A DNA stretch of 64,000 nt from Beijerinckiaceae bacterium. Its GTDB lineage: Bacteria; Pseudomonadota; Alphaproteobacteria; Rhizobiales; Beijerinckiaceae. The notes under the pieces were generated by a model. It did no database searches. It had not been told where the DNA came from and saw only the letters and a program-made list of their open reading frames with translations. The stretch is from NCBI GenBank assembly GCA_947452455.1, contig CANGBX010000001.1, positions 496,001 through 560,000 on the forward strand, read 5' to 3'. Positions 1 through 64,000 of the stretch are shown here, one piece after another. Positions within the stretch are counted from its first letter, which is position 1. Each line of letters starts with the position of its first letter. The translations under genes were made by a program, and so were the position numbers.

Positions 1-504
1 GATCGCGCCTTGCAGAGCTGCAATGCGCTTGACCAGTTCCGAAAAGGCTTGAAACAGCAAAAGCGTGAAGCCGACGGGCAGCAAGAGTTTGGCTGGCCAG
101 AGAATGAGGCCGCCCGCATTCATCGACACTTCACCACTGCGAAACGATGTGAAGAAAAAGGGCCAAGACATCCAGGACAGAATGGCAGCGGCGGGCATCA
201 AGAACACAATGATGCCGAACAGATCGACAAAGAGGCGTCCGCGATCCGACAGATGCGAATAGATCACGTCAACGCGCACATGTTCGTTGCGCAGGAAGGT
301 GAAAGCACCACCCAGCAGCACGATGCCGCCGAACATGTACCATTGAATCTCGAGATAGGCGTTGGAGCTGTAATTGAAGAGATAGCGCATGAGCGCATTG
401 CCTGCGCTGATGAAGCAGACAAACAGCACCAGATATTCGCAAATACGGCCAAAGACCGAATTCACTGCATCAATCGCGCGACTGATCGCCAACAAGGCGT
501 TCAT
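1..504 (-). CDS. TRAP transporter small permease (DctQ family), 3' end cut by window edge
   Basis: This frame is open from an ATG at 504 to the window edge, giving 168 residues with no stop, so the C-terminus is missing. It has the DctQ layout: hydrophobic stretches near residues 18-40, 48-66, 90-110 and 135-158, and the typical sequence around NEHVRVDVIY after the second helix. DctQ is the small membrane subunit of tripartite ATP-independent periplasmic transporters, which take up organic acids using an ion gradient with a DctP receptor and DctM permease. The start is supported by a strong AGGAGG about 7 bases upstream. DctM would be expected just beyond the window on the same strand. The substrate cannot be told from this subunit. 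Confidence 0.85.
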   Translation of the reverse strand, partial: MNALLAISRAIDAVNSVFGRICEYLVLFVCFISAGNALMRYLFNYSSNAYLEIQWYMFGGIVLLGGAFTFLRNEHVRVDVIYSHLSDRGRLFVDLFGIIVFLMPAAAILSWMSWPFFFTSFRSGEVSMNAGGLILWPAKLLLPVGFTLLLFQAFSELVKRIAALQGAI

Positions 505-626
505 GGGATTTTCCTCCTCAGAGCTGCGCCATCTCTGGGCGCAGAGCCTGCATGGTTCTCAAAACAGCACTAGCATTGCGGCCAAGGCACGGCCAGCCAT
601 GCCCCCTTAGACTTTAGGAAAAGCAT

Positions 627-1526
627 TTATGGAGCGGTGCCAGGGGATTGGGCTTTGGCGCGGCGTGCTTCATCGCGCATCGCGAAAATTCCGGCGCCAA
701 TCACCAGAATGATCCCAATGGTGGCAAGGAGATCGGGTGCCTCTCCCCAGATGATGACCCCGATGATCAGAGCGACGGGCACGCCTACATAGCGGAAGGG
801 CGAAATGGCCGAGACCTCGGTGCCGCGGAAAGACATGGTGATCAGGTAGGTGGCTGCGAGAACAAAAAGGGCTGCGCCCACAATGAGCCCCACCTCAAAC
901 AGGGAGGGCATGCGCCAAATGTCCCCCGCGACCAATCCAAAGAGGCCGCAACCGACAATATTGGCGATCGAGGCGGCGAGCACGATCAGAAAAGTCGGGA
1001 CATGACGCGGCACAAGGCGATTGGAGAGATCGCGAACCGCCACGAAAAAAGCGGTGAGGATGGCAAGCCCCATGGCCCATGAAATGCCCGAGGAATCGGG
1101 CTGCACGATCAGCAGCACACCGACAAAGCCGACGAGAACCGCCATCCAGCGCGCAAAGCCGACGGTCTCCTTGCCGGAGAGGGCAGCAAAGGCCGTGATC
1201 ATCAGCGGTGTTGCTTGCAAAATGGCGGTGGCAAGGCCGAGCGGCATCAAGCGCAAGGCCTGCATGTATGTGACGACGACTGCGGCTTCAAACAAAGCGC
1301 GGATGAGAACCGGGCGGCTCCACATGGCAGGCAGAAAAGACAATTGTCGCGCCTGCCAAAGAATGACGAGGGCTGCCACGACCGCGATCACGCCGCGCAA
1401 GATGACGGCTTCCGACACGGCCATATCTTCGACGAGATATTTCATTGCCGCATCATTAATGGCAAAGGCGGAGGTCGCGCCGGTCATGGCGGCCATGCCG
1501 CGGCGATTGATGCGGGTTTGTTCCAT
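627..1526 (-). CDS. DMT-superfamily (EamA) permease
   Basis: This 299-residue protein is almost entirely hydrophobic, with about ten predicted membrane helices in two EamA halves (roughly residues 14-145 and 157-285), the usual size for drug/metabolite transporters. It starts 8 bases after the moaA stop on the same strand, so the two are probably cotranscribed, although no functional link to molybdenum cofactor is known. Start choice is uncertain: no clear Shine-Dalgarno sequence precedes the ATG at 1526, and internal Met codons at residues 11 and 14 are possible. Family members export amino acids, purines or other metabolites, and the substrate here is unknown. Confidence 0.8.
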   Translation of the reverse strand: MEQTRINRRGMAAMTGATSAFAINDAAMKYLVEDMAVSEAVILRGVIAVVAALVILWQARQLSFLPAMWSRPVLIRALFEAAVVVTYMQALRLMPLGLATAILQATPLMITAFAALSGKETVGFARWMAVLVGFVGVLLIVQPDSSGISWAMGLAILTAFFVAVRDLSNRLVPRHVPTFLIVLAASIANIVGCGLFGLVAGDIWRMPSLFEVGLIVGAALFVLAATYLITMSFRGTEVSAISPFRYVGVPVALIIGVIIWGEAPDLLATIGIILVIGAGIFAMRDEARRAKAQSPGTAP

Positions 1527-1534
1527 GAAAAAGA

Positions 1535-2587
1535 TCAGCCGCCGGTGACGCTCATATGGCGGCCCACTGCCGGCATGCTTGTTGTGCGGTCGATGATGAA
1601 ATCATGGCCCTTGGGTTTGCGGGCAATGGCGTCTTCCATCGCGGCCATCAGCGGGCCGTTGGATTCAGAGGCGCGCAAAGGTGCCCGTAAATCAGCCGCA
1701 TCTTCTTGCCCCAAGCACATATAAAGCGTGCCCGTGCAGGTGATGCGCACGCGATTGCACCCTTCGCAGAAATTATGGGTGAGCGGTGTGATGAAGCCCA
1801 GCCGCCCGCCTGTCTCTTTCACATTCACATAGCGGGCGGGGCCGCCTGTCTTGTAGCTTGAGTCTTCCAGCGTGAAGTGATCGAGCAGCGAAGCGCGCAA
1901 TTGCGTGAGCGGCAGATATTGGTCGACACGTGCGCTTTCAATCTCGCCGAGCGGCATGACTTCGATGAAGGTCATATCCATGCCGCGCCCATGCGCCCAG
2001 CGGATCATGTCAGGGGCTTCGAGATCATTCACGCCTTTGAGCGCAACAGCATTGATCTTGATCGACAGCCCCGCCTTTTGCGCTTCGTCGATCCCTTCCA
2101 TCACTTTGGCGAAATCGCCCCAGCGGGTGATGTCGCGGAATTTATCGGCATCCAGAGTGTCGAGCGATACGTTGATGCGTTTCACGCCGCAGTCGGCAAG
2201 CTCGCGCGCGAAACGGGCAAGTTGCGAACCATTGGTGGTGACGGTGACCTCTTCCAGCGCGCCGCTGTCGAGATGACGCGAGAGCGAGCGGAACAGGGTC
2301 ATGATGCCGCGACGCACCAGTGGCTCGCCGCCCGTGATGCGGATCTTTTTCGTGCCGCGTGTGACGAAGGCGGTGCAGAGCCGGTCGAGCTCTTCCAGTG
2401 TCAGCAAATCGCCCTTGGGCAGGAAGTTCATGTCTTCCGACATGCAATAGACACAGCGGAAATCGCAGCGGTCGGTGACGGAGACGCGGATATAGCTGAT
2501 GGCCCGGCCGAAAGGATCGACCAAGGGGGCGGCGGCAGCAGGCGTTTCCAGTCCCGTGTGAATGTTCATTAAAACAATATCGCCCAT
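1535..2587 (-). CDS. moaA: GTP 3',8-cyclase MoaA (molybdenum cofactor biosynthesis)
   Basis: MoaA is a radical-SAM enzyme that, with MoaC, converts GTP to cyclic pyranopterin monophosphate, the first step of molybdopterin synthesis. The 350-residue product has the SAM-cluster motif CxxxCxxC at Cys41, Cys45 and Cys48 (CDFRCVYC), the glycine-rich TGGEPL segment, and the C-terminal second cluster Cys near residues 274, 277 and 291 (FCEGCNRVR...C). It ends in Gly-Gly, which is needed in characterised MoaA. The start is uncertain: ATG at 2587 is used, with Met7 (2569) as alternative, and neither has a good ribosome site. No other moa gene is nearby; it sits upstream of a DMT permease. Confidence 0.95.
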
Positions 2588-2661
2588 GGGGCGGGCGGTT
2601 TCAATGGCGCGGCGCGCCCATCAAGGGGGATTGATCTGGCGGGGCACGGCTTTGCCCAAAG

Positions 2662-2689
2662 AAAAAGGCCGGGCATGAGAGCCCGGCCT
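2662..2689 (-). terminator. Rho-independent terminator after the L,D-transpeptidase gene
   Basis: Read on the minus strand there is a 9-bp perfect stem AGGCCGGGC/GCCCGGCCT with a 6-base loop, followed directly by five T residues. It lies 28 bases past the stop of the L,D-transpeptidase gene and between it and moaA, so it separates the two transcription units. Confidence 0.8.
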
Positions 2690-2716
2690 GATTTCAAAGG
2701 CGATAAGAGCCTGGTC

Positions 2717-3304
2717 TTAGCGCATCACCACCACTTTGGTGCCGACCTTGGCGCGCTCATACAGGTCCATCACATCATCATTGGTCATGCGGATGCAGCC
2801 CGAGGAGACGGCCTGGCCGATCGTGTCGGGCTCGTTCGAGCCATGGATGCGGTAGAGCGAGGAGCCCAGATACATGGCACGAGCGCCCAGCGGGTTTTCC
2901 GGACCGCCGGCCATATGGCGGGGCAGGTCGGGGCGGCGCTTGATCATCTGGGCCGGGGGTGTCCAATCCGGCCATTCGCGCTTGTTGGAAATGGCATGCG
3001 CGCCTGCCCATTCAAAGCCCGGACGGCCCACACCCACGCCATAGCGGATGGCCTTGCCCTCAGGCAGGACGAAATAGAGGCGGCGTTCTTTGGCATTCAC
3101 AATGATCGTGCCGGGAGCGTGTCTCTCGTCAAAAGAGACAATCTCGCGCGGAATGGCGCTGGCCTGCGGGCGGCCATCGAATTTGAGGTTCATCTTGATA
3201 AAATCGACGGCGGAGCCACCCACCATGTCATCACCCGCATGGGCTTGGCCGCAGGACAGTGCCAATACAGCGGCGGCCAGCATGGCCTTGATCTCTTTGA
3301 TCAT
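2717..3304 (-). CDS. Exported L,D-transpeptidase (YkuD family)
   Basis: L,D-transpeptidases form 3-3 cross-links in peptidoglycan or attach proteins to it, in the periplasm. The 195-residue product has a signal peptide (residues 1-23, ending in AHA) and a YkuD domain at about 65-195 with the catalytic signature His154-Gly ... Ser-Ser-Gly-Cys170-Ile-Arg-Met. I chose the ATG at 3304 because it begins the signal peptide and has AGGAAG 8 bases upstream; the longer frame from 3370 adds a non-signal-like N-terminus. It ends at a strong terminator and is a single-gene unit. Whether it makes cross-links or anchors a protein cannot be seen. Confidence 0.92.
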   Translation of the reverse strand: MIKEIKAMLAAAVLALSCGQAHAGDDMVGGSAVDFIKMNLKFDGRPQASAIPREIVSFDERHAPGTIIVNAKERRLYFVLPEGKAIRYGVGVGRPGFEWAGAHAISNKREWPDWTPPAQMIKRRPDLPRHMAGGPENPLGARAMYLGSSLYRIHGSNEPDTIGQAVSSGCIRMTNDDVMDLYERAKVGTKVVVMR

Positions 3305-3531
3305 CGTCGTCTTCCTAATTTTGCCGATTTGGCCCCTTCGGGGGGGCAGAAGGTTTGAATTGTTTTGCACTCAGCCGCTTTTCCCCAAAGCAAGGCGGCA
3401 TTGCAATGGGTTGAACCTAAGCTGCACCTTTATAGAAATGCTTAACACGCCGGAGTGACCTCAGTGCCACACTTCCCGCAATGGGTGGGTGGGGCAGGGG
3501 GCTAAAAAGGGCGCAGCGAGGGACGGATCGC

Positions 3532-3560
3532 TTGACCGGAGAGGCGGGGTTGGCCTACAT
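3532..3560 (+). promoter_or_regulatory. Sigma-70-type promoter of tRNA-Val
   Basis: TTGACC (3532-3537) and CTACAT (3555-3560) are separated by exactly 17 bases, giving a predicted start about 24 bases before the tRNA. No other good promoter is visible in the 286-base gap between the transpeptidase start and the tRNA. Confidence 0.55.
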
Positions 3561-3590
3561 CCACCTCCTGCTTCGGCCATGCCCGACAGC

Positions 3591-3665
3591 GGGCGGTTAG
3601 CTCAGCGGTAGAGCACTCCCTTCACACGGGAGGGGTCACAGGTTCAATCCCTGTACCGCCCACCA
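3591..3665 (+). tRNA. tRNA-Val (anticodon CAC)
   Basis: A full cloverleaf can be drawn: acceptor GGGCGGT/ACCGCCC, D arm with AGCTCAGCGGTAGAGC, anticodon stem CTCCC/GGGAG around the loop TTCACAC (anticodon CAC, reading GUG), and T arm with GGTTCAATCC. The discriminator A is followed by an encoded CCA. It stands alone between the L,D-transpeptidase gene and the B12-binding regulator gene. Confidence 0.96.
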
Positions 3666-3925
3666 TTTGTTTTTCCCTTATCCTGAAAATGTCTGACCTC
3701 GGCGGTCTGCTGTTCCCCATGCTTGTAATTGCAAGTCAGGAGAGCGGTCTTCCGAATTGAAAAGATTGCTGCATTCGCTGGCCATGTGAGTGCAGGCAGA
3801 GGCAATATAGTCAGGAAAAAGTGATCATATCGTGTTCGATTATCGAAGGTCGCACTTGCCGGTCTCTTGTTAAAGCCGCCCACATCTGACAGCATTTAAA
3901 AAAAAGAAATAGAAATGGGGCGGGG

Positions 3926-4822
3926 ATGGCTGCGAACAGAAGCACATCAGGCACGGCGATCAGCCAAGATGCAGAGGTTTTCTGCCCCGAAACACCTGTT
4001 TCGGAGAGTGACTCTCATAGCCCATCAGCAAGTCATCAATCGGATAGCGAGTTTGTCCTCGCCGATATTATTGCACGCACAATTGTGCCTGAACTTTTGG
4101 TCCGCAATAAAGATCTGCTGATCACTCAATCTAATTTAGCCGGTCACCTGACCGAAGCTGATATTTTGAAATTGAGTTCGCTTATTCTCGGGCCAGATAA
4201 TAGCGATGCACTTGAGTATATTAATGCGCTTCGTGAGAAGGGCCTAACGCTGGATAATTTATATTTGGATTTATTGGAGCCGACAGCCCGGCATCTCGGG
4301 GAATTATGGGTTGTCGACAAAATCGATTTTTTTGCAGTGACAATCGGGGTTGGTCGCTTGCAGCGGATCGTCCATCATTTCGCTGATCTCGATCAAGTCG
4401 TACCCTATGATGAGAAGCGGCGCGCTTTGATGCTGGTTCCGCAAGGCGAAGACCACACATTTGGCAGTCAGCTTGTTCAGAGGTTTTTGCGGGCGGCCAA
4501 TTGGTCTGTTCTTGCTCTGGATGGAAGCGAAACAACAAAAGCGTCTGATCTCGTCGCGCGCGAGTGGATTGCCGTTGTCGGTATTTCTATCAGTTCTGAT
4601 GTTGAGGTTGATGGTCTGCGGAACATGATCAAGTCGATCAGGTCGCATTCATTGAACCCACATATTGGCGTTATTATTGGCGGGCCAAAGATCGCGCGCA
4701 GTCCTGAACTCGTTGCTGAAGTGGGTGCTGATGGAGAGGCGCAAAATGCGCCGGCAGCCGTCTTGCTCGCTGAAACCATGCTCGCGCGCGGTTTAGACGC
4801 AGCAAGAGATGCTGGCGGCTAA
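3926..4822 (+). CDS. B12-binding domain protein of the PpaA/AerR type
   Basis: This 298-residue protein has a disordered, Ser-rich N-terminus (about 1-42), a helical segment (about 45-155) containing HLGELWVVDKIDF, and a C-terminal Rossmann-like cobalamin-binding domain (about 165-290). The loop EDHTFG (His177) corresponds to the ExHxxG form of the B12 lower-ligand motif known from AerR/PpaA, rather than the DxHxxG of mutases. In purple bacteria these proteins are light- and B12-dependent antirepressors working with CrtJ/PpsR. No photosynthesis or carotenoid gene, and no kinase or DNA-binding partner, is nearby. The gene is visibly richer in A+T than its neighbours, a possible sign of transfer. 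The function here is inferred from the family only. Confidence 0.8.
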   Translation: MAANRSTSGTAISQDAEVFCPETPVSESDSHSPSASHQSDSEFVLADIIARTIVPELLVRNKDLLITQSNLAGHLTEADILKLSSLILGPDNSDALEYINALREKGLTLDNLYLDLLEPTARHLGELWVVDKIDFFAVTIGVGRLQRIVHHFADLDQVVPYDEKRRALMLVPQGEDHTFGSQLVQRFLRAANWSVLALDGSETTKASDLVAREWIAVVGISISSDVEVDGLRNMIKSIRSHSLNPHIGVIIGGPKIARSPELVAEVGADGEAQNAPAAVLLAETMLARGLDAARDAGG

Positions 4823-4862
4823 GGCGCCACATTTTCTAATACAGTGACCATAAAAGGTAATG

Positions 4863-4894
4863 GTCGCCCGCCATCTCTGACGGGCGACATTTTT
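4863..4894 (+). terminator. Terminator after the B12-binding regulator
   Basis: An 8-bp stem GTCGCCCG/CGGGCGAC with a 10-base loop is followed by ATTTTT. It lies 40 bases past the regulator stop and in front of a convergent gene that ends at 4899. Confidence 0.7.
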
Positions 4895-4898
4895 ATGC

Positions 4899-5285
4899 TC
4901 ACTCGCATTTCGCCAGAACAGAAATGCGGTTGTCTTTGGCACTGGCTGTGATGAGCAGGGTGCGGCCAGCGACTTTGCGCACGCTCCAGATTTCATTCAC
5001 CTGCCAAGTGTTGCCTTCGCCAGAACAAGCAAGACGAACAGAGGCGCCGAAAGTCTGGCCTTTGAAGGCTTTCAGCTGACAGCCCGATTCAATCTGCGAT
5101 GTGTTGCGTGCTGTCACTTTCATGATCGCATCCGATTCCATGCGGTCGAAAGCGCCGGGCTTGCAGACAGAGGGCTCATCGCCGTCGGCGATCCACTCGC
5201 CCTGGAAATCTTTCGGGAATTGTTGCGCCATGGCAGGTGCGGCTAAAAGAGCAAACATCATGGCGGTTGCTGGAATAAGTTTCAT
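4899..5285 (-). CDS. Small exported protein of unknown function
   Basis: The 128-residue product starts with a clear signal peptide (MKLIPATAMMFALL..., cleavage after AMA near residue 20), so it is probably periplasmic. The mature part has several Cys (including SVCKPG, ESGCQL, RLACSGEG and the penultimate LAKCE) that could form disulfides, and a beta-rich, lipocalin-like look, but I recognise no family. The start at 5285 is preferred over the longer frame because it begins the signal sequence and has AGGAG 10 bases upstream. It starts 16 bases after the stop of the upstream cyclodeaminase-like gene and may be the last gene of that operon. Confidence 0.7.
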   Translation of the reverse strand: MKLIPATAMMFALLAAPAMAQQFPKDFQGEWIADGDEPSVCKPGAFDRMESDAIMKVTARNTSQIESGCQLKAFKGQTFGASVRLACSGEGNTWQVNEIWSVRKVAGRTLLITASAKDNRISVLAKCE

Positions 5286-5301
5286 TCTGACAGTCTCCTG
5301 A

Positions 5302-6378
5302 TTACGGGTGCACAGTTTCTGTGAACCAATCGGTTGGCAATTCATGGCCGACAGAGCGCTCCTTGGCGCGGCGATAGATCACCGAGCCTGCGGCTGCAAA
5401 TTGATAGCCCAAGCCCAGATTGTTGAGGAAGCAGGTCACTTGCTGCGGTGTGTCGCGGCCTGTGATGCGCTTGGCGATCAGATCGGGCAGGGTGGGGAAG
5501 CTTTTGAAGTCGAGCTGTTTGGCTGCATTCCATCCCGCCTCTTTGGTGGATTCCTGGAATTTGGCATCTTTCGACACGACGAGAATGGGCGCTGTGTCAT
5601 GCGTATGCACGGCGACTTTATCGGCTGCTCGAATGGCAGCAGGTTCGATCTCCGGCTTTTTGATGGATGAGAGATGCATGCCCGGCTCGATCCATTGCTG
5701 AAAGAAAATCGGATCAATCGAATTGGACGAGCACATGACAATGTCCGCGCCGGCGATAGCCTCTTCCGGTTGCGCCACGGGGCGGACCTCAAGCCCGAGC
5801 ACTTCGCTCATGCGTGTGCAAAAAGCCTCGCGATTGTCTTTGTTGGGCGAGAAACAGCGGATGGTTTCGATCTTGCGGACGGCACAAGCGGCGGTGAGCT
5901 GCGTTTCGGCCTGCCAGCCCGAGCCCAGAATGCCGACCGAGCGCGCATCGTCACGCGCCATATATTTCACGCCCAAACCATTGGTTGCGCCTACGCGAAT
6001 ATGTTGCAGCACCCCGTCAGGGAAAATGGCCAGCGGCTCGCCATTATGCGTCGAGAAGAGCAGCACAAGACCGACATAGCGTTGGTTGGGGGCGGCGGGC
6101 ACTTTTACGCGGCGGCGTGAATTGCCCACAAGCGGATTGGTGACAATGTCCGAATTGATGCGGATGGCGCCGACGCCAAGAGCTGGCACAACGCCGTCCA
6201 TGCTTTTCAATCCATAGACCGCATCTTCATGCCAGGTGGTCGGGGTGATGCAATCGGAGCGCTGGCGCGAGACGCCGCGCCCTTCGGCGAGATCAAGATA
6301 GGCTGTCTCCAGTGCGTCAATGCAATCGGGCATGGAGAGCAGATTTTCGACATCCTCATTCGATAAGATCAGGGTCAT
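5302..6378 (-). CDS. Ornithine cyclodeaminase/mu-crystallin family protein (copy 1)
   Basis: Members of this family are NAD(P)-dependent enzymes such as ornithine cyclodeaminase, alanine dehydrogenase and ketimine reductase. The 358-residue product has the N-terminal substrate domain (Arg40 and Lys58 in conserved positions), the LQHIRVGATNGLGVKYM segment, and a Rossmann motif GSGWQA at 152-157. The start at 6378 has GGGAGAG just upstream; the longer reading frame runs back into the YeiH-type gene. It starts 17 bases after the YeiH-type permease gene and is the fourth gene of the operon, which also holds a second paralogue at 8494-9630. The two copies are clearly divergent, so the substrates may differ. 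The actual substrate cannot be assigned. Confidence 0.85.
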   Translation of the reverse strand: MTLILSNEDVENLLSMPDCIDALETAYLDLAEGRGVSRQRSDCITPTTWHEDAVYGLKSMDGVVPALGVGAIRINSDIVTNPLVGNSRRRVKVPAAPNQRYVGLVLLFSTHNGEPLAIFPDGVLQHIRVGATNGLGVKYMARDDARSVGILGSGWQAETQLTAACAVRKIETIRCFSPNKDNREAFCTRMSEVLGLEVRPVAQPEEAIAGADIVMCSSNSIDPIFFQQWIEPGMHLSSIKKPEIEPAAIRAADKVAVHTHDTAPILVVSKDAKFQESTKEAGWNAAKQLDFKSFPTLPDLIAKRITGRDTPQQVTCFLNNLGLGYQFAAAGSVIYRRAKERSVGHELPTDWFTETVHP

Positions 6379-6395
6379 CTTTCTCTCCCTTTGGT

Positions 6396-7424
6396 TCAAT
6401 GCGTGAGGATCAAGCCGCTCACCACCACGCTCAAAATCATCATGGTTGTGCCGGTGACCACGGTGATGTGGCGCAAGCCCAGTTTGGCAATGCTTGTCAC
6501 TGATGTGTTGAAGCCCAGTGCCGCAATGGCGATCAACAATCCCCATGTGGACACAAGGCCTGCGATTGATTTGGCCTGCGTATAGACGGGCATCACATCA
6601 GGCATGAGTGGCATGGCGCTGTTCACCAGGCACAGCGCCAGAAAGACAAAGGCGAAGACCGGCACAGGCACTTTGGCTGTGCTGGAGCTCGCAAACATGC
6701 GCCCGATGATGAGAATGACAGGCAAGAGCAGTAAGACGCGGAAGAGTTTGACGATGACAGCCGAGGCACCGACAGTGTCTGACACCGCATAGCCAGCTCC
6801 CACCACTTGCGCGACATCATGAATGGAGCCGCCGAGCAATGTGCCTGTGGCCGTCTCTTGAAGTCCGAGCATCTGCCCCAGCGGTGGATAGGCGAGCATG
6901 GCCACTGTCGAGAGCAGATTGACGGCAACGATAACAAAAACCGTATCAGCTTCTTTGCCCTGATAATTGGGCAAGACGCTGGAGGTGGCGAGCGCGGCAG
7001 ATGCGCCGCACACGCCTGTGGCAACACCTGAGAGCGCACCAAAGCTGCGTGACAAGCCAAGAAAAGTGGCAAGCCACAGGCCGAAGGCGATGGTTGCCGC
7101 CATGGCGATGATGATGATCAGCGCGGTGGACAGGCCAAGAGCGGCAATATCCCCAAGAGCGACGCGCAGCCCCAAAAGCGCAACGGCAATGCGTAAAATG
7201 GTGGAGACGCAAAAGCGCAAGCCCGGCGCAAAGAGCGGGCGTGCTGCGAGCGGGTGCAACCAGATGCCGATGATGAGCGCGATGACCAATGCGGGAACCG
7301 GCGCAAGAGGTGCAACCAGCGGTGCCGCAAAATGGGCACCAGCAGCCAATGCGCCCGCAAGGGCAATGCCGGGCAAGAGAGCCAGCGGGCCCTGTTGTGT
7401 GCCTGCGGAAACGGGTGCGGCCAT
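6396..7424 (-). CDS. YeiH-family (UPF0324) putative anion exporter
   Basis: This 342-residue protein has about ten hydrophobic helices and matches the YeiH/UPF0324 family, annotated as putative sulfate exporters, with the conserved stretches GVCGASAALATSSVLP and GGSIHDVAQVVGAGYAVSD. I use the ATG at 7424, which fits the 22-base gap to the upstream tctC-like gene; a longer frame from 7472 adds a Lys/Arg-rich tail overlapping tctC. It is the third gene of the OCD-tctC-yeiH-OCD operon. YeiH relatives are linked to taurine, sulfonate or cysteine breakdown in other bacteria, so the operon may release an inorganic anion from an amino-acid-like substrate, but that is inference. Confidence 0.82.
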   Translation of the reverse strand: MAAPVSAGTQQGPLALLPGIALAGALAAGAHFAAPLVAPLAPVPALVIALIIGIWLHPLAARPLFAPGLRFCVSTILRIAVALLGLRVALGDIAALGLSTALIIIIAMAATIAFGLWLATFLGLSRSFGALSGVATGVCGASAALATSSVLPNYQGKEADTVFVIVAVNLLSTVAMLAYPPLGQMLGLQETATGTLLGGSIHDVAQVVGAGYAVSDTVGASAVIVKLFRVLLLLPVILIIGRMFASSSTAKVPVPVFAFVFLALCLVNSAMPLMPDVMPVYTQAKSIAGLVSTWGLLIAIAALGFNTSVTSIAKLGLRHITVVTGTTMMILSVVVSGLILTH

Positions 7425-7446
7425 TCTCTGCTGACTTCGCTTCTTC

Positions 7447-8481
7447 TTATTGTTGGGTCGGCCCCGAGACATTGCCGAGGATTTTCGTCACGCGTTGTAC
7501 GATTTGCGGTGGCGTTTTGTAAATCTCGGCGATCATCTTGGCGAGTTGCTCACCAGAAATCGGCTCGACCACGAGTTTGAGTTTGATGGCCTCGTCGACA
7601 AAGGCTTTGTCGGCCATTGTGTCATCAAAAGCTTTTCGCAAAATCTTCACGCGCGCTTCTGGGACGCCGGGCGGGGCCACATAGGGGCGACCCAGCGCGG
7701 CGCGGGCGAGGAACAGGCGCAAGGCTTCCGTATTTTGCTGGTCGCCCGCTGTCATTTCGGTAGCCAGCGGCACGCCTGCTGGAACAGACGGATCTTTTTC
7801 AAGCCCCGTCTGGAAAAGCAGATTCATTTCGCCATCGGTATAGAGGCGCGTGCGGGCGATGGATGAAAAGGCAATGCAAATGCCTTGCACTTCATTGCGC
7901 TCCATGGCCATGACGATTTCATTCGAGCCCGGATAGCCTTTGATGGTTTTGAATTTCAGGCTGAGAAATTCGGCCAGAAATTCCGGATAAATGGCACTGT
8001 CAGCACCCGACCCCGTGGCACCCACCGCCAGCTCCATCGTGCGCAAGTCTGTGAGCTTTTGCACTTTGGCATCTTTGCGCGTGGCGCAGACGGTCGTGTC
8101 TTTGTCGGGCGAGCCAATCCAGTTCATCTTTTGCGGATCAAGCTGAACATTCTGTCCGCCGAGCAAGGGTTCCAACGGAATACCACGACTGATGAGGCCA
8201 AAGACGGTGCCGTCTTTGGGCGCGCTGGTCGCCAGATGATTGGCGAGTTTCAGCGTGCCCGCACCCGGCATGTTTTGCGCGACCATTGTCGGTTCATGCG
8301 GCATGAAGCGCGGCATATGGCGGGTGAGCAGTCTCGACCAGACATCATTCACGCCGCCCGGACCAAACCCGATGAGCACGGATATGGTCTTGCCCTTGTA
8401 GAAATCCGCATCGCTTTGCGCGAATGCGGGCGTGGCGAGGGCGGCACAAGTTGCGAGTGTGACAGCAAAGCGGCGCAGCAT
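7447..8481 (-). CDS. Bug/TctC-type periplasmic solute receptor
   Basis: The 344-residue product has a signal peptide (1-21, ending AFAQ) followed by the tripartite tricarboxylate receptor fold, with the ligand-loop motif ISVLIGFGPGG near residue 32 and QNMPGAGTLK near 69. Such receptors normally capture carboxylates and deliver them to TctAB permeases. No tctA or tctB is present; instead the gene lies 12 bases after an ornithine-cyclodeaminase-like gene and 22 bases before a YeiH-type permease. Orphan Bug receptors are common in soil proteobacteria. The operon context suggests the ligand is an amino- or imino-acid-like carboxylate. Confidence 0.9.
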   Translation of the reverse strand: MLRRFAVTLATCAALATPAFAQSDADFYKGKTISVLIGFGPGGVNDVWSRLLTRHMPRFMPHEPTMVAQNMPGAGTLKLANHLATSAPKDGTVFGLISRGIPLEPLLGGQNVQLDPQKMNWIGSPDKDTTVCATRKDAKVQKLTDLRTMELAVGATGSGADSAIYPEFLAEFLSLKFKTIKGYPGSNEIVMAMERNEVQGICIAFSSIARTRLYTDGEMNLLFQTGLEKDPSVPAGVPLATEMTAGDQQNTEALRLFLARAALGRPYVAPPGVPEARVKILRKAFDDTMADKAFVDEAIKLKLVVEPISGEQLAKMIAEIYKTPPQIVQRVTKILGNVSGPTQQ

Positions 8482-8493
8482 GATGGGTCTCCG

Positions 8494-9630
8494 TCAGTCG
8501 CGGATGTCTTGCAAGAACCATTCGGTCGGAATTTCACGGCCCTTCTTCAAGCGGCGCGCTTCTTCATAAACGAGCCCGCCGACGGAAGAAAATTGCAAGC
8601 CCTGATTGCCGACATTGCGATAGAAAGTGATCTGGTCGCGGTCGGTGCGGCCCTTGCATTTGCCGGTGACAAGATCGGCAAAGTCTGGCTTATCGCCACC
8701 CTTGCCGCGATCCATGAATTCGGGATTGTCGCCGCCAAAGCCGGGTTGTGGATTCTTTTCCGGAATGAGTTTCATCTGTTCTACGCTGCCCCCGATATAG
8801 GCGGCAGGTGACAGACCGCGCTCAGCTTGAAAACGCTCGGTCTGTTTCATTTGCAGGCCCGCCGTGCCTTGGCGCACAACGACATCGAATTTGTTCATCG
8901 CAGCATCGGGCATTTCGCGGCGGCCGAGATTGGTGACGTGCTGGCCGGGGCGCAGCCAATCCGCATCATAAACAGGCTGCATACTGTCGGTGGCAGAAGA
9001 AACAATATCGACCCCATCAAGTGCGGCTTTCGCATTGTCGACGGCAATCACTTCAATGCCGAGTTTTTGTGACATTTCTTCCGCGTAAGCTTCGCGGTTT
9101 TTCGGGTTCGGGCTGTAGACTTTGCATTGGCGGATGTCGCGGACGCAGGAGAAAGCTTCCAAGAAAGTGCGCGCCATGCCGCCTGATCCCAACATGCCGA
9201 CAACATGGGAATCTTCGCGCGAGAGATATTTCACGCCAATGCCGGCACCCCCGCCCACGCGCATATGCTGCAACACGCCATCATTGATGAAAGCCAGCGG
9301 CAAAGCATTTTTGGTCGAGATGAGATAGATGACGCCGCAATAAGTGCCCGGTTCTCCGCACCACTTGTCTTCGGTCCAGCCACCATCGGCAGTTTTCGGC
9401 CAGGTGATAATGTCGGACTTCATGCGGATGGCGAAAAAACCATCATTCGCACCTTCCATCGAGCCCCAGCGGAAATAGCCATCATCGCGTTCGCAAGGGA
9501 AATACATGTCAATACGGGGACGATGAATGGCGCCGCCCGCCGGCAATTTGCGGAACGCCTCTTCCTGCACGCGAATGCAATCCTTCATGGACAGGATTTC
9601 AGTCACGGTGGCATTGTCGATGATGAGCAT
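8494..9630 (-). CDS. Ornithine cyclodeaminase/mu-crystallin family protein (copy 2)
   Basis: This 378-residue protein is the first gene of the operon. It has the same fold as copy 1: an N-terminal substrate domain with the extra segment MYFPCERDDGYFRW (about 42-55), LQHMRVGGGAGIGVKYL, and the Rossmann motif GSGGMA at 148-153. Insertions such as WTEDKWCGEPGTY (about 85-97) make it longer than copy 1. The start at 9630 follows GGGAGGGGACCC. It is unlikely to be a classical ornithine cyclodeaminase; ketimine or imino-acid reductase activities are equally possible. Confidence 0.85.
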   Translation of the reverse strand: MLIIDNATVTEILSMKDCIRVQEEAFRKLPAGGAIHRPRIDMYFPCERDDGYFRWGSMEGANDGFFAIRMKSDIITWPKTADGGWTEDKWCGEPGTYCGVIYLISTKNALPLAFINDGVLQHMRVGGGAGIGVKYLSREDSHVVGMLGSGGMARTFLEAFSCVRDIRQCKVYSPNPKNREAYAEEMSQKLGIEVIAVDNAKAALDGVDIVSSATDSMQPVYDADWLRPGQHVTNLGRREMPDAAMNKFDVVVRQGTAGLQMKQTERFQAERGLSPAAYIGGSVEQMKLIPEKNPQPGFGGDNPEFMDRGKGGDKPDFADLVTGKCKGRTDRDQITFYRNVGNQGLQFSSVGGLVYEEARRLKKGREIPTEWFLQDIRD

Positions 9631-9972
9631 TCGGGTCCCCTCCCTGATCTTTTTATGAGGTCAGTATAGACGGGATAGGGCTGATGGGAATGCGCTCTGG
9701 CCGCGTTCTAGCTGGAAAAGGGTGAACAATGGGCCCGGTCATTGGTCCGGCCGTGCCGATGGCTGGGCGCGGGCCATTGGCGGGTGCTTGGCGGGCTATC
9801 CCTGCCTCATTGAAAAGGGTCGATGGCCGCTCAAGCCTCCGCCTGTTGGATTGTTGATCGGCATTGAACTTCTGGGCTGGTTATTCGTTCCACTTCTGAA
9901 CGCCTTATTGCGGATAAGGTTTCAGCGTGGGTTGGGCTATGCCCATGTCATGTCCTCCAGCGGAGAGTGCAT
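9631..9972. other. Intergenic region without a convincing gene
   Basis: This 342-base gap separates the divergent cyclodeaminase operon and lipoprotein gene and must hold both promoters. I see no convincing promoter pair, RNA gene or repeat. A frame opening at 9722 runs on across the lipoprotein gene but has no ribosome site and no family resemblance. Confidence 0.6.
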
Positions 9973-10278
9973 ATGTCGCCCAGATTGTTCGTCGGCTGTT
10001 TGGTCTGCCTTGCGCTCACCGCCTGCGCGGGGCGCATCGATCGGACCCGCCCTTTATCCTATGCGGCGAGCAATGCTCAAAGCTCGCCCGCTCTGGATTC
10101 ATATGTCTGGGCGCGCAATGACGGGCGCCGCATGTCTGAAAATCCATCGCTGCTGCGGCAAGGGCAAAAAGACCAAGCCGAATGTCGCAACGGGGCCAGC
10201 TTGAGCAGTGCCATGAACCGGAATGTCTTTACGCAATGTATGCAAAGGCGTGGCTATTCCATGCGTCTGGCGGGCTAA
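9973..10278 (+). CDS. Small lipoprotein of unknown function
   Basis: The 101-residue product begins with a signal peptide ending in the lipobox Leu-Thr-Ala-Cys18, so it is probably lipidated and held in a membrane facing the periplasm. The mature part contains two Cys (near CRNGAS and CMQRRGY), the spacing seen in many short rhizobial lipoproteins with a conserved QCMxxRGY end. The ATG at 9973 has GGAGAG 5 bases upstream; a GTG two codons earlier is also possible. No enzyme domain is visible, and neighbours give no clue. Confidence 0.75.
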   Translation: MSPRLFVGCLVCLALTACAGRIDRTRPLSYAASNAQSSPALDSYVWARNDGRRMSENPSLLRQGQKDQAECRNGASLSSAMNRNVFTQCMQRRGYSMRLAG

Positions 10279-10402
10279 TTTTTCTTGTTATCTTCTTTGC
10301 GAGTGAAGCCGCTGGGACCCCTTGTCGGTTGCGGACAGATGTTTCATAAACTCTTTTTTTGGCGCATCTGTCGCGCGGTTTTTCATTTTGAATGGTTTGC
10401 CT

Positions 10403-11137
10403 TTGACAATTGTTATGTCCATTTCCGTTCAAGACGGCGTCGTGCTTGCATCTGACAGCGCTGTAGAGCATCGCGGCCAAGTCTATTATTCGGCTGAAAA
10501 GACGATGCAGCTCATCAAAGGCGTGCCGATTGGCGTGCTGGTGGCAGGTGATGCAGCGATCAACAACAAAGCATTCATCGATGTGCTGAAAGATTTTGGC
10601 GCACAGAACCGCAATGGCCACGGTTCCTTCGACAAACATAATTACACGGTCGAGGCTGTGGTGCGCCGCTTGCAAGATTATCTGCGCTCCATGGCGCCGA
10701 TGCAGGTTGCCAAGCTGCGCTCGACTTTGATCATCGGCGGTTATTCGTCGGGCGCGCATACGCCGGAAGTCTGGAACCTCGTTTTCGATTCCAGCGACGG
10801 GGTGAGTGTCTCGCAGATTTGGTCACCGACCGAATACGGCATTTGCTGGGAAGGTGCAGGCGAATGTCTGCATCGTCTAATGAATGATGATTTCAGCATG
10901 GATGGCTCGAATGACGCCTCAAGCCCGACTTTGGTAACGCCGGGCATGCCGATCCATGATGCGGTCGCGCTGACACGCTTTCTCATGGAGGCCACGATTG
11001 GCTATGTGCGCTTTCGTGTGGATTTGCAGCCCAAGACAGTGGGCGGCCCGATTGATATGGCGGTCATCACACGCCACGAAGGCTTTCGCTGGGTTCAGCG
11101 CAAGAAGCTGACCAGCGCCAATTCGGGAAAGCGTTAG
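10403..11137 (+). CDS. Proteasome-like Ntn-hydrolase, TTG start predicted
   Basis: The sequence TIVMSISVQDGVVLASDS aligns with the N-terminus of proteasome beta/HslV/Anbu-type Ntn hydrolases. Counting its first Thr as residue 1, Gly11 and Asp17 fall at the expected positions and the Lys of SAEKTMQL is at 32, close to the catalytic Lys33; VLVAGDAAINN matches the following strand and helix. If translation begins at TTG 10403, removal of Met exposes this Thr as the nucleophile, giving a 244-residue precursor. A more upstream TTG at 10322 would add 27 unconserved residues, while the first ATG (10415) would delete the Thr. No strong ribosome site precedes any of them. Self-compartmentalising peptidase activity is inferred; the substrate is unknown. 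Confidence 0.65.
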   Translation: MTIVMSISVQDGVVLASDSAVEHRGQVYYSAEKTMQLIKGVPIGVLVAGDAAINNKAFIDVLKDFGAQNRNGHGSFDKHNYTVEAVVRRLQDYLRSMAPMQVAKLRSTLIIGGYSSGAHTPEVWNLVFDSSDGVSVSQIWSPTEYGICWEGAGECLHRLMNDDFSMDGSNDASSPTLVTPGMPIHDAVALTRFLMEATIGYVRFRVDLQPKTVGGPIDMAVITRHEGFRWVQRKKLTSANSGKR

Positions 11138-11304
11138 CCTTCTTTGCGCGGCCGCCACAGCGGCCATGTGATGACGGAAAAACCGACCGCCAACGAGCCG
11201 TTCAGAAAAATCTCGCCCGCCGAGCCGCCCTCATAGACGCCCCAGAGAATGCCGAGCAGGAAGGCAACGCCCATGCCGACGGCCAGTCGTGTATCGCGGA
11301 TCAT
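11134..11304 (-). CDS. Small membrane protein of unknown function
   Basis: The 56-residue product starts MIRDTRLAVGM and has two hydrophobic segments (about 7-22 and 30-46) with a basic end, PLWRPRKEG. The ATG at 11304 lies 5 bases after the gph stop and has a GAAGAGA ribosome site, so it is probably translated from the gph message. Its end overlaps the convergent Ntn-hydrolase gene by 4 bases. I recognise no family. Confidence 0.6.
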   Translation of the reverse strand: MIRDTRLAVGMGVAFLLGILWGVYEGGSAGEIFLNGSLAVGFSVITWPLWRPRKEG

Positions 11305-11309
11305 TCTCT

Positions 11310-12014
11310 TCAAACCCTCGTTTTTTCGATCTTTGAGACAGCATCCCACAATTGATCGAAATGGCTGATCACGATGTCTGGAGCAAAAGTCGAGACATGC
11401 TGGTCGGTGTAGCCGAAATCAACCGCAACGACCGGGATGCCTGCGGCTTTGGCCGTATCGATATCGGTGCGTGAATCGCCCACCATAATCGTGTTGGCAG
11501 GCTGCCCGCCCGCCATTTCGATGGTCATGAGCAACATGCGTGGGTCCGGCTTGGCAATGTTGCCGCCATTGTCTTTGAACGTGTCCTGACCGCAGATCGC
11601 CTTGAAGCGATGGTCGATCTTGAGCGCCTTCAAAAGCTTTTTGGAGGGCACTTCGACCTTGTTGGTGCAGACAGCAAAGCTGAAGCCCGCGGCTTCAAAA
11701 CGGTCGAGTGCTGCCACCACGCCGTCATAGAGATGGCTGACATCGGCAATATGGGCTTCGTAATGGGCCAGAAAATCTGCAAAGAGCTGGTCGAGCTTGG
11801 CGCCCTCGATGCTGCGCCCTTCGGCGGCAAAGCCGCGCTGGATCAATGCGCGGGCGCCAGCCCCCACCATCTGCCGGGCCTCGGCCAGGGTAATGGGCGC
11901 CAGCCCCTCACGCGCCAAAATGACATTGAGCGTGTTGGTGAGGTCGCCAGCCGTCTCGGCCAAAGTTCCATCGAGGTCGAAAACCAGCATTGGGGCATGG
12001 GATGTTTGGGTCAT
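11310..12014 (-). CDS. gph: HAD-family phosphatase, phosphoglycolate phosphatase-like
   Basis: The 234-residue protein has all HAD motifs: DLDGT (nucleophile Asp13, acid Asp15), the Thr of CTNK (about 116), Lys of IAKPDP, and VGDSRTDIDTA (Asp pair for Mg). The helical cap domain between about 20 and 90 is of the C1 type found in phosphoglycolate phosphatases, which detoxify 2-phosphoglycolate arising from DNA repair or oxygenase activity. It is divergent from rpiA across a 109-base gap. Other HAD substrates such as phosphonoacetaldehyde or beta-phosphoglucose are less likely from the motifs but cannot be excluded. Confidence 0.85.
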   Translation of the reverse strand: MTQTSHAPMLVFDLDGTLAETAGDLTNTLNVILAREGLAPITLAEARQMVGAGARALIQRGFAAEGRSIEGAKLDQLFADFLAHYEAHIADVSHLYDGVVAALDRFEAAGFSFAVCTNKVEVPSKKLLKALKIDHRFKAICGQDTFKDNGGNIAKPDPRMLLMTIEMAGGQPANTIMVGDSRTDIDTAKAAGIPVVAVDFGYTDQHVSTFAPDIVISHFDQLWDAVSKIEKTRV

Positions 12015-12123
12015 GGCATCGCCCTAGGGGGAAAACAGGGCAGCGTCAAATCACGCCAATTGCCTTTCCATCCGGAAATCTTTAAGCGCCGAAGGGACCT
12101 TTTTCCCTGGCCGGAGCGCTCCC

Positions 12124-12831
12124 ATGACCGATAAAGCCGAAGCCGCCAAACGCCTCGCGGCTGCCCGTGCGGTCGAGCTTGTCAAACCCGGCATGAAGCT
12201 CGGCTTGGGCACAGGCTCAACGGCCGCCCATTTCGTCGATCTTTTGGGTGAAAAAGTCGCCCAAGGGCTCAAGATCGTCGGCGTGCCGACCTCCGAGCGC
12301 ACCCGCGAACAGGCCCAAAAGCTCAACATTCCGCTCTCGACGCTCGATGAGACCCCGCAATTGGATCTGACTGTTGATGGTGCGGATGAGTTCGATCCGC
12401 AGCTGCGCCTCATCAAGGGTGGCGGGGCAGCGCTTTTGCGCGAGAAGATTGTTGCTGCAGCCTCGGCCCGAATGGTGGTCGTGACCGACCGTTCCAAGCA
12501 GGTAGCGACTTTGGGCAAATTCCCGCTACCGGTCGAAGTCGACCGTTTCGGGCTCGAATCCACCCGCTTGCATGTGATCGCGGCCGGAAAGGCCCATGGC
12601 TGCGCGGGCGAAGTGAAGCTTCGTCGCACGGCTGACGGTCATGTTTTGGTCACGGATGGCGGCCATGCCATTCTCGACTGCTTGTTCGGCGTCATTCCTG
12701 ATGCCGATGGCCTTGCCCGTGCCCTGAATGTGATCCCGGGTGTGGTTGAACATGGATTATTCATCGGCCTCGCCAAAGCTGTGATTGTGGCAGACGAAGC
12801 GGGTGTCGAAGTGATTGGCGATCTCGCCTGA
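12124..12831 (+). CDS. rpiA: Ribose-5-phosphate isomerase A
   Basis: RpiA interconverts ribose 5-phosphate and ribulose 5-phosphate in the pentose phosphate pathway. The 235-residue product is full length and shows [11 protein letters not shown] (about 28-38), SERTREQA, the catalytic Asp pair in VDGADEFD (about 85-92), [11 protein letters not shown] and TDRSKQV. It is followed 22 bases later by an exported DUF2059 protein gene and then gor, an arrangement commonly seen in rhizobial genomes. Confidence 0.97.
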
Positions 12832-12853
12832 GATTTTTCGAGGAGACGAACAG

Positions 12854-13390
12854 ATGAAGTCCACTCTCATTCGCATGGCCGCGCTGGCCCTGATCGCGGC
12901 AGCCCCTGTGCCCGCTTTCGCGCAGGCCCAGCCCAAGCCCCCCACTTTCATGCCACCTCAAGCTGCCGTCACAGACGCGCAATTTGCGATGGGTCGCGAG
13001 CTTGTCATACTGTCGGGACTCGACAAGGGTTTTGAAGGTTTCATTCCCGGCATCCTGCGCGAAATGCAGATGAATTTCACCCGCACGCGTCCGGAAATCG
13101 CGGCCGATCTCGACAAGGTTCTGCGCGAAACCATTCTGCCGGAGTTCAACAAGCGTACGGCAGAAATGGTTGATCAGTCGGCCCGTATTCTGGCCGCCGC
13201 CATGACCGAGCAGGAATTAAAAGAAACAGTCACCTTCTTGAAAACAACGGCTGGCAAGAAATATGTAGAGACTCAGCCCGCTTCCATGAACAAGATCATG
13301 CAGTCCATGGATTCATGGAACCGTGATCTGTCAGTGACTGTGGTGGACCGCGTGCGCGCGGAAATGAAGAAAAAGGGTCACGACCTCTAA
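12854..13390 (+). CDS. Exported DUF2059 protein
   Basis: This 178-residue protein has a signal peptide (about 1-24, ending AFAQ) and a helical mature domain. The C-terminal half, with FNKRTAEMVDQSARILAAAM and EQELKETVTFLKTTAGKKYV, matches DUF2059, a domain of unknown function. The ATG at 12854 has GAGGAGA 9 bases upstream; the longer frame overlaps rpiA. It lies between rpiA and gor and is likely cotranscribed with them. The periplasmic role is unknown. Confidence 0.85.
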   Translation: MKSTLIRMAALALIAAAPVPAFAQAQPKPPTFMPPQAAVTDAQFAMGRELVILSGLDKGFEGFIPGILREMQMNFTRTRPEIAADLDKVLRETILPEFNKRTAEMVDQSARILAAAMTEQELKETVTFLKTTAGKKYVETQPASMNKIMQSMDSWNRDLSVTVVDRVRAEMKKKGHDL

Positions 13391-13410
13391 GGTAGAAAAA
13401 CAGGTCTCCC

Positions 13411-14805
13411 ATGTCTTTCGATGTTGATCTTTTCGTCATAGGCGCTGGTTCGGGCGGCGTGCGCGCTGCACGTATTGCGGCCACCCATGGCGCCAAGGTC
13501 ATGATCGCCGAAGAATTCCGCATGGGCGGCACCTGCGTCATTCGCGGTTGCGTGCCGAAAAAACTCTATGTCTATGCCAGCCGCTTTGCCGATGATTTTG
13601 CCGATAGCGCAGGCTTTGGCTGGACCTTGCCCGAAAAGCCCGTGTTTCATTGGCCAACGCTTGTTGCAGCCAAGGAAAAGGAAATCACGCGTCTCTCGGC
13701 CATCTATGGCAATAATCTTGGCAAGGCAGGCGTCGAGATTGTGCAGGATCGCGCCGAGATCATCGATCCGCATACAGTGGTGTTGAAGAAAGACGGCCGT
13801 CGCATAACAGCGAAAATCATTCTGGTGGCAACAGGTGCAACGCCTGTACTGGAACCCGCTGTTGCAGGCGTTGAGCATGCGATCTCATCCAATGAGTTGT
13901 TCGATCTGCCAGACTTTCCCAAGCGCCTGATGGTGATTGGTGGCGGTTATATTGCGGTCGAATTTGCGAGCCTCTTTGCGCGGCTCTCATCCAAAGTCTC
14001 GCTTCTGTTCCGCGCTGATAATGTGCTGCGCGGCTTTGATGACGACATTCGCGAAGGTCTTCGTGTCGAATTGCAGCATGCAGGCATTGATATTCATGCG
14101 GGCACTTTGCCGACAAAGATCGAAAAGAAAGCTGATGGTCTGCACGTGACCTGTTCGGATGGGCAGACGCGCATTATCGATCAGCTCTTGCTCGCCACAG
14201 GCCGCCGCCCGCATACGCGTGGTCTGGGGCTCGAAGCCGCCGGTGTTGAGATGGACAGCGTTGGCGCGATCAAGGTCGATGCTTTTTCGCGCACCAATGT
14301 TGCGTCTATCTTTGCGGTGGGTGATGTGACCAACCGCATCAATCTCACCCCCGTTGCGATCCGCGAGGGCCATGCTTTTGCCGACACGCAATTTGGCGGC
14401 AAAGAAGTGATAGTTGATCATTCGCATGTGCCGACCGCCGTTTTCACCACGCCGGAAATCGGCATGGTCGGTATGAGCGAGTCCGAAGCGCGGCGTGCGT
14501 TCAATGTGGTTGATATTTATCAGGCGAGCTTCCGCCCGATGAAAGGCACGCTTTCGGGCCGTGCCGAAAAGGTGCTGATGAAGATCATCGTCGATGGCGA
14601 GACGGACATTGTTCTGGGTGTTCATATTCTGGGCCATGAGGCCGGAGAGATGGCGCAGTTGCTCGGCATCGCTGTGAAACTCAAGGCGAAAAAGGCCGAT
14701 TTCGACGCCACAATGGCCGTCCATCCGACAGCGTCAGAAGAGCTGGTGACGTTGCGCACGCGTTCCGCCCGTTATGTGCGCGAGACCAAGGGATCCGGGG
14801 CTTAA
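13411..14805 (+). CDS. gor: Glutathione-disulfide reductase
   Basis: This NADPH-dependent flavoenzyme reduces oxidised glutathione. The 464-residue product has the FAD motif GAGSGGVRAA (11-20), the redox-active disulfide Cys42-x4-Cys47 in GGTCVIRGCVPKK, the second dinucleotide motif IGGGYIAVEFA (about 175-185), an FAD-contacting AVGDVTN, and the C-terminal VHPTASEE whose His acts as base at the partner active site. It follows the DUF2059 gene by 20 bases. The CxxxxC spacing and HPT ending separate it from mercuric reductase and from thioredoxin reductase. Confidence 0.95.
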   Translation: MSFDVDLFVIGAGSGGVRAARIAATHGAKVMIAEEFRMGGTCVIRGCVPKKLYVYASRFADDFADSAGFGWTLPEKPVFHWPTLVAAKEKEITRLSAIYGNNLGKAGVEIVQDRAEIIDPHTVVLKKDGRRITAKIILVATGATPVLEPAVAGVEHAISSNELFDLPDFPKRLMVIGGGYIAVEFASLFARLSSKVSLLFRADNVLRGFDDDIREGLRVELQHAGIDIHAGTLPTKIEKKADGLHVTCSDGQTRIIDQLLLATGRRPHTRGLGLEAAGVEMDSVGAIKVDAFSRTNVASIFAVGDVTNRINLTPVAIREGHAFADTQFGGKEVIVDHSHVPTAVFTTPEIGMVGMSESEARRAFNVVDIYQASFRPMKGTLSGRAEKVLMKIIVDGETDIVLGVHILGHEAGEMAQLLGIAVKLKAKKADFDATMAVHPTASEELVTLRTRSARYVRETKGSGA

Positions 14806-14944
14806 GCCTGATCACGTCTCTGCGACAAAGGTCGCGGAAATTCATGTCCCCCAGCCATGCATCTTTGATGTATAAGGCCCTCGCGTGTTGGACTGCGACC
14901 GGGGGAGGGGTTTGCGGGCTTGCACAGATCAATTGGAGTTTGTG

Positions 14945-16330
14945 ATGCCGCTTGAACATTGGACCCCTGAATCCTGGCGCTCAAAGCCGATCCAGCAGGC
15001 CCCGGTCTATCCGGATGCCGCGGCACTCGGTGATGTGGAACGGCAATTGGCCGGATTCCCGCCGCTGGTTTTTGCGGGCGAGGCACGCAAGCTCAAAAAA
15101 GCTTTGGCCAAAGTGCAGGGGGGTGAAGCCTTCCTGTTGCAAGGTGGCGATTGCGCCGAAAGCTTTGCCGAACATTCGGCCGACAATATTCGCGACTTCT
15201 TCCGCGTCTTTTTGCAGATGGCGGTGGTACTGACTTTTGCGGGCTCTTCGCCCGTGGTGAAGGTTGGCCGCATTGCAGGCCAGTTTGCCAAGCCGCGCAC
15301 CAATCCGACGGAAACCATTGATGGTCTTGAGCTGCCGATTTATCGCGGCGACATTATCAATGATTCCGAATTCACGCTTGATGGTCGCACGCCTGATCCG
15401 CGTCGCCAGATTGAAGCCTATCGCCAATCAGCAGCAACACTCAATCTGCTGCGCGCGTTTGCAACAGGTGGTTACGCCAATCTCGAAAATGCGCATCGCT
15501 GGATGCTGGGTTTTGTCGGCAACAGCCCGCAATCTTCGCGCTATCAGGAATTGGCTGATCGCATCACCGAGACGCTCAACTTCATGAAGGCTATCGGCCT
15601 TGATAGCGAAGCGCATCAGGAATTGCGCCAGACCGATTTTTATACGTCCCACGAGGCTCTGCTCTTGGGCTATGAGCAATCGCTGACGCGCATCGATTCC
15701 ACCTCCGGCGACCCTTATGCGACGTCGGGCCATATGCTGTGGATCGGCGACCGCACGCGTCAAGCCGATCATGCGCATATTGAATATTGCCGCGGCATCA
15801 AAAACCCGATTGGTCTGAAATGCGGCCCGTCGCTGAAGCCGGACGACATGCTGCGCCTGATCGACATTTTGAATCCGGCCAATGAGGCGGGGCGTCTCAC
15901 GCTGATTGCGCGTTTCGGCTCCGACAAAATTGCCGATCATCTGCCCGCGCTCATTCGTGCGGTGGAGCGCGAGGGCAAGAAAGTGATTTGGTCGTGCGAT
16001 CCGATGCACGGCAATACGATTTCCGCCTCCGGCTTCAAGACGCGTCCTTTCGAGCGCATCATGAGCGAGATCCGCTCCTTCTTCACCATTCACAAGGCTG
16101 AAGGCACTTATGCGGGTGGTGTGCATCTCGAGATGACGGGCAAGAATGTCACCGAATGCACGGGCGGTGCGCGTCAGGTTCTCGAAACAGATTTGCGCAA
16201 TCGCTACCACACTTATTGCGACCCGCGCCTCAATGCCGAACAGGCGATTGAAGTGGCTTTCTTGGTGGCTGAATTGCTGAAAGCCGAACGCGCCGGAAAA
16301 GCGCAACCGGTCAATAACGCGGCCGAGTAA
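14945..16330 (+). CDS. Class II DAHP synthase (first step of the shikimate pathway)
   Basis: The enzyme condenses phosphoenolpyruvate with erythrose 4-phosphate to give DAHP. The 461-residue sequence has class II (plant/AroAII) marks: [10 protein letters not shown] near residue 67 with the metal-binding Cys, [13 protein letters not shown], and near the end [10 protein letters not shown] and [21 protein letters not shown] 14945 has GGAG 8 bases upstream and begins the family N-terminus [14 protein letters not shown]; the upstream extension to 14885 looks non-coding. In Hyphomicrobiales this is normally the main DAHP synthase. No other aro gene is adjacent. Confidence 0.94.
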
Positions 16331-16380
16331 AACCCTCTCCCTCTGGGAGAAGCATGCGCCCGTATTGTGAGTGAGCGATC

Positions 16381-16663
16381 ATGAGCAAATTCCCATCCGT
16401 TTTCGTTTCACAACATGCCCCCGCCAGACTGGGTGAGCGGCTTTGCCTATTGGACGCATGAGGTGCTGGCAGAGGGCCGCGAGAGCGATCTGGCGGCTTG
16501 GGCCGACAAAGCCCCCTTCGCGCGGCAAAACCACCCGAGCGCCGAGCATTTCCTGCCGCTGCCTTTTGCCTATGGGGCTGGCGGGGCATGGGTGAAGGGG
16601 CAACGCGTCCACACGTCCTGCGAATATGGCGTGCTGATGATGGATGCTTACGTGTTTGGCTGA
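16381..16663 (+). pseudogene. Remnant of a LigB-like 4,5-DOPA dioxygenase gene with an internal deletion
   Basis: Two pieces of one gene are visible. From ATG 16381 the sequence MSKFPSVFVSQHAP matches the family N-terminus (PxLFVSHGAP). From about 16422, in a different frame, PDWVSGFAYWTHEVL through APFARQNHPSAEHFLPLPFAYGAG to GVLMMDAYVFG matches the C-terminus of DODA-type extradiol dioxygenases, including the HPxxEHxLPL motif. Intact proteins are about 250-270 residues, so some 150-170 residues, including the metal-binding central part, are lost and the frame is shifted at the join. It cannot be an active dioxygenase. The C-terminal piece, open from ATG 16415 for 82 residues, might still be translated. 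Confidence 0.8.
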
Positions 16664-16708
16664 GGATCGCGTTTCAGCCAGATTTTGTTCCAATCGGAAA
16701 TATGCGCA

Positions 16709-16838
16709 GACCCCCACCCCAGCCCTCCCCTCAAGGGGGAGGGAGTTTGTATTGCATGGCGCTTTTTGAACGCGATCTGCATTGCGGGTTGCATCAAATC
16801 CCCCTCCCCCTTGAGGGGAGGGGTTAGGGGTGGGGGTC
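16709..16838. repeat. Palindromic repeat element with long inverted arms
   Basis: The left arm (16709-16743) and right arm (16802-16838) are nearly perfect inverted copies about 35 bases long, reading GACCCCCACCCC...CCTCCCC-TCAAGGGGGAGGG, separated by a 58-base spacer. The transcript could form a very stable hairpin. Elements with these CCCTCCCCTCAAGGGGGAGGG-type arms are frequent in rhizobial genomes as short mobile palindromes. It lies between the pseudogene and nadE. Confidence 0.85.
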
Positions 16839-16903
16839 GCGCAATCTTGCGAGGCAAATGACGGCAGGTCTATGAATTTGCCCCTCGGGCCGCCTCGGGT
16901 TAG

Positions 16904-18664
16904 ATGGTCCTCATGACCACTTCCCCCGCCCGCACGGACCGTCTCGTCCTTGCCCTTGCCCAGACCCGCTCGACCGTTGGCGACATTGTCGGCAATGGGC
17001 AAATCGTGCGCGCGGCGCGTGCTCAAGCCGCGGCCAAGGGGGCTGATCTGGTCATGTTCCCCGAGCTCAATCTGGCGGGTTACCCGCCCGAAGATCTCGT
17101 GCTCAAGACCGCTTTTCAGGAAGCCTGCCGCACGGCGGCCGAAGAGCTCGCGCGCGAGACGGCCGATGGTGGCCCCGCTTTGCTGATCGGCCTGCCATGG
17201 GCTGAAGATGGCAAGCTCTACAATGCTTATGCGCTGTTGAGTAGCGGGCGTATTGAGGCGGTGCGCTTCAAAGTCGATTTGCCCAATTATGGTGTCTTTG
17301 ACGAAAAGCGCGTTTTTGCGCGCGGGCCTTTGCCGGGGCCTGTCGTTTTCAAAGGCGTGCGCATCGGCATTCCCGTTTGCGAAGATATCTGGACAGACGA
17401 AGTTTGCGAATGTCTGGCCGAGACGGGCGCTGAAATCCTGCTCGTGCCCAATGGCTCGCCCTATTGGCGCGATAAGAATGATGAGCGCGTGCAGATTGCA
17501 CTCTCGCGCGTGCTCGAAACTGAACTGCCGCTTGTCTATCTCAACCAGATCGGTGGGCAGGACGAGCTTGTTTTTGACGGTGCGTCTTTTGTGCTCAATG
17601 CAGATCGTTCGCTGGCTGTGCAAATGCCGGCCTTTGAAGAGAGCGTGTCGATCTGCACCTTTGAACGCGGCGCTGATGGCTGGGCCTGCGTGAATGGCGA
17701 GCGCGCCGTTTTGCCGGAAGGCGATGAGGCCGATTATGCGGCCTGCGTCCTGGGCCTGCGCGATTATGTCGAGAAGAATGGTTTTCCCGGCGTGGTCATG
17801 GGCCTCTCGGGCGGCATTGATTCCGCGCTCTGTGCGGCCATGGCCGCAGATGCTTTGGGCCCAGAGCGCGTTCACTGCATCATGCTGCCTTTCCGCTATA
17901 CGTCGCAGGAATCTTTGAGCGATGCAAAAGCCTGCGCGGATGCTTTGCGCGTGCGCTATGACATTTTGCCGATTGCACCCGCTGTTGAAGGCATGGAGCA
18001 AATTCTGGCGCCGCTTTTTGCCGGACGCGCGCGCGATCTGACAGAAGAAAATCTGCAAAGCCGTGTGCGTGGCACTTTGCTCATGTCGGTCTCGAATAAA
18101 TTCGGACCGATGCTGGTGACGACCGGCAATAAGTCGGAAATGTCGGTTGGCTATGCGACCATTTATGGCGACATGAATGGCGGCTTCAATCCGATCAAAG
18201 ACCTCTACAAAATGCAGGTCTTCCGTCTGTGTCATTTGCGCAATCGCTGGAAACCGGAAGGCGCGCTTGGCCCCGATGGCGTGGTGATTCCTGAAAACAT
18301 CATAACCAAGCCGCCGTCGGCTGAATTGTGCGACAACCAGAAGGATGAGGATTCGCTGCCCGCCTATCCGGTGCTCGATGATATTCTCTCCTGCTTGGTC
18401 GAGCAGGAAATGCGCGTCTCTGATATTGTCGCGCGCGGTCATGATCTGGAAACAGTCAAAAAAGTCGAGCGCCTGCTTTATCTGGCCGAATATAAGCGGC
18501 GCCAATCGGCGCCGGGCGTGAAAGTGACGCGCAAGAATTTCGGTCGCGACCGCCGCTATCCCATCATCAATCGTTTCCGTGATTCCGGCGGCGCCGTGCG
18601 CACGCCTGATTTTTCCATTGCGCCCAAAAAGCCGCTCGGTAATCCCGAGCGTTTCGAGGAATGA
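16904..18664 (+). CDS. nadE: Glutamine-dependent NAD+ synthase
   Basis: NadE makes NAD+ from nicotinic acid adenine dinucleotide, ATP and glutamine. The 586-residue protein joins an N-terminal nitrilase-type glutaminase (catalytic Glu54 in FPELNLAGY, Lys123 in FKVDLPNYG, Cys159 in PVCEDIW) to a C-terminal synthetase with the P-loop SGGIDS at 302-307. This two-domain form uses glutamine directly, unlike the ammonia-only NadE of enteric bacteria. ATG 16904 or the next at 16913 could be the start. It ends one base before gltX, so the two are cotranscribed. Confidence 0.96.
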
Positions 18665-18665
18665 C

Positions 18666-20006
18666 ATGACACGCGTTCGTTTCGCGCCCTCGCCAACCGG
18701 CCATATTCATATCGGCAATGCCCGCACAGCCTTTTTCAACTTCCTCTTTGCGAAGAAGAATGGCGGCTCTTTCGTGCTGCGCTTCGATGATACCGATCTC
18801 GAGCGTTCGCGCGAAGAATATGCGCAAGGCATTGAAACCGATCTGCGCTGGATGGGCATTGATCCTGATGTGATTGTGCGCCAATCGCAGCGTTTTGCGC
18901 TGTATGATGCAGCCGCGCAGAAGCTGAAAGAGATGGGCCGTCTCTATCCATGCTATGAGACAGCGGATGAATTGGATCGTCGTCGCAAGCGCCAGATCGC
19001 GCGCGGCGTGCCGCCTGTTTATGATCGTGCAGCACTCAAACTCACAGATGAAGAGCGCGCAGCGCTCGAAGCCCAAGGCCGCAAGGCCCATTGGCGCTTC
19101 AAGCTTGAAGAGCGCACGATGCATTGGAATGATCTGGTGCGCGGCGAGAGCCATATTGAAGCAGGCTCTTTGTCAGATCCCGTGCTAATTCGTGAAGACG
19201 GCACGTATCTCTACACGCTGCCCTCAGTTGTCGATGATATTGATCTGGGCATCACCCATGTCATTCGTGGCGAAGACCATGTGACCAATACAGCTGTGCA
19301 GATCCAGCTGTTTGAAACACTCGCGGGCAAAGCCCCGATCTTCGGCCATCACAATCTTCTCACGACGGCAAGTGGTGAGGGGCTCTCGAAGCGCTCGGGC
19401 GCTTTGTCGATTGCGAGCCTGCGCCAGAACGGCATTGAGCCTTTGGCCATTGCCGCGCTCGCAACGCTGACGGGCTCGTCGGATGCTGTGCATCCGGTGG
19501 CCTCGCTTCAGGAATTGGGCGGGCTGTTTGATCTCTCGCATGTGTCGCGCGGTGCGGCGCGATTTGACGAGAATGAATTGGCCACTCTGTCTGCGCGCAC
19601 TTTGCATGCGATGGCTTTTGCCGATGTTGCGTCGCGTCTTGCTGAGGCAGGCGTGTCCGGTACCAAGGCTGAAGCTTTTTGGCTCGCGGTGCGTGGCAAT
19701 CTCGAAACTTTCAGCGATGTGCGCATCTGGTGGCATGTGGTGGAGCAGGCGATTGATCCGGTCATTGAAGATGCGGATTATTGCAGCGCTGCTTTGGCGC
19801 TCTTGCCCGACGAGCCCTATGATGCGCAGACGTGGAGCCGCTGGACGGGCGCGATCAAGGAGCAGACGGGGCGCAAGGGCAAGATGCTGTTCCATCCTTT
19901 GCGCTTGGCTTTGACGGGCAAAGAGTCAGGGCCCGAGCTTGCGCAGCTTCTGCCGTTGATTGGTCGCGTTAAAGCTGCGGCCCGACTGTCCGGACAGTCT
20001 TCTTAG
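18666..20006 (+). CDS. gltX: Glutamate--tRNA ligase (short form)
   Basis: This class I aminoacyl-tRNA synthetase charges tRNA with glutamate. The 446-residue sequence shows [14 protein letters not shown] (HIGH motif at 13-17) and GLSKRSG (KMSKS-type, 239-245). The start ATG 18666 lies one base after the nadE stop. At 446 residues it is shorter than the usual 470-500, and I see no zinc-binding CxC motif; many alphaproteobacteria carry two GluRS paralogues and this may be the shorter one. Its 3' end overlaps the convergent DUF2865 gene by 38 bases. Confidence 0.93.
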
Positions 20007-21144
20007 TTCCATCAGGCGTCGTGACTTCGCGCTTGGCGCCATCAGTCAGCGAATAATTGCGTCCATTATTCACGCCACCTGCCGCAATGCCGGTGGAATC
20101 GCGTGAGGCGGTCGGCGCTTGCGAACCAATCTCGGCTTCAGCCGCCGCATCGCGATCGGCTTGGGTTGCTTTCGGATCGGGCTTTTTCGCGGGCTGCGCT
20201 TTGGGGGCTTGCGGGCGCGAAAGTTCGGCTGCGCGTTCGGGCGTTACAATCTGATCGCGGCGGCTGTCGCGCCCGAGCATACGCTCGGCATTACCGAGAG
20301 CTTCCGACCAGCTTTGTTCTGCTTTTTTGCAGGTGCAAGCAGGATCATATTTCGTGCGGAAGCGGCCCGCATTGGCCAGTGACATATAGGGGCGCCCATC
20401 CGCAGAGACGGATTTTTCTACCTCACGGCCAAAAGCCATGGTGAAGAGTTGCGTCTCCACATTCGGGCACATGGCTTGGCAGAGTTCGCCGAGCTCCTGA
20501 TAGCGTGCACGGTTGGCAGAATAGGAGACGGGGAAAAAGCCGCCATCGCATGTGCGTACACACACTGCCAGCGAGCCGCTGCCGGGTTCGTCTTGTGTGA
20601 GCGGATCGCCTTCGAGCGGAATGTCAGTCCCGTTGCTGGGCGTGCTGCGGCCAAACAAATTATCGAAGAAGCCGCCTGCATTGCGCTGCTGCGGCTGACC
20701 GCGACAAGCAGAGTCAAATCGCGCAACGAGGTCGCGGCGTGTGGCATCATCACCGCCCGCTTGCGCTGCATCCTGTCGCAATTGCGCGAGATTGGAGCGC
20801 ATGCGCGCAATCTGCTGGCCAATGGCCGAACATTCGCGCGGACTGTCATCAAAGAAGAGAAATTGGCGACGCCCGCAGCCAATCGAATTGGAATAGGCGA
20901 CCGTGCGGTCGAGTTCGGTGGCTTGGCGTTGCGCAGCATCACGGAATTGCTGGGCGCGCGCGGGATCAGCCGAACCAACGGGGCCGAGCGCTACGATCTG
21001 CTGTTGCAGACGGTTGCAATCAACCGCTTGCGCGAAGGCGCTTGTTTCGCCCGCAAGCAGACCCGCGCAGGCAGCAATCATGGCAAGGCCGCGCGTGAGC
21101 TGGCGCAAAGGCTTTGTCAAAATCGTCTGAAGGGGCCGCGTCAT
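19969..21144 (-). CDS. Exported DUF2865 protein
   Basis: The 391-residue protein has an N-terminal signal peptide (ending near residue 39, SAFAQ) and a DUF2865 domain with the Cys-rich core [17 protein letters not shown] and [14 protein letters not shown] (about 190-245), then [14 protein letters not shown]. The N-terminal part is helical with [10 protein letters not shown] and Cys pairs. A low-complexity Pro/Ala/Lys tail follows (about 300-391). DUF2865 is largely restricted to Hyphomicrobiales and its function is unknown; the Cys pattern suggests a disulfide-stabilised periplasmic or envelope protein. Confidence 0.88.
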
Positions 21145-21327
21145 GAAAACCTCTGTTGCGCCAGGCCGTGGCCCGAGCGGAGCGCCTCAGCCCGAGCCGG
21201 ACCCGGCTGACCTTCCCTTGCGCGCGATTGGTGGCGGCAAAATGGCAGGCCGGGGTGCCGTGCGCGCTTTTCCATAGCAGAGCGCGCCCCTAGAGGTCCA
21301 TGGAGGGGGAGGAGATGTCCTAAGGCT

Positions 21328-21603
21328 TTAGTCGGCGCAGGTGACGCGATAGCCGCGCTGGGCGCGGGTGGCGATTTGCTCGAGGGCGGCGCCATCTGAG
21401 AGGCCAAAAGAGACCGAGGGGCCACGCCCCATGGCGGCGCACCAGGCGTCAGCCACGGTGCGGGCGCAGGCCGAGCCCGAGGCAAAGCAATCGCCGATCC
21501 CGTAGCCTTCGTCCTTGGGAATAAAGAAGGTTTCCTGCGCCGAGGCGGCCATGGGGGCGCTGAGGAGGGCAACAAGGCAGAGGGCGCGGGACACAAAACG
21601 CAT
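21328..21603 (-). CDS. Small exported Cys-containing protein
   Basis: The 91-residue product has a signal peptide (residues 1-22, ending ASAQ) and a short mature domain with four Cys (GDCFAS, SACARTV, DAWCAAMG, VTCAD) that could form two disulfides. ATG 21603 is chosen because it begins the signal peptide; the two-codon-pair upstream extension is less likely. Similar short exported proteins exist in rhizobia, but I cannot name a family. It stands alone between DUF2865 and cysS. Confidence 0.65.
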   Translation of the reverse strand: MRFVSRALCLVALLSAPMAASAQETFFIPKDEGYGIGDCFASGSACARTVADAWCAAMGRGPSVSFGLSDGAALEQIATRAQRGYRVTCAD

Positions 21604-21739
21604 GGGGTGGCCTGAAAACAAGAAGGGGCAGGGTCAGTCGCGCAATCTGCCCCAAAGCCCTTGAGACTTTGTTAAAGCCGTTAACCTCTTGAGGGGCTCT
21701 CGCTTGACGGAGCGCCGGCTTTTGGCCAAAGGTGCCCCC

Positions 21740-21857
21740 ATGACGCGCACGACCTGCACCATCTGCCGGATTATTATCAGCTAGCATCACTGCTGGCTGG
21801 CGCCGTCTTGCATCCCAAGACCTTCGTAAAGAAGCAAAGCCCCCGGCCAGCAGGTCC
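21740..21857 (+). promoter_or_regulatory. Candidate leader peptide and hairpin upstream of cysS
   Basis: A 14-codon frame (21740-21784, [14 protein letters not shown]) contains two Cys codons and is preceded by AAAGGTG at a good ribosome-site distance. After it, CTGCTGGC (21790-21797) and GCCAGCAG can pair, extendable to 11 bp with one G-T, ending about 14 bases before the cysS start and near its ribosome site. This resembles a translation-dependent attenuator sensing charged tRNA-Cys, but there is no T run and the evidence is only positional. Confidence 0.35.
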
Positions 21858-21869
21858 GAAGGGGAAACT

Positions 21870-23288
21870 ATGTCTCAGGCTCCGCAATTGCGGCTCTACA
21901 ACACGCTCTCGCGCCAGAAGGAAGACTTCCGGCCGATCGATGCGTCGCATGTGCGCATGTATGTCTGCGGCCCCACGGTTTATGACTTTGCCCATATCGG
22001 CAATGCCCGCCCGATCATCGTCTTTGACGTTTTGAACCGTCTGCTGCGCCATCTCTATGGCCAGAGCGCCGTCACTTATGTGCGCAACATCACCGACGTC
22101 GATGACAAGATCAATGCACGCGCAGCCGAGCGCGGCATTTCGATCCGCGAGCTGACCGAAGAGACCGCGCGCATTTTTCATGAAGATGTGGCCGCTCTTG
22201 GTTGCTTGAAACCAGATGTCGAACCGCGTGCGACCGAACATATTGTCGAGATGGTCGCCATCATCGAAAAGCTGATCGCGGCAGGACATGCTTACGCAGC
22301 GGAAGGTCATGTGCTCTTCTCCGTGCCTTCTATGAGCGACTATGGCCAGCTGTCTCGTCGTCCGCTGGATGAGATGATTGCGGGCGCGCGTGTCGATGTC
22401 GCCGCCTACAAGCGCGACGAGATGGATTTTGTTTTGTGGAAGCCCTCGAAAGAGAGCGAGCCGGGCTGGGATTCGCCTTGGGGTCGCGGGCGTCCGGGCT
22501 GGCATATCGAATGTTCGGCGATGAGCTGGAAACATCTGGGCGAGACATTTGATATTCATGGCGGCGGAATTGATCTCGTTTTCCCGCATCATGAAAATGA
22601 AATTGCGCAGTCGCGTTGCGCTTTCGGTCATCAGGTCATGGCCAATGTGTGGATGCACAATGGCTTCCTGCAGGTCGAAGGCGAGAAAATGTCGAAGAGC
22701 CTCGGCAATTTCATCACCATTCGCCAGCTGCTCGCGACGGAGGATTTCGGCGGTCAGAAATGGGCAGGCGATGTGTTGCGTCTGGCCATGCTGCGCACCC
22801 ATTATCGCCAGCCGATAGACTGGACGGCGCGGGGCCTAGATGAAGCGCAAAAGACGCTTGAAAACTGGGCTGATCTTGTTGCGCGTCACAAGATTGCCTC
22901 TGCCACGCCCGCACCGCATGCAAGCGTGATCGAAGCTCTGCTGGATGATCTCAACACGGCAGCAGCTTTTGCGGCTCTGGCCGAACTCGCCAAAGCGTCG
23001 CGCCATGATTATTCAGCTGCGCAAAATCTCGCTAATACGGCGCTCTGGCTTGGCTTTGATACGAGCGCTTGGTTTGCGCGAGCTGGCGAGAGCGCGGGCG
23101 ACAATCTTGATCCGGCTTTCAAAGCGCAAGTCGAGAGCCTCGTGAGCGCGCGTCTGGATGCACGTGCGCAGAAGAATTTTGCTGAGTCAGATCGCCTGCG
23201 TGATGAGCTGGCCGCTATGGGCGTGCAGTTGAAAGACGGCAAAGGCGCCAATGGCGAGGCTGTCACCACTTGGGAGGTGAAGCGATGA
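21870..23288 (+). CDS. cysS: Cysteine--tRNA ligase
   Basis: CysS charges tRNA-Cys. The 472-residue protein has the zinc/substrate Cys33 ([10 protein letters not shown]), the HIGH motif as HIGN (42-45), the zinc-binding GWHIECSAM segment, the histidine-rich HHENEIAQ, and [11 protein letters not shown] near residue 272. The ATG follows GAAGGGG. It is followed by a palindromic repeat, a GNAT gene and cimA on the same strand. Confidence 0.97.
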
Positions 23289-23301
23289 TGCGTCACAAGT
23301 C

Positions 23302-23388
23302 CCCGTCATTGCGAGCACTGCGTAACAATCTAGAAGCCCCACGCGCGGTCTCTGGATTGCTTTGTCGCTTCGCTCCTCGCAATGACGG
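23302..23388. repeat. Short palindromic repeat (CGTCATTGCGAG type)
   Basis: CCCGTCATTGCGAG at 23302-23315 and its inverse CTCGCAATGACGG at 23376-23388 bound an 87-base element with partly complementary interior (CTTTGTCGCTTCG...). The pattern is a common interspersed palindrome in rhizobia and related bacteria. It separates cysS from the GNAT gene without disrupting either. Confidence 0.8.
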
Positions 23389-23406
23389 TGGAAAGGTGGT
23401 GGCCTC

Positions 23407-23904
23407 ATGACCATTGCGCTTCGTCCCTACCTCTCCTCGGATGCGCCGATCTTGGCCGCTATCTATGCGGCGGCCATTGATGAGCTGACGGCCGAAGATT
23501 ATACAGATGAGCAGCGCTATGCCTGGATTGCGCTGGCCGAAGACGAACAGACCTTTGGGCAAAAGCTGGCAGCAAGCTTGACGCTGGTCGCAATCGTCGA
23601 AGGCGAGCAAGTTGGCTTCATCTCTCTGCGCGACAATCTGTCGATCGAGCATCTTTATGTCTCGCCCAATATCATCCGTGAAGGTGTCGCGACCGCTCTG
23701 TGTGACGCGCTGGAAAAGATCGCGACTGCGCGTGGTGCGCAAAAGCTGACGGTGGATTCCAGCGATACGGCAGAACCTTTCTTCAAAGAGCGCGGCTATG
23801 TTTTGCAAAGCCGCAACACGCGCATCGTCGATGAGCAATGGCTTGCTTATATGACGATGATCAAAGAACTCGCGCCTGCTGCGGCTTCGGGAACAGTGCA
23901 ATGA
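23407..23904 (+). CDS. GNAT-family N-acetyltransferase
   Basis: The 165-residue protein has the GNAT fold order: IALRPYLSSDAPILAAIY at the start, IEHLYVSPNIIREGVATALCDALE (about 79-102) forming motif A with its acetyl-CoA loop, and AEPFFKERGYVLQSRNTR (about 119-136) as motif B. Part of motif A is irregular: the classical Q/RxxGxG/A appears as REGVAT. Its stop overlaps the cimA start by 4 bases, so translation is coupled. The acceptor substrate is unknown. Confidence 0.85.
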   Translation: MTIALRPYLSSDAPILAAIYAAAIDELTAEDYTDEQRYAWIALAEDEQTFGQKLAASLTLVAIVEGEQVGFISLRDNLSIEHLYVSPNIIREGVATALCDALEKIATARGAQKLTVDSSDTAEPFFKERGYVLQSRNTRIVDEQWLAYMTMIKELAPAAASGTVQ

Positions 23905-25490
23905 CCCGCGAAAGATTGACCCTTTTTGACACAACCTTGCGTGACGGCGCGCAAACTACTGGCGTGGACTTCTCGCTTGAAGACAAGCGCCAGATCGCGA
24001 CGCTGCTTGATCAGCTTGGCATGGATTATGTCGAAGGCGGTTATCCGGGTGCCAATCCGACTGACACCGAGTTTTTCTCCAAGCGCCCGAAGATCAAGGC
24101 GAAGTTTGCTGCTTTCGGTATGACCAAGCGTGCGGGGCGCTCGGCAGCCAATGATCCGGGCATTGCGGCTTTGCTCGATTCCAAGGCTGACACGATCACC
24201 TTTGTCGCCAAGACATGGGATTATCATGTCCATGTGGCGCTCGGCTGCACGCTGGAAGAAAACATCGACGGCATTGCGGATTCGGTCGCGCATGTGCGCA
24301 AGGCGGATCGCGAAGTCATCTTGGATTGCGAGCATTTTTTCGATGGCTACAAAGCCAATCCGGATTTTGCGCTTACATGCGCCAAGACGGCCTATGACAA
24401 TGGCGCGCGCTGGATCGTGCTCTGCGATACGAATGGCGGCACATTGCCCCATGAAATCGAAGCCATTGTTACAGCGGTAACCAAAGTCATTCCGGGCGAT
24501 CATGTCGGCATTCATGCGCATGATGATACGGGTAATGGCGTGGCCAATTCGTTTGCCGCCATCCGCGCAGGCGCGCGTCATATTCAAGGCACGTTGAATG
24601 GTCTTGGTGAGCGCTGCGGCAATGCCAATCTTGTCACCATCATCCCTACGCTTCTTTTGAAAAAAGAATATGCGGAGCGTTTCGAAATCGGCGTTGATGA
24701 GGGCAAGCTTGCCCAGATCACGCAGATCTCGCGCACGCTGGATGAATTGCTCAATCGCTCACCCAATAAGCATGCGCCTTATGTGGGTGCGTCTGCCTTT
24801 GCGACGAAAGCGGGCATTCATGCCTCGGCGGTGATGAAAGATCCGCGCACTTACGAGCATGTGACGCCCGAAAGTGTCGGCAATCGTCGCAAAGTTTTGG
24901 TGTCGGATCAGGCGGGCAAGTCCAACATTCTGGCGGAGCTTGACCGCTTGGGTGTGGATGTCGCCAAGGATGATCCGCGCGTCTCGCGCGTGCTCGAAGA
25001 AGTGAAAGAGAAAGAAGCGCTCGGCTATGCCTATGAAGGGGCTGATGCCTCTTTCGAATTGCTGGCGCGTCGGATGCTGGGCCAAGTGCCGGATTTCTTC
25101 GATGTCGAACGTTTCCGTGTGGTGATGGAGCGCCGTCACAATGCTGAGGGTGATTTTGTCAGCGTCGCGGAAGCTGTGGTGAAAGTTGTCATTGACGGGC
25201 AGACTTTGACCTCGGTGGCGGAAGGCAATGGCCCCGTCAATGCGCTTGATCTCGCGCTTCGCGGTGATCTTGGCAAATATCAGCGCCACATTGCCGATCT
25301 TGAATTGCTTGATTATCGCGTGCGCGTTTTCAATGGCGGCACGGATGCCGTGACGCGTGTGTTGATCGAGTTTGGCGATGAGGCCGGGCAGCGCTGGTCA
25401 ACAGTCGGCGTGTCATCCAACGTCATCGATGCTTCGTTCCAGGCGATCTTGGATGGCATCAATTGGAAGCTGATGAAAGCGGGCGCTTAA
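23901..25490 (+). CDS. cimA: (R)-citramalate synthase
   Basis: CimA condenses pyruvate with acetyl-CoA to citramalate, giving 2-oxobutanoate for isoleucine without threonine. The 529-residue product starts with the HMGL/isopropylmalate-synthase motif LFDTTLRDGAQ, has GIHAHDDTGNGVANS and GTLNGLGERCGNAN metal and substrate motifs, and a C-terminal LeuA-type dimer/allosteric domain (about 400-520). The DGAQTTGVDFS start and overall length match the CimA group rather than LeuA. It overlaps the GNAT gene by ATGA, and its end overlaps the convergent LOG-family gene by 4 bases. Confidence 0.93.
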   Translation: MTRERLTLFDTTLRDGAQTTGVDFSLEDKRQIATLLDQLGMDYVEGGYPGANPTDTEFFSKRPKIKAKFAAFGMTKRAGRSAANDPGIAALLDSKADTITFVAKTWDYHVHVALGCTLEENIDGIADSVAHVRKADREVILDCEHFFDGYKANPDFALTCAKTAYDNGARWIVLCDTNGGTLPHEIEAIVTAVTKVIPGDHVGIHAHDDTGNGVANSFAAIRAGARHIQGTLNGLGERCGNANLVTIIPTLLLKKEYAERFEIGVDEGKLAQITQISRTLDELLNRSPNKHAPYVGASAFATKAGIHASAVMKDPRTYEHVTPESVGNRRKVLVSDQAGKSNILAELDRLGVDVAKDDPRVSRVLEEVKEKEALGYAYEGADASFELLARRMLGQVPDFFDVERFRVVMERRHNAEGDFVSVAEAVVKVVIDGQTLTSVAEGNGPVNALDLALRGDLGKYQRHIADLELLDYRVRVFNGGTDAVTRVLIEFGDEAGQRWSTVGVSSNVIDASFQAILDGINWKLMKAGA

Positions 25491-26074
25491 AAGCGCTCGT
25501 CCAAGCTACGGACCTCGCTGCGTGCAGCCGCTTTTTGCAGCATGGGCACAACATCCGAGATTTTTTCACTGACGAGATAGCGCAGTTCGAATTCTTCGCG
25601 GATGAATCCTGTCTGGCGCATATGGGCAAAAAGCGAGAGCAGCGGCTTCCAGAACCCGCCGACATCGGCGATGAGCACAGGCTTGCCGTGCCGGCCCAGC
25701 TGCACCCATGTTAATTGCTCGACCAATTCTTCCAGCGTGCCAATGCCGCCGGGCAAGGCGACGAATGCATCGGCGCGTTCAAACATGATGCGCTTGCGCG
25801 TATGCATATCGTCGACCAGCACAAGCTCTTGTGCTTTTTCCAGCATGGATTCGCGTTTGCGCAAAAAACCGGGAATGACGCCGGTCACATGGCCGCCATG
25901 TTCCAGCACAGCGCGGGCGACGGCGCCCATCAGGCCATTGTCGCCCCCGCCATAGACGAGGCCGAGACCGTGTTCGGCCATCGAGCGGCCGAGCTCTGTT
26001 GCAGCTTCCATAAAGATCGGGTCAACACCGTTAGCGGAGCCGCAATAGACGCAAATATTTCGAATCTCTGTCAT
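25487..26074 (-). CDS. LOG-family nucleotide phosphoribohydrolase (TIGR00730)
   Basis: The 195-residue protein has a Rossmann fold with VYCGSANG at the N-terminus, GLVYGGGDNGLMG, and the signature LPGGIGTLEEL (about 105-115), where the Glu and a nearby Arg cleave the N-glycosidic bond of nucleoside 5'-monophosphates. Relatives release cytokinin bases in plants and microbes or hydrolyse AMP/pyrimidine nucleotides. ATG 26074 has AAGGAA upstream and starts the family N-terminus; the longer frame is not supported. Annotations as lysine decarboxylase for this family are misleading. Confidence 0.92.
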   Translation of the reverse strand: MTEIRNICVYCGSANGVDPIFMEAATELGRSMAEHGLGLVYGGGDNGLMGAVARAVLEHGGHVTGVIPGFLRKRESMLEKAQELVLVDDMHTRKRIMFERADAFVALPGGIGTLEELVEQLTWVQLGRHGKPVLIADVGGFWKPLLSLFAHMRQTGFIREEFELRYLVSEKISDVVPMLQKAAARSEVRSLDERF

Positions 26075-26205
26075 GTTTTCCTTTTCGCTTTGCCCCATGA
26101 CACCGTCAAGACATGGCAACTAGACATGGCGACTAGACTTGACCTCTGGCTTTCATCGCATTGGCATATTACACTTCATCTCGTTTCTGTTTTGAGTAAG
26201 GCGAC

Positions 26206-27297
26206 ATGCAGGCGCAATCGCGGACCCTTCTGTTCGGCGTGAGCACGGCTTTGGCTGTGGGCGCGGTCGCCTTTTTGGCATGGCGCGCTATGGAGCAAAC
26301 GCCGCTTTTGTTTGGCACGGCAACGCCGCCCGCCATTGCGCCCCAGCAGAACAAGCCCGAGCCGCCCCGCGCGGAAGCATCAAAATCAATCCCCGCCACG
26401 TTTGATGTGGTCAGTGTCGAGCCAGATGGGTCGACGGTTGTGGCGGGCCGCGCAGAGCCGGGCGCGCAGGTGCAATTGCTCAACAATGGTGTGGTGGTGG
26501 CGACCGTCACGGCAGATATGAACGGGCAATTTGCTATCGTCCCGCCAGCACTCTCAGCGGGCGAGCATTTGTTGAGCCTGGCAACGGGCGGCAAGCCGGC
26601 TGAGCGCGCGCAGACGGTGGCGGTTGCCGTCCCCAAAGACCGAATGGGTGAGCCCGTTGTGGCTTTGACCGAGCCTGGCATGCCCACCCGCATATTGTCA
26701 GATCATGCGCCCAAAGCACCTTTGCGCCCCGCGCAAGATGCGCCTGTTGTGTCAGCATCGACACCCCAGCCCGCGCCCAATCTTTCCATTCGTACAGTCG
26801 AGGCGGATGAGGCCGGCGGCTTTTATGCCAGCGGTGCCGCTGCGCCCGGTGCGCAGATCCGCTTGTCGCTTAACGGCACGCCTTTGGCCCAAGTGAAAGC
26901 GGGGGCTGATGGCGGCTGGTCGCTGAAGATCGAAAAGGGCATGGCGGCGGGGGCCTATGCGGTCAAAGCCGACTTGCTGGATGCCACGGGGAAAGTGCTG
27001 GCGCAGGTGGAAGTGCCTTTCGACTATCCCGCGCGGCCTTTGGGTGTGGCGCAGGGCCAAGCAATGGGCCAAACCAATGGCCAGTCTCCTGCCAGTGCCT
27101 CCCATGCTGTTCTGTCAGAGGTGCAAAGCGTTACCGTGCAGCGCGGTGATAGCCTCTGGCGGATCAGCCAGCGCCTGTTGGGATCGGGCTATCGCTATAC
27201 GCAAATCTATGCGGCCAATAGCAACCAGATCCGCAACCCCTCTTTGATCTATCCGGAGCAAATTCTGGTCGTTCCGGGCAGTGCAAAACCCAATTGA
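26206..27297 (+). CDS. Membrane-anchored LysM protein with Ig-like domains
   Basis: The 363-residue protein has an N-terminal membrane anchor (about 7-28), a Pro/Ala-rich linker, two Ig-like beta domains (about 64-125 and 190-265, each with GxxxPGAQVxLxxNG), and a C-terminal LysM domain (about 308-360) with QRGDSLWRISQRLLG and NPSLIYPEQILVVPG. LysM binds peptidoglycan GlcNAc, so the protein probably spans from the inner membrane to the wall. This architecture is common in rhizobia. It ends at a strong terminator. Confidence 0.88.
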   Translation: MQAQSRTLLFGVSTALAVGAVAFLAWRAMEQTPLLFGTATPPAIAPQQNKPEPPRAEASKSIPATFDVVSVEPDGSTVVAGRAEPGAQVQLLNNGVVVATVTADMNGQFAIVPPALSAGEHLLSLATGGKPAERAQTVAVAVPKDRMGEPVVALTEPGMPTRILSDHAPKAPLRPAQDAPVVSASTPQPAPNLSIRTVEADEAGGFYASGAAAPGAQIRLSLNGTPLAQVKAGADGGWSLKIEKGMAAGAYAVKADLLDATGKVLAQVEVPFDYPARPLGVAQGQAMGQTNGQSPASASHAVLSEVQSVTVQRGDSLWRISQRLLGSGYRYTQIYAANSNQIRNPSLIYPEQILVVPGSAKPN

Positions 27298-27320
27298 GGG
27301 CGCTTGCCTGTGCGTTGTGA

Positions 27321-27350
27321 GGCCCGGGCAGGGTGCGCCGGGCCGTTTTT
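27321..27350 (+). terminator. Terminator after the LysM protein gene
   Basis: The 7-bp stem GGCCCGG/CCGGGCC with a 10-base loop is followed by GTTTTT, 24 bases after the stop. Confidence 0.75.
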
Positions 27351-27401
27351 GGGCCTATATCTTCGGGTGAAGATGCCCACGGCCCGACGCAAAAGAAGAA
27401 C

Positions 27402-29300
27402 ATGACGCCGCACCACAAGTCACAACAGCAATCCTCCTTTTCCTCCATCAAGGCCGATGCCTCGCTTGCCACCACGGTGAAGCATTTGTGGCCCTATATC
27501 TGGCCGAGTGAACGGACCGATTTGAAGTTCCGCGTCTTGGGCGCTTTGGCCCTGCTGCTGGTGGCAAAATTCGTCACCATTGCCGTGCCCTATTCGTTCA
27601 AATGGGCGACCGACCTCATCACCGATCCCAAAGCCGATGTGCCGCTGCCCGCCATCATCGCCGGGCCTGTGGCGGTTGTGGTTGTCTACACATTGCTGCG
27701 CATCTTCATGCAGTTCTTCACGCAGGCGCGTGATGCTCTGTTTGCGGCGGTCGCCATGCATGCGGTGCGCCGCATTGCCAATGAGCTGTTTGTTCATCTG
27801 CATCAGCTGTCGTTGCGCTTCCATCTGGAGCGCAAGACGGGCGGCCTGACACGCGTATTGGAGCGCGGCCGCGAAGCCATCCAGCAGATTGTGCGCATGT
27901 CCATGCTGACGGGCGTGCCGACGGTCGTCGAATTCGCGCTGATCCTCGCCGTCTTCTTCTTTGAATTTGATTGGCGTTACGCGCTGGCCGTGATCGTGAT
28001 GATCTTGGCCTATTTGAAATTCACCACCATTGCGACCGATTGGCGTATTTCCATCCGTCGCAACATGAATGAGAGCGATACGGACGCCAATACCAAGGCC
28101 ATCGACTCGCTTCTGAATTATGAAACGGTGAAATATTTCGGCGCCGAAAAGCGCGAAGCAGAACGCTATGATCGCTCGATGGAGAAATACGAGCGCAACA
28201 GCGTCTCGAGTTATGTCTCGCTTTCCGTGCTGAACTCCGGCCAAGGCCTCATCTTCTCGCTCGGTCTGATGACGGTCATGATCCTCTGCATCATGGGGAT
28301 CCGCGACGGTCGCAACACGATCGGCGATTTCGTGCTGGTCAATGCGATGATGATCCAGCTCTACCAACCGTTGAATTTCATGGGCATGGTCTATCGCGAA
28401 ATCAAACAGGCGGTGATCGACATTGAAATGATGTTCACAATTTTGGGTCAGCACCCCGAGATCAAGGACAAGCCTGATGCAGCCCCGCTCAAAGTGGCAG
28501 CAGGTCATGTCAAATTCGACAATGTGCATTTCGCCTATGACCCGAAGCGCGCCATTCTCAAAGGCATCAGTTTTGAAGTGCCCGCTGGCAAGACGCTCGC
28601 CATTGTGGGTCCCTCGGGCGCTGGCAAATCGACGATCTCGCGTCTGCTGTTCCGCTTTTATGATCTGCAATCGGGCCATATCACCATTGATGGCCAAGAG
28701 ATCTCATCTGTGACACAGGACTCTTTGCGCGATGCCATTGGCATGGTTCCGCAGGATACGGTGCTGTTCAATGACACGATTGCCTATAACATTCGCTATG
28801 GCCGCTGGAATGCGAGCGAAGAAGAAGTGGTTGAGGCGGCGAAAGCAGCGCAGATCGATGATTTCATCCGCTCCGTGCCCAATGGCTATAAGGCGCAGGT
28901 GGGTGAGCGCGGCTTGAAATTGTCGGGCGGCGAAAAGCAGCGTGTTGCCATTGCCCGCACGATTTTGAAAGGCCCGCCAATCCTCATTCTGGATGAAGCG
29001 ACATCGGCGCTTGATTCCTTTACCGAGCGCGAAATTCAAACTGCACTCGACCGCGTGTCGAAGGGCCGCACGACACTTGTCATCGCGCATCGCCTTTCGA
29101 CCATTGTGAATGCGGATGAAATTCTCGTTCTCGACAAGGGCGAGATTGTCGAGCGCGGTCGCCATGAAGAATTGCTGGCGCTGGGCGGCGTCTACAAGGC
29201 GATGTGGAACCGCCAGCGCGAAGTCGATGCGGCGCAAGAAGCTTTGCGTCGTGCCGCCGAGGAAGAAGGCAAAAGCGCGCGCGTGGAAATCGAGGGTTAA
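27402..29300 (+). CDS. ATM1/HMT1-type ABC exporter (permease fused to ATPase)
   Basis: The 632-residue half transporter has a six-helix membrane domain (about 45-335) and a nucleotide-binding domain with Walker A GPSGAGKST, Q-loop MVPQDTVLF, signature LSGGEKQR and Walker B ILILDEATSALD. The membrane part, with ERGREAIQQIVRM and SLLNYETVKYFGAEKREAERYD, is characteristic of the ATM1 group, which exports glutathione-bound sulfur or heavy-metal conjugates and affects Fe-S and metal homeostasis. It would act as a homodimer. ATG 27402 fits the family start. Its end overlaps the convergent transglutaminase gene by 4 bases. Confidence 0.92.
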   Translation: MTPHHKSQQQSSFSSIKADASLATTVKHLWPYIWPSERTDLKFRVLGALALLLVAKFVTIAVPYSFKWATDLITDPKADVPLPAIIAGPVAVVVVYTLLRIFMQFFTQARDALFAAVAMHAVRRIANELFVHLHQLSLRFHLERKTGGLTRVLERGREAIQQIVRMSMLTGVPTVVEFALILAVFFFEFDWRYALAVIVMILAYLKFTTIATDWRISIRRNMNESDTDANTKAIDSLLNYETVKYFGAEKREAERYDRSMEKYERNSVSSYVSLSVLNSGQGLIFSLGLMTVMILCIMGIRDGRNTIGDFVLVNAMMIQLYQPLNFMGMVYREIKQAVIDIEMMFTILGQHPEIKDKPDAAPLKVAAGHVKFDNVHFAYDPKRAILKGISFEVPAGKTLAIVGPSGAGKSTISRLLFRFYDLQSGHITIDGQEISSVTQDSLRDAIGMVPQDTVLFNDTIAYNIRYGRWNASEEEVVEAAKAAQIDDFIRSVPNGYKAQVGERGLKLSGGEKQRVAIARTILKGPPILILDEATSALDSFTEREIQTALDRVSKGRTTLVIAHRLSTIVNADEILVLDKGEIVERGRHEELLALGGVYKAMWNRQREVDAAQEALRRAAEEEGKSARVEIEG

Positions 29301-30217
29301 ACCAATTCGACGGCGCGTGGCGGGGGATCACTCGCCATGCGCTGGCTTGGTGCCACATCCACACTCACAGTCAGCGTCTGATTGCCCGATGCGAGAATGA
29401 CGCCATCAATCGGCGACACATCGGCATAATCACGACCACGCGCAATGACGATATGATCATTGCCTGCCATGAGCGCATTGGTCGGATCGAAATCGAGCCA
29501 GCCGAAGGCTTCTCCGCACCAAAGCGAGACCCAGGCATGCGAGGCATCTGCGCCCACAAGGCGCGGTTTGCCGGCCGGCGGGATTGTGCGGATATAGCCA
29601 GAGACATAGGCAGCCGGCAGGCCAAGGCCGCGCAAAGCTGCAATCATAATATGCGCGAAATCCTGACAGACACCGCCGCGTGATTCAAAAGCTTCCGACA
29701 AAGGTGTCGAGACAGCGGTTGCTTTGGGATCATATTTGAAGTCTGCGCGGATGCGCGTCATCAATTCGGCAGCCGCCTCGACAATCGGGCGTCCCGTCTG
29801 AAAACTTTCCTTCGCATAGGCAGTCGCTGGTCCATGCATGGGCACAAGGCGGCTCGGATAGAGAAAATGTGCGGGTGCCGTGGGCCCGAGGACAGAAGAT
29901 GCGAAAGCTTTTTGGCGCACATCTTCCCAATCGGGCGTCAGCTCGCCTGCGGGCGCGGGGCGCCGCTCGACTTCCACGCGCGACATGGCGGTGATGCGCA
30001 ATTCGCGGTGCGTGCTCGCAATCGTTACATGCGCAATGCGCGTGCCGAAAAAATCCGTACGCTGGTTGACGGAAGCAGGCTGTGGCGCCACTTCCAAGCC
30101 GCTGTCAAAGACGCGCTGCCCGTCATCATCAGCAGGCAAGAGTCGCAAAGTGCAGCGCGCGGCCGAGACCGGCGCATCATAGCGATAGGTCGTGACGTGA
30201 CGAATGTCGTAGATCAT
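29297..30217 (-). CDS. Transglutaminase-like protein (third gene of the ATP-grasp/alpha-E operon)
   Basis: The 306-residue protein has the bacterial transglutaminase N-terminal beta domain (about 1-85, starting [14 protein letters not shown]) and the papain-like core with the triad Cys184 (GGVCQDF), His228 (SHAWVSL) and Asp244 (DFDPTN). No signal peptide is seen, so it is probably cytoplasmic. Such proteins hydrolyse or transfer amide bonds. Its ATG overlaps the stop of the ATP-grasp/alpha-E gene by 4 bases. It is always found with these partners in many proteobacteria, implying a joint peptide-modification task; no product is known. Confidence 0.92.
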   Translation of the reverse strand: MIYDIRHVTTYRYDAPVSAARCTLRLLPADDDGQRVFDSGLEVAPQPASVNQRTDFFGTRIAHVTIASTHRELRITAMSRVEVERRPAPAGELTPDWEDVRQKAFASSVLGPTAPAHFLYPSRLVPMHGPATAYAKESFQTGRPIVEAAAELMTRIRADFKYDPKATAVSTPLSEAFESRGGVCQDFAHIMIAALRGLGLPAAYVSGYIRTIPPAGKPRLVGADASHAWVSLWCGEAFGWLDFDPTNALMAGNDHIVIARGRDYADVSPIDGVILASGNQTLTVSVDVAPSQRMASDPPPRAVELV

Positions 30218-32748
30218 GCAAGGTCCATTTCGCGGCCCTGCCGCGTGGCGTTCGGTCCTTGCAGGAAGTAACGCTGCGCAACCGCTTCAGCCAGCGCCAT
30301 CAGGCGCTGTTCGACCGCCAGAATTTTCTGCTGATCGAGGTGGTCGGCATCTTCCACTTTCAAATCGGAGACGATTTTGAGCGCCAAGCGGCTTGGCGCT
30401 TCCATAATACCGTCCCCGTTTAGCAAGGGCAGAGTGGCGAGATGTTCATTGATGCGCTCGCTCTGGAAGGCGACGGAACGCGGGTTGAATGTGTCGAGCA
30501 GAACCATATCGCGCACGGGTGCCAGCGCCACACCGACCAGATAGCGCGAGCGATAGGTGATTTGCGAGTCGATGAGATCAAGCAACACGTCGAGATTTTC
30601 GGCTGTCGCATCCTTGTCGGCAAAAGTGCGGGCAAAGCGGCAGGTGTTGATGGCGCGCTCCACGCGACGCCCCATATCGAGGAAGCGCCAGCCAGCAACG
30701 CGATTGGTGTTTTCCTGAAAGAGGCCAGACAGTGCGGCAATGACGCGCAAGGCTTCATCGGCTGTGTCAAAAGCTTCCGCTTCCGGCATTTGCTTTACAT
30801 CATCATGTGCCAGGCTCACATCGAGCGCGCGCAGCAAATGCCACGCATCCGGTGACAGACGCTCGCGGATCACACCGGCCGCACGGTGGGCAGCAGAAGC
30901 AATCGCGCTCGCTGAGCCAACATTTTTTTTGCCATGCAAAGCGGCGGCAGCAATCTCAGCGGTTGTGGCTTCAGCCATTTCAGGCGGCACAGCACCCCAT
31001 GCGCTCAACATGCGCGCCAAGCGGAAGGTCGATTGTCGCCCGCCACCTGTCATGGAATCAGGGTCCATCATGCGCGCACACAGGCAACGCACGATGCGCA
31101 AAGTGGCTTCCACGCGCTCCATATAGCGACCGAGCCAGAAGAGATTGTCAGCCGCGCGGCTTGGCAGATTGCCGAGCAGACGGCGAATTTTCACTGTGTC
31201 GCTGGAGGGCAGCAGCGTCGTCATTTCGACCGGCTTGTCTGCGAGCACCCACACATCTGCCGATTGCACGCCTTCGCCCATCGAGACGGCGCGTGCATCA
31301 CTCACCGCCGAGATGCGGCAGAATCCGCCGGGCATGATCTCCCAACCTTTTTCGGTCGCAGCCGCATAAACGCGCAAGACAAAGGGGCGCGGTGTCAGCT
31401 TGCCATTTTCCCAAACAGGCGTGGTGGAGAGCTGCACCATTTCCTGCCCGACATAATCGACCGCGCGCTGAGAGAGATTATCCATCAGCTGTGTGCGTGT
31501 TGCCCCATCAAGGTCAGCGCCTATCAGATTGCGCATGCCCTTCATGCCGGGAAGCGTTTCGGAAAAGGCACCAGAGACGACCAGCTCATCGAGCCTGCTC
31601 ATCACTTCATTGCGCGCATCTTCCTGCCCGCACCACCAGGTTGCGATATTGGGCAATTGCAAATCTTGACCCATCAGCCTTTTGCAAAGGGCAGGCATGA
31701 AGGCCAGCAATGCGCGCGATTCCACAAGGCCCGCACCCGGCATATTGGCAACCGTCACGGTGCCATTGCGAATGGCTTGTATAAGGCCCGGCACACCGAG
31801 GCGCGAGGCGGCATTGGCTTCGAGCGGGTCGCACCAATCAGCATCGACGCGGCGCCAGATGACATCGGCGCGCTTGAGGCCGGCAATGGTGCGCACATGC
31901 ACCATGCCGTCTTGCACGGTGAGGTCATCACCTTCGACCAGCAGAATGCCGAGATAGCGCGCGAGATAGGCCTGTTCAAAATAGGTCTGGCTATAGGGGC
32001 CGGGCGTGAGCAGGCAGATGCGTGGCTCGGGGCGCGTGGCGGAGTCGGTGAGGCCTTTGCGGAATTCACGGAAGAAGGGCGCGAGGCGCTCCACATTCAT
32101 ATCGCGATAGAGATTTGGAAAAGCGCGCGAGAGCACGAGGCGGTTTTCCAGCGCATTGCCTGTGCCCGATGGCGCTTGCGCACGATCACCCAAAACCCAC
32201 CAGCGCCCATCAGGTCCGCGGCCGATGTCGCAAGCGTAAAGTCGCAACCAGCGATCACCGGGTGGCTTGACGCCTTGCATGGGCCGCATGAAATCGGCGC
32301 TGCCTGTGACGGCCGCAGCAGGCAACGCGCCTTCACTGACGAGTTTTCCCTCGCCATAAACATCGGCGAGAATGCGCTCCATCAATTCCGCGCGCTGTGT
32401 CACGCCTTGGGCAATCGCTTTCCAATCGCGTTCGGGGATGAGCAATGGCACATGCGAGAGCGGCCAAGAGCGTTCATTGGTTTCGCCATAGACGCGATAG
32501 GAAATGCCAAGGTCGCGGATGTGCCGATCCGCAGCGGCAAAGCGGCGATCAATCTGTTCATCTTCAATGCGCGACAAGGCATTGAGGAAGGACTGCCAAT
32601 GGGCGCGCGGCTGTCCATCCCGATCGATGAATTCATCGGGGATTCCGGGCAGAGCTTGATAGCCCGCGGTCCAGTTTTCGACGCGCTTTGCCGATCCGCC
32701 GTTTTGACGGCGGTCGTTCTTGCGCGACGCGGCGCTCTCGCTAGGCAA
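30214..32748 (-). CDS. Fusion of circularly permuted ATP-grasp (type 2) and alpha-E domains
   Basis: The 844-residue protein carries an N-terminal circularly permuted ATP-grasp ligase (about 30-490; [50 protein letters not shown]) and a C-terminal alpha-E helical domain (about 530-835; [20 protein letters not shown]). In many genomes these are two adjacent genes; here they are one. The ligase is expected to form an amide or peptide bond with ATP. The start is TTG at 32748 with a strong GAGGAGG 5 bases upstream, and it overlaps the DUF2126 gene stop by 8 bases. It forms one operon with the transglutaminases on both sides. Confidence 0.93.
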
Positions 32749-35700
32749 GTGTCCTCCTCAAATCCAGCGTCAGCGGAAATTCCGCCGAGGGGCCTTCTTG
32801 TCGCACATTCATTGTGCCGGGAGTATGACCTTGATTCTGGAAGCGGGCCAAGCGCCTAGCCTGTGCTTCATAGGAATTGACGGGGAAAGTATCGTAATTG
32901 CGCCCGCCCGGATGGGCGACATGATAGACGAAGCCGCCAAGCGAGCGCCCGTTCCATGTATCAACAAGATCAAATGTCAGCGGTGCATGCACCGGCATGA
33001 CCGGATGGAGCCCCGAGGCCGGTTGCCAGGCTTTGAATCGTACGCCTGCAACGGCTTCATTGTTGCGGCCAGTGGATGTCATCGGCAAAGGTCGGCCATT
33101 GCAGGTGATGAGATGGCGGCCTGCAACAAAGCCTTGTGCCAGCATTTCAACGCGTTCGACGGACGAATCGACATAGCGCACCGTTCCGCCAATCGCGCCT
33201 TCTTCGCCCATCACATGCCACGGCTCCAAAGCTTGACGCAGCGTCATGCTCACGCCGCCATGTTCCGCATCGCCGTAGAAGGGGAAGCGGAATTCGCGCT
33301 GGGCTTCGAACCAGAGCGGATCAAAATCATATCCCGCGCCGCGCAGATCCGAGAGCACGCCTGAAAAATCCTCCCAGACAAAATGCGGCAGCATGAAACG
33401 ATCATGCAAAGCCGTGCCCCAACGCACGAAGGAGCCTTGCTGCGGCTCACGCCAGAACCACGCGATCAGCGCGCGCAAGAGAAGTTGTTGCGCCAGCGAC
33501 ATGCGCGCATCGGGCGGCATTTCAAACGAGCGGAATTCGATGAGACCGAGGCGGCCTGTCGGGCCATCGGGTGAAAAGAGTTTGTCGATGCAGATTTCCG
33601 CACGGTGCGTATTGCCCGTCACATCGACAAGCAGATTGCGGAAGAGCCGATCAACCAGCCATAGCGGCGTTTTCCCCTGGTCAGGCGAAGGCACTTGCGA
33701 GAGCGCAATTTCCAATTCGTAGAGGCTATCATGGCGGCCTTCATCAATGCGCGGCGCTTGGCTGGTGGGGCCAATGAAGAGACCGGAGAAAAGATAAGAG
33801 AGCGAGGGATGGCGCTGCCAATAAAGCACCAAGCTCTTCAAGAGATCAGGACGACGCAGAAAGGGAGAATCCATCGGCGTGGCGCCACCCAGCACCACGT
33901 GATTGCCGCCACCCGTGCCCGTGTGGCGACCGTCAGTCAGATATTTGTCGGTGCCAAGCCGTGTCTGGCGCGCTTCTTCATAAAGCGTGACTGTATTGTT
34001 GACTGCATCGCGCCAATTGGCTGCGGGATGTACATTGACTTCAATCACGCCGGGGTCTGGCGTGACTTTAATCACTTCGATGCGCGGATCTTGTGGCGGT
34101 GGATAGCCCTCGATATGTACGGGCACATTGCTGGCTTCAGCCGCCAGTTCAATGACAGCCAGAAGTTCGATGTAATCTTCGAGCCGCTCCACGGGCGGCA
34201 TGAAGACATGCAGCACGCCATCGCGTGGCTCAATGGCGAGTGCTGTGCGCACCTCGCCCTCAACAGCCACTTGCTCATTTTGAGTCTGACGCGTCGGGTC
34301 GTTGGCTGTCTCGCTATAAGTGCGACGGATCTCGTTGGGATCGGGCAGCGGGCCGCGCGTATCGGTTGGGTCTTGCGGCATGATGTAGGGATAGGACGAG
34401 GCTGGCACATAGGGCAGCGCGTTCAGTGGCAAGCGGAAGCCTGCGGGTGAATCGCCGGGTGCCAGAAACAATTTGCCGCGTCGCAGCGCCCATTTTTCGC
34501 TCTTCCAGCGTGGCGCTTTGGCGCTTGCGGCATTCCATCTTTGCACGGGCAGAACATAGCCTGTGGGATGGGAAAGCCCGCGTTCAAACACGCGCACCAT
34601 GCGCGCACGTGCTTCCGGATCTTCGATTTTGGGATCGCTCGGATCTACATTCACCGGCAGTTCGGCTTCTTTCAAAATCCAATGCGCGGGATCTTCATAA
34701 GCGGGCAGGGCGCAATCGGTTGGAACGCCCAAGCGTTGCGCTGTCTCATGTGCCAGTCGCTCGGCATCTGCAATCAAAGCAATCTTGTCTTTAAAGCGCC
34801 CTTTGCCGCCTTCATCTGCAATGAGGTCTGGATTGGTCCAGATTGGCTTGCCATCCTTGCGCCAGTAAAGCGCAAAAGCCCAGCGCGGCAGGCTTTCACC
34901 CGGATACCATTTGCCTTGTCCGTAATGCAGAAAGCCACCGGGCGCGAAACGTTCACGCAGGCGACGGATCAATGTATCGGCGTAAAGACGCTTGGTCGGA
35001 CCAACAGCAGCAGTGTTCCATTCAGCCGATTGAAAATCATCAATCGAGACAAAAGTCGGCTCGCCGCCCATGGTAAGGCGCACATCTTGCTGCGTGAGAT
35101 CATCATCTACACGATCTCCAAGCTTGTCGAGTTTCGCCCATGCTTCATCGGAAAAAGGCAGCGTCACGCGTGGTTGTTCGCGGATGCGGTCCACTTGCAT
35201 GTGAAAGGCAAATTCACATTGGGCCGGCTCAACAAGGCCTGAAACCGGTGCGGCAGAGCGATAATGCGGCGTGGCTGCGAGCGGCAAATGGCCTTCACCA
35301 CACATGAGACCCGATGTTGCATCAAGGCCGATCCAGCCAGCGCCCGGCACATAAATCTCGGCCCATGCGTGAAGATCGGTGAAATCATGATCCGTACCTT
35401 TGGGCCCATCGACAGGATCAACATCGGCTTTCAGCTGGATGAGATAGCCCGAGACGAAACGCGCAGCCAATCCCAAACGGCGTGCGAGATGCACCAGAAG
35501 CCAAGCGGAATCGCGGCAGGAGCCTGAGCCGAGCGTCAGTGTTTCTTCCGGCGTCTGTACGCCGGGCTCCATACGGATCACATATTTGATGGCTTGATGC
35601 AGCTGCATATTGAGCGCGACGAGAAAATCCACTGTGCGCATTTTCGTGCGCGCAATCTGCGCCAGATAGGCTTCGAATTTTGCACCCTGCGGTTCGGTGA

Positions 35701-36055
35701 CAAGATAGGGCGCGAGTTCAATTGCCTCTTCGCTCGTATAAGCGAAGGGAAATTCTTCGGCATGCGTTTCGATGAAGAAATCGAAGGGATTGATCACCGA
35801 CATGTCGGCGGTGAGATCGACTTCAATTTTGAACTGCGTGGCTTTTTCCGCAAACACATGGCGTGAGAGCCAATTGCCATGCGGGTCTTGCTGCCAATTC
35901 ACGAAATGATCGGCCGGCGAGACTTTCAGCGAATAGGAGAGGATTTTGGTGCGGCAATGGGGAGCCGGGCGCAGCCGGATCACCTGGGGCCCCAGAGCCA
36001 CCGGCCGGTCATAGCTGTAGGAAGTCACGTGGTGGAGGGCGACGCGGATCGACAC
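32741..36055 (-). CDS. Large transglutaminase/DUF2126 protein
   Basis: This protein, about 1104 residues, begins with the transglutaminase N-terminal domain ([17 protein letters not shown]), then a cysteine-peptidase-like core with Cys180 ([10 protein letters not shown]), His229 (DLHAWAEIY) and Asp245 (GLDATSGL), and from about 280 onwards the long DUF2126 region, ending [15 protein letters not shown]. The GTG at 36055 is chosen because the family starts at this sequence; the longer frame from 36172 adds 39 unconserved residues. No good ribosome site is seen. It is the first gene of the operon with the ATP-grasp/alpha-E fusion and the second transglutaminase. DUF2126 is structurally uncharacterised to my knowledge and its role is unknown. 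Confidence 0.9.
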
Positions 36056-36157
36056 GGGCGGGCACTTTCGGGGGCGGGAGGCGAAAAGCTCAGCCGCTAG
36101 TTTCGGCTCATCAGAGCCCCTGTCAATCAAAAGCGACCCATCTTCGGGCATTAAATG

Positions 36158-36225
36158 GTTGAATTGCTTCAACTTTCATCCAGCTGCCAAAAGCCGCGCC
36201 ATCGCCTGCCCAAGTCTTTGGCAGC
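36158..36225. promoter_or_regulatory. Two inverted repeats in the DUF2126/psd divergent region
   Basis: GTTGAA-TTGC-TTCAAC (36158-36173) and the longer-range pair GCTGCCAAA (36183-36191) / TTTGGCAGC (36217-36225) lie in the 262-base region between the divergent DUF2126 and psd genes. They could be operators or transcript hairpins for either side. No regulator gene is adjacent. Confidence 0.35.
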
Positions 36226-36317
36226 ACTCAGCCATTCGTGTCCAAGGTCCCCCGTGACTTCCGCGCCCCGATTTGCGAAAAGGCCTGACGTAAACCCACA
36301 GCGAGTGCACGAACACC

Positions 36318-37016
36318 ATGTCCATGATCGATTCCATCCGTCGGCAGATCGTCCCGATCCACCCGGAGGGCTATGTCTTCATCGCCATTTTCGCGGCCAT
36401 TGCCGTGGTCCTTGGCTGGATCTGGTCGCCGCTCGGCTGGGTGGGTGGCATTCTCACCGTTTGGTGCTGCTATTTTTTCCGCGATCCTCCGCGCGTCACA
36501 CCTCTGCGTGAGGGCCTCGTCGTGTCGCCGGCCGACGGCATTGTCTCATCCATCGGCTATTTCGTGCCGCCGCCGGAACTCGGCCTTGGTGATCAGCCCA
36601 TGTCGCGCATTTCCGTTTTCATGTCGGTCTTCGATTGCCATGTGAATCGTGCGCCCGTCACAGGGCGCATCACGCGCATTGCTTACAAGCCCGGCCTCTT
36701 CCTCAACGCCGATCTCGATAAGGCGAGCGAAGATAATGAGCGCAGCTCGCTGATCATCGAAAGCGCGCAAGGCCGCTTTGGTGTCGTGCAGATTGCAGGC
36801 CTCATCGCCCGCCGCATTGTTTCTTTCGCGCGCGAAGGTGACAGCATTGGCACAGGCGAGCGTTTCGGCCTGATCCGTTTCGGATCGCGTGTCGATGTTT
36901 ATATGCCCGACAATGCAGTGCCGCTGGTGGGATTGGGTTCCAAGGCCATTGCGGGCGAGACGATTCTGGCTGATCTGTCCTCGACAGAAGCGCGCCGCAG
37001 CTACAAGGTTGGCTGA
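36318..37016 (+). CDS. psd: Phosphatidylserine decarboxylase proenzyme
   Basis: Psd converts phosphatidylserine to phosphatidylethanolamine. The 232-residue protein is the short, single-span form, with a membrane segment (about 18-52), catalytic Asp73 in SPADGIV and His108 in DCHVNRAP, and the self-cleavage site Gly189-Ser190 in [11 protein letters not shown], where the Ser becomes the pyruvoyl group. The GS rather than LGST context is normal for this subfamily. The stop overlaps the pssA start by one base, coupling the two enzymes of the pathway. Confidence 0.95.
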
Positions 37017-37867
37017 TGCAAGATCATCGCACGAACCATGATGAGAAGGGTGGAAATGGCCGTCGCAAGCGCCGTTTCACGCGCATTCCCATGCGCTTTG
37101 TCATTCCCAATCTCGTCACGCTTCTGGCGATTTGTCTCGGCCTGACCTCCATCCGCTTGGCGGCGGAAGGCAAGTTTGAAATGGCGGCAATTTTTATCGT
37201 GCTCGCCGCCGTGCTCGACGGGCTAGATGGCCGCCTTGCGCGTGCGCTGGATGGCGCCTCTCGTTTTGGTGCCGAGCTCGATTCACTTGCTGACTTTGTC
37301 GACTTTGGCGTGGCGCCGGCTTTCCTGCTCTATTTCTGGAGCCTGCATAAAATTCCGAGCTTTGGTTGGTTTGCAGCTCTTGTCTTTGCCATTGCGGCTG
37401 CGCTGCGACTTGCGCGCTTCAATGTGATGATTGATGATCCCAACAAGCCAGCTTGGCAGGCGCAGTTTTTTGTCGGCATGCCAGCGCCTGCTGGTGCGAT
37501 TGCCGCCATGCTGCCGATCTATCTGAGCTATTCGGTCATCGGCCTGCCCGAAGGGCGCATCTTCGTTATCATCGAAATCATCTATGTGCTGAGCATTGCC
37601 TTTTTGATGGCTAGCCGCATTCCGCATTTTTCGGGCAAACAAGTCGGCCGCGTGCCGCGCGAATATTTCATCGTGGTTTTGTTTGCTGTGGCCGTGTTCA
37701 TTCTGGCGCTTGCATCTTTCCCGATGGAAGTTTTGATCGCGCTGACGCTCTCCTATCTGGCGCTGTTGCCCTTGGCGATCCGCCGCCATGCGCGTCTGTC
37801 TGCTGAGACGCAGGCTGCGCAGCAGGGCGGGGCAGCGACCGCTCTTGAGCCGCCGCCGGGCCCATAA
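37016..37867 (+). CDS. pssA: CDP-diacylglycerol--serine O-phosphatidyltransferase
   Basis: PssA makes phosphatidylserine from CDP-diacylglycerol and serine in the inner membrane. The 283-residue protein has about eight hydrophobic helices and the CDP-alcohol transferase motif DGLDGRLARALDG...GAELDSLAD (about 65-91), complete in all three Asp-containing blocks. A basic N-terminus precedes the first helix. It is translated in coupling with psd, and together they supply phosphatidylethanolamine, the precursor of methylated lipids in rhizobia. Confidence 0.95.
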   Translation: MQDHRTNHDEKGGNGRRKRRFTRIPMRFVIPNLVTLLAICLGLTSIRLAAEGKFEMAAIFIVLAAVLDGLDGRLARALDGASRFGAELDSLADFVDFGVAPAFLLYFWSLHKIPSFGWFAALVFAIAAALRLARFNVMIDDPNKPAWQAQFFVGMPAPAGAIAAMLPIYLSYSVIGLPEGRIFVIIEIIYVLSIAFLMASRIPHFSGKQVGRVPREYFIVVLFAVAVFILALASFPMEVLIALTLSYLALLPLAIRRHARLSAETQAAQQGGAATALEPPPGP

Positions 37868-38057
37868 GGGCCTGCAAAGCTGTAGTCCATGCTCTTTTTT
37901 GCGGGATTTGAGCCCGTTTCCGAGCGTCTTTTGTCGCTCATCTGTTCACAAATGGGGCTTTCTCGATTAGGGTCCGCCCACTTCACCCATGGATTGGCTG
38001 TCCGATGAGCTTCGCTCGACCGAGCGCGGTGCGGCTGCCGCCAAAGACAGGATAGAC

Positions 38058-38276
38058 ATGTCGAAAGAAGAATTGCTCGAATTTCCGGGCGTGGTGAGCG
38101 AATTGCTCCCCAATGCGACCTTCCGCGTGAAGCTGGAGAATGATCACGAGATCATTGCTCACACCGCGGGCAAGATGCGCAAGAACCGCATTCGCGTGCT
38201 GACCGGCGACAAGGTCCTCGTGGAAATGACGCCTTATGATCTGACCAAGGGTCGGATCACCTATCGCTTCAAATAA
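38058..38276 (+). CDS. infA: Translation initiation factor IF-1
   Basis: IF-1 binds the ribosomal A site during initiation. The 72-residue single S1/OB-fold product contains [20 protein letters not shown] and [20 protein letters not shown], identical in layout to the family. ATG 38058 follows AGGATAGAC and gives the normal length; a longer frame from 37989 is not needed. The infA-maf-yacG-tRNA-Phe order is conserved in Hyphomicrobiales. Confidence 0.97.
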
Positions 38277-38296
38277 GAGCGGGTCTCGTCCCGCTC
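38277..38296 (+). terminator. Hairpin between infA and maf
   Basis: A perfect 7-bp stem GAGCGGG/CCCGCTC with a 6-base loop directly follows the infA stop. There is no T run, so it may be a processing or partial-attenuation hairpin rather than a full terminator. Confidence 0.4.
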
Positions 38297-38315
38297 GTGA
38301 CAATGGATCAAGCGC

Positions 38316-38954
38316 GTGACGCAGGCTAACGATCAGGGGCGTCCCAAGCTCGTTCTCGCCTCGGCATCTCCGCGGCGTCTCGCACTTCTGCAGCAGATTG
38401 GCGTTGAGCCCGATTTCCTTCTGGCCGCTGATCTTGATGAAACGCCACTGCCCCACGAATTGCCACGCGATTTGGCGCTGCGTCTGTCGCACGACAAAGC
38501 GACAAGTGCAGCCGCTACAGCACGCAAAGATCCGCAATGGGCAGGCGCTTTTGTGCTGGCTGCCGATACGGTGGTGGCTGTCGGGCGGCGTGTTCTTCCC
38601 AAATGCGAAACCAGTGATGAAGCGCGCCAATGTCTGGCGCTGCTCTCGGGGCGCACACACCGCGTCTATACGGGCGTTGCTCTCGCCACGCCCAAAGGCG
38701 CTGTGCGCCAACGCGTGGTTGAAAGCCGTGTGCGTTTCAAGCGGCTTTCAGAGGCTGAGATTGCCGCCTACATCGCCTCGCATGAATGGCATGGCAAAGC
38801 AGGCGGCTATGCGATCCAAGGATTGGCGGGTGTCTTTGTCGAGCATTTGATCGGCTCTTATCCGGGCGTGGTGGGCTTGCCACTTTATGAGACGGCTGCA
38901 TTGTTGAGCGGCGAAGGATTTCCGCTTTCTGCGCAATGGCCTTTGAAAGCCTGA
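38316..38954 (+). CDS. maf: Maf-family nucleotide pyrophosphatase
   Basis: Maf proteins hydrolyse non-canonical or methylated nucleoside triphosphates and were first linked to septum inhibition. The 212-residue product has the N-terminal signature [30 protein letters not shown] (catalytic Asp), [13 protein letters not shown], and [31 protein letters not shown]. The start codon is GTG 38316. It follows infA by 39 bases and precedes yacG by 4. Confidence 0.94.
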
Positions 38955-38958
38955 TCCC

Positions 38959-39186
38959 ATGAATATTGCCAATGATAATGAGGCCAAGCCCTCACCGTGT
39001 CCGATCTGCAAAAAGGCTGCGACGCTCGCTTATCGGCCCTTCTGCTCCAAGCGCTGTGCGGATATTGATCTGGGCCGCTGGCTGGGTGGCACTTATGCGA
39101 TTCCCGCTGCACCTGCCGATGATGAGGAAGACGAGGAAGCACCCCGTCCGCGCCCACGCCTCATTTCACCCGATGATCCGGAATAG
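38959..39186 (+). CDS. yacG: DNA gyrase inhibitor YacG (zinc ribbon)
   Basis: YacG is a small zinc protein reported to inhibit DNA gyrase. The 75-residue product has the four zinc ligands Cys14, Cys17, Cys29 and Cys33 (CPICKK...FCSKRC) and the family segment DLGRWLGGTYAIP. The tail is acidic and Pro-rich. It is 4 bases after maf in the infA-maf-yacG block. Confidence 0.92.
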   Translation: MNIANDNEAKPSPCPICKKAATLAYRPFCSKRCADIDLGRWLGGTYAIPAAPADDEEDEEAPRPRPRLISPDDPE

Positions 39187-39210
39187 GCTCAAAAAACAGG
39201 CCCCCAGCGC

Positions 39211-39238
39211 TGGACATTGGGGCACAGCCTTTCTATAA
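39211..39238 (+). promoter_or_regulatory. Promoter-like sequence upstream of tRNA-Phe
   Basis: TGGACA (39211-39216) and CTATAA (39233-39238) are 16 bases apart, placing a start about 30 bases before tRNA-Phe. Confidence 0.5.
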
Positions 39239-39275
39239 ACCGCCCACTCGCATCGGGCTTGGCCTCAAGCGAGAC

Positions 39276-39351
39276 GCCCGGGTAGCTCAGTTGGTAGAGC
39301 ATGCGACTGAAAATCGCAGTGTCGGTGGTTCGATCCCGCCCCCGGGCACCA
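39276..39351 (+). tRNA. tRNA-Phe (anticodon GAA)
   Basis: The cloverleaf is complete: acceptor GCCCGGG/CCCGGGC, D arm TAGCTCAGTTGGTAGAGCA, anticodon stem GCGAC/(T)CGC around TGAAAAT (anticodon GAA), and T arm GGTGGTTCGATCCCGCC. Discriminator A and encoded CCA follow. This is the usual site of tRNA-Phe after yacG in this order; no integrated element follows it. Confidence 0.96.
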
Positions 39352-39364
39352 TTTTCAATAAAGA

Positions 39365-39757
39365 CTAAATCTCTTCCAAAACGCGTTGGGCTGCGCGGGT
39401 CAGAAGCCCTGATCGTGTGAGGCCTTGCGCCTGCGCGAAGGCATCAATTTTGGCCAAAGTATCTTCGGGCATGGTGATGTTGACGCGAACCACTTTCGAG
39501 GATCGCGCAGGAGCGACGGCTAGAACCGCTATGCTTCCGGCATTTTCAGGGTCCTTGAAAATATCATCCAGAGAGCTTGGGGCAGGCAGTGCCTCTGCGT
39601 CTTCGATCATGCCTTCGACATGCAGCGATAAAGCCTCCTGCGCCATCAGGCGTGCTTCCTCAAGCGTGGAACCAGCTGTGATGCAGCCCGGAAAATCAGG
39701 AAAAGACACGCCATATTCCGAGCCGACATCCTTATGGATCAGGCCGATATATTGCAT
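39365..39757 (-). CDS. hicB: HicB antitoxin with RHH DNA-binding domain
   Basis: HicB neutralises HicA and represses the operon. The 130-residue protein has the RNase H-like HicB core (about 1-75, GVSFPDFPGCITAGSTLEEAR) and a C-terminal ribbon-helix-helix domain (about 88-128, VVRVNITMPEDTLAKIDAFAQAQGLTRSGLL). It starts one base after the hicA stop, and its probable binding site is the palindrome at 39951-39976. Confidence 0.93.
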   Translation of the reverse strand: MQYIGLIHKDVGSEYGVSFPDFPGCITAGSTLEEARLMAQEALSLHVEGMIEDAEALPAPSSLDDIFKDPENAGSIAVLAVAPARSSKVVRVNITMPEDTLAKIDAFAQAQGLTRSGLLTRAAQRVLEEI

Positions 39758-39758
39758 T

Positions 39759-39953
39759 TCACATCCCCCTTAATTTCAAACCGGATTGCCTCTCGATGCT
39801 CTTCAGCGTTCCGATAGGAATCTCTTTCGATGGATGAGGTACGGTCACGCGCCCCTTTTTTGAGGCGTGCTTGAATTGAACATGGCTGCCGACCTGGCTC
39901 GCAACGAACCACCCGTCTGCTTTGAGCGCAGCGATGACATCACGACTGTTCAT
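39759..39953 (-). CDS. hicA: HicA mRNA-interferase toxin
   Basis: HicA is a small double-stranded-RNA-binding-fold RNase that cleaves mRNA. The 64-residue product has the conserved N-terminal KADGWF and the catalytic GSHVQFKH with His24, plus VTVPHPSKEIPIGTLKSI. It is full length and appears intact. Toxin-first order is typical. The ATG is part of the palindromic operator and has no ribosome site upstream. Confidence 0.93.
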   Translation of the reverse strand: MNSRDVIAALKADGWFVASQVGSHVQFKHASKKGRVTVPHPSKEIPIGTLKSIERQSGLKLRGM

Positions 39954-39989
39954 AGTGTGTATTTATACACACTATGCAGGGCGGGTCAA
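39951..39989 (-). promoter_or_regulatory. hicAB promoter and 26-bp palindromic operator
   Basis: A perfect palindrome with 12-base arms CATAGTGTGTAT/ATACACACTATG and a 2-base centre spans 39951-39976 and includes the hicA start codon. On the minus strand TTGACC (39989-39984) and TATAAA (39967-39962) are 16 bases apart, so the -10 box sits at the palindrome centre and transcription should begin only a few bases before the ATG. Confidence 0.8.
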
Positions 39990-40049
39990 GACAATCCTAA
40001 GGGGGCCCGATTGCAGCGGGTGCAATCAGGAGCCTAGTTCGCCAGATAT

Positions 40050-40313
40050 TCAGCCCCGCTCGCCAAAGGCATATTCGGCATCTTGCCGGCCAAAGGCGAT
40101 GTCGGCGGCTATGTCTTCTGCCGAGGCCCGGACGATGGGCTCTGCCGGGCGGATGATGGTGCGGGCGAGGAGCCTTTCGACCCTTGCAATGGCCGCGGCG
40201 CGGGCCCGCCGGTCCGCGAGTTTTTCGCGAGAACCGATTTCACTGAAAATCTCGTCGGTGAGGACGGCCAAGTCGTCTTCGTGCGGAATGAGTTCGACCG
40301 ATGCATAAGCCAT
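40050..40313 (-). CDS. Small acidic/helical protein of unknown function
   Basis: The 87-residue product starts MAYASVELIPHEDDLAVLTDEIF and is predicted helical, with an alternating charged middle (KLADRRARAAAIARVERLLAR, about 42-62) and an acidic end. It has no membrane segment or signal peptide. ATG 40313 has a GGAG ribosome site. I recognise no family; the coding potential rests on the ribosome site, the helix-like periodicity and the lack of any other use for this stretch. It lies between hicAB and the peroxiredoxin gene. Confidence 0.5.
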   Translation of the reverse strand: MAYASVELIPHEDDLAVLTDEIFSEIGSREKLADRRARAAAIARVERLLARTIIRPAEPIVRASAEDIAADIAFGRQDAEYAFGERG

Positions 40314-40504
40314 GGCGGATCTCCGTTTGAAGGATACGCGAATCACACTGACTTAACTCTTTCTTTACTATGTGACGTCACCGCGAAATTGCGCCTATCC
40401 TGTGGCAGAGCTGACGCTGTCATCCACAGGTGTCTTGCGCGGGCGGTCCAAGAGGCACAGGCTCACGTATCTTTGAGGTGAGCATTTTGACCGGGAGAGG
40501 CCAC

Positions 40505-41071
40505 ATGACATCCGCACGCAAGACCATTGTGAAAGTTCTGGCTGTTGCGGGGCATGCGCTTTTGTCACTCGTGGCAGGCCAGCCTGCGCAGGCGCAAATG
40601 ACCCACGCGCCCGACTTCACCTTGCAGGCCGCTTTGGGGGGCAAGGATATGTCCTTCTCGCTTTCACAGGCGCTGAAGAAGGGGCCGGTCGTTATTTTCT
40701 TCTATCCCAAATCCTTCACCAGCGTTTGCACGGAAGAAGCCCATCTTTTTGCCGAAGCCATGGATGATTTTGAAAAATATGGTGCTAACGTCATCGGCAT
40801 TTCAGCCGACAATATCGAGACGCAACGGCAGTTTTCAGCGTCCGAATGTCGGGATCGTTTTCCGGTTGCCGCAGATTCCGACATGAAAGTCATCAAGGCT
40901 TACAATGTCACCTTTGGTGGCCTTGGTGCGGTTTTGCCTTTTTCGGATCGCGTGTCTTTCGTCATTGCGCCGGATGGGCGCATTTTGTCGCGCGTGAAAT
41001 CGGGCGATGCTTCGCCCCATGTGCAGAAATCGCTTGAAGCAGTGAAAGCCTTCGCAGCGAAGAAGAGCTAA
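40505..41071 (+). CDS. Exported peroxiredoxin (AhpC/TSA, BCP-like)
   Basis: The 188-residue product has a predicted signal peptide (about 1-30, ending AQAQ), then a peroxiredoxin fold with PVVIFFYPKSFTSVC, where Cys75 is the peroxidatic Cys in the (T/S)xxC context, and Cys115 (SECRDRFP) as possible resolving Cys. It would reduce peroxides in the periplasm and needs a thiol donor. Most BCP-type enzymes are cytoplasmic, so the leader is unusual. ATG 40505 follows GGGAGAGG. It stands alone and ends 4 bases before a convergent gene. Confidence 0.88.
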   Translation: MTSARKTIVKVLAVAGHALLSLVAGQPAQAQMTHAPDFTLQAALGGKDMSFSLSQALKKGPVVIFFYPKSFTSVCTEEAHLFAEAMDDFEKYGANVIGISADNIETQRQFSASECRDRFPVAADSDMKVIKAYNVTFGGLGAVLPFSDRVSFVIAPDGRILSRVKSGDASPHVQKSLEAVKAFAAKKS

Positions 41072-41074
41072 GCT

Positions 41075-42370
41075 TCACGGGCAGATAAGATTGCGCCCGT
41101 CGAGCTTGCACATGCCAATGCTCTTGCCGCGACGATCATAGCCGGTCAGCGTCCATCTGGTTCCGCTTGCATCATCACGGTCACGCTCAATCATCGCAAA
41201 ACCGAAAATGCCGGGACGTGCGAGACCAGCTACAATCTTCTCGCCATTGACCTCTTGGCCAATCGGATTGGGCACATCAAGCGACAATTCATTTCCGCCA
41301 TGACCTGAGATGATCTGCACAGGCAGATCATTTTCATATTTTACGACTTCAAAGACGTGATGATGGCCCGAGAGAATGGCCTGCACATTGGGAGCCAGCG
41401 CGCCTTTGGCTGCGGCAGCGAGCGTTTTATTGTCGCCCGCTGGCTTGCCGTTGATGAAAAATTCGACCGCCCAAATCGGACGATGAAAAGCAAACCAGAC
41501 GGGGCCAGGCACGGCCTTGGCGCTTTCAAATTGCGGGCGGAAGAATGCCGCCTGTTGCTCGTTCAAACGCTGTTCGTCAGCGGTTGAAACATCCATGACG
41601 ATCATGGTCAGTTGACCAAGATCGACAGGATAGGGCTGTTGGGGCCCCAGACATCCGTCACGTCCGCTCTTGGCATCATAAGGATAGGGATCAAGCGTGC
41701 GCGCCCAGCCAATGCCACCGCGACCACATTCTTCATGATTGCCGCGCACCATGATCCAAGGGGCCGCATTGAGCAGCGCCTCAGCAGGATCAAAGAAATC
41801 TTCTTTCCAGACTTGCCATGTGTCACCGAATGGCGAGCCCGCGCAGCCCAGATTATTCGGCGGGCACGGGGTTTCGCGATAATGCATGTCGCCGACATGA
41901 ATGACGAGATCGGGTTTGAAATCCGCACTCATGGCTGCGCCCAGACGGAAGGGCCATTCGCTGATGTCATTGCAGGCTTGCGCGCGATCAGCGCCTTTCA
42001 AGCGGCAGCCTGTATCGCCCATGATGAGAATGCGATCAGCACGCGGCTTGGGCAGCGGGAGCGGCACGTTTTCAATCGTGACAAGTTTGACAGATTTGGG
42101 GAGCGCAAGCGCGCAGCCGCGCACGGGATAATCTTTTCCCGGAGCTGAGCGCTCGACCATGCGCGTTTCCTGGCCATCGACATTGGCCGTAGGGCAGGCG
42201 GGATCATCCGTCACCACGCGCGCTTCAAGCCCATTGGGGCCATATTGCACCCAACGATAAAGATCGTGGGCTTGTGCGCCCACGCTCGCAAAAGAAAGCG
42301 TGATCGCTAGCGTGGCGAACTGTGCCAAGCGCATGAATTTGCCGATGCGGATCTGATGTGTCTGTTTCAT
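41075..42370 (-). CDS. Exported calcineurin-like metallophosphoesterase
   Basis: The 431-residue protein has a signal peptide (about 1-35, ending AQA) and the metallophosphoesterase motifs: IMGDTG (Asp119), HVGDMHY (Asp161), RGNHEE (Asn211, His212) and SGHHHVFE (C-terminal His pair), the order found in purple-acid-phosphatase-like enzymes. It is therefore a periplasmic phosphatase binding two metals, substrate unknown. The start at 42370 has AGGAGAG directly upstream. It is divergent in no pair and ends convergent with the peroxiredoxin. Confidence 0.9.
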   Translation of the reverse strand: MKQTHQIRIGKFMRLAQFATLAITLSFASVGAQAHDLYRWVQYGPNGLEARVVTDDPACPTANVDGQETRMVERSAPGKDYPVRGCALALPKSVKLVTIENVPLPLPKPRADRILIMGDTGCRLKGADRAQACNDISEWPFRLGAAMSADFKPDLVIHVGDMHYRETPCPPNNLGCAGSPFGDTWQVWKEDFFDPAEALLNAAPWIMVRGNHEECGRGGIGWARTLDPYPYDAKSGRDGCLGPQQPYPVDLGQLTMIVMDVSTADEQRLNEQQAAFFRPQFESAKAVPGPVWFAFHRPIWAVEFFINGKPAGDNKTLAAAAKGALAPNVQAILSGHHHVFEVVKYENDLPVQIISGHGGNELSLDVPNPIGQEVNGEKIVAGLARPGIFGFAMIERDRDDASGTRWTLTGYDRRGKSIGMCKLDGRNLICP

Positions 42371-42434
42371 CTCTCCTGCATGGCGGGTGAAGACCAGAAA
42401 AGCAATTCAAAAAGCCTTGTGCTGGCCAGCGTGT

Positions 42435-43145
42435 TCAGGCGGCGGGGATCTGCATCATCTCATCCAGCACGGCCGAGAGTTGGTCCGGCTGCTCGACCGG
42501 CACAAAATGACCGCTCTCTTCAATGATGATGAGCTTGGCGCCCGGAATGTCGCGCGCAAAAGCCTCATGCTGTTCGACTGTGCTCCAGACATCTTGTCGG
42601 CCGACCACCACATAGGTCGGGATGTTGATCTTGGGCAGCAATGGCCGCGCGTCATCACGCGTGAGCAGGGCTTTTTGCTGGCGAGCAAAAATCTCTGGAT
42701 TTGCGCGACAGATCATCTCGCCCAATGGGCCGATGAAGGCCGGATCTTTTTGGCGTGTGGGGTGCAACATGGGTGGTAACCACGTTTTGATCAGCGCCGC
42801 ATTGCCTTTGGCTTGTGCGAGATCAATCAGCACTTGGCGCTTTTCGGCTTCACCCTCAACCACGGGGCCGACACCTGTGTCGAGCAGGCACAGGCGCGTG
42901 ACGCGTTCGGGTGCCAGCGCCATGATTTTCAGCGCGACACGCCCGCCCATGGAAAAGCCGCAGACGGAAAAGCGCGGCGGCGCATCATCCAAGACTTTGC
43001 GCGCCATGGCCTCCATGGAATCGAGGCCGAAGAAATCGACCACACGCACATCATAATGCGCGCTGAGAGCCGCCTTTTGGCGTGCAAATGTATAGGCATC
43101 GCAGAGCAAGCCGCAGAGCAGATAGAGGGTCTCTTTCTGGCTCAT
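42435..43145 (-). CDS. Alpha/beta hydrolase linked to the ligBA genes
   Basis: The 236-residue protein has the nucleophile elbow GFSMGGR (Ser near 68), an Asp in VVVGRQDVW and a His in EESGHFVPVEQPDQL, a complete catalytic triad. It starts at an ATG that shares one base with the ligA-like stop (TGATG), so it is translationally coupled; an ATG three codons upstream is also possible. As the third gene after a ring-cleavage dioxygenase it could hydrolyse a lactone or ring-fission product, but it is no closer to meta-cleavage hydrolases than to general lipases. Confidence 0.88.
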   Translation of the reverse strand: MSQKETLYLLCGLLCDAYTFARQKAALSAHYDVRVVDFFGLDSMEAMARKVLDDAPPRFSVCGFSMGGRVALKIMALAPERVTRLCLLDTGVGPVVEGEAEKRQVLIDLAQAKGNAALIKTWLPPMLHPTRQKDPAFIGPLGEMICRANPEIFARQQKALLTRDDARPLLPKINIPTYVVVGRQDVWSTVEQHEAFARDIPGAKLIIIEESGHFVPVEQPDQLSAVLDEMMQIPAA

Positions 43146-43504
43146 CAGCGGCATTCGGGCACGCGGCGCGTGGCCATGAATTCATCAAATGTTTCGCCGC
43201 GCATCATGGCATAAACTTCGAGATTGGTGCGCTGGGCGACACGGGCAAATTTTTCGAGCACAAAGAAACTGGCGCCCGCACGGATGAGACCAATCCAGTC
43301 TTGACGGCGCACAAGGTCTTTTTCCGTGTCGGAGAGACCGGCCTCAGTCATGGCCTGTTCCGGGTCTTTGCTGAAATGCGCCCGGGCTTCTGTGCCAATC
43401 ATCTTCCAGAGGAAGCGATTGAGTTTCATGGCGCGGTTGCTTGTGTGCAGATCAAAGACATAGGTGCCTTCGAGATCGTCCAATCCGGCGAGTTGCGGGT
43501 TCAT
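43145..43504 (-). CDS. Protocatechuate 4,5-dioxygenase alpha-type subunit (LigA)
   Basis: The 119-residue helical protein matches the LigA family, the small subunit that completes the active site of class III extradiol dioxygenases. It shows YVFDLHTSNRAMKLNRFLWKM, GLSDTEKDLVRRQDW and GASFFVLEKFARV, all typical. It lies 9 bases after the ligB-like gene and is coupled to the hydrolase gene downstream. Large-subunit-first order is the reverse of the classical ligAB. Confidence 0.9.
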   Translation of the reverse strand: MNPQLAGLDDLEGTYVFDLHTSNRAMKLNRFLWKMIGTEARAHFSKDPEQAMTEAGLSDTEKDLVRRQDWIGLIRAGASFFVLEKFARVAQRTNLEVYAMMRGETFDEFMATRRVPECR

Positions 43505-43513
43505 GTCTTGTCC

Positions 43514-44350
43514 TCAAGCCGGTTCGTAGAGTGTGACGGTCATGGCCGTTGTGGTGGCCAGATAATAATTGCGATGCAATTCGCGGATCTCGCCCTCTAG
43601 TGCGCCGCGCATGGCGAGCCACATGATCTGCTCGACGCTTTCGGCACCACCTCGGCGGATATAATCGGCATGGCGCAGCTTGGTGAGCTCTTCCGGATTT
43701 TTCACAAAGAGATCGAGAAATTCCATATCCCACTCTTCATTGTTAAAGCCCGCGCGCTCGCCATGCACCTGATGCGAGAGGCCCCCTGTGCCGACGACCA
43801 CAACTTTCAGATCTTCCGGATAGGATTCAATCGCGCGGCGCAAAGCCTGTCCGAGCTTGTAGCAGCGTTTGGCGGTGGGAATCGGGAATTGCAGCACATT
43901 GATTGCAATCGGCACAATCACGCCCGGCCAATCGGGGGCATGGGGCCACAGCAGCGGCAGCGGCGAGGCGCAGCCGTGATCAATCGGGCGATCTTGAAAA
44001 GTGGTGATGTCGAATTCGTCATTCACCAAAGATTCCGCAATATGGATCGACAGATCAACATTGCCGCGCATGGGGGGCAATGGGCGTTTGCCCGCACCTT
44101 CATCGGCAATTTCAAATTGCTCGCCAATGCCCAGCGCGAAAGTCGGATAAAGATCGAAGAAGAAGGTTGTTGCATGGTCATTGTAGAAAAAGACCAGAGC
44201 GTCAGGCTTTTTCTCGGCGAGCCAATCGGCGACGGGCTTGTAGCCTTTGAACAAAGGTGCCCAAGCGGGATCATCCTGCTTGCCCTTGTCATAGGCTACG
44301 CCAATGGTGGGCACATGTGATGTGCCAATGCCGCCGATGATCTTTGCCAT
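43514..44350 (-). CDS. Class III extradiol ring-cleavage dioxygenase, catalytic subunit (LigB)
   Basis: This 278-residue enzyme opens a catecholic ring next to the diol using Fe(II). The iron ligands are visible: His12 in GTSHVPT, His59 in FYNDHAT, and Glu near 220 in NEEWDMEFLDLF; a conserved active-site His is in TGGLSHQVHG (about 195). The closest characterised relatives are protocatechuate 4,5-dioxygenase and gallate dioxygenase. No further pathway gene (ligC, ligI, ligJ, ligK) is present. The 91-base divergent region to the tauE gene must carry the promoter. Confidence 0.92.
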   Translation of the reverse strand: MAKIIGGIGTSHVPTIGVAYDKGKQDDPAWAPLFKGYKPVADWLAEKKPDALVFFYNDHATTFFFDLYPTFALGIGEQFEIADEGAGKRPLPPMRGNVDLSIHIAESLVNDEFDITTFQDRPIDHGCASPLPLLWPHAPDWPGVIVPIAINVLQFPIPTAKRCYKLGQALRRAIESYPEDLKVVVVGTGGLSHQVHGERAGFNNEEWDMEFLDLFVKNPEELTKLRHADYIRRGGAESVEQIMWLAMRGALEGEIRELHRNYYLATTTAMTVTLYEPA

Positions 44351-44441
44351 GGTAAGATTCCTAAAAAACCATTGGTCCTAGAAATAAGGCAGAGACCGCG
44401 CCATTGAAAGGGGAGACGCAACCCGTTATGCCTCTGCACGC

Positions 44442-45218
44442 ATGCAAATAACTCTCGAAACCATGAGCTTTTTGGCAGCCACCGCTTTTCTGGCGGGGCT
44501 CATTGATTCTATGGCAGGGGGCGGCGGGTTGCTGACATTGCCGGCTTTGCTGGCAGCAGGCATTCCGCCCGTTCAGGCTTTGGCTACCAATAAGTTGCAG
44601 AGCACTTTTGGCACCGGCGGTGCTTTTCTTGCTTTTTGGCGCAAGGGCCATGTTGATCTGCAAATGTTCTGGTTGCCCGCGCTTGGCGCCTTTCTGGGCT
44701 CAGCTGCGGGGACCATTCTGGTTCAGGTTGTGGATTCGTCGTTTCTGGCCGCGCTTGTGCCCGTGTTGCTCATTCTCATCGGGCTGTATTTTCTCTTCGC
44801 ACCATCCATGAGTGATGCGGATCGCAAGGCGCGTCTTGGTCGTGTCGGCCTCACCATCGTCACCACAATCATTGGTTTTTACGATGGTTTTTTTGGCCCC
44901 GGCACGGGCTCGTTTTTTACGACCGCGCTGGTTGTTCTCGGCGGGCTTGGTCTGGTGCGCGCCATCGGCAATACGAAGCTGTTGAACTTCTCCACCAATC
45001 TGGCGAGTGTGATCACCATGATCATTGGTGGTCAGGTGCTTTGGGCGATTGGTTTCACCATGGCCGCAGCGAATATTGTCGGCAATCAAATCGGCGCGCG
45101 GCTGGCCATGCGGTATGGCGGACGCGGTGTGCGCCCGCTTCTTGTTGTCATGTCATTTGCGCTGACGGCAAAACTTTTGCTCGATCCTGCCAATCCGCTG
45201 CGCCAGCTTCTCTTCTAA
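44442..45218 (+). CDS. TauE/SafE-family anion exporter
   Basis: The 258-residue protein has eight hydrophobic helices in two repeats, with GLIDSMAGGGGLLTLPALLAAGIPPVQALATNKLQ at the first and DGFFGPGTGSFF at the second, the TauE/SafE (DUF81) signatures. Members export sulfite, sulfoacetate or other small anions. It is divergent from ligB and convergent with allE; no sulfonate genes are near. The role is unknown. Confidence 0.9.
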   Translation: MQITLETMSFLAATAFLAGLIDSMAGGGGLLTLPALLAAGIPPVQALATNKLQSTFGTGGAFLAFWRKGHVDLQMFWLPALGAFLGSAAGTILVQVVDSSFLAALVPVLLILIGLYFLFAPSMSDADRKARLGRVGLTIVTTIIGFYDGFFGPGTGSFFTTALVVLGGLGLVRAIGNTKLLNFSTNLASVITMIIGGQVLWAIGFTMAAANIVGNQIGARLAMRYGGRGVRPLLVVMSFALTAKLLLDPANPLRQLLF

Positions 45219-45219
45219 G

Positions 45220-46044
45220 TCAGAAGCGCGTTAGCGATGGATGGCGGTTGACATCCTTGTAGAGCAAATAGCGGAAGGGTGATGGCCCGCCCGCATAACA
45301 GGCCTGCGGACAGAAAGCGCGCAGCCACATGAAGTCGCCCGCTTCCACTTCCACCCAATCTTTGTTGAGACGATAGACAGCTTTGCCTTCGAGCACATAG
45401 AGGCCGTGTTCCATCACATGCGTTTCGGCAAAGGGGATCACGGCGCCCGGTTGGAAGGTGACAATGTTCACGTGAAAATCGTAGCGCATGTCAGCGGGAT
45501 CGAGGAAGCGGGTCGTTGCCCATTTGCCATCGGTGCCGGGCATTTCATTCGGCTTGATGTCATTTTCATTGGCGACCAGCGGCTCTGGTGCAGGGAGTCC
45601 TTCGACCGCTTCATAGGCTTTGCGAATCCAGTGGAAACGCGCGGGCTGTTGGCTTGTATTTTTGAGCGTCCATTTCGTGCCTGCCGGAATGTAAGCAAAG
45701 CCGCCAGCGGTCAATTGATGCGCCTTGCCTGCAATGGTGAGCGCGATTTCGCCACCGACCACAAAAAGAGCAGCTTGTGCGCGCGCATCGGTTTCAGGCT
45801 TGTCGCTGCCACCACCGGCTTCGACTTCCATCACATATTGCGAAAATGTTTCGGCAAAGCCCGAGAGCGGACGCGCCAAAATCCAAGCGCGCGTTTTTTC
45901 CCAGAAGGGAAAGCAGCTCGTCACAATATCCTGCATCACGCCTTTGGGGATGACCGCATAGGCTTCGGTGAACACCGCACGTCCGGTGAGCAGATCCGTT
46001 TGCGGGGGGTGACCGCCAGGAATGTTGAAATAGGAATGGCTCAT
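45220..46044 (-). CDS. allE: (S)-ureidoglycine aminohydrolase
   Basis: AllE removes ammonia from (S)-ureidoglycine to give (S)-ureidoglycolate using a manganese ion. The 274-residue protein is a double cupin: an N-terminal cupin (about 60-135, GGEIALTIAGKAHQLTAGGFAYIPAGTKW) and a C-terminal metal-binding cupin (about 180-260, FAETHVMEHGLYVLEGKAVY with the His/Glu/His ligands, and GDFMWLRAFCPQACY). It overlaps allA by 4 bases and ends convergent to tauE. Third gene of the puuD-allA-allE operon. Confidence 0.95.
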   Translation of the reverse strand: MSHSYFNIPGGHPPQTDLLTGRAVFTEAYAVIPKGVMQDIVTSCFPFWEKTRAWILARPLSGFAETFSQYVMEVEAGGGSDKPETDARAQAALFVVGGEIALTIAGKAHQLTAGGFAYIPAGTKWTLKNTSQQPARFHWIRKAYEAVEGLPAPEPLVANENDIKPNEMPGTDGKWATTRFLDPADMRYDFHVNIVTFQPGAVIPFAETHVMEHGLYVLEGKAVYRLNKDWVEVEAGDFMWLRAFCPQACYAGGPSPFRYLLYKDVNRHPSLTRF

Positions 46045-46550
46045 CGGAAATCTCCGTGCGGAATGTCGTCGAGCGTCAAAGCCTGTGCCTTGTCCAGAAA
46101 GATTTCTTCCAGATTGGCGCCGGGACCTTTGCGGTCGACGATGAAAAAACGGCTGTCGGCATCGAGCACAAGCAGCGGATGGTGCCAGACATTGCGGGCA
46201 TAATTCACGCCTTGCTGCCCTGTGGCGAGAAAAGCGCGGTATGTTTCGCTCCTGTGCGGATCATCACAGACAACGACGAGCCAATCGCAATCCTGCAAGG
46301 GAAAGAAGAGTTGGGTGCCATCGGGGTGGCGTTCCATCACTTCAATGGCAATCGGCATCGGGCGTGGTTGGGCGACGAAGAGGCTGATGTTCACATCGCC
46401 ATTGTTGGTCGCGATATTCACCGTGCCCAAAGCATTGCGGCGCACCGCATAGCCTTGGTTGATCGGGATTTCGCGCGCGCCCGCAGCCTCGACCACTTCG
46501 CCATATTTGGCGAAGGCCTCTTTGGTGAGCTGTTCGATGCGGATGTTCAT
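46041..46550 (-). CDS. allA: Ureidoglycolate lyase
   Basis: AllA splits (S)-ureidoglycolate into glyoxylate and urea. The 169-residue cupin shows VRRNALGTVNIATNNGDVNISLFVAQPR, MERHPDGTQLFFPL and the WHHPLL segment, all family marks. ATG 46550 is used; the reading frame also allows a TTG three codons earlier, which is closer to the AGAGG ribosome site. It lies 15 bases after puuD and overlaps allE by ATGA. Confidence 0.94.
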   Translation of the reverse strand: MNIRIEQLTKEAFAKYGEVVEAAGAREIPINQGYAVRRNALGTVNIATNNGDVNISLFVAQPRPMPIAIEVMERHPDGTQLFFPLQDCDWLVVVCDDPHRSETYRAFLATGQQGVNYARNVWHHPLLVLDADSRFFIVDRKGPGANLEEIFLDKAQALTLDDIPHGDFR

Positions 46551-46565
46551 GGAGCGCAAAAACCT

Positions 46566-47786
46566 CTAGCGGCGCGTGAGCCACATGGCGAGCACATGGC
46601 GCTCGTCTTTGGTGATCTCGGTGATGTTGTTGGGCGGCATGGCATTGGTCATCACGGCCTGTTCCATGATGAGCGGTGCATTGCGCGCAATCTGCTCAGG
46701 ACTGTCGAGCAAAATGCCTTTGGGTGCACTGGCGAGGCCAGCCCAGACGGGTTCTGCCGCATGACACATGGAGCAGCGCGAGGTGATGACGTCGTTCACA
46801 TCAGCGGGTACATGGGCGCTGGCCACAGCCACAGCCACAGGCGTTTCAACTGCCGCAAGGCCCAAACGAGCGCGTCCAATCGGATTGGACACCATGCTGA
46901 CGAAAGCAGCCGCGATGAGGGCGATGGCGGCTACCACCCATGTCCACCACTTATTGCCCTTGCCCGCATGGCGCTGGTTGTAGAAGTAGCGAACAATCGC
47001 GCCCGCCACGAGCACGAAGCCGACAATCACCCAAGCATAAGGCGAGGTGAAGGTGAGTGGATAATGGCCCGAGATCATCAGGAAGATGACCGGCAGGGTC
47101 AGATAATTATTATGCGTGGAACGCGTCTTGGCTTGCTTGCCGTAATTGGGATTGGGCTCGCGTCCCGCGATCAAATCGGCGACCACCTTCTTCGTGTTCG
47201 GGATGATGTTCATGGCGACGTTGCCGGTCATGATTGTTGCCATCAGTGCGCCTGTGTGAATGAGCGCACCGCGACCGGAAAACATCATCTGGAAGAAATA
47301 GGCCATGGCCATGATGAAGGCGAAGCCTACGGTCGCCAGCAGCACAGGGCTGTCTGCGAGTTTCGAGCTGACGAGAAAATTATAAACCACCCAGCCCAGC
47401 ATAAGCCCGCCAACGCCAATGCCTGCGGCCTGCCAAGGTGTCAGCACACGAATGGCGGGATCGATCAGATAAAGATCGGATGAGAGATAATAGACCCAGA
47501 TGAGCAGGAAGAAGCCGGAGATCCATGTCGAGTAGGATTCCCACTTGTGCCACATCAGCTCGTCTGGAAGTTTTTCAGGTGCGACCAAATATTTGCGCAC
47601 CTGATAAAAGCCACCGCCATGCACTTCCCAAGCTTCGCCGCCTTTGCCTGCGGGAATTTCGGGAATGGCGCGGATCGCGGCATCCAGATGCATGAAATAG
47701 AAGGACGAACCGATCCAGGCGATGCCGGTGATGATGTGCGTCCAGCGCAGGATCAGCCCGCCCCATTCCGCCAGTATCGGATCCAT
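46566..47786 (-). CDS. puuD: Membrane urate hydroxylase PuuD with cytochrome c domain
   Basis: PuuD oxidises urate to 5-hydroxyisourate at the membrane, passing electrons to a c-type heme instead of O2 directly as in uricase. The 406-residue protein has about eight helices in the DUF989 domain (1-300, with WTHIITGIAWIGSSFYFMHLD and WISGFFLLIWVYYL) and a C-terminal cytochrome c domain with the heme motif Cys338-x-x-Cys341-His342. It heads the operon puuD-allA-allE and is divergent from a LysR gene. No soluble uricase or FAD-type HpxO is in the window. Confidence 0.95.
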   Translation of the reverse strand: MDPILAEWGGLILRWTHIITGIAWIGSSFYFMHLDAAIRAIPEIPAGKGGEAWEVHGGGFYQVRKYLVAPEKLPDELMWHKWESYSTWISGFFLLIWVYYLSSDLYLIDPAIRVLTPWQAAGIGVGGLMLGWVVYNFLVSSKLADSPVLLATVGFAFIMAMAYFFQMMFSGRGALIHTGALMATIMTGNVAMNIIPNTKKVVADLIAGREPNPNYGKQAKTRSTHNNYLTLPVIFLMISGHYPLTFTSPYAWVIVGFVLVAGAIVRYFYNQRHAGKGNKWWTWVVAAIALIAAAFVSMVSNPIGRARLGLAAVETPVAVAVASAHVPADVNDVITSRCSMCHAAEPVWAGLASAPKGILLDSPEQIARNAPLIMEQAVMTNAMPPNNITEITKDERHVLAMWLTRR

Positions 47787-47867
47787 GAATAGTCCCCCGG
47801 TTTCAGCTCAGTCTTTGCCCAGCATAAGAGGCTGTCTGATTTTACAAAACAAGCCTTGGAGTTTAAT

Positions 47868-47879
47868 GATTTTCAAATC
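47868..47879. promoter_or_regulatory. Candidate LysR site in the puuD/LysR divergent region
   Basis: GATTT-TC-AAATC is a perfect 12-base inverted repeat 17 bases before the LysR gene start and 82 from puuD, where LysR proteins usually bind. The TTTCAA core also occurs before uraH at 48859. Confidence 0.35.
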
Positions 47880-47895
47880 TGATACGTAAATCCTC

Positions 47896-48813
47896 ATGGC
47901 CAGTCTCGATAATATCCATGTTTTCACCCGCTGCGTGGCTCTGGGCTCCTTTTCCAGCGCCGGGCGGAGCCTTGGCCTGTCGGCGGCTGTGGTCAGCCAC
48001 CGCATCAAAATGCTGGAGCAGCATCTGGGCTGCCGGCTCTTTCACCGCACCACCCGCCAGATGCGCCTCACCGAGCAGGGGGCGATTTTCCATGAACATT
48101 GCCTCGAGATTCTTGAAGCCATCGAGCGCGCGGAGCTGAGCGTGGAAGAGGCGAGCCGCTCGCCACGCGGCTCCCTCAAAATCACAGCACCCCTGGGTCT
48201 CGGGCGGCGGGTGGTCACGCCGATGGTGGCGAAGTTCCGCATCGAATTCCCGCAGATCAATGTGCGCTTCCGGCTGTCCGATTATCTGATCGACCTGCTG
48301 ACGGAATCGGTCGATGTGGCTTTGCGCATGGCGACCATGCAGGACTCCTCCCTCACCATGCGCAAGATTGCCAATGTCGACCGCATGCTGGTGGCCTCGC
48401 CCGATTATCTGGCGCGCCGCGGGCGGCCTCAAAAGCCGGAAGATCTGTTCGAGCATGAATGTCTGTTGCTGCGTTTTCCGGGCAGTGAGCAGGTGCGCTG
48501 GACGCTGATTGATGCGGGCGAATTGCGCCATCTTCCCGTTTATGGCGCGGCCGACGCCGATGATGGCGATGTTCTGACCGATTGGGCTGTGCAGGGCATG
48601 GGCATTGCGCTGAAACCCGCTTTCGAGATTGCCGAACATCTCAAAAGCGGGGCGCTGGAGCCTATCTTGCCTGCTTTTCCCCCACCGCAGGTGACACTTG
48701 GCCTGCTACACCCCTATCCGCGCGCCATGCCCGCCAAAGTGCGCGCCTTTGCCGATATGCTGGTGCCCGACGTGCGCGCCTATCTCGCGCGACAGGCGGC
48801 CATTCGCGTGTAA
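47896..48813 (+). CDS. LysR-family regulator of the urate-degradation genes
   Basis: The 305-residue protein has an N-terminal winged helix-turn-helix (about 1-60, FSSAGRSLGLSAAVVSHRIKMLEQHLGCRLFHRTTRQ) and a LysR effector domain (about 88-300). It lies between puuD and uraH: divergent from the first and same-strand with the second, so it probably controls both, with a purine such as urate as inducer. Similar LysR genes accompany uric acid pathways elsewhere, but the ligand here is an inference. Confidence 0.88.
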   Translation: MASLDNIHVFTRCVALGSFSSAGRSLGLSAAVVSHRIKMLEQHLGCRLFHRTTRQMRLTEQGAIFHEHCLEILEAIERAELSVEEASRSPRGSLKITAPLGLGRRVVTPMVAKFRIEFPQINVRFRLSDYLIDLLTESVDVALRMATMQDSSLTMRKIANVDRMLVASPDYLARRGRPQKPEDLFEHECLLLRFPGSEQVRWTLIDAGELRHLPVYGAADADDGDVLTDWAVQGMGIALKPAFEIAEHLKSGALEPILPAFPPPQVTLGLLHPYPRAMPAKVRAFADMLVPDVRAYLARQAAIRV

Positions 48814-48858
48814 GACCAATGGCCGGGGGACGAATTGCCTCGAAAACGGGCTGATAAG

Positions 48859-48877
48859 TTTCAATTCTTTTTTGAAA
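48859..48877. promoter_or_regulatory. Inverted repeat upstream of uraH
   Basis: TTTCAA-N7-TTGAAA lies 48 bases before the uraH start in the 111-base gap after the LysR gene. Its half-site TTTCAA resembles the repeat at 47868, so both may be bound by the LysR protein. Confidence 0.35.
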
Positions 48878-48924
48878 ATGCGTTGATTACCAAAGACTAT
48901 CATTGGCGAAAGGGAGAGATTCCA

Positions 48925-49278
48925 ATGGGCCGCCTTTCGACACATGTGCTCGACATCAAACGGGGCAAACCGGCCGCGGGCGTACGAGCAGACCTTATGC
49001 GCATTGGCAAGGATGGATCATCCGCGCTGGTGAAGAGTGTCACGACCAATGCAGATGGGCGCACCGATGCGCCGCTGTTGATTGGCGATGATTACGCGAC
49101 CGGCACTTATGAATTGCGTTTCCATGTCGCGGATTATTTCCGTGCGGCGGGAGATGCCGATGCGGAATTGTTTCTCGACATTGTGCCGTTGCGTTTCGTC
49201 ATCCGCGAGGCGGATGGACATTACCATGTGCCGCTTCTGGTTTCGCCTTGGGCCTATTCCACCTATCGGGGTTCGTGA
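48925..49278 (+). CDS. uraH: 5-hydroxyisourate hydrolase (transthyretin-like)
   Basis: UraH hydrolyses 5-hydroxyisourate, the PuuD product, to OHCU. The 117-residue protein has the family N-terminus [17 protein letters not shown] (catalytic His7), GRTDAPLL with Arg, and the C-terminal [17 protein letters not shown] containing the diagnostic YRGS tetrapeptide. It lacks a signal peptide and forms a tetramer in relatives. It overlaps uraD by one base. Confidence 0.96.
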
Positions 49279-49784
49279 TGCAGCCCTCACGCATGGGTGA
49301 AGCTGAATTCGTCGCTGCCTTCGGCGATATTTTTGAACATACGCCGCAAGTGGCGCAGCGCGCGCATCAGCGTGGTTTCAGCGCGCAGCAAGACACAGCT
49401 GATGGCATTCATGCAGCACTTGTTGCGGTGATGCGTGAGATGAGCCGCGCTGAAAAGCTGGCGCTCATCAATGCCCATCCCGATCTTGCTGGGCGTTTGG
49501 CGCTGGCCAAAGAGCTGACGCAAGATTCCACCAAAGAGCAGGGCTCGGCGGGCCTCGACAAGCTCACGCCCGATGAACTGGCAAAATTCACAACTCTGAA
49601 CGATGCCTATAAGGCGCGTTTCGGCTTTCCATTCATCTTGGCGGTCAAGGGCGCAACGAAAGAGGCCATTCTGGCAGCCTTCGAGCGGCGCATTGCGCAT
49701 GATGCCGATACAGAATTCGCCGAAGCACTGACGCAAATCGAACGAATTGCGCTTCTGCGTTTGAAAGATCGTCTGCCAGCCTGA
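49278..49784 (+). CDS. uraD: OHCU decarboxylase
   Basis: UraD converts OHCU to (S)-allantoin, completing stereospecific urate oxidation. The 168-residue all-helical protein has the catalytic His67 in INAHPDLAGR and the conserved SAGLDKLTPDELAKFTTLNDAYKARFGFPFI. The ATG at 49278 shares a base with the uraH stop; the longer frame reads into uraH. Next gene is the purine permease, 60 bases on. Confidence 0.95.
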   Translation: MQPSRMGEAEFVAAFGDIFEHTPQVAQRAHQRGFSAQQDTADGIHAALVAVMREMSRAEKLALINAHPDLAGRLALAKELTQDSTKEQGSAGLDKLTPDELAKFTTLNDAYKARFGFPFILAVKGATKEAILAAFERRIAHDADTEFAEALTQIERIALLRLKDRLPA

Positions 49785-49844
49785 GGGGGGCTGGACGATG
49801 AAAAAAGGGCTGCTTCGGCAGCTGACATAACAAGGGGGGATTCC

Positions 49845-51263
49845 ATGTCTAACCCGCATGCCGTCGATGAAATTCTACCAGCGCCACGTTTGGCGGCGCT
49901 TGGTATTCAGCACGTTCTTGTCATGTATGCCGGCGCAGTTGCCGTGCCGCTCATCATTTCTGGCGCGCTGGGCCTGCCGCCTGAACAGCGCACACTTCTG
50001 ATCAATGCCGATCTCTTTGCTTGCGGTCTGGCGACACTTGTCCAGGCTTTTGGTTTTGGTGGCGTTGGTATTCGTCTGCCCGTCATGATGGGTGTGACCT
50101 TCGCCTCTGTCGCGCCCATGCTCGCCATGGTTGGCGCCGGCAAAGCTGCGGGCATGACGCCCAATGCGATCTTGCTGCAAATTTATGGTTCGGTGATTGC
50201 CGCCGGTATTTTCGGCGTGCTTGTCTCGCCTTTGATCGGTCGTTTGCTACGCTTCTTCCCGCCGGTTGTCACCGGAACGATCATCACGGTGATCGGCATT
50301 ACCTTGATGCGCATTGGTATCGGCTGGTTTGGCGGTGGCTTTGCTACTGTTAAGAAGCCGCTCGATGGTGTGATGGGTGATTTCCCCAATCCCGCTTTCG
50401 GCGCGCTCGACAATATGGGCATTGCGCTCGCCGTGCTCGTCGCCATTCTGCTGATTTCAAGATTTGCCAAAGGCTTCTTTGCCAATATTGCCGTTCTGCT
50501 TGGCATTATCTTTGGCGGCGTGATTGCTGTGGCTGTTGGCAAGATGAGCTTTACTTCGGTCGCCAATGTGCCGTGGTTTGATCTTGTTTATCCGCTGCAA
50601 TTCGGCATGCCGACTTTCGACTTCTGGTCGATTGTGACCATGTCGATTGTCATGATTGTCGTTATGGTGGAATCCACCGGCATGTTCCTGGCGCTTGGCG
50701 AAATGACCGGCAAAAAGGTGAGCTCGGAAGATCTGACACGCGGTCTTCGTGCTGACGGTGTTGGCACCATCCTCGGCGGCATTTTCAACACTTTCCCTTA
50801 TACGTCCTTCTCGCAGAATGTGGGCCTTGTCGGTGTGACGGGCGTGCGTTCGCGCTGGGTGGCGATTGCGGGCGGTGTGATCTTGCTCGTGCTGGGCCTC
50901 ATTCCCAAGCTGGCGGCAGTCTTCGCAGCGATCCCGGTCTTTGTGCTGGGTGGTGCGGGCATTGTCATGTTCGGCATGGTGGCTGCAACCGGTATCCGCA
51001 TTCTCTCGAATGTCGATTACAACACCAACCGCAACAATCTCATGATTGTGGCAGTGGGCATTGGTGTTGGCATGCTGACGCTCATCGCACCGAATATTTT
51101 CGAAAAGCTGCCGAAAGAACTGAAGCCGATCCTGGATTCAGGCATTCTGCTCACGACCATTGTCGCCGTGATCTTGAACGCTTTCTTCAATGGTTCGGGT
51201 TCAGCGGAATCTGGCGAAAAGGGTGCGTCTTCCGCAGCCATGAGCTCGGGCGGCATGCACTAA
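49845..51263 (+). CDS. NCS2-family purine/urate permease
   Basis: The 472-residue protein has about 12-14 hydrophobic helices and the NCS2 layout: an N-terminal LAALGIQHVLVMYAGAVAVPLI, VVMVESTGMFLALGEM, and FSQNVGLVGVTGVRSRW, where QN and the adjacent residues bind nucleobases. In bacteria such proteins import xanthine or uric acid with protons; the position after uraH and uraD favours uric acid. It ends just before a strong terminator. Confidence 0.93.
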   Translation: MSNPHAVDEILPAPRLAALGIQHVLVMYAGAVAVPLIISGALGLPPEQRTLLINADLFACGLATLVQAFGFGGVGIRLPVMMGVTFASVAPMLAMVGAGKAAGMTPNAILLQIYGSVIAAGIFGVLVSPLIGRLLRFFPPVVTGTIITVIGITLMRIGIGWFGGGFATVKKPLDGVMGDFPNPAFGALDNMGIALAVLVAILLISRFAKGFFANIAVLLGIIFGGVIAVAVGKMSFTSVANVPWFDLVYPLQFGMPTFDFWSIVTMSIVMIVVMVESTGMFLALGEMTGKKVSSEDLTRGLRADGVGTILGGIFNTFPYTSFSQNVGLVGVTGVRSRWVAIAGGVILLVLGLIPKLAAVFAAIPVFVLGGAGIVMFGMVAATGIRILSNVDYNTNRNNLMIVAVGIGVGMLTLIAPNIFEKLPKELKPILDSGILLTTIVAVILNAFFNGSGSAESGEKGASSAAMSSGGMH

Positions 51264-51289
51264 GCCGTGTCGCTTCGCAATCAACAGAA

Positions 51290-51315
51290 GGCCCGCCTTT
51301 AGGCGGGCCTTTTTC
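51290..51315. terminator. Terminator shared by the purine permease and RND operons
   Basis: The 8-bp stem GGCCCGCC/GGCGGGCC with a TTTA loop is followed by TTTTTC on the plus strand. The minus-strand peptide gene ends 2 bases away and may use the same hairpin, though its T run on that strand is weaker. Confidence 0.85.
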
Positions 51316-51316
51316 T

Positions 51317-51445
51317 TTAGCGGTTGAGCATCGCCCGCCACAGCATGAGCGAGAGACCCGCCAAGATGACGGCAATGACATAGGACTCGGCCAGAAAGGC
51401 AAAGAAGGCGCAGATGGGTGCGAGAATGGTGAAGACCGTCATCAT
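51317..51445 (-). CDS. 42-residue hydrophobic peptide, fifth gene of the RND operon
   Basis: A 43-codon frame (MMTVFTILAPICAFF...) follows the second RND permease with the same ATGA overlap that joins all four upstream genes. Its product is almost wholly hydrophobic, with room for one or two membrane helices and a basic end RAMLNR. It is too short for standard gene callers. I recognise no family; in function it may resemble small membrane proteins that bind AcrB-type pumps (such as AcrZ), but this is an analogy. Confidence 0.5.
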   Translation of the reverse strand: MMTVFTILAPICAFFAFLAESYVIAVILAGLSLMLWRAMLNR

Positions 51446-54400
51446 GCCGCTTTGCTCCGCCGCAGACGCTCCATCGCGACATAGATGACAGGCGTTGTGT
51501 AGATCGTGATCAATTGCGAGAGCGCGAGCCCCGCGACAATGGTAATGCCGAGCGGGCGGCGCATTTCAGCGCCCGGACCTTCGGCGAAAAGCAAGGGCAG
51601 CGCGCCACACATGGCTGCCAATGTCGTCATGAGAATGGGCCGAAAGCGCGCCAAGCAAGCCTCATGCATGGCGCTTGCCGCATCGAGCCCGCGCTCGCGC
51701 TGCGCAGCCAGAGCAAAATCGACGAGCATGATGCCGTTCTTCTTCACGATGCCGATCAGCAAGATCATGCCGATAAAAGCAATCAGCGATAATTCTGTGC
51801 CGGTGATGGCGAGTGCGAGCAAAGCGCCGAGACCTGCTGAAGGCAGCGTGGAGAGAATGGTCAGCGGATGGCGCAAATTCTCGTAGAGAATCCCCAAGAT
51901 CAGATAGACGCAGACGAGTGCAGCCAGAATGAGAAAGGCCTGACTGCCGCCGCTCTCTTCGGCAAATTTGGCATCGCCCGAAAAATCTGTGCGAATGGAA
52001 TCTGGCGGGTGAAGTCCCAAGACCGCTTCTTGCACAGCGCGGTTGGCGCGCTCCACAGGCACGCCTGTTGCCTGCGCATAACTGATGGTTGCTGAAGCAA
52101 ACAGGCCCGTGTGATTGACAGCGACAGGCGAAAGACGGCGCTCCATTTGCGCCATGGCTGACAGGGGCACTTGCCGCCCGCCCGATGCGGGCACATAGAG
52201 GTTCAAGACATCATTGGGATCATCTTGTCGGTCGCTGGCGACATCCAGCACGATTTTATATTGATTGCGTTCGCCATAGACGGTCGAGATTTGCCGCTGG
52301 CTATAGCTGTTGGAAAGCGCATTGTTGATATCTGTCATAGAGGCGCCGATGCGCGCCGCTGCCGTTCGATCAATCAACACGCGCGCTTCAAGGCCGGCTT
52401 TGTCGCGGTCGCTCGAGACATCGACAATCTCCGGCAAGCTACGCAAGCGCACAAGTGCCTTTTGCGTCCATTCATCAATCTCTTCGGAAGAGGAGCCCCA
52501 GAGTGTGAATTGCAAAGAGGAGCGGCTCGGCCGTCCACCTACACGCACATCACTCACCGCCCAGAGATAGGTGCGGATGCCGGGTATGAGCGTTAATTGT
52601 AGCCGCAATCGGTCAATCACCTGCTGCGTTGTTTCTTTGCGCTCACCCGGTGGCTTGAGGCTGATAAACATGCGCCCCGTATTAGTAGTGAAGCCGGATC
52701 CCACGAAAGAGGCCGTCGAGGCGACAGAGCGATCAGCTTCAATGATGGCGCCCGCTTTTTTCTGCAACTCGCTCATGGTCGGGAAAGAGACATCACTGGC
52801 GGCTTCAGTCCAGGCAAAGACCAGACCCAGATCATCTTGCGGGATCGCGCCTTTGGGAAGCGTGCGGAAGAGATGAATGGTCAGGCCTGTCGTCACCAAG
52901 ACAAGAATGATGGAAAGCGCCGGGCGCGCCAAAGCGGGCATGAGCGTGCGCGCATAAAGATTTTTCAGCGCATCCAGCCAAGCATCAAAGCGGTTGGGTT
53001 GGGGCTCTTCCCCCTTTTGTCGCGCGCAAATGGTGGGTGTGACGATCAGCGAGACAAGGGTCGAGAAACCGATGGCAAAAACCATGGTGAGGGAGAATTC
53101 ACGAAACACACGCCCGATGACACCGGGCATGAAGAGAAGCGGAATGAAGGCCGCCACCAGCGAAATACTGATAGCCAGAATGGTAAAGCCGATTTGTCGC
53201 GCACCTTCGAGGGCTGCTTGTAAAGTGCTCAAACCCATCTCGCGATTGCGATGGATATTTTCGATCATGACAATGGCATCATCGACGACAAAGCCGACTG
53301 AAATGATGATCGCCATGAGCGACAGAGTATCGATGGTGAAGCCTGCCAGCCACATCATGGCAAAAGTGCCTGCCAGCGACAGCGGAATGGTGATTCCTGC
53401 CGCCAGCGTGGAGGTGGCGCGACGCAAAAAGAGAAAGACCACACCCATGACAAGGCTGATCGAAATCAGAAGCGTCTTTTGCAAGTCGGAAATGGAAGCC
53501 CGAATGGTTACTGTGCGATCACTCATGATGGAGAAATCAACGCCCGCCGGAATCCATTGGCGCAATTGCGGCAGGATGGCTTTCACGCCATCCACAGTCT
53601 CAATCACATTGGCGTCCGGCTGTTTGGTGACTTGAATGAGGACGGCGGGCTTTCCATCATGCCAGCCTGCAGAACGCGAATTGCGTGTGGCGCGCTCAAT
53701 ATTTGCAACATCACCCAAGCGCACCAAAGCCCCGCCGCGTGTGCGCAAGACGACATCGGCATAATCTTGCGGCTCGGTGAGTTGTCCGTTGGTGGAAAGT
53801 GTCAGGAATGTCTCGTCGCCATCAATGCCGCCGTTGGGTGAGGCCGTATTGGCATTATTGACGGCGGTGCGGACTTCTTCGAGCGCGAGATTCATCGCAG
53901 CCAAGCGCGCCGGATCAAGACGCACGCGAATGGCTGGCTGTTCGGAGCCGCTGACCTGCACTTCCGCCACACCATCAACCTGCGACATGCGCTGTGCGAT
54001 GAATGTGTCTGCCAGATCATAAAGCGCATCGGTCGCCAGCGTCGTCGATGTCAGCGCGATGATCAGCACAGGCTGGCTGTTGGGATTGGCTTTGCGCAGC
54101 CTCGGGCTTGAGGGCATGTCACCCGGCAAATCGGGAATGGCGGCATTGATGGCGGCTTGCACATCGCGTGCGGCCATATCGATCTTGCGCGAGAGATCGA
54201 ACTGGATGGTGACCGCACTTGTGCCGAGCGTCGAAGACGAGGTCATCTCTGTTATACCCGCGACATTGCTCAGCGCACGCTCAAGAGGTGCGGCAACCGT
54301 TGCTGCCATGGTCGATGGGTCGGCGCCGGGGCGTGAGGCCAACACGCGGATGGTGGGAAATTCGACATTGGGCAGGCTTGCCACCGGCAAAGCAAACCAA

Positions 54401-54486
54401 GCGGCAAGGCCAGCAATCAACAGCCCAGCACAGATCAGCACCGTGCCGATGGGGCGAAAAATGAAGCGCTGCGAAAGAGCGCTCAT
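51442..54486 (-). CDS. RND efflux permease, second of two
   Basis: This 1014-residue inner-membrane pump of the AcrB/MdtC class has 12 helices with large periplasmic loops. The proton-relay Asp pair is in GFVVDDAIVMIENIHR (about 400) and the partner Lys in LLIGIVKKNGIMLVDFAL (about 915). ATGA overlaps join it to the other permease and the small peptide. Two different permeases in one operon suggest a mixed trimer as for MdtBC. Likely substrates are bile-salt-like, siderophore-like or drug molecules; none is shown. Confidence 0.93.
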   Translation of the reverse strand: MSALSQRFIFRPIGTVLICAGLLIAGLAAWFALPVASLPNVEFPTIRVLASRPGADPSTMAATVAAPLERALSNVAGITEMTSSSTLGTSAVTIQFDLSRKIDMAARDVQAAINAAIPDLPGDMPSSPRLRKANPNSQPVLIIALTSTTLATDALYDLADTFIAQRMSQVDGVAEVQVSGSEQPAIRVRLDPARLAAMNLALEEVRTAVNNANTASPNGGIDGDETFLTLSTNGQLTEPQDYADVVLRTRGGALVRLGDVANIERATRNSRSAGWHDGKPAVLIQVTKQPDANVIETVDGVKAILPQLRQWIPAGVDFSIMSDRTVTIRASISDLQKTLLISISLVMGVVFLFLRRATSTLAAGITIPLSLAGTFAMMWLAGFTIDTLSLMAIIISVGFVVDDAIVMIENIHRNREMGLSTLQAALEGARQIGFTILAISISLVAAFIPLLFMPGVIGRVFREFSLTMVFAIGFSTLVSLIVTPTICARQKGEEPQPNRFDAWLDALKNLYARTLMPALARPALSIILVLVTTGLTIHLFRTLPKGAIPQDDLGLVFAWTEAASDVSFPTMSELQKKAGAIIEADRSVASTASFVGSGFTTNTGRMFISLKPPGERKETTQQVIDRLRLQLTLIPGIRTYLWAVSDVRVGGRPSRSSLQFTLWGSSSEEIDEWTQKALVRLRSLPEIVDVSSDRDKAGLEARVLIDRTAAARIGASMTDINNALSNSYSQRQISTVYGERNQYKIVLDVASDRQDDPNDVLNLYVPASGGRQVPLSAMAQMERRLSPVAVNHTGLFASATISYAQATGVPVERANRAVQEAVLGLHPPDSIRTDFSGDAKFAEESGGSQAFLILAALVCVYLILGILYENLRHPLTILSTLPSAGLGALLALAITGTELSLIAFIGMILLIGIVKKNGIMLVDFALAAQRERGLDAASAMHEACLARFRPILMTTLAAMCGALPLLFAEGPGAEMRRPLGITIVAGLALSQLITIYTTPVIYVAMERLRRSKAA

Positions 54487-57400
54487 CTCATCAATTCCTT
54501 TTGGCCCGGGCTGAAACGTTTTTCGCTTTGCCGGAATTTGTCGATAGCCAGATAGATGACGGGCGTTGTGTAAAGAGTCAGTGCTTGTGACAGCAGCAGG
54601 CCGCCAATGATGGAAATACCCAGAGGCACGCGCAATTCACTGCCCATGCCGGAGGCGAGCGCCAAGGGCAGAGCGCCAAAGAGCGCTGCCAATGTCGTCA
54701 TCATGATCGGGCGGAAACGTAACAAGCAAGCGCGGAAAATTGCCTCTTGCGGCGTGAGACCCTGTTCGCGTTCAGCCACAAGCGCAAAATCAATCATCAT
54801 GATGGCGTTTTTCTTCACAATGCCCATGAGAAGAATTATGCCGATCAGCGCGACAACAGAGAGATCCTGTCCAGCCAGAAGCAAGGCCAGCAATGCGCCG
54901 ACACCTGCCGAGGGCAAAGTGGTGAGAATGGTGAAAGGATGCGCAAAGCTTTCATAGAGCACGCCGAGCACAATATAGATGGTGATGATGGCGGCTAAAA
55001 TCAGCCAAGGCTGGTTGGAAAGCGAGCGCGAGAATTCTGCCGCATCAGCTGAAAAGGCGCCAATGATTGTGCCGGGCAGACCAATGTCGGCTTCGGCTTG
55101 GCGTATTTCTTTGACCGCCTCGCCAAGGGATGCATCGGGCGCGAGATCAAAGCTGATGGGCGATGCGGGGAATTGATCTAGACGCGCCACAGAGAGCGGT
55201 CCGGTCGTCAATCTTATCTGGGCAATGCTGTCCAATTGCACCTGAGCGCCGCCCGCCGCTGTTAGAAAAATTTTCGACAGTGCCGAGGGATCGTTCTGAT
55301 AGGGCGCCGCGGCTTCGAGCACGACGCGATATTGGTTGGATTGCGCATAGATGGTGGAAATCTGGCGCTGGCCGAAGGCGCTATAAAGCGTATCGTCAAT
55401 CTGCTGCATGCCAATGCCAAAGCGCCCGGTTTTTTCGCGATCGACATCAATCTGGATGCGCGGCCCGCCCGCTTGTGTCTCGCGCGCAACATTGCGCAGG
55501 AGAGAGCTTTCACGCAAGCGCTGCGCCAGACGTTCGGACCAGAGCGCCAGAACAGCGCTGTCCGAGGCCGACAAAGTATATTGGTATTGCGAACGGCTTG
55601 AGCGGGTCGAAATCTGAATATCTTGCACGGGCTCGACATAAAGTGTGATGCCCGGAAGTGTGCCTGCCATGCGGGTGAGGCGCCCTGCAATTTCTTCAGC
55701 GGATGCACTGCGTGCTGAGCGATCTTTCAGAACTATGGTGAGGCGCGCGCTATTGCTGGTGGGATTGAGCGGACCAATACCTGCCACCGATGTGACAGCC
55801 CGCACATCCTTGTCTTTGAGGAAGAGTTCGGTTGCTTGTGCTTGCAGACGCGTCACCTCGCGGAAGGAGGCCTCCGGTGCTGCATCCAGTATGGCAATCA
55901 TCACGCCTGTGTCCTGCGCGGGCAGAAAACCTTTTGGCATGGCAATATACAGAAGCGCTGTGAGGGCCAGTGTGCTCGCAGTGAGGGCGAGCACAAGGCG
56001 GCGGCGCGCTAGCGCGATCAGCAATGATTTTTCATAAAACCTCAGCAATGCGATGAAGGGCGCTTCGGTTCGCGCAAACCATTTGGCAAAACGGGGTGAG
56101 GTTTCTTTGCGCAGATATTTGGCGCAGATCATCGGCGTGACGGTGAGAGAGATCACCGCCGAGATGATGACGACCAGCGTGAGGGTGAGCGCAAATTCGC
56201 GGAACATACGCCCGACAATGCCGGTCATGAACAGAAGAGGGATAAAGACCGCGATCAGTGAACAGGTCAGCGAGACAATGGTAAAGCCAATTTCGCGCGC
56301 GCCATTGAGGGCTGCTTCCAATGCCGCTTCACCCTGTTCCATGCGCCGCTTGATATTTTCAATCATGACAATGGCATCATCGACCACAAAGCCTGTGCCA
56401 ATGGTCAGTGCCATAAGCGAGAGATTGTCGATGGAAAAACCAGCCGCCCACATGGTCGCAAAAGTGGCGATGATGGAGAGCGGCAGAGTGATGCCGGCAA
56501 CCACCATGGCGCGGATATCACGCAAGAAGAGCAGCACGACCAGCACGACGAGAAAGACAGAGAGCACCAGCGTCAGCTGCACTTCCGACAAAGAGGCGCG
56601 GATGGATTGTGTGCGGTCATGAACGATTTCGACACGAGCACCTGCCGGCAGCAAACGCTCGATGCGTGGCAGTTCGGCGCGCAGTTTGTCGAGGGTTGCC
56701 ACCACATTGGCGCCGGGCTGTTTCTGCACATCCAGAATGATGGCGTTACGGCCCTGATACCATCCCGCGACGCGTGCATTCTCGAGGCCCTCGACCACTT
56801 CGGCCACATCGCGCAGCAAGACGGGCGCGCCATTGCGCCAGGCGATGATGATGTTGCGATAGGCGTCCGCCGCGCCGATCTGATCGTTCGAGGCAATTGT
56901 ATAGGCTTGGCTCGGCCCGTCGAGCGCGCCTTTTGCGCCCGCGACATTGGCAGCGGCTACGGCAATGCGCAATTCTTCCAGGCCGATCTTCATTACAGAC
57001 AGACGCGCAAGATCGGCTTGAATGCGGACTGCTGGTTTGATGCCGCCTTGCAGCGTCACTTGGCCGACGCCCGAAATCTCGGCAAGGCGCGGCACCATGA
57101 GAGTGTCTGCATAATCCGATAAGGTGCGCAGCGGCAAAGTGTCGGAGAAAAGCGCCAGCGTGACAATCGGCGGGTCGGCCGGGTTCACTTTGGAATAGGT
57201 TGGCGGATAGGGAAGATTGCGCGGCAGTGTAGCGCCTGCGGCATTGATGGCTGATTGTACATCTTGTGTGGCCGCATCAATATCGCGCGACAGATCAAAT
57301 TGCAGCGTGATCTGCGACAGGCCAAAAGCCGATTGCGATGACATGGCCGCGAGCGCGGGGATTTGTCCGAATTGTCGCTCCAAAGGCGCGGTGACAATCG

Positions 57401-57581
57401 CCGAGATCGTATCGGGGTTGGCACCGGGCAAGCGTGTGGTGATTTGAATCGTGGGGAAATCCACCTGCGGCATGGCCGAAACAGGCAGGCGCCAATAGCC
57501 CAGAATGCCGCACAGCAAAACCGCCACCGCCAGAAGAGAGGTGGCGACCGGGCGCAGAATGAAGGGCGCGCTGATGTTCAT
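54483..57581 (-). CDS. RND efflux permease, first of two (MdtB-like)
   Basis: The 1032-residue protein is a full-length AcrB-type pump with GTGFVVDDAIVMIENIKRR (relay Asp pair near 404) and GIVKKNAIMMIDFALVAE (Lys near 935). Its N-terminus MNISAPFILRPVATSLLAVAVLL is typical of MdtB. It overlaps the adaptor gene upstream and the second permease downstream by 4 bases each. Confidence 0.93.
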   Translation of the reverse strand: MNISAPFILRPVATSLLAVAVLLCGILGYWRLPVSAMPQVDFPTIQITTRLPGANPDTISAIVTAPLERQFGQIPALAAMSSQSAFGLSQITLQFDLSRDIDAATQDVQSAINAAGATLPRNLPYPPTYSKVNPADPPIVTLALFSDTLPLRTLSDYADTLMVPRLAEISGVGQVTLQGGIKPAVRIQADLARLSVMKIGLEELRIAVAAANVAGAKGALDGPSQAYTIASNDQIGAADAYRNIIIAWRNGAPVLLRDVAEVVEGLENARVAGWYQGRNAIILDVQKQPGANVVATLDKLRAELPRIERLLPAGARVEIVHDRTQSIRASLSEVQLTLVLSVFLVVLVVLLFLRDIRAMVVAGITLPLSIIATFATMWAAGFSIDNLSLMALTIGTGFVVDDAIVMIENIKRRMEQGEAALEAALNGAREIGFTIVSLTCSLIAVFIPLLFMTGIVGRMFREFALTLTLVVIISAVISLTVTPMICAKYLRKETSPRFAKWFARTEAPFIALLRFYEKSLLIALARRRLVLALTASTLALTALLYIAMPKGFLPAQDTGVMIAILDAAPEASFREVTRLQAQATELFLKDKDVRAVTSVAGIGPLNPTSNSARLTIVLKDRSARSASAEEIAGRLTRMAGTLPGITLYVEPVQDIQISTRSSRSQYQYTLSASDSAVLALWSERLAQRLRESSLLRNVARETQAGGPRIQIDVDREKTGRFGIGMQQIDDTLYSAFGQRQISTIYAQSNQYRVVLEAAAPYQNDPSALSKIFLTAAGGAQVQLDSIAQIRLTTGPLSVARLDQFPASPISFDLAPDASLGEAVKEIRQAEADIGLPGTIIGAFSADAAEFSRSLSNQPWLILAAIITIYIVLGVLYESFAHPFTILTTLPSAGVGALLALLLAGQDLSVVALIGIILLMGIVKKNAIMMIDFALVAEREQGLTPQEAIFRACLLRFRPIMMTTLAALFGALPLALASGMGSELRVPLGISIIGGLLLSQALTLYTTPVIYLAIDKFRQSEKRFSPGQKELMR

Positions 57582-58834
57582 CGATTGCCCTGTCCACCGC
57601 CTCCTGTGCGGCGTCTGTCGCGATTGGGTTGTACCTGTGGTGTCTCTTGCGGTGCATCCGCATCAGAAGGCTTCACCAAACTGCCTTCATTGAGCAGCAT
57701 GAATCCCGATGTCACAACGCGCATATTTTCATCCACGCCCGTGCTGATCACCGCCAAGCGTTCATTCTGGCGCGCTATGGTGACAGTCTTCATGCTGACT
57801 TTGAGGTCATCTCCGACCGCAAAGACATAAGGCCCATTCGGTCCGCGCTGCACAGCCGCAGAGGGCACGGTCAGGACATTGCGTTCTACATCAAGCTCGA
57901 GCCGGACGTTGACGAATTGGCCGGGCCAGATTTTTTGCGCATCATTGGGGAAAATCGCGCGGATGCGGATCGTGCCGGTTGCGGCATCGACAAGATTGTC
58001 GATGACTTCAACCTCGCCCTTTTCAATCATCGTGCGATTGTCGCTATCAAGCGCTTGCGTGACAATGGCTCCGCGCGCCTTGGTAGCATTGACCGCGCGC
58101 AGATTTTGCTGCGGCAGAGAGAAGAGCACGCCAATCGGGTTCATTTGCGTGATGGTGACAAGCCCGTTCGGGTCGCTGGCGCGCACAACATTGCCTGCAT
58201 CCACATTGCGCAGGCCCGTGCGGCCATCAATGGGCGCCAGAATGGTGGCATAATCCAGCATGACTTTGGCACTATCGACCAGCGCTTGATCGACCAGTTG
58301 CAAGGCTTCGAGTTGGGCTACAGTGGCACGTTGCGTATCGGCTTGCTGGCGTGAGCCGAAATTGGATTGGGCGAGCCGCTCATAGCGTTCAAAGTCGAGA
58401 CGCGCATTGGCAAGCTGGGCGGCGTCTTGTGCTTTTTTGGCGAGCGCCTGATCATATTGGGCCTGAAGTGAACGGGCATCAATGCGCGCCAGCACATCAC
58501 CCTTTTTTACATCCTGCCCATCGCGGAAGAGGATCTCGTTCAAGCGCCCTTCAACCTGCGCGCGCACAACAACGGAATTGAGCGACTGGACAGTGCCGAC
58601 GCCATCCAGCGTGACCGGCACATCAGCGCGTGTCACACGCGCAGTCAGCACGGGAACTTCTTCGATCTTGGCAGGCCCGCGCCGCCCGCCAAAGACACGA
58701 CTACCGGCCGCATTGTCGCGGCCGAAGAGTCCAAATTCATATCCAAGAAAGCCCAGAAAAATCACGCCGACGAAGACAGCGGCAATTTTGCCTTTGTGTT
58801 GGAACAGGAGTTTGAGCATCTGGTCGCGGCTCAT
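57578..58834 (-). CDS. RND periplasmic adaptor (membrane fusion protein, MdtA-like)
   Basis: The 418-residue adaptor has an N-terminal membrane anchor (about 14-33), a lipoyl-like segment (VVRAQVEGRLNEILFRDGQDVKKGDVLARID, about 87-117), a helical hairpin (about 120-185), a second lipoyl half (ATILAPIDGRTGLRNVDAGN) and a C-terminal beta barrel. The tail is Pro/Gln-rich and ends GGGGQGNR. It bridges the permeases with the outer-membrane factor. Both ends overlap neighbours by ATGA. Confidence 0.92.
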   Translation of the reverse strand: MSRDQMLKLLFQHKGKIAAVFVGVIFLGFLGYEFGLFGRDNAAGSRVFGGRRGPAKIEEVPVLTARVTRADVPVTLDGVGTVQSLNSVVVRAQVEGRLNEILFRDGQDVKKGDVLARIDARSLQAQYDQALAKKAQDAAQLANARLDFERYERLAQSNFGSRQQADTQRATVAQLEALQLVDQALVDSAKVMLDYATILAPIDGRTGLRNVDAGNVVRASDPNGLVTITQMNPIGVLFSLPQQNLRAVNATKARGAIVTQALDSDNRTMIEKGEVEVIDNLVDAATGTIRIRAIFPNDAQKIWPGQFVNVRLELDVERNVLTVPSAAVQRGPNGPYVFAVGDDLKVSMKTVTIARQNERLAVISTGVDENMRVVTSGFMLLNEGSLVKPSDADAPQETPQVQPNRDRRRTGGGGQGNR

Positions 58835-60285
58835 GGCTGGGCCTCTGCTGTTTTCATCGGGCGTGACCAGCCGCCACCGAGTGCCTGGAACAGGCTCACA
58901 TAGGCCTGATATTTTTGCAGGCGCACTTGCGTCAGCTGGTCTTGCGCCTGAAACAGCGTGAGCTGCGTATTGAGAAGTGTCACCACGTCAATCGTTCCCT
59001 CGCGCAAGCGCTCAGCCGTAATGCTTTGCGCGCGTTGCGCCGTTGTCACCACTTGCGCCTGTAATCTCTCATGTCGCATGGTCTGTTCAACAGCGATGAG
59101 TGCATTTTCTACGTCTGACAAAGCCGTCAGGATTGCTTTTCGATAGGTTTGCAAGCTTTCAATCTCGCGGCCCTCAGCTTGTCGCAATTTACCTGACAAG
59201 GCACCGCCATCAAAAATGGGCTGCGTCAGTCCTTGCGCCAACGAGGCGGCGAGCGCATCAGGGCGCATCCAATTTCTGAAAGCACCGCTTTGGTAGCTGC
59301 CTGACGCGGTCAAGGTGATCGAGGGCAGAAAAGCGCGTCGTGCGGCTTCGACATTGGCGCGCTCGCCCGCCAACCGCCATTCAGCCGAAGCAATATCGGG
59401 GCGGCGTGCCAGCAGATCGGCTGGCAGCCCCGGTTGCACGAGGGGTGTGCGCAAAGCGCGCAGGGAGCCACCGCTGAGCTTCAGGCTTTCGGGTATTGCG
59501 CCGGTCAATACGGAAATCAGATTGCGGTTTTGTGCAATCGCCTGTTCAAGCGCGGGGATGGAAGCTCGCTGGCTTGCAACCACACCTTCCTGCTGGGCTA
59601 CATCGAGCTCCGTGGCGGTGCCCACTTCGGCGCGCGCGCGAATGGCTTCCAGCACTTGTTCGGCGGTACGAATATTGTCCAAAGCAAAGCGGCGGCGATC
59701 TTGGGCTGCGAGCAATTGGAAATAAAGATTGCTCAGGCTGGCTGTTGTGGCGAGGGCAATGGTCTCGCGATCAAATTGAGCGGCAATTGCATCAGCGCGC
59801 GCTGTCTCTGCCAAAAGCCTTTCGCGGCCGAAGAGATCGAGCATGTAGGAGGCTGACAGGCCGAGGCTGAAACTGTTTGTCGCTGTGCGCGTAAACGGTG
59901 CGCTTGTTGCGCGCAACGTGCCGGGCGAGAGCGAGCGCGATGCGCCCTGCACGCCGGAAAGCTCTGGATAGAGATTGGCGCCAGCCAATTCTGCAGCGCC
60001 TTCGGCCTGACGAATGCGTGCCGCCGCTGCGGCAATATCGAGATTGCCTTCTGCGGCCGCGCGGGCGAGTGCTGAGAGTTCGGCGGAACCGAAGAGATCA
60101 GGCCATTGCGCAATTGCGCTGGCCTCATGCGTGCGCGCTGCTGCAAAGGCGGCTGGCAGCTCCGGCGTGTCACCGGACAGGAGCGCAAAATCGGGGGCGC
60201 AGGCACCGGTTATGCCCGCCACTAGCACAGCCGCCAGCACCGCGCGGAGGCGGTTTTGGGCGGGGTGGGGTGGGCAAACAGGCAT
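58831..60285 (-). CDS. NodT-family outer-membrane efflux lipoprotein
   Basis: The 484-residue protein is the TolC-like channel of the efflux system. It has a signal peptide with the lipobox Ile-Thr-Gly-Ala-Cys near residue 27, then two outer-membrane efflux repeats rich in coiled-coil helices (about 60-470; GNLDIAAAAARIRQAEG, LPADLLARRPDIASAEWRLAGERANVEAARRAFLPSITL). ATG 60285 has GGGAAG upstream; the longer frame from 60501 is not supported. It is the first gene of the operon; channel-first order is unusual compared with the typical adaptor-first order. Confidence 0.92.
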   Translation of the reverse strand: MPVCPPHPAQNRLRAVLAAVLVAGITGACAPDFALLSGDTPELPAAFAAARTHEASAIAQWPDLFGSAELSALARAAAEGNLDIAAAAARIRQAEGAAELAGANLYPELSGVQGASRSLSPGTLRATSAPFTRTATNSFSLGLSASYMLDLFGRERLLAETARADAIAAQFDRETIALATTASLSNLYFQLLAAQDRRRFALDNIRTAEQVLEAIRARAEVGTATELDVAQQEGVVASQRASIPALEQAIAQNRNLISVLTGAIPESLKLSGGSLRALRTPLVQPGLPADLLARRPDIASAEWRLAGERANVEAARRAFLPSITLTASGSYQSGAFRNWMRPDALAASLAQGLTQPIFDGGALSGKLRQAEGREIESLQTYRKAILTALSDVENALIAVEQTMRHERLQAQVVTTAQRAQSITAERLREGTIDVVTLLNTQLTLFQAQDQLTQVRLQKYQAYVSLFQALGGGWSRPMKTAEAQP

Positions 60286-60414
60286 GAGCTTCCCGTTAGG
60301 GCCGGACGAGAGATTCGGCCCCTTGATTCCAGCCCCTTTTCTATCCCTTTCCGGCCGACACATTGGGGCGGCGGGGGCATTCATCCCCAGAGACTTGGGG
60401 GCTTTGGCCCTTGA

Positions 60415-60433
60415 TTGTCGAAAGTCTCGACAA
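60415..60433. promoter_or_regulatory. Inverted repeat in the RND/FAD-oxidase divergent region
   Basis: TTGTCGA-N5-TCGACAA is a perfect 7-base inverted repeat, 72 bases before the FAD-oxidoreductase start and 130 before the nodT-like start. GGCCC/GGGGCC flank it and could extend the pairing. Size and symmetry fit a dimeric repressor operator, yet no regulator gene is adjacent. Confidence 0.4.
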
Positions 60434-60505
60434 GGGGCCGCCCTTTGCCTAGAGCAGGCGGGACAAATGGGCCGAAAGGGCCCCCGGACTTCAAGGATCA
60501 CCCTT

Positions 60506-61909
60506 ATGACCCTGCTTGCCGCGCTCGCCGAAATCGTCGGCCAGAAGAATGTTCTGACTGGCGAAGAGCTCGCCCCCTATCTGACCGACTGGCGCAATAT
60601 GGCGACCGGTCAGGCGCAATGCGCTGTGCGGCCCGGCTCGACGGCGGAAGTCTCGGCGGTCGTCAAAGCTTGTGCGGCGCAGGGTGTGCCTGTTGTCACG
60701 CAAAGCGGCAATACGAGTCTTGTTGGCGGAGCCACGCCGGATGACAGCGGCAAGGCCGTTATTCTTCTAATGGGTCGCCTCAATAAAATCCGCGCGCTTG
60801 ATGCCGACAATGCAACGATCACGGTGGACGCCGGCATGATCTTGCAAAATTTGCAGGCTGCAGCGCGTGATGCCGGTTTTCTCTTCCCGCTGTCGCTGGC
60901 GGCTGAAGGCTCTTGCATGATCGGCGGCAATCTCGCGACCAATGCGGGTGGCACGCAGGTTCTGCGTTACGGCAATATGCGTGATCTGACGCTGGGCTTG
61001 GAAGTGGTCTGCGCAGATGGTGAAATCTGGGACGGTCTGCGTGGCCTGCGCAAAGACAATACGGGTTATGACCTGCGCGATCTCTTCATCGGTAGCGAAG
61101 GCACGCTTGGCATTATCACCGCAGCGACGCTGAAACTCTTCCCGCAGCCCGCTGCCAAATGCACAGCCATGTTGGCGCTGGCTTCCGTTGAAGATGCCAT
61201 TGCCGTTTTGCGCCGCGCCCGCAAAGCTTTTGATACGGCGCTTACAGGCTATGAACTGATGGCGGGTGTGTGCCTCGATATGGTCCACCAGTGCTTCCCG
61301 CAGCAAAAGCTGCCCTTCGCGGAAAAGCCTGCTTGGTATGCTTTGCTCGAAATCTCGGATTCGGAAGGCGAAGAACATGCGCGCGGCATGTTTGAAGCCA
61401 TGCTGGGCGAGGCTTTTGAGGCCGGCGAAATTGCCGATGCCGTGATTGCAGAAAACCTGACGCAGTCAAAAGACCTCTGGCATTTGCGCGAGAGCATCAC
61501 GCTGGCGCAGGCGCAAGCCGTGAAGAGCATCAAACACGATATTTCTGTGCCTGTGTCCAACATGGTCTCCTTTATCGAAAAGACCGACGCGGAATTGCAG
61601 GTCAAATTCCCCGGCCTGCTCAATATGACATTCGGTCATCTGGGCGATGGCAATCTGCATTATAATGTCGGCTCATCGGAGCGCTTCACGGGTGACGACC
61701 TGATGAAAAATTATGATGCGATTTACAATCTGGTGCATGACAATGCCCATGCCCATCAAGGCTCGATCAGTGCCGAGCATGGCATTGGCGCTTTCAAGAT
61801 CGATGAATTGCCGCGCTATAAAAAGCCGCGCGAGCTCGAATTGATGAAGCGCATTAAAGCCGCTTTTGATCCGGGCAATATTCTCAATCCCGGAAAAATT
61901 CTGCGCTAA
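60506..61909 (+). CDS. GlcD-type FAD-linked 2-hydroxyacid dehydrogenase
   Basis: The 467-residue flavoprotein has a PCMH FAD-binding domain (about 40-215; VTQSGNTSLVGGATP, GGNLATNAGGTQVLRYGNMRDLTLGLEVV, IGSEGTLGIIT) and the FAD-oxidase C-terminal domain with the metal-site HLGDGNLHYNV and SAEHGIGAFK. The closest roles are D-2-hydroxyglutarate or D-lactate dehydrogenase. ATG 60506 has AAGGA upstream. It shares one base with the phoB start, so both are cotranscribed. Confidence 0.92.
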   Translation: MTLLAALAEIVGQKNVLTGEELAPYLTDWRNMATGQAQCAVRPGSTAEVSAVVKACAAQGVPVVTQSGNTSLVGGATPDDSGKAVILLMGRLNKIRALDADNATITVDAGMILQNLQAAARDAGFLFPLSLAAEGSCMIGGNLATNAGGTQVLRYGNMRDLTLGLEVVCADGEIWDGLRGLRKDNTGYDLRDLFIGSEGTLGIITAATLKLFPQPAAKCTAMLALASVEDAIAVLRRARKAFDTALTGYELMAGVCLDMVHQCFPQQKLPFAEKPAWYALLEISDSEGEEHARGMFEAMLGEAFEAGEIADAVIAENLTQSKDLWHLRESITLAQAQAVKSIKHDISVPVSNMVSFIEKTDAELQVKFPGLLNMTFGHLGDGNLHYNVGSSERFTGDDLMKNYDAIYNLVHDNAHAHQGSISAEHGIGAFKIDELPRYKKPRELELMKRIKAAFDPGNILNPGKILR

Positions 61910-62619
61910 TGGCCCCTTCCGGAAACAAGCCTCGCATTTTGCTCGTCGAAGACGAAGATGCCTTGGCGACGCTTGTTTCTTACAATCTCGAAGCCGAAGG
62001 CTTTGTGGTTGAACATGCCGCGAGCGGTGCCGAAGGTGAGCTCCGGCTGATTGAAAATCCGCCTGATCTGGTTGTTCTCGACTGGATGTTACCGGGTGTT
62101 TCCGGCATTGAAATCTGCCGGCGGTTGCGTGCGCGCGAAGAAACCAAGAATTTGCCCGTCATTATGCTCACAGCACGGGGCCAAGAAGATGAACGCGTGC
62201 GCGGGCTTTCCACCGGTGCGGATGATTATATCGTCAAGCCCTTCTCTGTGCCCGAGCTTGTCGCCCGTATCCGTGCGCTATTGCGCCGCTCCAGCCCGGA
62301 ACGTGTCGCCGATCAATTGAGTGCGGGCGATATTGTACTTGATCGCACCAACAAGCGCGTTCATCGCGGTCTGCGCGAGGTCAATCTCGGGCCGACGGAA
62401 TTCCGCCTTCTGGAACATTTGATGGAAAAGCCGGGCCGCGTTTATACCCGCGCGCAATTATTGGATGCAGTGTGGGGCATGAGTGTCGAAATCGACGAGC
62501 GCACGGTGGATGTGCATGTTGGCCGCTTGCGCAAGGAACTCTCGTTTGGCCGCGAAAAAGACCCGATCCGCACAGTGCGCGGAGCGGGTTATGGTTTTGA
62601 CGATATGTTCGGGAAGTGA
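61909..62619 (+). CDS. phoB: PhoB-like phosphate response regulator
   Basis: The 236-residue protein has a receiver domain with the acidic pocket Glu14/Asp15, phosphorylation site Asp58, Thr88 and Lys110 (VEDE, LDWML, MLTAR, VKPFS) and an OmpR-type winged helix (about 135-232) with NLGPTEFRLLEHLMEKPGRVYTRAQLLDAVWG and RTVDVHVGRLRKEL. The details match PhoB of alphaproteobacteria. No phoR, pst or phoU is beside it: instead it is coupled to a GlcD-type oxidase. It may be the genome's PhoB moved away, or a second copy. Confidence 0.88.
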   Translation: MAPSGNKPRILLVEDEDALATLVSYNLEAEGFVVEHAASGAEGELRLIENPPDLVVLDWMLPGVSGIEICRRLRAREETKNLPVIMLTARGQEDERVRGLSTGADDYIVKPFSVPELVARIRALLRRSSPERVADQLSAGDIVLDRTNKRVHRGLREVNLGPTEFRLLEHLMEKPGRVYTRAQLLDAVWGMSVEIDERTVDVHVGRLRKELSFGREKDPIRTVRGAGYGFDDMFGK

Positions 62620-62621
62620 TG

Positions 62622-63329
62622 TTACGCTTTGACGAGAGTGCCCAAATGCGTGAGCACATCTTCCACATGCATGACATCGGCATATTTATGATGCATGTCG
62701 AAAAGATTGACCTTGTGCGTCAGTGGCGCGCGGTCAAAGGTACATTCCTCAACGACATTGATGTGATAGCCCGCTGAAAAGCCTTCCACCACGCTTGCGC
62801 GCACGCAGCCCGATGTGGCTTCGCCCAGAACGATCAGCGTGCGCACGCCCATCAGCGCCAGATGCGATTTCAAAGGTGTGCCTTCAAAAATGCTGGCGCG
62901 CTGTTTGCGGATGACAATGTCTTCCTTGCGCACCTCGAACTCGTGGTAAATGTCGTAATCATCCGGACCCGGCGCCCATTGGCGGCGCTTGGTGGAAATG
63001 GCATCAGCCGGGCGATTGTTAGGTGCAACATCCTTGGTGCAGAAAATGATCGGCACGCCAGCCGCACGTGCCGCAGCGAGCACTTTCTTGGTAGGTTCGA
63101 TCGCCTGATGCGCATATATGCCGCAGGAATTGGGGAATTTCTCTTCCAGCTCATAGGGCGAATGCGGCCCGCCGCGATAGACGATGTTGTAAAGGTCGAT
63201 GGCGAGAATGGCGGCATCGGGGCCAATAAAAGTCTCGCGGTGATAGGTCTCATAGAGTTTGAGATCTTCCGGTGGGACGACATCCTTCCAGCAATGATCT
63301 TCGAAGCGTTCCTTCGGTACCCGCACCAT
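62622..63329 (-). CDS. Isochorismatase-family cysteine hydrolase
   Basis: The 235-residue protein has the family triad Asp45 (LAIDLYN), Lys142 (VIRKQRAS) and Cys175 (GEATSGCVRASV) with the preceding cis-peptide region. Relatives hydrolyse N-carbamoylsarcosine, ureidoacrylate, biuret or isochorismate; the long N-terminal extension (about 1-35) resembles N-carbamoyl-hydrolase types. I use the ATG at 63329, 9 bases after GAGGAG; the ATG at 63338 abuts that site. It converges with phoB and is divergent from an alpha/beta hydrolase gene. Confidence 0.9.
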   Translation of the reverse strand: MVRVPKERFEDHCWKDVVPPEDLKLYETYHRETFIGPDAAILAIDLYNIVYRGGPHSPYELEEKFPNSCGIYAHQAIEPTKKVLAAARAAGVPIIFCTKDVAPNNRPADAISTKRRQWAPGPDDYDIYHEFEVRKEDIVIRKQRASIFEGTPLKSHLALMGVRTLIVLGEATSGCVRASVVEGFSAGYHINVVEECTFDRAPLTHKVNLFDMHHKYADVMHVEDVLTHLGTLVKA

Positions 63330-63465
63330 GTCCGGCATCTCCTCTTTTGTTGCTTTTCTGGAAGCCTTTTTAGGCTGGACAGACGGAAAGTTCTAGCCGC
63401 AGCCCATGGACAAGGGCGCTTCTCCCGATGACAATTGCGACAAAAGCAAAAGAACAGGGGAGGGG

Positions 63466-64000
63466 ATGATGAAACGCCATATTTTGGGACTGGGGCTTGC
63501 CATGTTAGCGGCGACGACGACTTCAGCAAGCGCACAGGAAAAGACGCATACGATTGATCGTTTGGTCGCCCATGTTTCGACAGTGCCTGCTATCGCTGGA
63601 AAGCCGATTGATCTCTTCGTGCGCGAGAAAGTGCCTGAGTCCATTTTCAAGCGCGCGGATGGCAAAGCACCGTCAGGCAAAGTCGTGCTGATGGTGCATG
63701 GCGGCTATTCGCCGTCCACGCTTGCCTTCGATGTGCCGTTCAAAAATTATTCCTGGATGGATTATCTGGCGCAGCGTGGCTATGACGTCTTTGCGATGGA
63801 TATGACGGGCTATGGCCGCTCTGGTCATCCGATGATGGATGATCCCTGCAATCTGGATCCCAAGCAGCAGGACTTGCTCGTTCCCAAAAATTTGCCTGCC
63901 AAATGCGACCCCAAATATAAGTTCGAACTCGTCAACAGTGACAGCGAGAGCGATGATATCAATGCGGTTGTTGATTACATCCGCAAGCTTCGCGGCGTCG
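63466..64000 (+). CDS. Exported alpha/beta hydrolase, 3' end beyond the window
   Basis: The frame runs open from ATG 63466 (or the adjacent ATG 63469) to the window end, about 178 residues without a stop. It begins with a signal peptide (MMKRHILGLGLAMLA... ending SASAQ near 24), then KVVLMVHGGYSPS, the oxyanion-loop strand, and MDMTGYGRSG, the usual alpha/beta-hydrolase start. The nucleophile elbow lies beyond the edge. GGGGAGGGG precedes the start. It could be a lipase, esterase or haloalkane-type enzyme in the periplasm. Confidence 0.85.
   Translation, partial: MMKRHILGLGLAMLAATTTSASAQEKTHTIDRLVAHVSTVPAIAGKPIDLFVREKVPESIFKRADGKAPSGKVVLMVHGGYSPSTLAFDVPFKNYSWMDYLAQRGYDVFAMDMTGYGRSGHPMMDDPCNLDPKQQDLLVPKNLPAKCDPKYKFELVNSDSESDDINAVVDYIRKLRGV

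Follow-up and report, generated by a model that had tools for sequence, protein, structure and literature searches.

Genes and domains of the locus

In the window, the whole 64,000-nucleotide stretch of Beijerinckiaceae DNA analysed here, three overlapping genes run on the minus strand from 36055 to 29297 and encode, in order, a transglutaminase-DUF2126 protein (TG-DUF2126), an ATP-grasp~alpha-E fusion and a second transglutaminase-like protein (Table 1). The overlaps are 8 bases between TG-DUF2126 and the fusion (32741-32748) and 4 bases between the fusion and the second transglutaminase (30214-30217). Pfam recognised Bact_transglu_N, Transglut_core and DUF2126 (1338 bits) in the first gene, CP_ATPgrasp_2 (476 bits), CP_ATPgrasp_1 (308) and Alpha-E (224) in the second, and Bact_transglu_N with Transglut_core in the third, every domain scoring far over its cut-off; NCBIfam gave no family match for any of the three. 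The GTG start at 36055 is favoured by homologues (19 aligned rows), and an in-frame TTG lies at 36172. The Cys-His-Asp triad of the transglutaminase-like superfamily (PF01841) is present in both proteins. It is invariant in 19/19 rows for TG-DUF2126; in the second protein the Cys and His are found in 70/70 rows and the Asp in 69/70, a count that leaves out the 11 of 80 loci without a usable second transglutaminase. ORF coordinates, Pfam and these alignments thus bear out what a first-pass annotation had read at the locus: the two overlaps, the gene start, the intact triads and a DUF2126 domain at residues about 280-1100.

The closest DUF2126 relatives of the locus are Beijerinckiaceae genomes, at 74% identity. 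The operon points away from psd- and pss-like genes, and at 29297-29300 its last gene converges on an opposite-strand ABC exporter gene with a 4-base overlap. Structural search of the fusion model gave no confident fold match for the alpha-E domain, in which two similar segments noted by eye (WLGRYMER, DMGRRVER) are possibly an internal repeat.

The fusion adjoins DUF2126 in 71 of 80 relatives, alphaproteobacterial by their record titles; the 80 had been chosen as the best-kept among 592 confirmed, and one of the 71 (L071) ends at a contig edge. Because of this recurrence and the Pfam scores, chance is ruled out for the operon. The first-pass annotation had also taken the joining of ligase and alpha-E in one protein as a functional clue. 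The fusion is real, but it is the rule beside DUF2126 and therefore offers no clue special to the window genome. The flanks of the 80 loci hold no broadly conserved partner outside the three genes, with 4 flank families occurring in at least 8 loci.

Table 1. Features of the window operon and of the unfused pair in the same genome
Feature	Position	Strand	Basis
TG-DUF2126 protein, 1104 aa, GTG start	32741..36055	-	Pfam, 19-homologue alignment, fold search
Transglutaminase-like domain 1, residues ~1-285, triad C180/H229/D245	35201..36055	-	Pfam and alignment
DUF2126 domain, residues 277-1100 from GTG	32756..35227	-	Pfam, alignments
ATP-grasp~alpha-E fusion, 844 aa, TTG start	30214..32748	-	Pfam; model pLDDT 88.2, pTM 0.85
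Circularly permuted ATP-grasp domain, residues 101-479, putatively degenerate	31312..32448	-	Pfam, fold, paralogue comparison
G187-D188-R189 (E-D-N in unfused paralogues; E162 to G, N164 to R)	32182..32190	-	alignment
Residues 390-410, without the lysine and GGYG of the K...GGYG ATP-binding loop of unfused paralogues	31519..31581	-	alignment
Alpha-E domain, residues 528-828, all-helical	30265..31167	-	Pfam, structure model
Second transglutaminase-like protein, 306 aa, triad C184/H227/D244	29297..30217	-	Pfam, 70-row alignment
Unfused pair, window genome	contig C10, L003 8958-9959 (alpha-E) and 9959-11410 (ATP-grasp)		ORF/domain search

DUF2126 and the glutamine-synthetase fold

DUF2126 is less of a blank than it had at first been taken for. 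The TG-DUF2126 family was placed in the carboxylate-amine ligase/glutamine-synthetase (GS) fold in 2008 (extract of PMC2588565), Pfam's own name for the domain is 'putative amidoligase', and our fold search is compatible with the placement, its matches including GmaS and a GS homologue (4hpp). Seven residues (E332, E649, E672, H719, R818, E840 and R842) are invariant both in 19 rows and in 44 rows; mapped onto GS by eye, they are proposed as candidate GS-type metal, ATP or phosphate residues. DUF2126 differs from glutamine synthetase, gamma-glutamylmethylamide synthetase and PafA in its large insertions and an extra C-terminal domain of ~170 residues, and no profile-level match to these enzymes was found.

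The fused ATP-grasp is probably degenerate

A search with the predicted model showed the ATP-grasp half of the fusion to be similar in structure to 3n6x and to glutathione and glutathionylspermidine synthetases, and the ATP-grasp fold of that type is present in the window protein. At the D...E-x-N metal/phosphate positions, the window protein has D174, G187 and R189. Unfused ATP-grasps keep D149, E162, N164, K370, the GGYG loop and K470 in 45/45 sequences, including the unfused copy of the window genome itself, in which D149, E162, N164, K370 and GGYG were all found. In the 100 fused sequences, by contrast, E162 occurs in 2, N164 in none, both together in none, K370 in 10, GGxG in 1 and K470 in 24; the fused set holds two duplicates and the unfused set one, and nearly all rows come from one phylum. 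What replaces E162, K370 and the glycine-rich loop varies from one fused copy to another. Among 119 columns invariant in the unfused proteins, the fused copy fails to keep 64 and keeps 55, and R432 (100/100), N313 (100/100) and R277 (99/100) are retained in the fused set, as is R189, in window numbering, in 88/100.

The missing residues align with the E-x-N of glutathionylspermidine synthetase in an alignment that is itself weak, E. coli GspSA showing D318, E330 and N332 at the compared positions; we take these three to be metal/phosphate residues. Changing the Cp1B counterparts D141, E163 and N165 to alanine abolished or weakened activity (extract of PMC12568646). Set beside glutathionylspermidine synthetase, (homo)glutathione synthetase, YgiC-YjfC and Cp1B, the fused copy is without E-x-N and the glycine-rich loop, whereas the unfused copy has both.

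One branch, with support 100, parts fused from unfused ATP-grasps in a tree that took in 50 of the 100 fused rows. Within the same 17 genomes the fused ATP-grasp is less conserved than the unfused one in 136/136 pairs, the median identities being 0.371 (fused), 0.657 (unfused) and 0.600 (TG-DUF2126); the alpha-E domains of fused and unfused copies both diverge fast (0.336 and 0.371). From these comparisons we conclude that the window ATP-grasp is a degenerate paralogue, apparently under relaxed catalytic constraint and with its substrate-side residues kept. Ligase activity is improbable for the fused ATP-grasp, and the fusion, which the first-pass annotation had read as a working one, is unlikely to act as an ATP-driven ligase because it is without the ATP and metal residues that its unfused paralogues keep.

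Alternatively, the fused domain may still be an active ligase of changed chemistry, with Arg replacing an Asn metal ligand and a different loop where GGYG would be, in an operon that works alone. Its persistence in 71 of the 80 relatives speaks for this, together with the 55 retained columns and their arginines and asparagine, the frequent R189 and the loop lysine of ten copies, but the total loss of E-x-N, the single GGxG, the varied replacements and the faster divergence all weigh the other way, and we think it unlikely.

A second half elsewhere in the genome

The window genome carries two ATP-grasp and two alpha-E genes, one of each fused in the window and the other two forming an unfused pair on another contig (Table 1). 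That pair adjoins thiC-like and shikimate dehydrogenase-like genes, as read from the ORFs, and has neither a transglutaminase nor Anbu beside it.

Of 200 genomes sampled from the phylum, 63 have DUF2126, as do 32 of the 110 genera. Among the matches listed, an unfused alpha-E accompanies it in 63/63 of these genomes, a retention that also counts against an operon working alone; 'unfused' was decided by score and by the length of the frame, and for six whose open frames are long the score was followed. Again among the matches listed, two or more alpha-E genes occur in 57/63 DUF2126 genomes versus 6/49 alpha-E genomes without DUF2126 (three of the latter kind, G126, G141 and G149, being left unclassed as fused or unfused), and DUF2126 occurs in 0/88 genomes without alpha-E. 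The unfused alpha-E lies within 15 kb of DUF2126 in 35/41 genomes outside Alphaproteobacteria and in 1/22 inside, among the matches listed.

We analysed 20 close clusters, taken from the 36 genomes with DUF2126 and an unfused alpha-E within 15 kb, so that both of these are present by selection. The unfused ATP-grasp was found in 20/20, the fusion in 17/20 and a separate transglutaminase in 19/20, in many orders and orientations. Because the gene set stays constant while its order is reshuffled, this pattern argues for joint work of the unfused ATP-grasp/alpha-E pair and the window operon. The operon is thus not the whole system, as it had first been described; by co-occurrence and clustering the unfused pair belongs to it, and in Alphaproteobacteria the five-gene set has come apart.

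Both halves travel together on one Enterobacter roggenkampii plasmid and one Caballeronia plasmid. The former, a 90.7-kb IncFII plasmid (L119 5739-14930, NZ_CP116251.1), has the five genes in a single orientation, flanked on both sides by IS6-family transposase genes. In Pseudooceanicola pacificus (L094 4411-14808) the halves are adjacent and divergent, with transglutaminase, alpha-E and ATP-grasp on one strand and a window-type operon on the opposite one. On an Acidithiobacillus caldus megaplasmid (L122 7977-13147, NZ_CP005987.1), genes annotated glnL, amidase and APC permease lie near a DUF2126 gene, whose annotation shows no transglutaminase domain, and an alpha-E and ATP-grasp that are not fused. 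An alpha-E match was also seen in an unannotated stretch of a record of 1.04 Mb titled as a Klebsiella pneumoniae plasmid (L174 6001-6918, NZ_CP079635.1).

Nitrogen control and sigma-54-type sites

Relatives of these genes have been placed under nitrogen control. Extracts of PMC5491218 report that Burkholderia cenocepacia I35_5080-5083, annotated as DUF404/407, DUF403 and a pair of transglutaminase-like proteins, of which the second is termed 'large', are NtrC-dependent (changes of -8.2, -9.4, -9.4 and -6.0). Extracts of PMC8050072 report that Pseudomonas putida PP_2685 and PP_2688 are up on nitrate (log2 4.44 and 3.99) and that the PP_2685 promoter, one of two tested, was nitrogen-indifferent in a reporter. 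In sea metagenomes, relatives correlate with urea-use domains (PMC3597751), and COG3484 is found in predicted sigma-54 regulons (PMC12316311).

Such findings, together with GmaS and 4hpp among the DUF2126 fold matches, could be read as catabolic nitrogen scavenging, in which amides or isopeptides would be the hydrolytic substrates of the transglutaminase-fold domains and the ligase would supply gamma-glutamyl-type intermediates, as in amine gamma-glutamylation routes. We consider this very unlikely, given the indifferent PP_2685 promoter and flanks that, across the 80 loci, hold no conserved transporter or catabolic gene.

Because relatives are under nitrogen control, we scored sigma-54-type sites. 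Upstream of the unfused ATP-grasp, in 19 of the 20 clusters (L189 was dropped, its upstream DNA being missing), scores of at least 10/11 were reached in 5 (0.1 expected) and of at least 9 in 9 (0.7 expected). Among 21 further unfused ATP-grasp genes from Alphaproteobacteria, an independent set, 5 scored 10 or 11 (0.15 expected); shuffles reached the site counts of the unfused genes in 0/200 cases. Upstream of the fused gene, scores of at least 10 were found in 0/17 and 0/9, and TG-DUF2126 showed a weaker excess (at least 10 in 1/20, at least 9 in 3/20). The window genome, which encodes sigma-54, has a 10/11 site at L003 11444-11459 (-), 49 bases upstream of its unfused ATP-grasp; the window operon is without such a site, its best score being 6/11. 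The predicted sites at the unfused gene are in line with the published control of unfused genes by nitrogen limitation.

Relation to Anbu and other known systems

The system is of a kind already known as a prediction, and the window operon is one member, as the first-pass annotation had proposed. The predicted peptide-amidoligase systems (Iyer, Burroughs and Aravind; 2008, 2009) and the Anbu operon draw on the same ATP-grasp, alpha-E and transglutaminase-like families, and TG-DUF2126 itself is described among the former (extract of PMC2588565). The window genome differs in that its window ATP-grasp and alpha-E are fused and the ATP-grasp appears degenerate, in that the active-looking pair sits at a separate place, and in showing no Anbu. 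In this genome, 95.6% complete, a PF00227 search gave one match, which lies beside an HslU-like ORF and is read as HslV because of that neighbour; no Anbu was seen.

With a second proteasome-fold gene as proxy for Anbu, at least two such genes occur in 44/112 genomes with alpha-E and 2/88 without, and in 21/63 genomes with DUF2126 versus 23/49 alpha-E genomes without it, so that the Anbu proxy is tied to alpha-E, not specially to DUF2126. The ATP-grasp of the Yersinia Anbu operon released phosphate from ATP (extract of PMC6376114), which by analogy fits an active unfused ATP-grasp.

The proteasome link speaks for Pup- or ubiquitin-like tagging, in which ligases would link a peptide to proteins and a peptidase would take it off again. 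Iyer et al. 2009, as cited in an extract of PMC6376114, proposed this for the wider system, and an extract of PMC2588565 sets DUF2126 and the Pup ligase in one superfamily; yet the same extract prefers synthesis of a small-peptide metabolite for the TG-DUF2126 family because there is no tag gene. The overlapping genes of the window leave no space for one within the operon, and the genome's only PF00227 match is the HslV just described. We regard tagging as quite unlikely here. Rv2569c is presumably transglutaminase-like. It has been reported as a protease (extract of PMC11081392). RimK/RimB and the RloABC system of Pseudomonas have the logic of ATP-grasp plus transglutaminase-like protein in common with the window operon, and differ in their ATP-grasp family, a membrane-bound inactive transglutaminase and an aspartic protease; the extract of PMC12239564 names no alpha-E or DUF2126.

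In the open-licence PMC literature, a scope that ends short of subscription papers and Iyer 2009, we found no isolated product or function, in keeping with the first-pass annotation, and no paper on an inactive ATP-grasp. Nor did we find there a degenerate fused ATP-grasp, its split from an unfused pair, or sigma-54-type sites confined to the unfused pair.

A proposed mechanism

On balance, and with moderate confidence, we favour a split, mainly cytosolic amide-bond system, in which the window operon would be the second half, containing a non-catalytic fusion and completed by an active pair elsewhere. Our confidence is higher for the degeneracy in the window and for the five genes as a unit than for the biochemical steps. 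The likely catalytic parts of the window half would be the GS-fold carboxylate-amine ligase (DUF2126) and the two Cys-His-Asp transglutaminase-fold domains, and the ATP-grasp~alpha-E fusion would most likely serve as a non-catalytic partner, substrate-holding or regulatory, of the active ATP-grasp and the stand-alone alpha-E. When nitrogen is short, sigma-54 would switch on this latter pair as a starter module; it would make the acyl phosphate of a carboxylate and couple an amine, like the glutathione and glutathionylspermidine synthetases. The GS-fold enzyme would then join a further amide, and the transglutaminase-fold domains would hydrolyse or transfer the amide. The sequences themselves show the gene set, the lost motif of the fused copy, the co-occurrence with clustering and the sigma-54-type site. 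Family membership suggests acyl-phosphate chemistry for both ligase types, whereas we infer what the partner does, in which order and direction the steps run, the substrates, the nitrogen purpose and the choice between hydrolysis and transfer.

A bolder version of this scheme is speculative and, taken whole, improbable: a multi-subunit amide factory of nitrogen starvation, in which a duplicated ATP-grasp has turned pseudo-ligase, joined to alpha-E, and partners the active copy, the GS-fold enzyme and both transglutaminases to make or dismantle an isopeptide compound or protein mark not yet described, only the starter pair being switched by sigma-54.

What the amidoligase/alpha-E/transglutaminase genes and Anbu do has been a standing question since 2008-2009. 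ATP assays aimed at the fusion would mislead and may well be negative if its ATP-grasp is a pseudo-ligase, and the protein worth assaying would then be the unfused ATP-grasp, along with DUF2126, in nitrogen-limited conditions. The set of five genes indicates what to co-express and which deletions should be set against each other, and makes the old question directly testable.
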